IMG/VR virus record: IMGVR_UViG_3300030419_004446
Coordinates: 1-27,413 of that record
Length of the DNA stretch: 27,413 bases
Reading direction: 5' to 3' (one strand)
From: a virus
Position numbers and translations under genes: made by a program. Below, piece after piece: positions 1-27,413 of the stretch (position 1 is the stretch's first letter; every line of letters starts with the position of its first letter). The notes beneath the pieces were generated by a model, which had not been told where the DNA came from, made no database searches, and was given only the letters and a program-made list of their open reading frames with translations.

Positions 1-51
1 TACCAGGTTCTGCAGTTTTCTGCCTTTGTTTTTCGCGGAACGTGCTTTCAT
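1..51 (-). CDS. Start of a probable phage endonuclease/resolvase-like protein (partial)
   Basis: Only the first 17 codons lie in the window; the gene runs off the left edge. A strong ribosome binding site (GGGAGG) sits six bases before the ATG. The N-terminus reads MKARSAKNKGRKLQNLV. The pattern 'SAK-KGR-LQN' resembles, from memory, the start of a phage protein family usually regarded as Holliday-junction-resolvase or Vsr-like nucleases, which would suit the neighbouring replication and recombination genes. The assignment rests on one short motif and no catalytic residue is visible. It overlaps the preceding gene by at least 50 bases in another frame. Confidence 0.45.
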   Translation of the reverse strand, partial: MKARSAKNKGRKLQNLV

Positions 52-217
52 AATATCCCTCCCTTATTCTTTTTAAAGCTCTTTCTTTTTGTACTTCTTC
101 ACTATCCCAAACACCCCTACCTAAAAGATAGTTTTCATCTTCATCAGGATGTAAGTCTTTATATGTTTCTATCATAGTGTCAATCTGTTTTTTCAGTTTT
201 ATCAGGTCTTCTATCAT
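1..217 (-). CDS. Hypothetical charged helical protein (partial)
   Basis: Seventy-two codons are visible from an ATG preceded by AAGGAG at good spacing; no stop appears before the window edge. The protein is rich in Glu, Lys and Arg (MIEDLIKLKKQIDTMIETYK at the start) and looks helical, with no recognisable domain. Its start overlaps the end of the upstream zinc-finger-like gene by 38 bases. Its distal part is overlapped by the nuclease-like gene starting at 51, so it probably ends shortly beyond the window. Function unknown. Confidence 0.6.
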   Translation of the reverse strand, partial: MIEDLIKLKKQIDTMIETYKDLHPDEDENYLLGRGVWDSEEVQKERALKRIREGYYESTFREKQRQKTAEPG

Positions 218-332
218 AATACTCCTTTGTTATTTCTAAAGCGCATTCCCTGCATACATGATTTTTCGATACAAAAGAAGATACTTTGTATACAGGGTAG
301 CACTTTGTATTACATTTAAAACAATTAATCAT
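180..332 (-). CDS. Small CxxC zinc-finger-like protein (50 aa)
   Basis: The protein begins MINCFKCNTKCYPVYKV and has two Cys pairs: CFKC near residues 4-7 (with another Cys at 11) and CREC near residues 36-39. This is a likely four-Cys zinc ribbon. An upstream TTG at 419 would give 79 residues, but that extension is a shadow of the 44-aa gene in the adjacent frame. The ATG at 332 is preferred because it overlaps that gene's last codons, as happens repeatedly in this operon. No function beyond metal or nucleic-acid binding can be proposed. Confidence 0.6.
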   Translation of the reverse strand: MINCFKCNTKCYPVYKVSSFVSKNHVCRECALEITKEYYDRRPDKTEKTD

Positions 333-459
333 TAGGTATCCACCAAGGATTTTCTTTTTTAATCCTAGCTCTTCTCTGATGAGTTGTTTCTTTTTTAGGA
401 TTTTTCTTTCTAAAGTCAATGATTCTTTCTAATTGCTTTTTACTCAATTTCTTTTCCAT
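325..459 (-). CDS. Small basic protein (44 aa)
   Basis: An AAGGA box precedes the ATG at 459. The product starts MEKKLSKKQLERIIDFRKKN, is strongly Lys/Arg-rich and ends KENPWWIPND. It overlaps the upstream gene by 20 bases and the downstream zinc-finger-like gene by 8 bases, with that gene's ATG lying inside its last codons. The nested overlaps and binding site support a real gene. It may be a small nucleic-acid-binding or host-takeover peptide, but that is only a guess from composition. Confidence 0.6.
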   Translation of the reverse strand: MEKKLSKKQLERIIDFRKKNPKKETTHQRRARIKKENPWWIPND

Positions 460-832
460 TAAACTTTTCCTTTATATAGTAATATAATGGATGAGGATCT
501 TCTAACTTCACTACCTTTTCCATGTAAAAATCTGATATTTCATAATTATCATTCATTACATCTTTAAATATACCATTGCATAAGCCACATCTATGTTTAT
601 CATATTTCGAATAAGGGCTTGCTAATTTTGTTTTAGCACATTCAATAAGCCATTTAAAATGTTCTTGATTAGCGCTTACAAATTTACCATTTAACATTCT
701 TCCTGTTAATGCAACATTTCTTAATAGTACATAGTTAGGGTCTAAATCTCCATCTCCATCAAAATGATTCACTAATTGTAATGTTCTATTGTTTCTATGA
801 TAGATTATATAATTAGTATTATCCTTGTTCAT
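440..832 (-). CDS. Hypothetical phage protein with a CxxC motif (130 aa)
   Basis: The start at 832 (MNKDNTNYIIYHR) is chosen because GAAGG lies eight bases upstream; ATGs at 850 and 847 lack a ribosome binding site. The protein has a single CGLC motif near residue 84 and a basic, aromatic-rich C-terminal half. Its first codons overlap the preceding gene by 14 bases and its end overlaps the 44-aa gene. No family is recognised. One CxxC pair alone does not establish a zinc site. Confidence 0.65.
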   Translation of the reverse strand: MNKDNTNYIIYHRNNRTLQLVNHFDGDGDLDPNYVLLRNVALTGRMLNGKFVSANQEHFKWLIECAKTKLASPYSKYDKHRCGLCNGIFKDVMNDNYEISDFYMEKVVKLEDPHPLYYYIKEKFNGKEIE

Positions 833-1022
833 TTTGCTTGCCTTCATCATATTTATCTTTTAAATATTCAGTAAAATCTTGGCCTTCTTTTTTGAATGTG
901 ATATATTCAGTAAATGTTAAATTACTTTGTTGAACCACATTGTAAAGATCATCCATTCTTTTTATTAAGATAGATATGGCCTGTCTTACTTCATTCATTG
1001 TTGGTTTTTTGTTTTTACTCAT
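819..1022 (-). CDS. Hypothetical helical protein (67 aa)
   Basis: The ATG at 1022 is preceded by GGGAGGAATT, an excellent ribosome binding site, so the upstream in-frame ATG at 1055 is unlikely to be used. The protein starts MSKNKKPTMNEVRQAISIL and looks mostly helical and charged, possibly coiled-coil (residues 10-40). It follows a 70-base gap holding a predicted RNA structure. Function unknown. Confidence 0.65.
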   Translation of the reverse strand: MSKNKKPTMNEVRQAISILIKRMDDLYNVVQQSNLTFTEYITFKKEGQDFTEYLKDKYDEGKQNEQG

Positions 1023-1038
1023 AATTCCTCCCAAATTA

Positions 1039-1110
1039 TTAGGGTACTTAGCCAAATTTAGTTAAGTTGCTTATTACTATATCTATCCTCGACTAACTAT
1101 TGTACCCTAA
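1039..1110 (-). ncRNA. Predicted structured intergenic RNA element
   Basis: In the minus-strand transcript TTAGGGTAC (1110-1102) is perfectly complementary to GTACCCTAA (1047-1039), enclosing 54 bases. Just inside, TAGTTA pairs with TAACTA. The 5' arm lies in the last codons of the upstream gene and the 3' arm ends shortly before the next gene's ribosome binding site. The layout matches elements between other gene pairs here. It could be an RNase processing site or a translation-control structure. Prediction by eye only. Confidence 0.45.
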
Positions 1111-1401
1111 ATCTTTTTTAACTTGTTGTTGTTGTTTATGTCTTTCTTTCCACACCAAACCTCTAGTTTCTTTATGTTCTTCTTGAACTTTTCTTCTTGC
1201 TCTCATAATAGCAGAAGGGTGCGATATTTCTTTCCTTGCCCACATTTTAAGAACAGGCATTAAATGCATATTTTTTATATTTAAATTGTATTTAGCTAAT
1301 TCTTCAGCCCATATTTCATATATTAAATACACATCATTATCTCTACAATGTCTTTTTGTTAAAAGAATATGTTTAATTTTATCTTGCATTTTTATTCGCA
1401 T
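1093..1401 (-). CDS. Conserved-looking phage protein (102 aa), possible DNA-binding
   Basis: It starts MRIKMQDKIKH with GAGG eight bases upstream and overlaps the end of the primase-helicase gene by 10 bases. The middle is helical. The stretch HPSAIMRARRKVQEEH near residues 61-76, followed by a basic C-terminus, resembles small phage proteins found next to replication genes in which an S-x-I-x-RARRKxQE segment is conserved; I recall the pattern but not a named function. The basic helices suggest nucleic-acid binding. The position directly after the primase-helicase suggests a replication role. Confidence 0.65.
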   Translation of the reverse strand: MRIKMQDKIKHILLTKRHCRDNDVYLIYEIWAEELAKYNLNIKNMHLMPVLKMWARKEISHPSAIMRARRKVQEEHKETRGLVWKERHKQQQQVKKDLGYNS

Positions 1402-3149
1402 TTTTCTATCCTCACATTATTAACAGTTAATCTAGCAAATAGATGTTCCTTTTCTCTGTTTTTATCAGATTTTATATCTATAAGCTCAACTAATCCTGTT
1501 TCTTTATTTTTGTAAGGTTTAAGAGATATAAGTTTATTTGCATTATATGCTATTCTAAATGAACCTCTAGAAGATGCTATATCCATACCTTCCTTGAATG
1601 CTGCTTTACTTACTTCACTAACAGCGAAAACAATCACATTCTGTCTTACTGCTAATTCCATAATAGCTTGGCTTGCTTCCTCAACTTTCATGTTGTTATC
1701 TTTCTGTTTGCTCTTAAATAGCCCCAAATGGTCAACAATTACTATTTCTGGCTTCCTAGGTAGCATTGTGATTCTTCTTTCTAATTCATGGGGATATGGC
1801 GCTGAGTAATCTACAGTTAACCATTTAAATCTTTCATCCATACCATTTTTCATCTGTTTATAATGATCTTTTAATTGCTCTTCATCCCATCCCATTTCAA
1901 TTTGTACAAATCTAGACCATATTTGTCTTGGTGACATTTCCATTTCAACAAAATATGTTGGTCTTTTGAAATAATTCACCCAATTTTGAAGTAACATAGT
2001 CTTCATACTGGCTGGTGGAGCTTGTATTATAACAGTTTCACCTGGATAAACAGGAAAGCTTTGACCATAAGGTTCACCTAGGTTTAATGGTTCTAAATCT
2101 TGAGCATAGAAATTAATTAATTCATTTTCCATACTACTAGAATCCATCATATTTTCACCTTTTATACCTCTATGTAAGCTACATTTGGCATCACAATAAA
2201 ATTTAATAACTGGGTCATCAGCACCATATCTATAACCTTGTCCATCATGTCCAGTATAACAGCCTTCTATTATACCTTCCATTTCTTCAGGTTTAAATAC
2301 TTCATCATCTATACTTACTTTTTGTCTCCAATTTTCCATAATAAGTCTAACAATATCTTCTGTAAAGTTCCATCTTAAATGAGATGCTAACCTTAAAGCT
2401 ACCATATGTCGTTTACCTTTTGGTGCACCTTCCATCATTTTCTGTATACATGTAGTATTTACAGGGTCTCTAGTATCTTTAACTTTTATAGATATTTTTT
2501 CTTTAGGCTTTTCTTTATCTAGCACATCAAAAACTTCTTTACCGCATTCTAAACTGTAGTCTAAATCTATTGTTTTTGGTTCAGCGCACCATTTATTTAT
2601 AGTTCTTTCTAAGACACTATTTTCATATAATGCTTTTTGTGGAAATGGTACTTTCCATAACCCAGATTTAGTATTTTTAGTATTTGGTATACGTATTAAT
2701 CTTGATTTATCAGTAACAGATGGGTCAGCAAATTCAAATATACCATGTTTTGTAAGCTCTTCTTTTACTCTTATATGTAAATTCTTACTAGGTTTCCATT
2801 TAAATGCTGTTTCTGATATATGTATATGAAAGCCTCTGCCACTAAAGTATATATAATATGGAACAAATAGTTCATCTAAGCGTACAAGTAATCCTGCAGT
2901 TTTTTGTGCTGCTTCCCATACACTTTCACCATCTACATCTAATATAAACTCATCAGGCATATATATCAATCCATCATATCCTGATAAAGATTTATTTTTA
3001 GCATAAAATTCTACTACATAATTATCATAATCATATAAAGACATAAATGCATCACTATCTGTACCTGTCCATTCATGAATTTTGTCTGTTGATTGAAAGT
3101 TATGTCTATTACTAACTCCTAATGCGAACTCTTTATATAGTTCTGTCAT
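1392..3149 (-). CDS. AEP-type primase fused to DnaB/RecA-like helicase
   Basis: This 585-aa protein carries two enzymatic halves. Residues 60-170 resemble an archaeo-eukaryotic-type primase (prim-pol): metal-binding ILDVD (D71, D73), the SGRGFHIHI strand (H108, H110) and basic residues R150 and R153. Residues 245-325 look like a helical linker with a Cys pair at 319/323. Residues 360-560 form a RecA-fold helicase with Walker B-like VIVDH (D473), a VSEVSKAA sensor-like strand and SSRGSFRIAYNANK. The Walker A is unusual, APPASMKT (377-384): Lys and Thr are kept but the glycine before Lys is Met. It would prime and unwind at the phage fork. Its ATG overlaps the upstream stop as ATGA. Confidence 0.88.
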   Translation of the reverse strand: MTELYKEFALGVSNRHNFQSTDKIHEWTGTDSDAFMSLYDYDNYVVEFYAKNKSLSGYDGLIYMPDEFILDVDGESVWEAAQKTAGLLVRLDELFVPYYIYFSGRGFHIHISETAFKWKPSKNLHIRVKEELTKHGIFEFADPSVTDKSRLIRIPNTKNTKSGLWKVPFPQKALYENSVLERTINKWCAEPKTIDLDYSLECGKEVFDVLDKEKPKEKISIKVKDTRDPVNTTCIQKMMEGAPKGKRHMVALRLASHLRWNFTEDIVRLIMENWRQKVSIDDEVFKPEEMEGIIEGCYTGHDGQGYRYGADDPVIKFYCDAKCSLHRGIKGENMMDSSSMENELINFYAQDLEPLNLGEPYGQSFPVYPGETVIIQAPPASMKTMLLQNWVNYFKRPTYFVEMEMSPRQIWSRFVQIEMGWDEEQLKDHYKQMKNGMDERFKWLTVDYSAPYPHELERRITMLPRKPEIVIVDHLGLFKSKQKDNNMKVEEASQAIMELAVRQNVIVFAVSEVSKAAFKEGMDIASSRGSFRIAYNANKLISLKPYKNKETGLVELIDIKSDKNREKEHLFARLTVNNVRIEKCE

Positions 3150-3361
3150 TTCTTTTTCCTCCTAAAATACTTTCTAATTTCTTCAGCAGATTTCTTTTGT
3201 TCCCTTTCCTGCTTTCTAAGTTCAGTTTGATGCTCATACCTTGCTCTTTTTACTTTCATTCTTATTGTCATGTGGGTATAATCATCTCCTCTCAAGTTAT
3301 GCCCTAATTTTAAATCTTTAGGGCTAATATTAATGTAATGCATAAATTCTGTTGCTCTCAT
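3146..3361 (-). CDS. Small basic protein before the primase (71 aa)
   Basis: AAGGAGGATAT directly precedes the ATG at 3361, giving an unambiguous start. The C-terminal half is very basic and probably one long helix, ending FRRKKK. Its TGA stop overlaps the primase-helicase ATG as ATGA, implying translational coupling. No known domain is recognised. Given its basic tail and position it may be a replication accessory or DNA-binding protein, which is inference only. Confidence 0.7.
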   Translation of the reverse strand: MRATEFMHYINISPKDLKLGHNLRGDDYTHMTIRMKVKRARYEHQTELRKQEREQKKSAEEIRKYFRRKKK

Positions 3362-3374
3362 ATATCCTCCTTTA

Positions 3375-3458
3375 TATAGGGAGACTCACATATTCCTTTT
3401 GCCTACATTTACCTGTTAAGGTCATAGGACTTACAGGACCAGTTGTTGCCTCCCTATA
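3375..3458 (-). ncRNA. Predicted structured intergenic RNA element
   Basis: In the minus-strand transcript TATAGGGAG (3458-3450) pairs perfectly with CTCCCTATA (3383-3375). Inside, CCTGT pairs with ACAGG, extended by AAGTC with GACCTT across a bulge. It fills the gap between the SSB-like gene and the 71-aa gene, ending about 10 bases before the AAGGAGG of the latter. Same layout as elements at 1039, 7657 and 9110; structure judged by eye. Confidence 0.45.
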
Positions 3459-3477
3459 ATTAACGACTACCTACTCA

Positions 3478-4008
3478 CTAAAAGGGTATATCGTCACTCT
3501 CGGAGGACTCAGAAGATACTGATTCTTCTGATTTATTAAGTTTAGGTTTAACAAATTCTTCAAAGAAAGATTCTGCTCTACCTTTCCAATAATCAACATC
3601 ATCTTTACTAAATGTTTCAACAACATTTTGAAATTCTGTTGGTGCAACTTTAGCTAATGGTCTTGAATATTTACCATCTTTATAGAAATAAACATTAACT
3701 TTTTTGCCTAATAAAGCTTCTTCACTATCATCCATTTTGACAACTTTACTACCATCAGGACCTTCTAATGCACTACTTATCCCTGCATTAGCAAATCTAT
3801 ATACTTGCCCTATAGCAAACTCTTCTCCATCTTGTCCATTTTTAGCAAATATTCTCATGTTAAAATTTTCTGGATATTCATCAAAGTATATATCCAAACA
3901 TTTACTTCCATTCCATTCATTATATTTAGCTTTTGAAATTATTAGTTCATGCCATCCTGTAGAGTATTGGTTATTTCCTCCACCTGATTTAATTGTCATT
4001 GTTCTCAT
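3478..4008 (-). CDS. Single-stranded DNA-binding protein-like
   Basis: The 176-aa protein starts at 4008 (AAAGGAGAAAAC before the ATG); earlier in-frame ATGs lack a binding site and overlap the Erf gene. The body is beta-rich with aromatic residues, compatible with an OB-fold. The last 20 residues are Ser/Glu/Asp-rich and end DDIPF, the signature tip by which bacterial SSB proteins recruit replication and repair partners. Its place between the Erf annealing protein and the primase-helicase supports an SSB role. The fold is inferred; the acidic tip is seen directly. It may belong to a phage-specific SSB family rather than the bacterial ssb family. Confidence 0.75.
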   Translation of the reverse strand: MRTMTIKSGGGNNQYSTGWHELIISKAKYNEWNGSKCLDIYFDEYPENFNMRIFAKNGQDGEEFAIGQVYRFANAGISSALEGPDGSKVVKMDDSEEALLGKKVNVYFYKDGKYSRPLAKVAPTEFQNVVETFSKDDVDYWKGRAESFFEEFVKPKLNKSEESVSSESSESDDIPF

Positions 4009-4018
4009 GTTTTCTCCT

Positions 4019-4522
4019 TTAAGAAATTGATTGTGCATCGTCATCATATTGAGCGATACCTACTATTGCTGATAATCCATATCTTCTGCCATATGTAATA
4101 GCAGACCCTACACCTTGAGCATTTTTCTTCTCTAATGGAAGTTTTACTTTAGATCTTATCCATTGTCCAGAAGTGTGCATTAGTGTTGTTGTTACGCATA
4201 CAGCACCCATTATCATTTCATTACCTTGAGTCACAGATAAACCATGTTTAGATAAATGTGGAAATGAAGATTTAATAACTGCATGTAAGTCAGCATAATT
4301 AGAATTAAAGAATGGATTCTTACTATCTTTTTTTGCACCTTCCATTTCAGATTGAGCTTTAGCTAATGCTTCAGCTAACTTATCTATTTCAGGTGATTTC
4401 CATTCATCAGATCTTCTATCATGCGCTTGATCAAAAGATTTCTCTTCTGCCTCATTTTTGGCTTTTGCTTCTAATACAGTTTTAGCAATGCCATTTTGTT
4501 TCGAAACATCGATATTTGTCAC
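4019..4522 (-). CDS. erf: ERF-family single-strand annealing protein
   Basis: The 167-aa protein shows ERF-superfamily hallmarks: an N-terminal helical segment leading to NPFFNSNYADLHAVI (about residues 68-82), HLSKHGLSVTQG, and near the C-terminus the classic GVGSAITYGRRYGLSAIVGI followed by DDDA. ERF proteins anneal complementary single strands in phage recombination and genome circularisation. The start is GTG, six bases after AGGAGG. The protein ends just after the core and lacks the long variable C-terminus of P22 Erf. The SSB-like gene begins 10 bases downstream, a natural functional pair. Confidence 0.9.
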   Translation of the reverse strand: MTNIDVSKQNGIAKTVLEAKAKNEAEEKSFDQAHDRRSDEWKSPEIDKLAEALAKAQSEMEGAKKDSKNPFFNSNYADLHAVIKSSFPHLSKHGLSVTQGNEMIMGAVCVTTTLMHTSGQWIRSKVKLPLEKKNAQGVGSAITYGRRYGLSAIVGIAQYDDDAQSIS

Positions 4523-4547
4523 GAGCTTCCTCCTTTTTTTAAATTAA

Positions 4548-4614
4548 GAACAGGGTAGAATAGGGGTTACTACCCTGCTCAGTGTGCTATATAAGATACC
4601 CCTCGAATGAAGGG
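4548..4614 (-). ncRNA. Predicted hairpin/pseudoknot between E1-like and erf genes
   Basis: In the minus-strand transcript GAGCAGGGTAG pairs with CTACCCTGTTC (11 bp including one G-U), with an 11-base loop (4559-4569). The loop contains ACCCCT, complementary to AGGGGT at 4603-4598 upstream. That AGGGGT can instead join a local hairpin (CCCTT with GAGGG). The two pairings are mutually exclusive, so a pseudoknot or two-state element is possible. The hairpin ends shortly before the erf AGGAGG/GTG start. No U-tract typical of a terminator follows. Confidence 0.42.
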
Positions 4615-4622
4615 CTTAGAAT

Positions 4623-5276
4623 TTAAGAAACTAATTTCTTTTTATCAAGTATTAATGTTGAGAAATTGAAAATAATTTCTTTGAAGTAAGGTTGTTTCAT
4701 AACCAGATTCTTAATAGAATTTGATATAAAGCTACCACTCATATTAGAACAGTAACTTGTAGCCTTTCGTGTGCATGGTTCAGAATCAGCGTCTTCATCA
4801 GAATACCAATTCTTCTCATATTTGTTAACAGTTATATTATCATATATATACTGTTGATATTGTTCAGCTCCCATTCTACCATCAATAACAAATGCTGGTT
4901 TAATAGGACATTCTGCTAATAATTTTACTATTTCCATACGAGCAGACATACTATCTAGTCCAAGTATCAATATATCATCCTTAGTTCCTAGATAACGTTC
5001 AAACTTATTATTTGTAGGTTTAACTTCAATAGAGCATTCTATTTTTTTAATGTGTGTGTATAAGGCATCCACTTTAGATTTACCAATATCTTCATCTATA
5101 TATTGACTAACACCAACATTTTCTATTCCTACTTTATCAAAATCATACAAATAGAATTTATTAGCACCTAATCTAGCTAATTGTGTGGCTACGGAGCTTC
5201 CAATAGCCCCGCAACCTACAATATGGAATCCTACATCAGATATATCAGCTATATCCTGACTTCTCAAGTTTCTCAT
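4623..5276 (-). CDS. ThiF/E1-like ubiquitin-like-activating enzyme
   Basis: This 217-aa protein has the E1/ThiF/MoeB adenylation fold: a Rossmann loop VGCGAIGS (GCGAIG at 21-26), the acidic strand YDFDKV (D45, D47), then ENVGVSQY...DIGKSKVDAL matching the family's N-x-x-x-Q...diG..Ka region. It continues with ILGLDS (D108), the DGRMGAE segment (132-138) and PCTRKATSY with Cys168, a candidate thioester or metal Cys. The usual Arg of the 'RQ' pair is absent. E1-like enzymes adenylate the C-terminal Gly of a ubiquitin-like protein. Its ATG overlaps the JAB stop as ATGA, so the two are coupled. Confidence 0.85.
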   Translation of the reverse strand: MRNLRSQDIADISDVGFHIVGCGAIGSSVATQLARLGANKFYLYDFDKVGIENVGVSQYIDEDIGKSKVDALYTHIKKIECSIEVKPTNNKFERYLGTKDDILILGLDSMSARMEIVKLLAECPIKPAFVIDGRMGAEQYQQYIYDNITVNKYEKNWYSDEDADSEPCTRKATSYCSNMSGSFISNSIKNLVMKQPYFKEIIFNFSTLILDKKKLVS

Positions 5277-6241
5277 AGCATGTATCCTCCATTATAAGAA
5301 TGAAGTTCCATCATTGCATCAGCAATATCAGAGAATTTAGCATCACAAGCTACAAGTTCATATGGAGCTGATTCCATTTCTACAAACTCTTCTAACTCTT
5401 TTTTGTTCAATTCTTCTATTTGAACACCATATTTATCTATTTGCTTGTTAGTTTCTCTGATTGCTTTCTTGAATTTATGCATAGACCAGTCACCAATTGT
5501 TACTTGATGTAGAAATTCTTGAGCTTTCATACATGCATACTCATATTTAGCCTCAAAATTAGCTATTTCTTGCTCACTTGGAACATTCATTAGATCATCT
5601 TCTGTTAGTTTATAATCAGCCCAATTATAACTTTTACCATTTAAGCTAGAATCACCTAAAGTTAATTGATTTCCTTTAGATTGTAACCTAGCTCCACCAG
5701 ATTGATAAGAGCTTATACCTTTGTATGTTCTAGTTTCACATTTAGCTTTAACTTCAGTAACTATATCAAGAGGTATTTCTATTTCATTATCTTTACCAAT
5801 AATATTTAGTTCAACATCTTGATGTATTTCTACTGGTTTCCATACAGAAACTCTGCATTTATACTCTTCTTTAAGGTTTACTACAAGAGCAAAGCTTAAA
5901 TCTGACTCTCCTTCACCATATTCTTCTATACTAGATAGATCTGTACCGCTCCAGAAAGCTTTCATTGTATGATGACTATGCCACCAACAGAATCTAAAGT
6001 TAGTATCCTTGTATTTTACAGCCATTTGTGTGTAGTATTTGGCTAATTCCTCTTTATCTAGGTCACAAGTAGTGCTGCCTATCTCTTGTTTTAGTATTAC
6101 AGGCTCTTGAATAGTCCAATCACCATCTTCATCCTGTATTACAACTGACATACCGCCTATCTCACACTTTTCAGTATGATAAGCAGCTTTGGCATAATTT
6201 ATTATCTTATCCCAACATTCTTTATCTATATAAACTTCCAT
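5273..6241 (-). CDS. JAMM/JAB-domain metallopeptidase
   Basis: The N-terminal part of this 322-aa protein carries a complete JAMM motif: Glu27 in KCEIGG, then WWHSH (H88, H90), seven residues, S98, two residues and D101. These are the zinc ligands of JAB1/MPN+ isopeptidases, which remove or process ubiquitin-like proteins. Residues 170-322 are an extension of unknown fold with a helical segment. The gene overlaps the E2-like stop as TAATG and the E1-like start as ATGA, with GGAGG before the ATG. It is a strong candidate for trimming the two residues after Gly-Gly of the nearby ubiquitin-like protein or for deconjugation. Confidence 0.87.
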   Translation of the reverse strand: MEVYIDKECWDKIINYAKAAYHTEKCEIGGMSVVIQDEDGDWTIQEPVILKQEIGSTTCDLDKEELAKYYTQMAVKYKDTNFRFCWWHSHHTMKAFWSGTDLSSIEEYGEGESDLSFALVVNLKEEYKCRVSVWKPVEIHQDVELNIIGKDNEIEIPLDIVTEVKAKCETRTYKGISSYQSGGARLQSKGNQLTLGDSSLNGKSYNWADYKLTEDDLMNVPSEQEIANFEAKYEYACMKAQEFLHQVTIGDWSMHKFKKAIRETNKQIDKYGVQIEELNKKELEEFVEMESAPYELVACDAKFSDIADAMMELHSYNGGYML

Positions 6242-7632
6242 TATTCCTCCTCTAAGTTATTTGGTTCTGGGTTTTCTTGTGAATCTCTTACATATGCATC
6301 TAATTCAGCTAATTCATCAGCATCCATTGCAGCATTGATACGTTCTTCTTCTGCTTGTCTTTCAAGTTCTTCTCTAAGAGCTCCTGGATCAATTCCAGTC
6401 TCATTCACATAATGATCTTGTTCACGATCACCTTGTGGTTGATTAGCATTAGCACCAACTCCACCCATTCTAGTAGCCCATTGCAAAGTTAATTGTTCAG
6501 CTTGTTCTGGTGATACTGGTTCTGGATATGCTTGTTTATAATACTCACATTGATGTCTTAATGCACATTCATTAGTATCACAATAATCATCATGTCCAGA
6601 AGGTTGGTAATTACATGCATCCCAATTATTTGTACCGAATATAGCTCTATAATCATCAGTTAACCATTTAGGTTCACCATGGTATAGTGTTTTAATATTA
6701 TTATATGGGTTAGTATTTTGAGTATATCTACCCATCCAGTTTATTAATAACATAGCATATGCAGGTAATTCAAAATTATTCAATGCATTATTAATATCAG
6801 TAGAATCATCACCATAACAGATAGTCCCCCATCCTTCAGTATCACTATGTCTATGTCTTCTAGATATATAAGGAAAATTTAATATACCTCTATCATCATA
6901 AGATTCTGCTCTTCCATAACTATGGATATTAAATCTATTATAACGTGTGTTTAACATCATTTGCAATGGATATAATTCTAATTTAATTAACAAATCCATC
7001 TCTGCTGGTAAATTTTGCACATGTGTTGGAGTACCTCCTCTATTAGCATTATATATCTGTATTTCACCTGGATGCAAACATAGATTTATAACTAATTTAT
7101 AGCTTCTTAAACTAGAGCTTCCATCTTGTTGTAATAATACATTTAATACAGTTATTTTATCCATTTTACTTATCAGTTCAAGAAAAGCTTCAAATTTTTC
7201 ACATATATGATTTTTAAATGATTCTCTTCTCTCAACTAATACACTTGGATCTTCTAACCATTGTACTCCATCATATCTTAATTCACTAATTATTCTATCC
7301 ATTTCTCTTAAGTCATTTTGTATATAATTTCTTCCTGAAGTCCAATAATATTCTTCTCTAGACAAGTAATTATACATACCAGATGCTCTTCTTCTCAAGC
7401 CTACTCTTCTCATCATCATTTCAGCTATTTTATCATAAGTACCAGGTGACCATCTAAATGTCTTAGTAACACTTAGATTACAGTTATTACTGTTATTAAA
7501 TCTAGTCAGTTTTTCCATTATTTCAGCTTGTGGGCCAAAATAGATGTGATTAGCCATAGAATCTATATCTATAAAATCTATAGCTTGTCCAATATCTTGT
7601 TCATCAACATATACTATTTCATAATTATTCAT
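6241..7632 (-). CDS. Candidate E2-like conjugating protein with Cys cluster
   Basis: The 463-aa protein sits between the ubiquitin-like gene and the JAB gene. Residues 178-300 resemble prokaryotic E2-like proteins: beta strands (SYKLVINLCLHPGEIQIYN), then FPYISRRHRH and GWGTICYGDD, recalling the HPH(I/V)...G.ICLG catalytic motif, with Cys272 as candidate active site, then a helical INWMGRYTQ region. Cys340, 351, 356 and 362 may bind zinc. The N-terminal 170 residues are helical and unrecognised, and the last 80 are acidic. AGGG-type spacing precedes the ATG. E2 identity is an inference from this motif and context; it could instead be a structural or adaptor protein of the same operon. Confidence 0.6.
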   Translation of the reverse strand: MNNYEIVYVDEQDIGQAIDFIDIDSMANHIYFGPQAEIMEKLTRFNNSNNCNLSVTKTFRWSPGTYDKIAEMMMRRVGLRRRASGMYNYLSREEYYWTSGRNYIQNDLREMDRIISELRYDGVQWLEDPSVLVERRESFKNHICEKFEAFLELISKMDKITVLNVLLQQDGSSSLRSYKLVINLCLHPGEIQIYNANRGGTPTHVQNLPAEMDLLIKLELYPLQMMLNTRYNRFNIHSYGRAESYDDRGILNFPYISRRHRHSDTEGWGTICYGDDSTDINNALNNFELPAYAMLLINWMGRYTQNTNPYNNIKTLYHGEPKWLTDDYRAIFGTNNWDACNYQPSGHDDYCDTNECALRHQCEYYKQAYPEPVSPEQAEQLTLQWATRMGGVGANANQPQGDREQDHYVNETGIDPGALREELERQAEEERINAAMDADELAELDAYVRDSQENPEPNNLEEE

Positions 7633-7656
7633 AAACCCTCCAAGGTTAAAAGTTAA

Positions 7657-7744
7657 TATAGGGCTGATTGACCCTCGTTAGTAAGTTCGTCCACGGGACT
7701 TGCCCATGAGGCTCTTCTTACTCGCCTGTCACTACAGCCCTATA
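7657..7744 (-). ncRNA. Predicted three-stem RNA between Ubl and E2-like genes
   Basis: In the minus-strand transcript TATAGGGCTG (7744-7735) pairs with CAGCCCTATA (7666-7657), ten perfect pairs. Inside, AGTAAG pairs with CTTACT, and inside that CATGGG pairs with CCCGTG around a five-base loop; the T-G pair there is a wobble valid only in the minus-strand RNA, which supports that orientation. It shares AAGAAGAGCC with the element at 9110 and AAGTCCCGT with the region at 9756. It ends about 25 bases before the E2-like start and could tune expression between the two genes. Confidence 0.5.
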
Positions 7745-7760
7745 AGTTATAAATTAATAA

Positions 7761-7979
7761 TTACTGGTCACCGCCAGACTTATTATTATTAACAGCTGCA
7801 ACAATATCACCCTCTGCAATAGCATGAGTGTTAGTTACAGATACACCGTTAACAGCAACAGATGAACTTGCAGTTATATCATCTGGAAATTCATTTCTTA
7901 ATTGCTCAACAGTATCAGCGTTAGTTTGTCTTTCTACAAAGCCGCCACCTTGAAGAAATTTTATTGTTTTAGTTGCCAT
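7761..7979 (-). CDS. Ubiquitin-like beta-grasp protein with GG-DQ tail
   Basis: This 72-aa protein has the size and order of a MoaD/ThiS/ubiquitin-like beta-grasp fold: strand TIKFLQ, strand GFVERQTN, helix TVEQLRNEF, strand SSVAVNG, a turn, and strand GDIVAAVNN, then a flexible tail. It ends Ser-Gly-Gly-Asp-Gln, so the di-glycine at 69-70 is followed by two residues. Ubiquitin-like proteins must end in Gly-Gly to be adenylated by an E1, so processing by a peptidase such as the neighbouring JAB is implied. AAGGAGGTG precedes the ATG, which directly follows the upstream TAA. Fold and tail are read from sequence; conjugation is inferred. Confidence 0.78.
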   Translation of the reverse strand: MATKTIKFLQGGGFVERQTNADTVEQLRNEFPDDITASSSVAVNGVSVTNTHAIAEGDIVAAVNNNKSGGDQ

Positions 7980-8165
7980 TTAAGCACCTCCTTGTTCATA
8001 TTCTTTAGTTGATTGATATTCTCTTTCTAATTCATCAAAGAATCTATCAATTCTGTTCAGGTTATGTTTTATTTGTTTTTCTACTATGGTTTTAATGTCT
8101 CCACTGACATAAGTTATAGTTTTTCTTAATACAGCATTATTTCTTTCTACTTCACCTATATCCAT
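7980..8165 (-). CDS. Small coiled-coil-like protein upstream of Ubl (61 aa)
   Basis: It starts MDIGEVERNNAVLRKTITYV at 8165; GGTGG in the preceding membrane-peptide gene serves as binding site, and the TAATG overlap with that gene supports this start over the ATG at 8237. The product looks fully helical and charged. Its TAA is followed immediately by the ubiquitin-like gene's ATG, and its last codons contain that gene's AAGGAGG. Function unknown; it may act with the conjugation cassette or simply share its transcript. Confidence 0.65.
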   Translation of the reverse strand: MDIGEVERNNAVLRKTITYVSGDIKTIVEKQIKHNLNRIDRFFDELEREYQSTKEYEQGGA

Positions 8166-8251
8166 TATAACCACCATTTCACTATATAATACCATATTGT
8201 GGCACTTATTAAGAAAATACCTAAATAATAAACCCATACTGGTATTTCCAT
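8165..8251 (-). CDS. 28-aa single-span membrane peptide
   Basis: An ATG at 8251 opens a short frame encoding MEIPVWVYYLGIFLISATIW followed by YYIVKWWL. Nearly the whole length is one hydrophobic aromatic-rich span. Its ATG overlaps the upstream stop as TAATG and its own TAA overlaps the next ATG as TAATG, exactly filling the gap between two real genes. That perfect tiling is the main evidence. Possible roles include a small inner-membrane effector or holin-like peptide; nothing in the sequence decides between them. Confidence 0.6.
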   Translation of the reverse strand: MEIPVWVYYLGIFLISATIWYYIVKWWL

Positions 8252-8454
8252 TATAAACCCATCCTTCCTTTAACAGTAGAAACTATACTCTCTATTTCTT
8301 CTATTTTATCACATGCATATTGAATGTTTTTATCCATTACTAACATATTTTCTTGCATTGTTTTAACTATTTCTATAGTTTCACTTAAGTTTTTTAACGC
8401 ATCTAATTCATGATCAGGTGCTTTTTCTTTAGTTTTACTTGTCTTCTTTGGCAT
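8251..8454 (-). CDS. Hypothetical helical protein (67 aa)
   Basis: AAAGGAGG lies five bases before the ATG at 8454. The N-terminus is Lys-rich (MPKKTSKTKEKAPDHELDAL); the remainder is a predicted amphipathic helix or coiled coil with Met and Ile at heptad-like spacing (residues 18-62). It overlaps the preceding gene by 20 bases and the 28-aa membrane peptide as TAATG. Its length and coiled-coil look suggest an oligomeric accessory protein. No family recognised. Confidence 0.65.
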   Translation of the reverse strand: MPKKTSKTKEKAPDHELDALKNLSETIEIVKTMQENMLVMDKNIQYACDKIEEIESIVSTVKGRMGL

Positions 8455-8590
8455 TACTACCTCCTTTAGTTTCTACTAATTCATCTATTAGTTTATTTTG
8501 TCTTATTTTTAATAGAGCAATATCATTTCTTACATGATGAAGTTCCATTATAATTTCTTCTTCAGTTCTTACTGGTAAAAATGTTAACAT
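8435..8590 (-). CDS. Hypothetical helical protein (51 aa)
   Basis: The start at 8590 (MLTFLPVRTEEEIIMELHHV) is chosen because AGGAGG lies about ten bases upstream within the last codons of the preceding gene, which it overlaps by seven bases; the longer frame from 8617 has no binding site. The product is a short charged helix with a hydrophobic N-terminus. It is one of four consecutive tiny genes preceding the ubiquitin-like gene. Function unknown. Confidence 0.55.
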   Translation of the reverse strand: MLTFLPVRTEEEIIMELHHVRNDIALLKIRQNKLIDELVETKGGSNAKEDK

Positions 8591-9081
8591 ATTACAAATC
8601 CTCCTGATTGTAGACAAAAATCAGCAAAAGAATCTACATTATCTTTAGAAAATGGATAATTTGATAAGAATTTTACATCTTCATCTTCAGATTCAGCTAA
8701 TTCTTCTCGATGTTTCTTATAATCTTTTTCATATGAGTCAACATCTCCATCTTCAATCAATTTTTTAAGTTTTATACCTAATTTATAGGCTTTTTTAGGA
8801 GATATTTCCCATCCATCATTATATCCACCAGCTTGAAAGTCATCTTCAGTTAATATATCTGAACATTTATCACAAACAAAGTTCCACAATGGTCTCCACC
8901 ACCATACATTGTTGCGAAAGTATACTCCAGGATTAGCTTCGTGATACTCATTCATCTCTTTAAAGTATTTTTTTCTATCTTTTTCAGGCAAATCATGTGC
9001 CCAAACATCTTCTTTATAGTATTTGTAGTCAGTTTCAGGTTTATTTATTTGTGGATTAATTCCACTTAAGTCAAATCCCAT
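8584..9081 (-). CDS. Conserved phage protein of unknown function (MGFDLxGxNP type)
   Basis: The 165-aa protein opens MGFDLSGINP and contains YFRNNVWWWRPLWNFVCDKC near residues 54-73, a pattern I recognise from a widespread phage hypothetical protein family of unknown function. A central segment GWEISPKKAYKLGIKLKKLI is also typical. CDKC and later Cys residues may bind metal. AAAAAGGAGTAATT precedes the ATG. It stands at the head of the small-gene chain leading to the ubiquitin-like cassette and is separated from the upstream gene by two predicted RNA hairpins. Confidence 0.75.
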   Translation of the reverse strand: MGFDLSGINPQINKPETDYKYYKEDVWAHDLPEKDRKKYFKEMNEYHEANPGVYFRNNVWWWRPLWNFVCDKCSDILTEDDFQAGGYNDGWEISPKKAYKLGIKLKKLIEDGDVDSYEKDYKKHREELAESEDEDVKFLSNYPFSKDNVDSFADFCLQSGGFVIC

Positions 9082-9109
9082 AATTACTCCTTTTTTAATT
9101 TATAAAGTA

Positions 9110-9184
9110 TATATTCACCCACCACAAGTATGCCTTACGCGGGCTCTTCTTCACCTTATTCGGTATCAATGACGGGTGAATATA
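9110..9184 (-). ncRNA. Predicted structured intergenic RNA element
   Basis: In the minus-strand transcript TATATTCACCC (9184-9174) pairs with GGGTGAATATA (9120-9110), eleven perfect pairs enclosing 53 bases. Only weak three-pair hairpins (ACC/GGT and GCC/GGC) are visible inside. The interior shares AAGAAGAGCC (9151-9142) with the element between the Ubl and E2-like genes, suggesting a related RNA. It ends about 20 bases before the AAGGAG of the next gene. Confidence 0.48.
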
Positions 9185-9187
9185 AGA

Positions 9188-9228
9188 TCTATAGCTGTTT
9201 TAAGCGGTTGTTGTCACGCTTCTATAGA
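9188..9228 (-). ncRNA. Predicted hairpin adjacent to the 9110 element
   Basis: The transcript can form TCTATAG (9228-9222) with CTATAGA (9194-9188), directly stacked on AAGCG with CGCTT (9221-9217 and 9206-9202). There is a ten-base loop and a seven-base bulge on the 3' side. It lies three bases from the 9110 element, so the gap between the zinc-finger gene and the next gene consists of two consecutive structures. No terminator-like U-tract follows. Confidence 0.42.
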
Positions 9229-9247
9229 CCAATTGATCTCCTACCAA

Positions 9248-9715
9248 TCAACTTTTTAACTCTTGCAATCTATTCCATATTATAGAAGCAGCTTCATATG
9301 CTTCATTCTTTATAGCATTATCATATGCTGCTTGCAATGCTCTTTGCATTTCTGATGGATTTAAAGGCTCTTCTATATTAACTTCTTCTTCTATATCAGC
9401 CTCTCTTTCTTTTCTTCTATATTCTAAGATATTTTCATCAAAAGCTTCATCTTCTAAATCTCTACAATCATATAAATATTCCCAAACTTCATCTTTCTTG
9501 GTTATTATATGCATTGGCAAATCATTATCTGCTTCCATTTCATTTAAATAAATAATTTGTCTTTTCATACAGTCTATACCTGTAAATCTAGCAGCCATTA
9601 CAAATATTGTATTACAATCATCACAACATCTATCATAGGATGCTCCTAAAGGTTCTGGATTATGTCCATGACCTTGATTTTTATTGCCACAAAAGCAGCA
9701 CGTATATTGGTTCAT
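9248..9715 (-). CDS. Zinc-ribbon-containing hypothetical protein (155 aa)
   Basis: AAGGAGATTTT precedes the ATG at 9715. The N-terminus holds CCFCGNKNQGHGHNPEP followed by CCDDC (Cys residues near 6, 7, 9, 30, 31 and 34, with His at 16 and 18), a likely zinc ribbon. The middle is a mixed fold and residues 95-125 are highly acidic. The C-terminal 30 residues resemble a short alpha-helical repeat (AAYDNAIKNEAYEAASIIWN). It may bind nucleic acid or a protein partner. Not recognised as a named family. Confidence 0.68.
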   Translation of the reverse strand: MNQYTCCFCGNKNQGHGHNPEPLGASYDRCCDDCNTIFVMAARFTGIDCMKRQIIYLNEMEADNDLPMHIITKKDEVWEYLYDCRDLEDEAFDENILEYRRKEREADIEEEVNIEEPLNPSEMQRALQAAYDNAIKNEAYEAASIIWNRLQELKS

Positions 9716-9930
9716 AAAATCTCCTTGATTAGTAGGTTAAAATTATTAGGTTGTGACGGGACTTAGGCGACCCGCATGTTCTCATATTAGCATTGGCAAT
9801 GTTTCATCCATGACGGTGACATCATATACTATTCCTATCTCCATTAGAGCTGGGTGCTCCGATAGGTCGGCATATAGTGCTAGTTATACACTGGATTAAG
9901 TAATATATCCTGCTGCTAATGTTAGTCCTG
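9716..9930 (-). ncRNA. 215-base structured intergenic region with nested hairpins
   Basis: No gene is evident here. In the minus-strand sense the best structure (9878-9828) has three nested stems: ACTAT/ATAGT, CCTATC/GATAGG and GAGC/GCTC. Additional hairpins are GTTAG/CTAAC near 9930-9910, AGTG/CACT near 9891-9875 and GCGGG/CCCGT near 9775-9755. The last includes AAGTCCCGT (9764-9756), also present in the 7657 element. The region does not fold as a tRNA. It could be an untranslated RNA or a composite processing/leader region. Confidence 0.4.
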
Positions 9931-10134
9931 CTAACCGTACAACACAGTGCCTATTTCTAAGCATGATATATCCATTGGATAAAGGTAGCCCTTTATCTTT
10001 TTTATTGAGACAACAACTGTTCTAGCTTCTACTAGTTCTATAATATCCCTAGACATTATAGCGAGCACTACCTCTAACAGTCTACCTGCATGCCCTTTAT
10101 CAAGACAATCTACAGGTTTCACAACGTTAATCAA
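9931..10134 (-). CDS. Hypothetical protein (about 67 aa, start uncertain)
   Basis: The frame encodes a valine/isoleucine-rich protein (PVDCLDKGHAGRLLEVVLAI then MSRDIIELVEARTVVVSIKK) that looks like a small alpha/beta domain and ends at a TAG. There is no ATG near the front: TTG at 10134 or GTG at 10119 are candidates, and the closest AGGA lies too far upstream. A tiny frame ends 10 bases before, so coupling by re-initiation is possible. Composition looks coding, but the start is uncertain and no family is recognised. Confidence 0.45.
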   Translation of the reverse strand: MINVVKPVDCLDKGHAGRLLEVVLAIMSRDIIELVEARTVVVSIKKIKGYLYPMDISCLEIGTVLYG

Positions 10135-10141
10135 CAGGGGA

Positions 10142-10201
10142 TCAATCCTGTATCATAACTCCTAAATCTAAATTTTTGTTAAATAGGACAGTAAGTAGCA
10201 T
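10142..10201 (-). CDS. Possible 19-aa micro-ORF
   Basis: An ATG at 10201, eight bases after GAGG, opens MLLTVLFNKNLDLGVMIQD and stops with TGA at 10142. Its binding site lies in the end of the 11-codon frame. Such chains of tiny frames could be translated leaders or chance. There is no evidence beyond spacing. Confidence 0.22.
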   Translation of the reverse strand: MLLTVLFNKNLDLGVMIQD

Positions 10202-10206
10202 GAGTG

Positions 10207-10242
10207 TTACCTCACACTACTACTATCACGAATATAATTCAT
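10207..10242 (-). CDS. Possible 11-aa micro-ORF with very strong ribosome binding site
   Basis: AAAGGAGGTGGTT, among the strongest binding sites in the window, precedes an ATG at 10242 that encodes only MNYIRDSSSVR before TAA. A stem at 10250-10291 can occlude the binding site. This may be a leader peptide, a remnant of a longer gene, or a site for ribosome loading on the downstream genes. Confidence 0.25.
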   Translation of the reverse strand: MNYIRDSSSVR

Positions 10243-10249
10243 AACCACC

Positions 10250-10291
10250 TCCTTTGTTTATTGTTAGTTATCTTACTATCTCTACAAAGGA
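10250..10291 (-). promoter_or_regulatory. Hairpin occluding a strong ribosome binding site
   Basis: In the minus-strand transcript TCCTTTGT (10291-10284) pairs with ACAAAGGA (10257-10250), eight perfect pairs around a 26-base loop. The 3' arm contains the AAGGA of the strong ribosome binding site before the micro-ORF at 10242, so the stem would hide it. This predicts translational repression unless the stem is opened or cut. Confidence 0.38.
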
Positions 10292-10317
10292 AAATTGAGG
10301 TGCATTTAAGTTATAAA

Positions 10318-10398
10318 TTATATATACAATACATCAAAAGAATCACTCATGTCATCTTTAGCTGTATCATAAGTTTCAATGTACTCTTCTTCTTCCAT
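10318..10398 (-). CDS. 26-aa acidic peptide
   Basis: ATAGGAG lies eight bases before the ATG at 10398. The product begins MEEEEYIETYDTAKDDMSDS and ends FDVLYI; it is highly acidic. It follows the 31-aa membrane peptide by 11 bases. Acidic micro-proteins are common among phage host-takeover factors, sometimes as DNA mimics, but nothing here proves a role. Confidence 0.45.
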   Translation of the reverse strand: MEEEEYIETYDTAKDDMSDSFDVLYI

Positions 10399-10409
10399 GG
10401 TAAGTTCTC

Positions 10410-10505
10410 CTATATAAATAGTTTATATAAAATAGTTAACGCTGCAATGAATGTAATACCTGTAGCGAATGTTAATAATATTAGTTTAAACCAATTAAAT
10501 ATCAT
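10410..10505 (-). CDS. 31-aa single-span membrane peptide
   Basis: An AGGGGTGA box precedes the ATG at 10505, which overlaps the last codons of the 84-aa gene. The product, MIFNWFKLILLTFATGITFI followed by AALTILYKLFI, is almost entirely one hydrophobic span. It is within 400 bases of the DUF1287 hydrolase and another small membrane protein, so a holin, antiholin or other small lysis role is possible but unproven. Confidence 0.55.
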   Translation of the reverse strand: MIFNWFKLILLTFATGITFIAALTILYKLFI

Positions 10506-10749
10506 CTTCACCCCTTTCTATGTATTTTATTCTAGACTCAACAGTCGTTCTGTTCTTACCTTTGTTTGGAGCTTGTCTGCTATATTTGCTGACAGCTTCA
10601 TCTCTCTTTTCAAATATAAAGTCCAAAGAGCTTATAATAACTGCTTTGTTATTAGTAGCCCTAGCATCTTTTAATATTCTAATTATATTACCAACAGTCT
10701 TTGACTGCATTATAGTAGTATCAAGTGTTAATTGAGTAGGATTTAACAT
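10495..10749 (-). CDS. Hypothetical protein (84 aa)
   Basis: The start at 10749 (MLNPTQLTLDTTIM) has AAGGAG six bases upstream; that site lies in the end of the preceding 44-aa gene. The protein is mixed helical with a conspicuous segment SKTVGNIIRILKDARATNNK near the N-terminus and a basic C-terminal third (KYSRQAPNKGKNRTTVESR). No family is recognised. It sits between two membrane-peptide genes in the putative lysis region. Confidence 0.62.
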   Translation of the reverse strand: MLNPTQLTLDTTIMQSKTVGNIIRILKDARATNNKAVIISSLDFIFEKRDEAVSKYSRQAPNKGKNRTTVESRIKYIERGEDDI

Positions 10750-10750
10750 A

Positions 10751-10885
10751 TTATCTCCTTGTAAGTTGAAATTTAGGCCACCTTCCACCTCTTAGGTATC
10801 TAGCAGCAATTACGATTAAATAACATTTTAATATTATTGTTATAGAACTCTCTACAACATATATAAAATCAAATAAGAAACTCAT
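10751..10885 (-). CDS. 44-aa membrane protein, candidate holin
   Basis: AAAGGAGGTT precedes the ATG at 10885, which overlaps the DUF1287 stop as ATGA. The product has one hydrophobic span (about residues 5-28) followed by a positively charged tail (ARYLRGGRWPKFQLTRR), the topology of a small single-span membrane protein with an inside-positive C-terminus. Translational coupling to the secreted hydrolase makes it the best holin candidate in the window, although many phage holins are longer. Confidence 0.55.
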   Translation of the reverse strand: MSFLFDFIYVVESSITIILKCYLIVIAARYLRGGRWPKFQLTRR

Positions 10886-11460
10886 TTAATTAACCTCCTT
10901 TGGCCCATGTATTTATAATGTCCTGTAATGTTAAACTTAAACAGGATGTCTTCAATAACTACACCACCACCAGCATTATGTATTATAAGTGGTACTCCAT
11001 CATCATTACGTTGATAACTTACTATGCCTATGTGTGGCAATGTATCTTTATATAAGTTCCAAGTTACTATATCACCTGGATGATATAATGTTTTAATAGG
11101 TCTAATACTTCTACTAACACCTACTTTCTCAAAGAATACCATTAAATTCTTGACTCTTCTATGATCTATATTACTATCTACCTCAACAGGTATATCATAG
11201 TCATCTATATTATTAAGTATATCTTCATGTATTATTTGTTGTAAATCTATTCCACAACAATCACGATATGCTCTGATTATAACATCAGTACATACACCAA
11301 TATGTCTTGGTATGTCACCATTAGGATAGTCAATAGCATAATAACTACCATCATAAGTAACGTGTGTTTTAGTTTGTGTTACAGCAGCCTCTACTAACTT
11401 GTCTGGAAATAAAGGCTGTGCAACTAGAAGAGAAGAGAATATTATTAAATACTTTATCAT
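10882..11460 (-). CDS. Secreted DUF1287-family putative cell-wall hydrolase
   Basis: The 192-aa protein starts with a hydrophobic signal-like segment (residues 4-16, possible cleavage after about 26). The rest matches DUF1287 as I recall it: YYAIDYPNGDIPRHIGVCTD with Cys57, NIDHRRVKNL (97-106), HPGDIVTW (127-134), LPHIGIV with His143, and LIIHNAGGG with His161. Cys plus His in this order is typical of NlpC/P60-like papain-fold hydrolases, so peptidoglycan cleavage in the periplasm during lysis is likely. A signal sequence would allow export without a holin. The start overlaps the upstream stop as ATGA. Confidence 0.8.
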   Translation of the reverse strand: MIKYLIIFSSLLVAQPLFPDKLVEAAVTQTKTHVTYDGSYYAIDYPNGDIPRHIGVCTDVIIRAYRDCCGIDLQQIIHEDILNNIDDYDIPVEVDSNIDHRRVKNLMVFFEKVGVSRSIRPIKTLYHPGDIVTWNLYKDTLPHIGIVSYQRNDDGVPLIIHNAGGGVVIEDILFKFNITGHYKYMGQRRLIK

Positions 11461-11654
11461 CTAACATACCTCCCTTTACCTGGATACCATAATAGACCAC
11501 TATTAGTTTCATCTATCACTCTAATATCTTTAGACCTTATGATAGCCAACATAAATGATGCACCGAATGCATCTTCATAATTATAAATAGTTCTTTCCCA
11601 GACTTCTCTATGTCCATCTGGGAATAATAATGTAGCACTGTAAATATCATTCAT
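11457..11654 (-). CDS. Hypothetical protein (65 aa)
   Basis: The ATG at 11654 follows the upstream TAA directly and has GAGGG about seven bases ahead. The product begins MNDIYSATLLFPDGHREVWE, probably a small alpha/beta protein with a beta-rich front, and ends GLLWYPGKGRYVR. Its TGA overlaps the DUF1287 start as ATGA, implying coupling to the lysis gene. No signal sequence or known domain is seen. Confidence 0.62.
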   Translation of the reverse strand: MNDIYSATLLFPDGHREVWERTIYNYEDAFGASFMLAIIRSKDIRVIDETNSGLLWYPGKGRYVR

Positions 11655-12146
11655 TTACTTACCCTCCATATGTAAATTATGGTATAATGTACAATTAGCA
11701 TCTATTATGCTATTCAACCTATTTCTTTCATTAATATTGTGTTCTTTATCAGAACGAGGAATATCATTCTCACTCTTCATAACATCATTACCTTGAAAGA
11801 CTGTTATCAATGAACTTCTAAATTCATCACTTAAATCATTTAAATTGTACCATGTTTGATTAGAATCAGGATATGACCCATAAACTAGACCATTACCTAT
11901 TCTTTCTTGTTGTATCATACCTCTAAATAAAAAGTATTCAACTACTGCTCTACATACATGTACACTATGTCCACACCATCTATCCTTGCTATAACTCTCT
12001 ACAACACTATCTAGATGATTAAAACGATGCATTGCTGTATTAGTATATATTATTACAACATCATCAATTTTGACATTCTTTAATAGAACATCACTAACAC
12101 ATTGGCTTAGTGAGGTGCCAACAACCTTTGATCCATAATCTATCAT
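11655..12146 (-). CDS. Hypothetical protein (163 aa)
   Basis: This is the first gene after the proposed leftward promoter. I prefer the ATG at 12146 (MIDYGSKVVGTSLSQCVSDV), with AAAGG seven bases upstream; an ATG at 12203 would give 182 aa but has no binding site and spans a strong hairpin. The N-terminal half has alternating strands and helices (DDVVIIYTNTAMHRF) suggestive of a Rossmann-like fold, with several Cys and His residues near 81-90. The C-terminal third is polar. No known family is recognised. Confidence 0.6.
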   Translation of the reverse strand: MIDYGSKVVGTSLSQCVSDVLLKNVKIDDVVIIYTNTAMHRFNHLDSVVESYSKDRWCGHSVHVCRAVVEYFLFRGMIQQERIGNGLVYGSYPDSNQTWYNLNDLSDEFRSSLITVFQGNDVMKSENDIPRSDKEHNINERNRLNSIIDANCTLYHNLHMEGK

Positions 12147-12160
12147 GACTATGCCTTTCT

Positions 12161-12180
12161 GCCTAGCTTTTACACTAGGC
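12161..12180 (-). promoter_or_regulatory. Hairpin just upstream of the 163-aa gene
   Basis: GCCTAG and CTAGGC form a perfect six-pair stem with an eight-base loop, ending 14 bases before the ATG at 12146 and adjoining its AAAGG box. It may modulate initiation or mark the leader. It would fall within coding sequence if the ATG at 12203 were used. Confidence 0.4.
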
Positions 12181-12230
12181 GTTAATTGGTTAGGAGAAAA
12201 CATATAAGTGTGGTATAAGTTTATATATAT

Positions 12231-12236
12231 ATTATA
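12231..12236 (-). promoter_or_regulatory. Candidate promoter -10 for the leftward operon
   Basis: The minus strand carries a perfect TATAAT preceded by a GT-rich stretch; 17 bases further up, TCCTGA is a poor -35. It lies downstream of the terminator at 12316-12342 and upstream of the first gene of the long leftward array, where an operon promoter is expected. Confidence 0.4.
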
Positions 12237-12315
12237 CACACACGCACACTATATCAGGAGTCTATATCACTATATTTGCCTGTATTAGTGAATAATAATA
12301 ATAGTTTTAGTTTTT

Positions 12316-12342
12316 AAAAGGTAAAAGGGGACCGAAGCCCCC
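12316..12342 (-). terminator. Rho-independent terminator with UUCG loop
   Basis: In the minus-strand transcript GGGGGC-UUCG-GUCCCC forms a stable stem (one G-U) capped by the classic cUUCGg tetraloop, followed by TTTTACCTTTT. It lies just after the stop of the 12358-12729 gene and should end that one-gene transcript. Confidence 0.85.
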
Positions 12343-12357
12343 AATTACGAGAGAATC

Positions 12358-12729
12358 TTACTTAGTTGGAGGTTTAAGCTCATCAACCAGTGATTTAACA
12401 CTTGCAGTAAGGTTCTTAATATCATTAGATAGATAACCTAGTTTCTTATCAGTCTTACTAGATCCTTTATCTTGAGACTTTGCTAATTCAATTAGCTGGG
12501 CTAACTCACTGTTACCCTGTTGCGGAGGTTGTGTCCCATTTAATATATGGGGTGCTTGTAGCCCGAACCCTAACAACGTTTGGTTGTTATTAGCCATAAA
12601 TGATTGTGCTTGCCAGTTAGGCATCCTGCCCTTAATAGCCTGCATTTGCATGGCTTGTATTCCACAGTTAGTCTGTGCTTCCATGCCTCGCAAGATAATT
12701 GCGAGTATCTTTTCCTTGATGTTGTCCAT
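12358..12729 (-). CDS. Gln/Asn-rich hypothetical protein (123 aa), monocistronic
   Basis: AAAAGGAGATGTT precedes the ATG at 12729. The protein starts with a helix (MDNIKEKILAIILRGMEAQT), has a Gln/Asn/Met-rich centre (residues 22-72) and a C-terminal coiled-coil-like segment from about 74. It forms its own transcription unit, flanked by terminators on both sides. It is next to the divergence between the two genome arms. The composition could suit a small virion or scaffold-like protein, or a regulator near the switch region, but no family is recognised. Confidence 0.65.
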   Translation of the reverse strand: MDNIKEKILAIILRGMEAQTNCGIQAMQMQAIKGRMPNWQAQSFMANNNQTLLGFGLQAPHILNGTQPPQQGNSELAQLIELAKSQDKGSSKTDKKLGYLSNDIKNLTASVKSLVDELKPPTK

Positions 12730-12791
12730 AACATCTCCTTTTGTTTGTTAACGAAAAATTCTAAATGAAAAATAACTAAAAAGTAAATTTG

Positions 12792-12810
12792 AAAAACCCC
12801 CGAAGGGGGG
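12792..12810 (-). terminator. Rho-independent terminator upstream of the 123-aa gene
   Basis: On the minus strand CCCC(C)-UUCG-GGGG is followed by five T. There is no T-run on the plus side, so the orientation is leftward. It would stop leftward transcription arriving from the right arm or from a nearby leftward promoter before it enters the 12358-12729 gene. Confidence 0.72.
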
Positions 12811-12819
12811 CGGGGGACG

Positions 12820-12849
12820 AGTATATAGCCGCATACCAAAATGCTACAA
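12820..12849 (-). promoter_or_regulatory. Weak candidate leftward promoter
   Basis: TTGTAG, 18 bases, then TATACT (five of six to consensus) reads leftward, ending about 10 bases before the terminator hairpin at 12792-12810. If active it would make only a very short RNA or a transcript with a 5' hairpin. The rest of the 12730-12909 gap shows only AT-rich sequence. Confidence 0.22.
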
Positions 12850-12909
12850 TTTTTAAAAGTCGATTAAAATAATTGTTGTTTTTAAATAATCCATTTAATA
12901 AATTTCAAT

Positions 12910-13086
12910 ATGAAAAAGTACATACTTACTATAAAATATGATGAAAGTACTGATACTGTAGAATGGATACAGGAAGAGATTATAACAGAAGAAGAAGTAA
13001 AAGTTGAATCTTTAGATGATGTATCTAATATAACTAGCGAAGATATGCTTGCTATAATGGAAGGAAAGGAATATGCTAAGGCTTGA
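12910..13086 (+). CDS. Small acidic protein at the head of the right arm (58 aa)
   Basis: The frame begins MKKYILTIKYDESTDTVEWI with a beta-strand pattern and ends EGKEYAKA. The centre is rich in Glu and Asp. No Shine-Dalgarno sequence is visible before the ATG, only AT-rich sequence, so it may be leaderless or weakly translated. A terminator-like hairpin follows the stop. It is the first rightward gene, before the small terminase. Function unknown. Confidence 0.6.
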   Translation: MKKYILTIKYDESTDTVEWIQEEIITEEEVKVESLDDVSNITSEDMLAIMEGKEYAKA

Positions 13087-13094
13087 TTCCTAGC

Positions 13095-13119
13095 GCCTCC
13101 TTGGCGGAGGCTTTGTTAT
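13095..13119 (+). terminator. Terminator-like hairpin carrying the next gene's ribosome binding site
   Basis: GCCTCC pairs with GGAGGC around a five-base loop, followed by the T-rich TTTGTTATT. The 3' arm GGAGG (13106-13110) is also the only binding site for the small-terminase ATG at 13121, ten bases downstream. The same element could therefore attenuate transcription and control translation. Confidence 0.6.
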
Positions 13120-13120
13120 T

Positions 13121-13852
13121 ATGAGAGTATATAAAGTAAATAGAATAGAGCATACAGTATTTGATGATATAGATGAAGTACCTAGCAGTATAACAATCGC
13201 AGGTGACTGGCGCAGTGGTAAGGTAGGTGATTGGGTTAAAGCTGATGATGGGTGCTTTATACAGATTTTGCGCAAGGGACAGATGGTTGTGCCGAAAGGG
13301 CGGAACAAGGTTAGGGAATACGTTGGCACGTGCACTGGGACATTTCCAGTAACCTCCAAGGCGAAGATGGACACTTCGCGCAGACTCAATATTTATTCCT
13401 TTGGAGGGAATAAGAGTTCTGCAGACGTTCTGCTAGATCGGACCGTACTAAGTAAGCACGAACATCTATTTGTTGGATATATTGTATCAGGGTTATCTCC
13501 GCAGGATGCTTATATGAAGGCATTTCCTACGAATAGCCCTGGATACGCTAAACAAAAATCAGCACAGCTCGTTAAAACAAAAAGGATAATGACTGCTATG
13601 AAAGAAGAATTAAAGCCTGTTTTAGAAGAATTAGGTATAAATGAAACAAGTATTTTAAAAAACATAAACACAATCGCAATGTCATCTGAAAAAGATGAGA
13701 CTAGATTAAAAGCACTATTTAAACTATCTGATATAATGGACTTGGAGGACAAAAATAAGACTACAGTTACTCAAGTATCTGGGGCACTATTTCAAGGTTT
13801 TGCAGATAAGCACTTAGTGGAAGCAAAAAGACCAAAAGAGATAGGAGAATAA
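13121..13852 (+). CDS. Terminase small subunit (TerS)
   Basis: The 243-aa protein begins with a small beta domain (GDWVKADDGCFIQILRKGQM, residues 36-55, and REYVGTCTGTF) that I recall at the front of some marine-phage small terminases. Residues 110-180 contain a helix-turn-helix-like region typical of TerS: VGYIVSGLSPQDAYMKAFP, then AKQKSAQLVKTKRIMTAMKE, followed by a long helix. TerS recognises packaging DNA and activates the TerL motor. The large terminase lies two genes downstream. The N-terminal third is noticeably richer in GC than the rest of the arm. Confidence 0.78.
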   Translation: MRVYKVNRIEHTVFDDIDEVPSSITIAGDWRSGKVGDWVKADDGCFIQILRKGQMVVPKGRNKVREYVGTCTGTFPVTSKAKMDTSRRLNIYSFGGNKSSADVLLDRTVLSKHEHLFVGYIVSGLSPQDAYMKAFPTNSPGYAKQKSAQLVKTKRIMTAMKEELKPVLEELGINETSILKNINTIAMSSEKDETRLKALFKLSDIMDLEDKNKTTVTQVSGALFQGFADKHLVEAKRPKEIGE

Positions 13853-13853
13853 T

Positions 13854-14495
13854 ATGGTAGGAGTAGATCATGGATATTACGAAAGAAATGAAGGTAGAAG
13901 TGATGAGCAGGATCGTATTAATAAAATAGAGTTAGCTTTTATTTTGGGAAGCCCTCAGGGTATAACTGATGAAATGTTAATAAATTATGATAGTGCTAAT
14001 CTTGATGATTACTTTATAACAGAAGACGAATGGGCTCAAACATGGGAGAGTGGTACATGGGATAAGACTAAAGGTATACATTCTGAAACTGCATATGGAA
14101 CTACAGGGGCTAGTCAGTGGCATCCAAAAGATTGGCAAGCTATTGGTGATTACTTTACTGATGTAATTGGACGTAAAGCAACTAATGATGAAATAAGTAA
14201 ATTTGCACAAATGTGGAAGGTTAGGGCAACTTCATCTCCTGAAGAATATAGCCAGTGGCTTAGTAGTCAAGTTAATATTTATGATTCATGGAAAAGTGTT
14301 AAAGATACTGGGTCTGTTGGTGAAAACTTTCAAAGAAAATCAGCAGATCAAGTATTTGATATTATTAATTCACCTGTTGGTAAAGCTATGTTACCTCAAG
14401 CTCAAGTATTAAATATCATAGATAGAGTTGTTGAAGGAAGTATGACGCCAGATGAAATGAAAAGTTTTCAAAAAGGAAATAAGGGTAAATATTAA
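13854..14495 (+). CDS. Hypothetical virion-region protein (213 aa)
   Basis: It starts one base after the small-terminase stop, with ATAGGAG upstream. The protein is Asp/Glu/Trp-rich, with EDEWAQTWESGTWDKTKG near residues 56-73 and helical segments such as ATNDEISKFAQMWKV. The C-terminus contains a helical PVGKAMLPQAQVLNIIDRVV segment and a Lys/Gly tail. No family is recognised. Being inside the packaging cluster and coupled to the peptidase-like gene by TAATG, it may be an internal virion or packaging-associated protein. Confidence 0.68.
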   Translation: MVGVDHGYYERNEGRSDEQDRINKIELAFILGSPQGITDEMLINYDSANLDDYFITEDEWAQTWESGTWDKTKGIHSETAYGTTGASQWHPKDWQAIGDYFTDVIGRKATNDEISKFAQMWKVRATSSPEEYSQWLSSQVNIYDSWKSVKDTGSVGENFQRKSADQVFDIINSPVGKAMLPQAQVLNIIDRVVEGSMTPDEMKSFQKGNKGKY

Positions 14496-15652
14496 TGCCT
14501 ACTAGACATAGAAGACCTGTATCTTCAATTGCTCAAGCAGCAGCTGAAGCAGCTGAAGCAGCTAGAGCTGAGGATTTGTGGAACCAGCTTTTAGGTGAAG
14601 TTGGGAATTGGCTTGGTATTGGAAGTAATGATACTAGATATGAAAATGAACTTCACTTTGGTGGAAGTTATCCAGTTAGTTCACTTCATGATGTTACTGA
14701 ATTTAATAGCCAAGATATTACAGCAATAGCAAGTGATGTTTTTGGTGATTTTTGGCAGTTACGAGGTAACCCTAATGAACTTAATAATGTAAAAACAAAT
14801 ATTTTCTATGAACCAATGGTGCAGTATCTGCAAGGTCTCAAAGATAATAATATAAAATATAATGCTGATGATATGAGACAGTATGTTGAAGGATTAGTAG
14901 CTAATGAAATGTATGGAACAAGTACAGCAAATATGTCTGAAGCAAGCCCTTATGCCAATGAAATTATACAAGCTTTTACAGATAGAGCTGGAGTTTCAGG
15001 TACTCGTGACCCTAGTGCAGACCCTGAAGAAATAAATTATACTGTAATGGGTGGAGGTAGAAGAGAATCCGTTTGTGCAGATACAGCTTGTGCTGTATAT
15101 ACAGGAGCAGGTATGGTAAACTATTTACCTTGGGATATGGCTGCAGGGAAGTGGGCAAGTAGTAATGATTATATTATTGATGCACTTGCAGGAAGAAAAA
15201 AAGGTGATGATTCTTATAAGCACTGGGATACAGTTGCTAGCGGAAATATTAGTAAAGTAAAAAATGCACAACCAGGTGATTGGATTATATTTGGCAGTTT
15301 TGAAGCTTGGCTACCAATAAACCATCCAGATAGATGTCGTGGAGAAGGAAATGAGTCTTGTAAACATTCTATGGTTGTTTTAGATGTTACAGAAAAAGGA
15401 ATATTATTTGGTTCTGGTAATATGACTATGCATGCACAAGATTCATTTCAGCCTCATGGTATAAATACTAGATTTTGGACTTGGGAAAATTTAGAAAACA
15501 TGTCTGCTGGTAATCAAAAAGCAAATGTTTATAGGTTTAATCCTCAAAGTGATAAGTTTGCTTTTTTTGAAGGTGAAGTTTATTCTCATAAATCAGATGA
15601 TGAATCTTATCAACTTAAATCAGGTCAAATTGAAAATCCATTTAGGTATTAA
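14495..15652 (+). CDS. Putative NlpC/P60-like cysteine peptidase, virion-associated
   Basis: The 385-aa protein has an Ala/Glu-rich N-terminal helix (residues 11-25), a helical middle, and a C-terminal domain with a papain-like order: SVCADTACAVYTG (Cys194 as candidate nucleophile), QPGDWIIFGS (259-268) and CKHSMVVLDV with His291, then GILFGSGN. This recalls NlpC/P60 or CHAP hydrolases, which cut peptidoglycan. No signal peptide is seen, so it may be carried in the virion for wall penetration. Cys281 and Cys289 are additional. Start and stop overlap both neighbours as TAATG. Confidence 0.62.
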   Translation: MPTRHRRPVSSIAQAAAEAAEAARAEDLWNQLLGEVGNWLGIGSNDTRYENELHFGGSYPVSSLHDVTEFNSQDITAIASDVFGDFWQLRGNPNELNNVKTNIFYEPMVQYLQGLKDNNIKYNADDMRQYVEGLVANEMYGTSTANMSEASPYANEIIQAFTDRAGVSGTRDPSADPEEINYTVMGGGRRESVCADTACAVYTGAGMVNYLPWDMAAGKWASSNDYIIDALAGRKKGDDSYKHWDTVASGNISKVKNAQPGDWIIFGSFEAWLPINHPDRCRGEGNESCKHSMVVLDVTEKGILFGSGNMTMHAQDSFQPHGINTRFWTWENLENMSAGNQKANVYRFNPQSDKFAFFEGEVYSHKSDDESYQLKSGQIENPFRY

Positions 15653-17220
15653 TGTCTAAATATAATTTTAATATAAATAAAGAAAATGTAAGTAAGGCAG
15701 AAGAGGCCCTTCAGTTAGCTTCAAAAGATATGATTGCATTTGGTAAATTATTTTTAGCAGATGACTTTATGAGGAGTGAAACTCCTTTTTTTCATTATGA
15801 GGTAGCAGATGCTATTTCTGATATGGATAAAAGGCAATTGGCAGTAATATTGCCCAGAGGACATGGAAAAACAGTTCTTACTAAATGTAGTATTATGAAA
15901 GATTTCTGTTTTGCAACAGGCCCTTTATTTTATGGTTGGGTTGCTGCTTCGTCTAAAATTAGTGTGCCAAATTTAGATTATATAAAATATCATTTGGAGT
16001 TTAATGAAAAAGTTTCGTATTATTTCGGTAATTTAAAAGGTAAAAAATGGACAGAAGACGATATAGAGCTAACAAATGGATGTAAACTTATATCGAAATC
16101 AAATCTTTCAGGAATTAGAGGTGGAGCAAAACTTCATAAAAGATACGACCTCATCGTTCTTGACGATTTTGAAGATGAAAATAATACCATTACACAAGAG
16201 TCTAGGGCTAAAATTGCGAATCTTGTTACCGCAGTTGTGTTCCCTGCTCTTGAGCCACATACGGGTAGGCTTAGGATTAATGGAACTCCTGTTCACTTTG
16301 ACTCCTTTATACAAAATATACTTGTGGGTAAAGAAAAAGCTGAAAAGCAAGGTGAAAAATATAGTTGGCATGTAATAAGTTATAAAGCGTTACAGCCTGA
16401 TGGAACTTCATTGTGGCCTGGTTGGTTTGGAATGAAGGAAATGGAACGTAAGAAGAAGTTTTATGCAGATTCAGGTCAGCCACAAAAGTTTTATCAAGAG
16501 TATATGATGGAAGTACAAAATGCAGAAGATGCAATTTTTACTAGAGAACATGTACAATTTTGGGATGGGAGGTTTAAACATGATGAGGATACTGGGATTA
16601 GCTATATTACACTTGAAGATGGAACTGAAAAACCTGTTAACGTCTTTGCGGGGGTTGACCCAGCTACGGATAGTGCCAGAAGAGATACTGACTTTAGTGT
16701 TATCCTCGTTGTCGCTGTTGATGGTGACAATAATTGCTATGTGCTTGACTATATTCGTAACAGGTCATTACCTGTGCTTGGGATTCCTGGAGATGGCAAA
16801 AAAGGTATCGTGGATCATTTGTTTGATTACCAAAAAATTTACAAACCTTCTCTCTTTACTATTGAGGATACCGCAATGTCTAAGCCAGTATTTCAGTCGC
16901 TTATTGCGGAAATGAGAAGAAGGAATGATTTTAGTGTTAAATATGTTGCTGAAAAGCCAGGAAATAGAATGAGTAAAAGGGATAGAATACAAGAAGTGTT
17001 AGCTCAAAGATTTGCAATAAGAAGTATGTTTGTTAGAAAAGATCAATATGATTTACAACATGAAATTTATACATTTGGTCCTAGAATGGGACATGACGAT
17101 ACAATAGATGCGTTAGCTTATGCATGTAAGCACGCACATCCACCTAAATCTATGAAGAAAAATAAAGTAGGTATTTGGAAAAAACATAGACCTAGTGCAA
17201 AAAGCTGGGTCGTAGCTTAA
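15652..17220 (+). CDS. terL: Terminase large subunit (TerL)
   Basis: The 522-aa packaging motor is clear. Walker A is LPRGHGKT (67-74), Walker B is DLIVLDDFEDE (D171, D172) and a coupling-type NGTPVHFDS follows near 210. The C-terminal RNase H-like nuclease has FAGVDPATDSARRDTDFSV (about 335-353, first metal Asp), an acidic TIEDTAM strand near 405, and the final GHDDTIDALAYACKHA (about 480-495). It cuts and pumps DNA through the portal. Length is normal for the family. Its ATG overlaps the preceding stop as TAATG. Confidence 0.95.
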   Translation: MSKYNFNINKENVSKAEEALQLASKDMIAFGKLFLADDFMRSETPFFHYEVADAISDMDKRQLAVILPRGHGKTVLTKCSIMKDFCFATGPLFYGWVAASSKISVPNLDYIKYHLEFNEKVSYYFGNLKGKKWTEDDIELTNGCKLISKSNLSGIRGGAKLHKRYDLIVLDDFEDENNTITQESRAKIANLVTAVVFPALEPHTGRLRINGTPVHFDSFIQNILVGKEKAEKQGEKYSWHVISYKALQPDGTSLWPGWFGMKEMERKKKFYADSGQPQKFYQEYMMEVQNAEDAIFTREHVQFWDGRFKHDEDTGISYITLEDGTEKPVNVFAGVDPATDSARRDTDFSVILVVAVDGDNNCYVLDYIRNRSLPVLGIPGDGKKGIVDHLFDYQKIYKPSLFTIEDTAMSKPVFQSLIAEMRRRNDFSVKYVAEKPGNRMSKRDRIQEVLAQRFAIRSMFVRKDQYDLQHEIYTFGPRMGHDDTIDALAYACKHAHPPKSMKKNKVGIWKKHRPSAKSWVVA

Positions 17221-17229
17221 GGAGAAACC

Positions 17230-17790
17230 ATGGCATTTAATAGAAGAGGTCGTAGACCTATGCCAGCGGGGGGAAACTCAGGAATGAACAATAATATGGG
17301 TAGAAGAAGGGCTGGAAATCCTAGATTCGCTCCCAGAGGACCACAACAAATTGCTCCTGGCAATAATATTATGCCAGCTGGAGGAAATTCAGGAATGAAT
17401 ATGGGACTTCGTAATAGATTTAATCAAGACCCTAGACAAGTAACTCCATCTAATAATTTAACTCCTCGTGGGGGACAAGGTGGAATGAATAATAATATGG
17501 GGAATTTAAATCAAGACCCTAGATATATTAAGCCTTCAGATAATAATATTCCTTTTGGCGGGAATCAAGGTAATAATAATATGGGTTCTACTAGAGATCC
17601 TAGATTTGCTTCTGGAAGAAGACCAGCTGGACTTCCAAATGTTAATTTACGTAAGCCAGGAAGTGGCGGATCTAGAGTTATGGGTAGACCAACAGCAGGA
17701 AATTTCCAAAGAATGCAGCCTAAACAAAATAGGCTTCAAAAAGGAGTTTTCCCACAAGGTAATTCAATGTCTGATAAGTTAGGTTATTAG
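17230..17790 (+). CDS. Disordered Gly/Asn/Arg/Met-rich repeat protein (186 aa)
   Basis: AAGGAG precedes the ATG at 17230. The whole protein is low-complexity and basic, with imperfect repeats such as MPAGGNSGMNNNMG, PAGGNSGMNMG, RGGQGGMNNNMG and GGNQGNNNMG alternating with DPR(F/Q/Y) units. No folded domain is visible. Asn/Gly/Arg composition suggests an intrinsically disordered, possibly DNA- or RNA-binding or phase-separating protein. It sits between TerL and portal, so a packaging or head role is likely. Not recognised as a known family. Confidence 0.7.
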   Translation: MAFNRRGRRPMPAGGNSGMNNNMGRRRAGNPRFAPRGPQQIAPGNNIMPAGGNSGMNMGLRNRFNQDPRQVTPSNNLTPRGGQGGMNNNMGNLNQDPRYIKPSDNNIPFGGNQGNNNMGSTRDPRFASGRRPAGLPNVNLRKPGSGGSRVMGRPTAGNFQRMQPKQNRLQKGVFPQGNSMSDKLGY

Positions 17791-17791
17791 T

Positions 17792-17938
17792 ATGAAAAAA
17801 CCTAAAATGCATATATGACCTTATGAAGGTACAGCTCATCCCGTTGGGAAAAAGCATAAAAAAGCACCTAAAGGAACTAGCCATTGGAATGGCAGTGAAT
17901 TTATGGTTGGAAAAGAAATCTTAAAACAAGGGAAGTAA
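17792..17938 (+). pseudogene. Small basic gene with an in-frame TGA (48 codons if read through)
   Basis: From ATG at 17792 the frame reads MKKPKMHI, then TGA at 17816-17818, then PYEGTAHPVGKKHKKAPKGT followed by SHWNGSEFMVGKEILKQGK and TAA. The final TAA overlaps the portal ATG as TAATG, as in neighbouring gene pairs, and the post-stop part looks like a genuine His/Lys-rich protein. TGA is used as a normal stop elsewhere, often within ATGA overlaps, so global recoding is unlikely. Options are a nonsense mutation, a sequencing error, or readthrough. A 33-codon frame from 17824 in another register is an alternative. Confidence 0.55.
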
Positions 17939-20283
17939 TGGCAAAAAGAATAGATAAAACAGCACAACGAATAAAGAATATATTTGATTTAGCAAATAGT
18001 TCTTCTAGAACCCATTGGGAGTATGTTAACCAAAAGGGTTATGATTTTGCTCATGACAATCAATTAACCGAAGATGAGAGAATATCTTTAGAAGAACAAG
18101 GTATGCCTACATTTACTATTAACAGAATAATGCCTGTTGTAGAAATGTTAAACTTTTATGCTACTTCTAATAAACCTAGATGGCAAGCAATTGGCGCTGA
18201 GGGTTCTGATGTAGATGTTGCTGCTGTATTTTCTGATATGTCTGATTATATTTGGGACCATTCTGATGGTTCTACATTATATGCTAATGCAATTAATGAT
18301 TCTATAACAAAATCAATTGGTTATCTTTTAGTTAATGTAGATAGAGATGCTGATAATGGAATGGGTGAAGTAGTTATTAAAAACCCAGAACCTTTTGATG
18401 TGTTTGTAGATCCTAAATCTAGAGATATGTTGTTTAGAGATGCTAATTATATTACTATAAGAAAGATATTACCTAAAGAACATTTATATACATTATTCCC
18501 TGAACATAAAAGTAAGATTAAAAAAGCTAGTAGTATAGAAGATAGTGATTATGATTATACAGAAAAAGCAACTGGAGCTGAAAGAAAAGATTTTTCTTAT
18601 AAAGATATTGATTCAAATGAATCTGTAACATTAGAAGGTGAACATGATGATTTGATTGAACTTTATGAACATTATGAAAAAGTAAAAATATCTTATATGA
18701 ATGTTTTCTATAGACAACAATTAGATCCAGAAGTTATTGATCAATTAAGAGCTCAGGTTGAAGAGGCTATGCAACAACTACAAGCTGAAAAACAAGTAGA
18801 ATTTTTAGAGCAACAAAAAGCAATGCAGATGGCTGTTCAGGAAGGTAAAATGATACCTGAAAGATATGAACTTGAAATAGCTAATATGCAAAAAGCAATG
18901 CAACAAGAACTTGAACAGGCTTCTCAATCTATGATGGCTGAATTAAAAGAAAAAGCAAGTGTTGTAGAAAATACTATTATTACTGAAAAAGAGTTTAAAC
19001 TTATAAAAGAGGATCCAAATTTTAAAAAGAGCTTAGTTGATTTTGTTCAATTCTATGGAACAAGAATAAAGTTATTTTGCGTAGTTGGAGATAAAACTCT
19101 TTATTCAAAAGTATTACCTGATAATATTACAGAATATCCTATTGTGCCTTTTCACTTTAAATGGACAGGGACACCTTTTCCAATATCAGCAGTATCTCCT
19201 TTAGTAGGAAAACAAAGAGAGATAAATAAATCACATCAAATACTTGTGCATAATGCATCTCTTGGAAGTAGTTTAAGATGGATGCATGAAGAGGGGAGTA
19301 TTGATACAGATTATTGGGAAAGATACTCTAGTTCACCAGGAGCATTATTACCTATTAGACCTGGAGCAGCACCTCCAACACCAGTTCAACCTGCACCTTT
19401 AAATAGTGCATTTTTTAATATTGTTCAAGAAGCAAAAGGTGATATGGAATATTTAGCAGGAATTTATAGCTCTATGATGGGAGATTCAGGAGCGGCAAAC
19501 GAAACTTATAGAGGCATGTTAGCCTTAGATGAATATGGAACAAGGAGAATAAAACAATGGATGCAAAATTCTTTAGAACCTGCGCTCAAGCAGTTAGGAA
19601 CTTTAGTCAAACAATTTACACAATCTGTTTACACTGCACAAAAAGTATTCAGAATTGTGCAACCAAATGCTTTACAAGAGCAAAGAAGAGTGGAGATTAA
19701 TATTCCAATTTATAATGATTTTGGGGAAGCGGTAGGAAAGATTATGGACTATTCGGCAGCTAAATTTGATGTTCGTATAGTCGCTGGCTCAACATTGCCT
19801 GTAAATAGATGGGCATATGTAGCAGAATTAAAAGAACTAATGCAATTAGGAATTATTGATGATATAGCATTACTTGCTGAAACAGATATAAAAAATAAAG
19901 AGCAGATAGCTAAAAGAAAATCAATGTATTCTCAAATGCAGGGGCAGTTAGGTCAACAAGCAGAACAAATTAAAGATTTAAGTGGAACTATTGAAACTTT
20001 AGAAAGACAATTAGTTCAAGCTGGAATTAAAGATAAAGTAATGCAGGCTGCTGTTGAAATAAATAAAAAGAAAGAAGAAGTAAAAGCTAATATGGATAAA
20101 GAAACTTTACAAACAGAGGCTGAACAAAAAGTATTACAATCTGAAATGAAAAATCAGTTACAAAAAAATCAAATGAAGCTTGAAACTGATACTCAGAAAA
20201 TTGTTACAGAAACTGATGCTCAAGCACAAATTGCTTTAAATGATTTTAAAAATAATTTGGAAAATACAAATGAAAGTGATTAA
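17938..20283 (+). CDS. Portal protein (P22-like)
   Basis: The 781-aa protein begins MAKRIDKTAQRIKNIFDLAN and continues with QGMPTFTINRIMPVVEMLNF and a WQAIGAEGSD strand typical of P22-type portals. Then come DVFVDPKSRDML, VGKQREINKSHQILVHNA and GDSGAANETYRGMLALDEYG, all features of the portal core. Residues 255-345 form an inserted Gln/Met/Glu-rich coiled coil and residues 665-775 a long C-terminal coiled coil. The portal forms the ring at one capsid vertex through which DNA is packaged. TAATG overlap joins it to the small interrupted gene; the scaffold follows. Confidence 0.9.
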   Translation: MAKRIDKTAQRIKNIFDLANSSSRTHWEYVNQKGYDFAHDNQLTEDERISLEEQGMPTFTINRIMPVVEMLNFYATSNKPRWQAIGAEGSDVDVAAVFSDMSDYIWDHSDGSTLYANAINDSITKSIGYLLVNVDRDADNGMGEVVIKNPEPFDVFVDPKSRDMLFRDANYITIRKILPKEHLYTLFPEHKSKIKKASSIEDSDYDYTEKATGAERKDFSYKDIDSNESVTLEGEHDDLIELYEHYEKVKISYMNVFYRQQLDPEVIDQLRAQVEEAMQQLQAEKQVEFLEQQKAMQMAVQEGKMIPERYELEIANMQKAMQQELEQASQSMMAELKEKASVVENTIITEKEFKLIKEDPNFKKSLVDFVQFYGTRIKLFCVVGDKTLYSKVLPDNITEYPIVPFHFKWTGTPFPISAVSPLVGKQREINKSHQILVHNASLGSSLRWMHEEGSIDTDYWERYSSSPGALLPIRPGAAPPTPVQPAPLNSAFFNIVQEAKGDMEYLAGIYSSMMGDSGAANETYRGMLALDEYGTRRIKQWMQNSLEPALKQLGTLVKQFTQSVYTAQKVFRIVQPNALQEQRRVEINIPIYNDFGEAVGKIMDYSAAKFDVRIVAGSTLPVNRWAYVAELKELMQLGIIDDIALLAETDIKNKEQIAKRKSMYSQMQGQLGQQAEQIKDLSGTIETLERQLVQAGIKDKVMQAAVEINKKKEEVKANMDKETLQTEAEQKVLQSEMKNQLQKNQMKLETDTQKIVTETDAQAQIALNDFKNNLENTNESD

Positions 20284-20319
20284 ATTAATCTAATTTTTTT
20301 TTGATAAAAAGGAGAAAAT

Positions 20320-21198
20320 ATGTCAAACGAAACACAAGGTAACTCGGAAATGGTTGATAGAACCATGGATGACTCCAACGATTTCTTTGGCCAATTAGAA
20401 AATTCCGTTAATGGAATTGTGGCAGAAGGGGAAGTTGATAACGCAGAAGTAACCCAAAGTGATAGTGGCTCCAATAAGGTAACCCACGAAAATTCACAAG
20501 GCTCTAATGTGAACTGGGATGATGAGAACAATCCATATAAAAAAAGGTATACGGATTCAAGTAGAGAGGCTGTAAAGATGAATGAACAGCTTAGAGATTT
20601 GAAACCATTTGTACCTGTTCTCGATGCAATGAAACGCGACAGTGGTTTAGTAGACCATGTTAGATCATACTTTAAAAATGGTGGACAGCCTGCTAAAAAC
20701 GTTAAAGAAGAACTAAATCTTCCTGAAGATTTTATGTATGACGCTACAGAAGCTATGGAGAATCCTGATTCGGATTCTGCTAAAGTAATGAATGCTCATA
20801 TAGATGGAATGGTTCAGAAAAGAGTTGGTTCTGTTCTTAATCGTGAAAAACAAAATGCAGCTAAAATGCAAGCTAGTATAGCTCAAAAACGCATGGAAGC
20901 GCAATTTATTAAAAAGCATAAGATGTCTAAAGAAGATTTTGAAGCTTTTAAGAAAGAGGCGAAATCTCGAAAACTTACCATTGATGATGTCTATTATCTT
21001 TTAAACAAAGATAAGGCGAATAAAAATGTGGCCAATTCTACTAAACAAGATATGTTAACTCAGATGAAAAATGTGAGAAACATACCTTCGACTGCTAGCG
21101 ATTCGAACAATCAAGGCACAGCTGATAAATCAAAAGATGATCAATTATTTGATGGTATATTAGGCCTTGATGGAAATGTAGATAATTTGTTCGGTTAG
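20320..21198 (+). CDS. Capsid scaffolding protein
   Basis: AAAAAGGAGAAAAT precedes the ATG at 20320. The 292-aa protein is Asp/Glu/Asn/Ser-rich at the front (residues 1-75) and helical and charged in the middle (PYKKRYTDSSREAVKMNEQL; QKRVGSVLNREKQNAAKMQA), with an acidic C-terminal tail ending VDNLFG. Such composition and its place between portal and coat genes are typical of scaffolding proteins, which guide procapsid assembly and then leave. The internal SREAVKMNEQLRDLKPFVPV motif recurs in podovirus scaffold proteins as I recall. Confidence 0.75.
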   Translation: MSNETQGNSEMVDRTMDDSNDFFGQLENSVNGIVAEGEVDNAEVTQSDSGSNKVTHENSQGSNVNWDDENNPYKKRYTDSSREAVKMNEQLRDLKPFVPVLDAMKRDSGLVDHVRSYFKNGGQPAKNVKEELNLPEDFMYDATEAMENPDSDSAKVMNAHIDGMVQKRVGSVLNREKQNAAKMQASIAQKRMEAQFIKKHKMSKEDFEAFKKEAKSRKLTIDDVYYLLNKDKANKNVANSTKQDMLTQMKNVRNIPSTASDSNNQGTADKSKDDQLFDGILGLDGNVDNLFG

Positions 21199-21207
21199 AA
21201 TGGGTAA

Positions 21208-21287
21208 GACCATCTACCGAGCTTAACTTAGTCTGAACCGAAGGCATATTTATATGCAGTTGAGGGAACGACATTAAGGAGATGGTC
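21208..21287 (+). ncRNA. Three-stem leader element occluding the capsid-gene ribosome binding site
   Basis: GACCATCT (21208-21215) pairs perfectly with AGATGGTC (21280-21287), extended past a bulged A by CC with GG. Inside, CTTAACT (21222-21228) pairs with AGTTGAG (21258-21264, one wobble), and directly stacked within is GCATAT with ATATGC (21244-21257). The 3' arm covers GGAG (21278-21281) of the AAGGAG before the capsid ATG at 21290, so the binding site is paired. This suggests RNase processing or regulated translation of the capsid gene. Confidence 0.52.
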
Positions 21288-21289
21288 CA

Positions 21290-22840
21290 ATGGCAGACTT
21301 ATTTAGTCTAGAGACATATTCAGATACGGTATCCTCGAGTGGTGTATCTTCTGGTCCTCGTCATGGTACGGGACTAGACACTGGCGATCTTCGAAGAAAG
21401 TTTAACTTTGGCGACAGGGTTTCTGAGTTAGCAATAGCTCAAGATCCTTTTTTTAGATTTCTTGCAAAAGCATCTAAAAAATCCACTGATGATCCTTCTT
21501 TTAAGTTCACAGAGAAAAGACCTTCGTGGCATAAGCGTTATGCATATGTTTGTAATCACGGTTCATCAGCACCTTCAGCACAAGATGGTAGTACTAAAAC
21601 TGCTTTAATCACTGCTGACGAGGCAAATGCTGGTGATACTTATTATTTCACAATGATTACTGATTATGCTTCTGCAGGTAATTTGCAGAATGTATACGGT
21701 AATACTAATAATGATGTTTTACCTGGTGCAAGTGGTACACAACCACAATTCTTTTTACCAGGTCAAATAATCAAAATACCTCACTCAACAAGTGCAGATA
21801 GTACATCTTGGGCAGATGCAGATGCATCTGTAGCAACAGCGCCTACAGATTATATTATTGCAAAAATAGTTTCAGTAGACACTTCTTCAGTAGGAGAAGC
21901 TGCAAACTTAAAATGTACTATTATAAAAGGGCTAGCTGCTGGTGTAGCAACAGAAATACTATCTTACATAGATCATGATAATGCTATAGATGCTGTTGAT
22001 ATTTCAGGCAAATCTATTGCAGATTATCTTGAAAGAAAAAGATGCTATGTAGTTGGTACAGCGTTTGGTGAAGGTACTGGTTATCCAGAAACTTGGAAAG
22101 ATCAGCCTTACTCTACAGGCTATGGTCTAACTCAAATTTGGAAAACTTCAATGGCAATGACAAATACGTCTAGAGCTACTATATTGAAGTATGAGCCAAA
22201 TGAGTGGGCTAGAGTTTGGAAAGAGAAGTTAGTTGAGCATAAATTCGATATTGAGCAATCATTATTATTTGGTTCTCAGTATACTGATGCTGATGGAGTT
22301 AACTACACTCAAGGTGCAGTTGATTTTATTACTCAGTATGGTAATGCTTTTAGTTTAGATACTAATACTAAAACAGCTGATGATTTCTTAGATGATTTAT
22401 CTAATTATGTAGATCCACGATACAACAATAGTCAAGCAACAGTTTTCTTTGTTTCGACTTCTGTTTATAACTGGATGCACAAATTAGGTGGATACTTTAA
22501 AAATAACGCAGAAATTTCTTCTAACTTTAGAGCAGATTTCGCTATGACTGGCAAGAAAAAAGTGTTTGGTGTAGATATTACTACATTCTCAACACCTTAT
22601 GGTGATATGAATGTGGCTAGAAACATCCACTTAGATGGTACACAAATTAAAATGCTTGGTATTAATATGAAGCATTGTGCTTATCGACCACTTGTTGGTA
22701 ATGGATTAAACAGAGATACTTCAGTATACGTAGGAGTTCAGACATTAGAGAACTCAGGAGTCGACCGTAGAGTAGATATGATACTAACTGAAGCAGGTAT
22801 GCAATGGGAAATGCCCGAATCGCATGCTTTATGGACATAA
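21290..22840 (+). CDS. Major capsid protein
   Basis: The 516-aa protein lies directly after the scaffold. It contains RRKFNFGDRVSELAIAQDPF and FRFLAKASKKSTDDPSFKFT (residues 35-74), a start I recall in marine podovirus-like major head proteins. The central part is beta-rich with many Thr, Ala and Ser. Later segments include LKYEPNEWARVWKEKLVEHK and a C-terminal VQTLENSGVDRRVDMILTEA, consistent with coat folds that have an N-terminal arm and long spine helix. HK97-fold membership is assumed from position and size. A leader element at 21208-21287 probably controls its translation. Confidence 0.82.
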   Translation: MADLFSLETYSDTVSSSGVSSGPRHGTGLDTGDLRRKFNFGDRVSELAIAQDPFFRFLAKASKKSTDDPSFKFTEKRPSWHKRYAYVCNHGSSAPSAQDGSTKTALITADEANAGDTYYFTMITDYASAGNLQNVYGNTNNDVLPGASGTQPQFFLPGQIIKIPHSTSADSTSWADADASVATAPTDYIIAKIVSVDTSSVGEAANLKCTIIKGLAAGVATEILSYIDHDNAIDAVDISGKSIADYLERKRCYVVGTAFGEGTGYPETWKDQPYSTGYGLTQIWKTSMAMTNTSRATILKYEPNEWARVWKEKLVEHKFDIEQSLLFGSQYTDADGVNYTQGAVDFITQYGNAFSLDTNTKTADDFLDDLSNYVDPRYNNSQATVFFVSTSVYNWMHKLGGYFKNNAEISSNFRADFAMTGKKKVFGVDITTFSTPYGDMNVARNIHLDGTQIKMLGINMKHCAYRPLVGNGLNRDTSVYVGVQTLENSGVDRRVDMILTEAGMQWEMPESHALWT

Positions 22841-22851
22841 GGAGTTAAATT

Positions 22852-23310
22852 ATGGCAAATCCGTTATATGGACAAAATAAAGCTGATGGTAGCATTGGTT
22901 GGTTAGATAATACTAGCGTTAAAGCCCATGGAACTTTAGCTGGTAATTTAACACTTACAGCTCATGACATGGTTAATTCAATGATTCATACTTGCGATCC
23001 TGCTGCTGCAAGAAACATAACAACACCTACAGCTGCTCAAATAGTAGCTGCAATGAAAGTAAAAGTTAGTGACAGCAAATGTGTTACTGGTGATACTTTT
23101 CAGTGGTGTTTTGTTAATGCTGGTACAGCTGGTGAGGATGAATCATGTACTATGGTTGCAGGCACAGGAGTAACTCTTGTAGGTGGTGTAGTTATTGAAA
23201 ATTATGATGCTACACACGATGCATTTAGTTCAGGTTCTGGCTTATTTGCAGTACATGTTACTAATGCTGCATCAGGTTCTGAAGCTGTTTCATTAATTAG
23301 AATAGCTTAG
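22852..23310 (+). CDS. Probable capsid decoration or minor head protein (152 aa)
   Basis: AAGGAG lies upstream of the ATG at 22852. The protein is Gly/Thr/Ala/Val-rich and beta-stranded, with Cys residues in TCDP, SKC and SCTM. It lies immediately downstream of the major capsid gene. The pattern of an N-terminal flexible arm followed by a beta-rich body is typical of small decoration proteins that stabilise heads, though no specific family is recognised. Confidence 0.6.
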   Translation: MANPLYGQNKADGSIGWLDNTSVKAHGTLAGNLTLTAHDMVNSMIHTCDPAAARNITTPTAAQIVAAMKVKVSDSKCVTGDTFQWCFVNAGTAGEDESCTMVAGTGVTLVGGVVIENYDATHDAFSSGSGLFAVHVTNAASGSEAVSLIRIA

Positions 23311-23320
23311 GAGGTAGATA

Positions 23321-23785
23321 ATGGCTAACACTAAGTTAGGAAATACACCTTCATGGTCTGGTCAGACAGTTGAAAAGCTAGACAGTACTAAACAACTTGA
23401 ACCAGGAGATTCAGGTAAAATCTTTATGATAGATTTATCTGTAGCTGCTTTTGATGTTAATTTACCACAATTATCTAGTAATATTGCTGGATGGAATTGT
23501 AAGTTTATGACACAAACATCAGGTTCTGTTGATTGTTCTGTTTTAGGTTATGGTTTACCTACAGCTGGTGGTAGTTCTGGAGGAGATAACGATGTAATGG
23601 TTTACAACGAACTCTCTTTAGAAGGAGGCGATTCTTCTTCAGCTAGAACTTCTTCAGCAGATGGTTTTACTATTGAAGCTGCGTCAGTAAAAGGTGATTA
23701 CTGGGATGTGTTTACAGATGGCAGTTTGTGGTATGTTACCGCAGTTGTTCATGAAGTTGCACACAGTACTGCAATTGATAGTTAG
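23321..23785 (+). CDS. Probable decoration/minor structural protein (154 aa)
   Basis: TAGGAGG precedes the ATG at 23321. The N-terminus (MANTKLGNTPSWSGQTVEKL) resembles the start of the previous protein in style, and the body (KIFMIDLSVAAFDVNLPQLS) is beta-rich with Gly/Ser loops. The final HEVAHSTA resembles a metalloprotease HExxH helix but has only one Glu and an altered spacing (HEVAH fits HExxH), so it is noted without a catalytic claim. By context it is a virion surface component. A strong hairpin follows the stop. Confidence 0.58.
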   Translation: MANTKLGNTPSWSGQTVEKLDSTKQLEPGDSGKIFMIDLSVAAFDVNLPQLSSNIAGWNCKFMTQTSGSVDCSVLGYGLPTAGGSSGGDNDVMVYNELSLEGGDSSSARTSSADGFTIEAASVKGDYWDVFTDGSLWYVTAVVHEVAHSTAIDS

Positions 23786-23804
23786 TAAGCAGTAAATAAA
23801 TAGT

Positions 23805-23858
23805 TTCTAGGGGCCCTTGGTCAGGTGAGCTTCCCCTCCCTAACAAGGGCTCTTGGAA
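23805..23858 (+). ncRNA. Strong 15-bp intergenic hairpin
   Basis: TTCTAGGGGCCCTTG (23805-23819) pairs with CAAGGGCTCTTGGAA (23844-23858) over 15 continuous pairs with three G-U wobbles, around a 24-base loop. It sits between the decoration-like gene and the next gene's AAGGAG. No U-tract follows, so it is not a typical terminator. A long imperfect duplex in a phage intergenic gap is what RNase III sites look like. Confidence 0.55.
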
Positions 23859-23876
23859 CTTAACAAAAAGGAGAAA

Positions 23877-25865
23877 ATGGCAACATTTCAACAACATATA
23901 GAAGGTTTAACAGGGTTAAGTATAGGAACTTCACCTACCACTACCGAATTAAGTACTTTTTTAGTAGATGGTTTAAAAGAAGTTGTTAATAGAATTATAT
24001 CTTTAAATCCTCGTGAAATACCTAAGTTTACTAAAACAACAAATGCTGTTGATTCAGTTGTAAAAACAGGTCAAGTACTGACAGTTATGAGAGAACATGA
24101 TAGTACTTCTATTTTAAGAAAATGTGACTTGATAAATCCTTCTGATAGATATGATGCTACTGATTCAAGTAGTTTACATTACAGAACAAAATATAATCCA
24201 GGATACTATGAATTAAATGGACTTTTAATTTGTGTTCCAGAAGCTAGTGGGTCTGGAAATAACGATATAGTAGTTACTCAAGTTCATTATGATACAGGAT
24301 TAATAAATTCGGATGAATATAATAATGGTGCAATAGAAAATTTTCCTGATGAATATGAATATTTAGTTGCAACATATGCAGCTATAAAATCTTTACAAAA
24401 TGCTTTATCTGCAATAGATGATGATCTACCTGCTGATTTAAATAATATAGTTGTTGAAAATATTTCTTTATCTTTACCAACATTTACAGGACCTAGTTCA
24501 TTTGTATTGCCTCCAGCTCCTGCTGGTGTAGATATAGATTTTTCTGAAGTTGGAAGCATTGCTAGTTTTGTAGTGCCTACATTTTCAATACCAACATTAG
24601 GAACTATTAGTTCTATGAGTTTACCTTCAGCACCTTCAGTACCTACTGTAGTAGGTAGCATTTTAGCAGACACAAGTACTGCTCCAGAGTATAGTGAGCC
24701 TGTAGTTACTATAACTGCAACTCCATCAATAAGTGATTTAAGTGTATCTAGTTCTATTCCAATTGCTCCTATATTATCAGATACAACAGTTAGTGAAGGT
24801 AGTATAACTGCTCCTACATATACAGCCCCTACTATGGGTAGTTTAGATTATAGCGATGCGGATACCTGGATTAATACTGAAGAAGATAGCGAAATGTTGG
24901 AATCTAGAATTACTGAAATTACAGCAAGATTAACAGAATATCAGACAAGAGTGGAAAATTCTATTGCAGATTTCAATAAAGAGAATGCTATTCTTCAGAA
25001 AGATTTAAATATAGCTTTAACTAATGCTAATTTAAACTCTCAAGATGATGTTCAAAAATTACAAAAATATAATAATGAAATTCAAGCTTATACTCAAGAT
25101 GTTCAAAAACAAGTTCAAGAATATCAATATAATTTTCAAAAAGAACTAACTTTATGGCAAACTGAAAATCAGTTAGCATTACAGCAGTATCAAGCTGATA
25201 TACAAAATAGTTTAAATTCTTTTAATAAAGAAAGTACTATTTATCAATCTAAACTACAAAGAGACATAACGACTGCTCAGTTAAATGAAGGTAAAGAAGA
25301 TAGATATTTACAGAAATATGCTGCTGAAGTAAATTCTTATGCTCAACAAGTTAATACAGAAGTTCAAAGATGGACTGGGGAAGTTTTTAATAAAGAATTT
25401 AATGAATGGTCTCAAAAATATCAAGGGCAATTACAAGAGTATGCTAGTGATATTCAAAAAGAAAATGCTAGAGTATCTAGTTCTTTATCAGAATATCAAG
25501 TTGTAGTGAATAAAGCTATACAAGAGTATCAGGTAGAATCAGGATATGATTTAAGTAAGTATCAAGCAGAAGTTCAAGCAAATATTGCTAAATTTCAAAA
25601 CGATTTAACTGAAAATAGTACAGATTTTGCAAATAATCTTGAAAAATATATGTCTGAAGTTCAAAAGGTCTTTTATTCAAATAAATCAAATACAGATAAT
25701 TTTGCAAACAAGATACAGGATTATTCAGTAAAATTACAAAAAAATCAATTAAAGTACGGGTGGATGGAAAAGCGTATGATGAAATTACAGCAAGATTACA
25801 ATACAGCTTTTCAATTAATGATGCCTGCACAACAAGAACAACAAGGAGGAAATGATGGCAGGTGA
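23877..25865 (+). CDS. Coiled-coil structural protein (662 aa)
   Basis: The ATG at 23877 (MATFQQHIEGLTGLSIGTSP) follows AAAAGGAGAAA; an in-frame TTG at 23853 is not needed. Residues 1-190 form a folded domain (FLVDGLKEVVNRIISLNPRE; FPDEYEYLVATYAAIKSLQN) of the kind seen in head-tail adaptor or neck proteins. Residues 200-330 are Ser/Pro/Thr-rich repeats (ISSMSLPSAPSVPTVVGSIL). Residues 335-640 form a very long Gln/Glu/Asn/Tyr-rich coiled coil, after which the protein ends in a Gln/Gly tail. It is probably a virion fibre- or shaft-like component; exact identity is unknown. Confidence 0.65.
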   Translation: MATFQQHIEGLTGLSIGTSPTTTELSTFLVDGLKEVVNRIISLNPREIPKFTKTTNAVDSVVKTGQVLTVMREHDSTSILRKCDLINPSDRYDATDSSSLHYRTKYNPGYYELNGLLICVPEASGSGNNDIVVTQVHYDTGLINSDEYNNGAIENFPDEYEYLVATYAAIKSLQNALSAIDDDLPADLNNIVVENISLSLPTFTGPSSFVLPPAPAGVDIDFSEVGSIASFVVPTFSIPTLGTISSMSLPSAPSVPTVVGSILADTSTAPEYSEPVVTITATPSISDLSVSSSIPIAPILSDTTVSEGSITAPTYTAPTMGSLDYSDADTWINTEEDSEMLESRITEITARLTEYQTRVENSIADFNKENAILQKDLNIALTNANLNSQDDVQKLQKYNNEIQAYTQDVQKQVQEYQYNFQKELTLWQTENQLALQQYQADIQNSLNSFNKESTIYQSKLQRDITTAQLNEGKEDRYLQKYAAEVNSYAQQVNTEVQRWTGEVFNKEFNEWSQKYQGQLQEYASDIQKENARVSSSLSEYQVVVNKAIQEYQVESGYDLSKYQAEVQANIAKFQNDLTENSTDFANNLEKYMSEVQKVFYSNKSNTDNFANKIQDYSVKLQKNQLKYGWMEKRMMKLQQDYNTAFQLMMPAQQEQQGGNDGR

Positions 25866-26484
25866 AAATAAAGCTCAAGGAGCTGTTTCTTTTACACCTA
25901 TAGTAAAAATAGCTGCAGGCAGTGATGCTGATGCTGATGCGATTGATGTAATACATCATAATATCAAAGGTTCACTTGGTGGAGATTTAACTTTTACATC
26001 AGCAGATGGTGATGATAACTGGTTTTATGCACCAAATGTAATTGTAACAGCTACATGTGACGAATTATTTGCAGACAGTTCTAATGCTACAGATTTAGTA
26101 GGGGCTTCTGGAGATCAAACAAATGGACCTAATGAAGCTGATGGGGCTGCATTAACTTACACAGATGATAGTCTCGCTGATTGTGATCAAGATAAATGTT
26201 GGTTTATTTTTATCAAAAATACAGGCACAAGTGATATTAATGGAACTACTACAACAAATAGTGTTTATGTAACATTTGATGGTAATGGTAGCACAGCTAA
26301 TGATACTGTAGATGCTATTGAAGTTGCTGCAGGAGAAGCATGGATGAGTAGAGTTAATGGAGTATTGCTTGATGATATTCATATTATAACAGGACAAGCA
26401 AGAGCAGCTGGAACAGCAGATACAGTTAATAGTAGTACTTCAGTTAGATGTACTGTTGCAGCAATGATAGAAGATGTTGCTTAA
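25855..26484 (+). CDS. Structural protein, first of a tandem paralogous pair (209 aa)
   Basis: Two adjacent ATGs exist; the second at 25855 gives normal spacing from GGAGG. The gene overlaps the end of the coiled-coil gene. The protein is beta-rich, Asp/Thr/Ala-rich, with VSFTPIVKIAAGSDADADAI, DVIHHNI, GG, NWFYAPNV and an ending AAMIEDVA. These landmarks recur in the next gene, so the two arose by duplication. Composition suggests a virion surface protein. No named family. Confidence 0.62.
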   Translation: MAGENKAQGAVSFTPIVKIAAGSDADADAIDVIHHNIKGSLGGDLTFTSADGDDNWFYAPNVIVTATCDELFADSSNATDLVGASGDQTNGPNEADGAALTYTDDSLADCDQDKCWFIFIKNTGTSDINGTTTTNSVYVTFDGNGSTANDTVDAIEVAAGEAWMSRVNGVLLDDIHIITGQARAAGTADTVNSSTSVRCTVAAMIEDVA

Positions 26485-27014
26485 TGACCGATAAATTTAA
26501 AGCTAAAATTTCAGTAACACCTATTGTTACATTAGCAGCGGATACTGATGGTGATGCAAAAGATGTAATTCATCATGATATACAAAAAACAATAGGTGGT
26601 AAAATGTCTTTTGACACTTCTAATTTAAGTGCTACTGGAACTTGGAAATGGTTTTATGCACCTAAAGTAGCAGTATATACAAGTGATGGTGATGTTGATA
26701 TAATTTCATCATCGCATGGAACATATACTGATGGATCTACTCCAAGTGCATCGGACAAACCTAGAATTATTTATTTAGAACACTTAAATATTAATGCAAC
26801 AACTAATTTAACTTCTCATGCTAACGATAGAGTGTCTGTAACTAATGATGGTAATGATTTTGCTGACAATTATCGGCTAGAGCTTGAACCAGGAGATTGC
26901 ATGGTTCTTAAATATAAGCAAGGTGGATCAGTTCTTAATGGGTCTGTTCATGTTGATATGGATCAAAATAGTTGTTTTATGAAAGTTTTAGCATTAGTTG
27001 ACGATGTATCGTAA
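26484..27014 (+). CDS. Structural protein, second of a tandem paralogous pair (176 aa)
   Basis: The ATG at 26484 overlaps the preceding stop as TAATG; the longer frame from 26448 is the wrong start. Shared landmarks with the first copy are VTPIVTLAADTDGDAKDVIH (residues 11-30), GG, WKWFYAPKV and an ending ALVDDVS. The middle sections differ strongly. Same inferred role as a virion surface or head-tail protein. Confidence 0.62.
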   Translation: MTDKFKAKISVTPIVTLAADTDGDAKDVIHHDIQKTIGGKMSFDTSNLSATGTWKWFYAPKVAVYTSDGDVDIISSSHGTYTDGSTPSASDKPRIIYLEHLNINATTNLTSHANDRVSVTNDGNDFADNYRLELEPGDCMVLKYKQGGSVLNGSVHVDMDQNSCFMKVLALVDDVS

Positions 27015-27023
27015 AGGAAAATT

Positions 27024-27311
27024 ATGAAAGTAAAAGAATTAATGGAAAGAGCGGCTGTAGATAAAGTACCTACAGGTAGGGTTATAGCTTATATTAAAGA
27101 TGGGTTAGAAGAGATTAATACTATTTCTGAAACTCATGTTACTACTCAACGAATAGATATTACTAAGGATCAAAGGTTTTATGAATTGCCAAAAGATGTA
27201 ATAAAACTTCTATCCGTTAGATGTAAAAATCATTTAAATAGTAAAGATGAGTTTAGAGCGATACCTAGACTTATTTATGAACCAGTAATTAAAGATGCGG
27301 ATGGTAGTTAA
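27024..27311 (+). CDS. Neck/adaptor-like protein (95 aa)
   Basis: AAAGGAAAATT precedes the ATG at 27024. The small protein starts with helices (MKVKELMERAAVDKVPTGRV, then IAYIKDGLEEINTI) and continues with a beta segment (RFYELPKDVIKLLSVRCKNH). That helical-then-beta arrangement recalls head-completion/adaptor proteins near portals, where similar 'ELP.D.ik' segments occur. It overlaps the next gene as TAATG. Function is inferred from position and pattern. Confidence 0.55.
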   Translation: MKVKELMERAAVDKVPTGRVIAYIKDGLEEINTISETHVTTQRIDITKDQRFYELPKDVIKLLSVRCKNHLNSKDEFRAIPRLIYEPVIKDADGS

Positions 27312-27413
27312 TGGCTTCAGTTAGAAAATATGGATATTATATAAAAGGCAACAAAGTTGCTATTGTTGAAAAGGATACATCTTTTGATAATGATACAAAT
27401 TCAAGAGATTATG
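27311..27413 (+). CDS. Partial structural gene running off the right edge
   Basis: The ATG at 27311 overlaps the preceding stop as TAATG. Thirty-four codons are visible, starting MASVRKYGYYIKGNKVAIVE and still open at the edge. The 'VRKYGYYIKGNK' start is like other phage virion proteins near neck genes. Function unassigned. Confidence 0.6.
   Translation, partial: MASVRKYGYYIKGNKVAIVEKDTSFDNDTNSRDY

Follow-up and report, generated by a model that had tools for sequence, protein, structure and literature searches.

We found four adjoining genes in a bacterial virus that likely (probability about 0.75) form a complete, virus-specific pathway for conjugating and deconjugating a ubiquitin-like protein (Ubl), whose target we guess to be the replication/recombination machinery or a host factor acting on it. 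Conservation is established for the cassette parts and for their order; from these we infer the reaction steps, without biochemistry. The window analyzed is a stretch of 27,413 nucleotides (positions 1 to 27,413 of IMG/VR record IMGVR_UViG_3300030419_004446), and the genes lie on the minus strand of this 56-kb virus record in the transcription order Ubl (72 aa), E2-like (463 aa), JAB (322 aa) and E1 (217 aa). The features are as follows, in window coordinates.

7761..7979, minus strand: Ubl, a ubiquitin-like (beta-grasp/ThiS-MoaD-like) protein with C-terminus K67-S68-G69-G70-D-Q (ThiS Pfam, E 0.003)
7770..7775, minus strand: codons of Gly69-Gly70, the predicted activated C-terminus once the tail DQ is removed
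7655..7748, minus strand: structured RNA element in the Ubl-E2 spacer, with constant ends and a variable middle (MFE -34.9 kcal/mol for 7640-7760, z -2.69)
6241..7632, minus strand: E2-like protein, predicted to transfer the Ubl; its tail is rich in cysteines and zinc-binding-like (core model and conserved Cys; no Pfam family)
6817..6819, minus strand: codon of E2 Cys272 (GTIC), predicted catalytic cysteine
6547..6615, minus strand: Cys340-x10-Cys351-x4-Cys356-x5-Cys362, predicted Zn-binding cluster of the E2-like protein
5273..6241, minus strand: JAB/JAMM metallopeptidase, predicted Ubl-processing and deconjugating enzyme (Prok-JAB, 7e-5)
4623..5276, minus strand: E1/ThiF-like Ubl-activating enzyme, minimal and without a rhodanese domain (ThiF, 7e-19)
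4773..4775, minus strand: codon of E1 Cys168 (EPCTRKATS), predicted catalytic cysteine
4019..4522, minus strand: ERF single-strand annealing protein, the next gene 3' of the cassette (ERF Pfam, 3.9e-26)
3478..4047, minus strand: SSB-like protein, context gene (phrog_378, E 8e-4)
1392..3149, minus strand: primase-helicase, context gene (DnaB_C, 1.5e-9; primase phrog_16345, 3e-17)

The E2-like and JAB genes overlap at a TAATG junction and the JAB and E1 genes at an ATGA junction, and a GGAGG-type ribosome-binding site stands upstream of each of the four starts (for Ubl, AAGGAGGTGCTTAAATG). The 128-bp spacer between the Ubl and E2-like genes contains the RNA element. The structural genes of the virus are on the opposite strand from the cassette.

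For E1, profile searches returned UBA6, UBA5, MccB and ThiF (UBA6, UBA5 and ThiF as PDB matches), and also MoeB and the E1 domains of Cap2. Its nucleotide-binding loop is GCGAIG, and the ATP-binding residues and catalytic cysteine (G21, G23, D45, D47, K68, D108 and C168) are each kept in 39/39 sequences, crAss-type E1s included. A catalytic-loop-like C-x-x-K/R-x-T motif is also conserved; the usual N-x-x-R motif lacks its arginine, which is replaced by V56. The E1s of the window type, of Crassvirales and of Flavobacterium phages form one viral clade apart from cellular E1s (support 99/91), and the PRTRC E1s examined fall outside it. Inside this clade a single row is labeled as cellular; it comes from a contig of 3.7 kb and has crAss001 as its nearest neighbor.

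The JAB protein has an archaeal Rpn11-like protein as its nearest solved relative (4e-4), and its JAMM ligands E27, H88, H90, S98 and D101 are kept in all 36 JABs aligned. Since Ubls that already end in Gly-Gly nevertheless have adjoining JAB genes, an additional deconjugating role is likely, this function being inferred; the idea that JAB serves only as a tail trimmer was set aside for the window-type family.

The ThiS family was matched by 23 of the 48 Ubl relatives (best Pfam E 3.5e-4), and the top PDB match of the Ubl was MoaD (E 0.049). Gly-Gly is invariant (48/48) and is followed by a short, variable tail, mostly of 0-4 aa. The Ubl is the most conserved gene of the cassette (dN 0.05, dS 0.40), under stronger constraint than neighboring core genes. 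It is homologous to the Ubl of crAss-like phages (hhalign E 2.3e-5), whose Ubl domain terminates in an invariant SG.

The E2 assignment is the weakest link. No name was found for the 463-aa protein in Pfam or NCBIfam, and no E2 family was significantly matched among 25 of the families hit by 77 E2 cores. We built the core model (residues 122-374) from these 77 sequences, and it reached pLDDT 90 and pTM 0.86; it replaced a model from 13 full-length sequences that we discarded (pLDDT 70), the PDB search from which was meaningless. The topology of the core model (helix, strand meander, Cys, two helices) is E2-like, and its closest PDB match, the UEV of Tsg101 (an E2-variant fold), was not significant (E 0.036, TM 0.26/0.40). 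Cys272 is the sole invariant core residue (77/77) and is preceded by an [HFY]-P-[YF] motif, with P254 in 75/77; each cysteine of the predicted zinc-binding cluster is kept in 74/77. The model significantly matched models of the counterparts in crAss-like and Flavobacterium phages (structure search, E 5e-5 to 1e-3). Because the profile comparison of window-type and crAss-type E2s was weak (E 0.047), the structure search was needed to link the two families; the cysteines were nevertheless aligned. We assign the protein to a new sequence family, marked by a helical N-terminal part and a cluster of cysteines, its E2 fold remaining provisional.

A sequence-only reading of the window had proposed these four genes in order on one strand, with their place (4623-7979) and overlaps, and these held. 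So did the residues that it picked out (the near-terminal Gly-Gly, GTIC, the five JAMM ligands, the GxGxxG loop and Cys168), which are conserved far beyond chance. Its four identities are supported: E1, JAB and Ubl by their profile matches, the 463-aa protein by its E2-like model, and the set as a whole by the fully conserved gene order. It would have been refuted if the 72-aa protein were not beta-grasp and the 463-aa protein had neither an E2 nor another transfer fold, or by lack of gene-order conservation in relatives; neither condition arose, the E2 fold being the least secure.

All four genes, in conserved order, were present in 63/63 relatives, a count limited to non-redundant relatives with enough sequence upstream of E1. 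JAB and E1 are fused in one relative (L070), and E1 and E2 are separate genes at every locus read. Downstream of the cassette, SSB and primase-helicase genes are each found in 80/80 relatives, and an ERF or Sak4-like gene in 73/80. The same four genes in the same order occur in hundreds of other bacterial viruses, gut crAss-like phages among them: the order Ubl-E2-JAB-E1 is found in crAss001 (gp79-gp76) and in nearly all Crassvirales and Flavobacterium-phage relatives. Downstream of the crAss-type cassette, the replication genes are not those of the window type. Single-protein searches of annotated phages with the E2-like protein and with the Ubl returned nothing, and the bridge to crAss phages came only via E1 and later via profiles. 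No such cassette was seen around the 36 cellular E1 hits inspected. The earlier view that the set is unusual for such a phage failed, as the cassette is constant in its lineage and typical of crAss-like and Flavobacterium phages. We conclude that the cassette is real and widespread and that it represents a variant of prokaryotic Ubl conjugation specific to viruses, with no conjugation demonstrated.

In the pathway that we propose, JAB would cut off the few residues that follow Gly-Gly at the Ubl C-terminus, and E1 would adenylate the exposed Gly-Gly before forming a thioester on Cys168. The E2-like protein would then take over the Ubl on its Cys272 and link it to a lysine of the target, and JAB could take it off again. 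The target may be the phage SSB, ERF/Sak4 or primase-helicase, or a host factor acting on the replication/recombination machinery; we make this guess because the window-type cassette is always in an operon with SSB and primase-helicase genes. This is genomic proximity alone, which is weak evidence, and there is no link to any particular target. The lack of a Pfam E2 match, the non-significant PDB match of the E2-like protein and the missing N-x-x-R arginine of E1 speak against the pathway reading, and the different replication genes that follow the crAss-type cassette also count against our explanation. The functions first suggested for the set (modification of proteins of the host or of the virion, competition with host defense, self-regulation) remain proposals only.

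Several known systems share parts of this cassette. In the PRTRC systems of plasmids (ThiF, JAB protein A, E2 protein B, Ubl protein C), Ubl, E2, JAB and E1 are likewise encoded by small individual genes of a single operon, which sits on a mobile element; in both examples viewed (L115, L116), E1 is close to the end. However, the E1 of the window scores 33.6 bits, below the cut-off of 144.75 of the PRTRC ThiF model TIGR03736, and the viral Ubl and E2-like proteins have no Prok_Ub or Prok-E2_D match (Prok_Ub is absent among the family matches of all 48 Ubls, and Prok-E2_D among the 25 families considered for the E2 cores). The Ubl did not match the single PRTRC protein C with which it was compared. 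With the PRTRC protein A model TIGR03735, the window JAB had no match, and 6/36 relatives matched weakly (best E 0.0012) without reaching the cut-off. The PRTRC loci viewed carry ParB and other genes where the viral cassette has the replication operon. Type II CBASS shares E1 and JAB chemistry through Cap2 and Cap3, and Cap2 E1 domains match the viral E1 profile. However, Cap2 is an E1-E2 fusion that acts on a cGAS-like enzyme (see also PMC10097602), whereas the viral E1 and E2 are separate and have a dedicated Ubl. The viral cassette is neither PRTRC nor CBASS.

Bil, too, unites four activities (Ubl, E2, DUB, E1) in one operon (for Bil, see Hoer et al. 2024, cited in PMC12660748). Bil is a bacterial defense, whereas the viral cassette is virus-encoded and lies in a replication operon; we infer protection neither way. 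No defense or Bil model of PADLOC or NCBIfam was met by the cassette, and the presence of Bil models in either library is unconfirmed. The ubiquitin pathway of Caldiarchaeum and eukaryotes has in common a Gly-Gly Ubl with a cleavable tail, an E1, an E2 and an Rpn11-like JAMM protein (PMC5654768); it differs in that the viral E1 is minimal and the viral E2-like protein is of the new family, and no RING gene was noticed with the viral set in an analysis that was not aimed at one. Tail genes I and K of lambda and T1 (Ubl TAPI and JAB) are likewise phage-borne (PMC1779556), but are tail-assembly genes in another organization, without E1 or E2.

One alternative, which we hold unlikely, is a sulfur carrier: E1 would make a Ubl thiocarboxylate (like ThiS, MoaD and CysO), JAB would free the product, in the way that Mec acts on CysO, and a nucleotide, an amino acid or a cofactor of the phage would receive the sulfur. 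In its favor, the Ubl sequence is nearest to ThiS/MoaD, ThiF and MoeB are among the E1 matches, and JAB peptidases are also found with sulfur-carrier Ubls (PMC1779556). Against it, a third protein with an invariant Cys and E2-like topology is always present, E1 keeps its C-x-x-K/R-x-T motif, and a search of the 56-kb record found no rhodanese, although host sulfurtransferases could substitute.

We also doubt that the cassette serves counter-defense, in which the pathway would modify or outcompete host Ubl immunity (Bil, CBASS Cap2) and the viral Ubl or JAB would act as a decoy or eraser. Host anti-phage Ubl systems do exist (cGAS conjugation, PMC10097602; Hoer et al. 2024, cited in PMC12660748), and JAB could remove host conjugates. 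However, the cassette is in all relatives rather than patchy, sits in the replication operon and includes a complete forward pathway that a decoy would not need, and its Ubl is more constrained than neighboring core genes, whereas rapid change is expected in an arms race. Because the placement among replication genes is constant, we favor a core role over that of an occasional counter-defense gene. Attack on competitors or superinfection exclusion, by Bil-like tagging of the structural proteins of other phages, or tagging of the virus's own virion proteins during assembly, is improbable: Bil does modify phage structures (PMC12660748), but the cassette lies with replication genes, with the structural genes on the other strand, and is conserved through a clade rather than common to unrelated phages.

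Returning to the conjugation pathway, a bolder reading, which we consider slightly less likely to hold than to fail, is that several phage lineages, including human-gut crAss-like phages, have from ancient times had as a core function a complete, reversible Ubl pathway with its own Ubl, E1, E2 and deconjugase, virus-specific and with an E2 of a new family, which regulates phage genome replication/recombination. Bacterial Ubl conjugation is known either from anti-phage defense or from plasmid systems whose role is unknown; the phages here own the whole pathway, kept as a constant gene block. We found no description of a phage E1-E2-Ubl-JAB set in the literature that could be searched, and the crAss and jumbo phage papers examined do not mention the cassette. 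The counterparts in crAss-like and Flavobacterium phages are annotated as hypothetical, metalloprotease or 'thiamine biosynthesis protein'. In crAss-like genomes they make up a conserved block of PHROG families of unknown function, for which the pathway would account.

Phages already in culture (crAss001, DAC15 and Flavobacterium phages) allow the cassette idea to be tested directly. A conserved lysine lies directly N-terminal of the Ubl motif, and the predicted tryptic remnants on modified lysines are SGG (+201.075 Da) and TGG (+215.091 Da) or, for the crAss-type Ubl, SG (+144.054 Da); these can be searched for in existing infection proteomes.

The RNA element of the Ubl-E2 spacer matched no family in an Rfam search of the intergenic RNA. 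Because it is located elsewhere in three relatives (L002, L009 and L026), its membership in the protein system is doubtful, and we dropped it as a component of the cassette. The element itself is present in 18 distinct relatives, at locations that differ between them.

We found that the window virus carries a compact gene set predicted to conjugate a ubiquitin-like protein (Ubl). The full virus record (IMG/VR) is 56,269 bp; the window covers its first 27,413 bases. An ORF check upheld the four minus-strand genes of the sequence-only reading, which had proposed a phage-borne Ubl conjugation cassette, and the residues it had named in the four proteins are all present. In transcription order, the genes are:

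7761-7979, minus strand: Ubl (72 aa), first
6241-7632, minus strand: E2-like protein (463 aa), second
5273-6241, minus strand: JAB (322 aa), third
4623-5276, minus strand: E1 (217 aa), fourth

The last three ORFs are joined by overlaps, and a GGAGG-type ribosome-binding site precedes every start. Downstream on the same strand lie an ERF annealing protein (3.9e-26), an SSB-like protein (8e-4) and a primase-helicase. Terminase, portal and capsid genes are on the opposite strand; hence, the window virus is a tailed phage.

Using E1, we scanned 2.9 million viral contigs in three overlapping scans and found several hundred relatives (374, 354 and 409 per scan), of which 80 per scan were carried forward. 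Among loci of the window's own family (window-type) that differ in E1 and extend 4.5 kb or more upstream of it, all four genes were present in 63/63. The E2-like gene is placed ahead of Ubl in loci L029 and L094, and JAB and E1 are fused in locus L070. By alignment column counts, the Gly-Gly is kept in 48/48 Ubls (followed by 0-4 residues in 44 of them), the JAMM ligands are invariant in 36/36 JABs and Cys168 is invariant in 39/39 E1s. The parts of the cassette, its gene order and its invariant active-site residues are shown.

To identify the proteins, we used profile comparisons. E1 matches Pfam ThiF (7e-19), and its profile (39 relatives) matches UBA6, UBA5, MccB and ThiF in the PDB; the ATP-site residues are conserved, and the canonical arginine after N53 is missing. 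JAB matches Prok-JAB (7e-5), the top match of its profile being an archaeal Rpn11-like protein (4e-4). Alone, the window Ubl matches ThiS at 0.003, under the Pfam cut-off, and ThiS is also hit by 23/48 of its relatives (best 3.5e-4); in the PDB, the Ubl profile ranks MoaD first, without significance (E 0.049). Among twelve close relatives, Ubl evolves most slowly (92% identity, dN 0.05, dS 0.40), with ERF, primase-helicase and SSB all faster, and the E2-like gene changes fastest (57%). By inference, ubiquitin-like pathways would be expected to pair a highly constrained modifier with a transfer enzyme that evolves faster, as seen here.

For the E2-like protein, no profile library searched gave a convincing family. 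In its core, Cys272 is the sole invariant residue (77/77), with an [HFY]-P-[YF] motif upstream and a four-cysteine cluster after it (each cysteine 74/77). A structure model built on 13 sequences was of low quality; AlphaFold on 77 core sequences reached pLDDT 90 and pTM 0.86, placing a long helix first, then a five-strand meander, the [HFY]P[YF] stretch, Cys272 and, last, two helices. The top PDB match (Foldseek, 350,542 chains) was the UEV domain of Tsg101, which has an E2-variant fold; with E 0.036 and probability 0.72, this match alone is therefore not significant. After close relatives, the predicted viral structures that the core matches are a 420-aa protein (5e-5), equal in length to the counterpart in Flavobacterium phage Fpv1 (PHROG 15310), one protein from a crAss-like virus (1.4e-4) and cr128_1 (1.2e-3). 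Hence, the earlier E2-like call is likely, though not proven, and rests on the fold model, Cys272, the weak UEV match and the viral structure matches.

Among annotated phages, related E1s occur in Bacteroides crAss-like phages, Flavobacterium psychrophilum phages and a Xanthomonas/Erwinia jumbo group. In the phage crAss001, gp79-gp78-gp77-gp76 are a Ubl domain plus tail, E2-like protein, JAB (annotated 'metalloprotease domain') and E1 ('thiamine biosynthesis protein'). This order is kept in crAss-type viral loci (Crassvirales/Flavobacterium-phage relatives) where the contig allows, except in L260 (Ubl and E2 both undetected) and L262 (Ubl undetected). At the end of the crAss-type Ubl domains stands an invariant SG, just after a conserved lysine; a stop follows within a few codons in loci L191, L233, L236 and L241, and most loci have a longer tail. 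The window-type and crAss-type Ubl families are related (profile comparison, E 2.3e-5). In jumbo phages, E1 has as a neighbour an 892-aa protein bearing the motif IHPHM...GSLCLG, and a 140-aa protein ends exactly in SGG. JAB was not found in the 227-kb jumbo phage genome, which fits the idea that a Ubl made with its Gly-Gly already free does not have to be trimmed; this inference rests on one lineage.

To determine whether the cassette is virus-specific, we scanned 84,980 bacterial and archaeal genomes and found 36 E1-domain hits; in this pattern-based scan, which could miss distant cellular relatives, the partners were absent in 30/30 hits with room for them. A 72-row E1 tree groups the window-type with the crAss-type E1s in a single clade (support 99/91), with PRTRC and cellular E1s outside. 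The only 'cellular' row inside, adjoining crAss001, is L268; this 3.7-kb contig comes from a GTDB Spirochaetia MAG, carries a crAss001-like E1 and is likely a phage contig in a bacterial bin. Hence, within the reach of that scan, the cassette appears virus-specific.

The gene set of the cassette resembles those of plasmid PRTRC systems and bacterial Bil, but its proteins did not satisfy the PRTRC models tested against them. Homology to Bil is undecided; Bil is a bacterial defence operon, whereas the cassette sits in the virus's own replication operon. Lambda-type tail genes encode Ubl/JAB without E1 and E2 (PMC1779556), whereas the cassette has all four. We found no description of this cassette in phages in the literature searched, and our claim of novelty is limited to that scope.

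The mechanism is inferred. JAB would cut the Ubl tail after Gly70; E1 would adenylate Gly70 and then hold Ubl as a thioester on Cys168; Ubl would pass to Cys272 of E2, which would attach it to lysine; and JAB would reverse the attachment. Since window-family Ubls already ending in GG keep a JAB neighbour, JAB probably deconjugates too. Among loci with 4 kb downstream, SSB and primase-helicase follow in 80/80 and an ERF or Sak4-like recombination gene in 73/80. These neighbours point to phage DNA replication/recombination as the target, which is inferred from gene neighbourhood and is the weakest step. The rival role, an optional counter-defence gene, is argued against by the constant presence of the cassette.

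Some relatives carry a phage spore-photoproduct-lyase-like radical SAM gene inside the cassette (PF20903, 4e-21 and 2.6e-23), and there is a structured RNA element of 85-103 nt whose ends (AUAGGGCUGUAGUGACAGGCGAG ... CUAACGAGGGUCAAUCAGCCCUAU) are nearly constant and whose middle is hypervariable:

L003:8088-8957, L008:2708-3577, L015:2032-2901: radical SAM gene between E2 and JAB
L085:3573-4433, L107:3068-3943: radical SAM gene between Ubl and E2
Window 7655-7748, minus strand: structured RNA element
L003:6668, L007:7497, L011:1976, L012:7700, L015:598, L002:2920, L009:5132, L026:2097: structured RNA element in relatives

The RNA element has 18 distinct sequences, differs between loci in its location within the early operon and has no Rfam family; it could act as a ribozyme or regulatory RNA, or be a mobile element.

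In Flavobacterium phage Fpv1 (L043:3653-5945) and in L193, L207, L216, L219 and L236, an inserted stretch divides the JAB gene in two, suggesting that an intron lies close to the metal-ligand region. The Fpv1 insert holds an opposite-strand ORF, homing-endonuclease-like by eye, and JAB is unbroken in the close relative L247. The window also encodes a DUF1287 protein (10882-11460, minus strand; PF06940, 6.5e-58).
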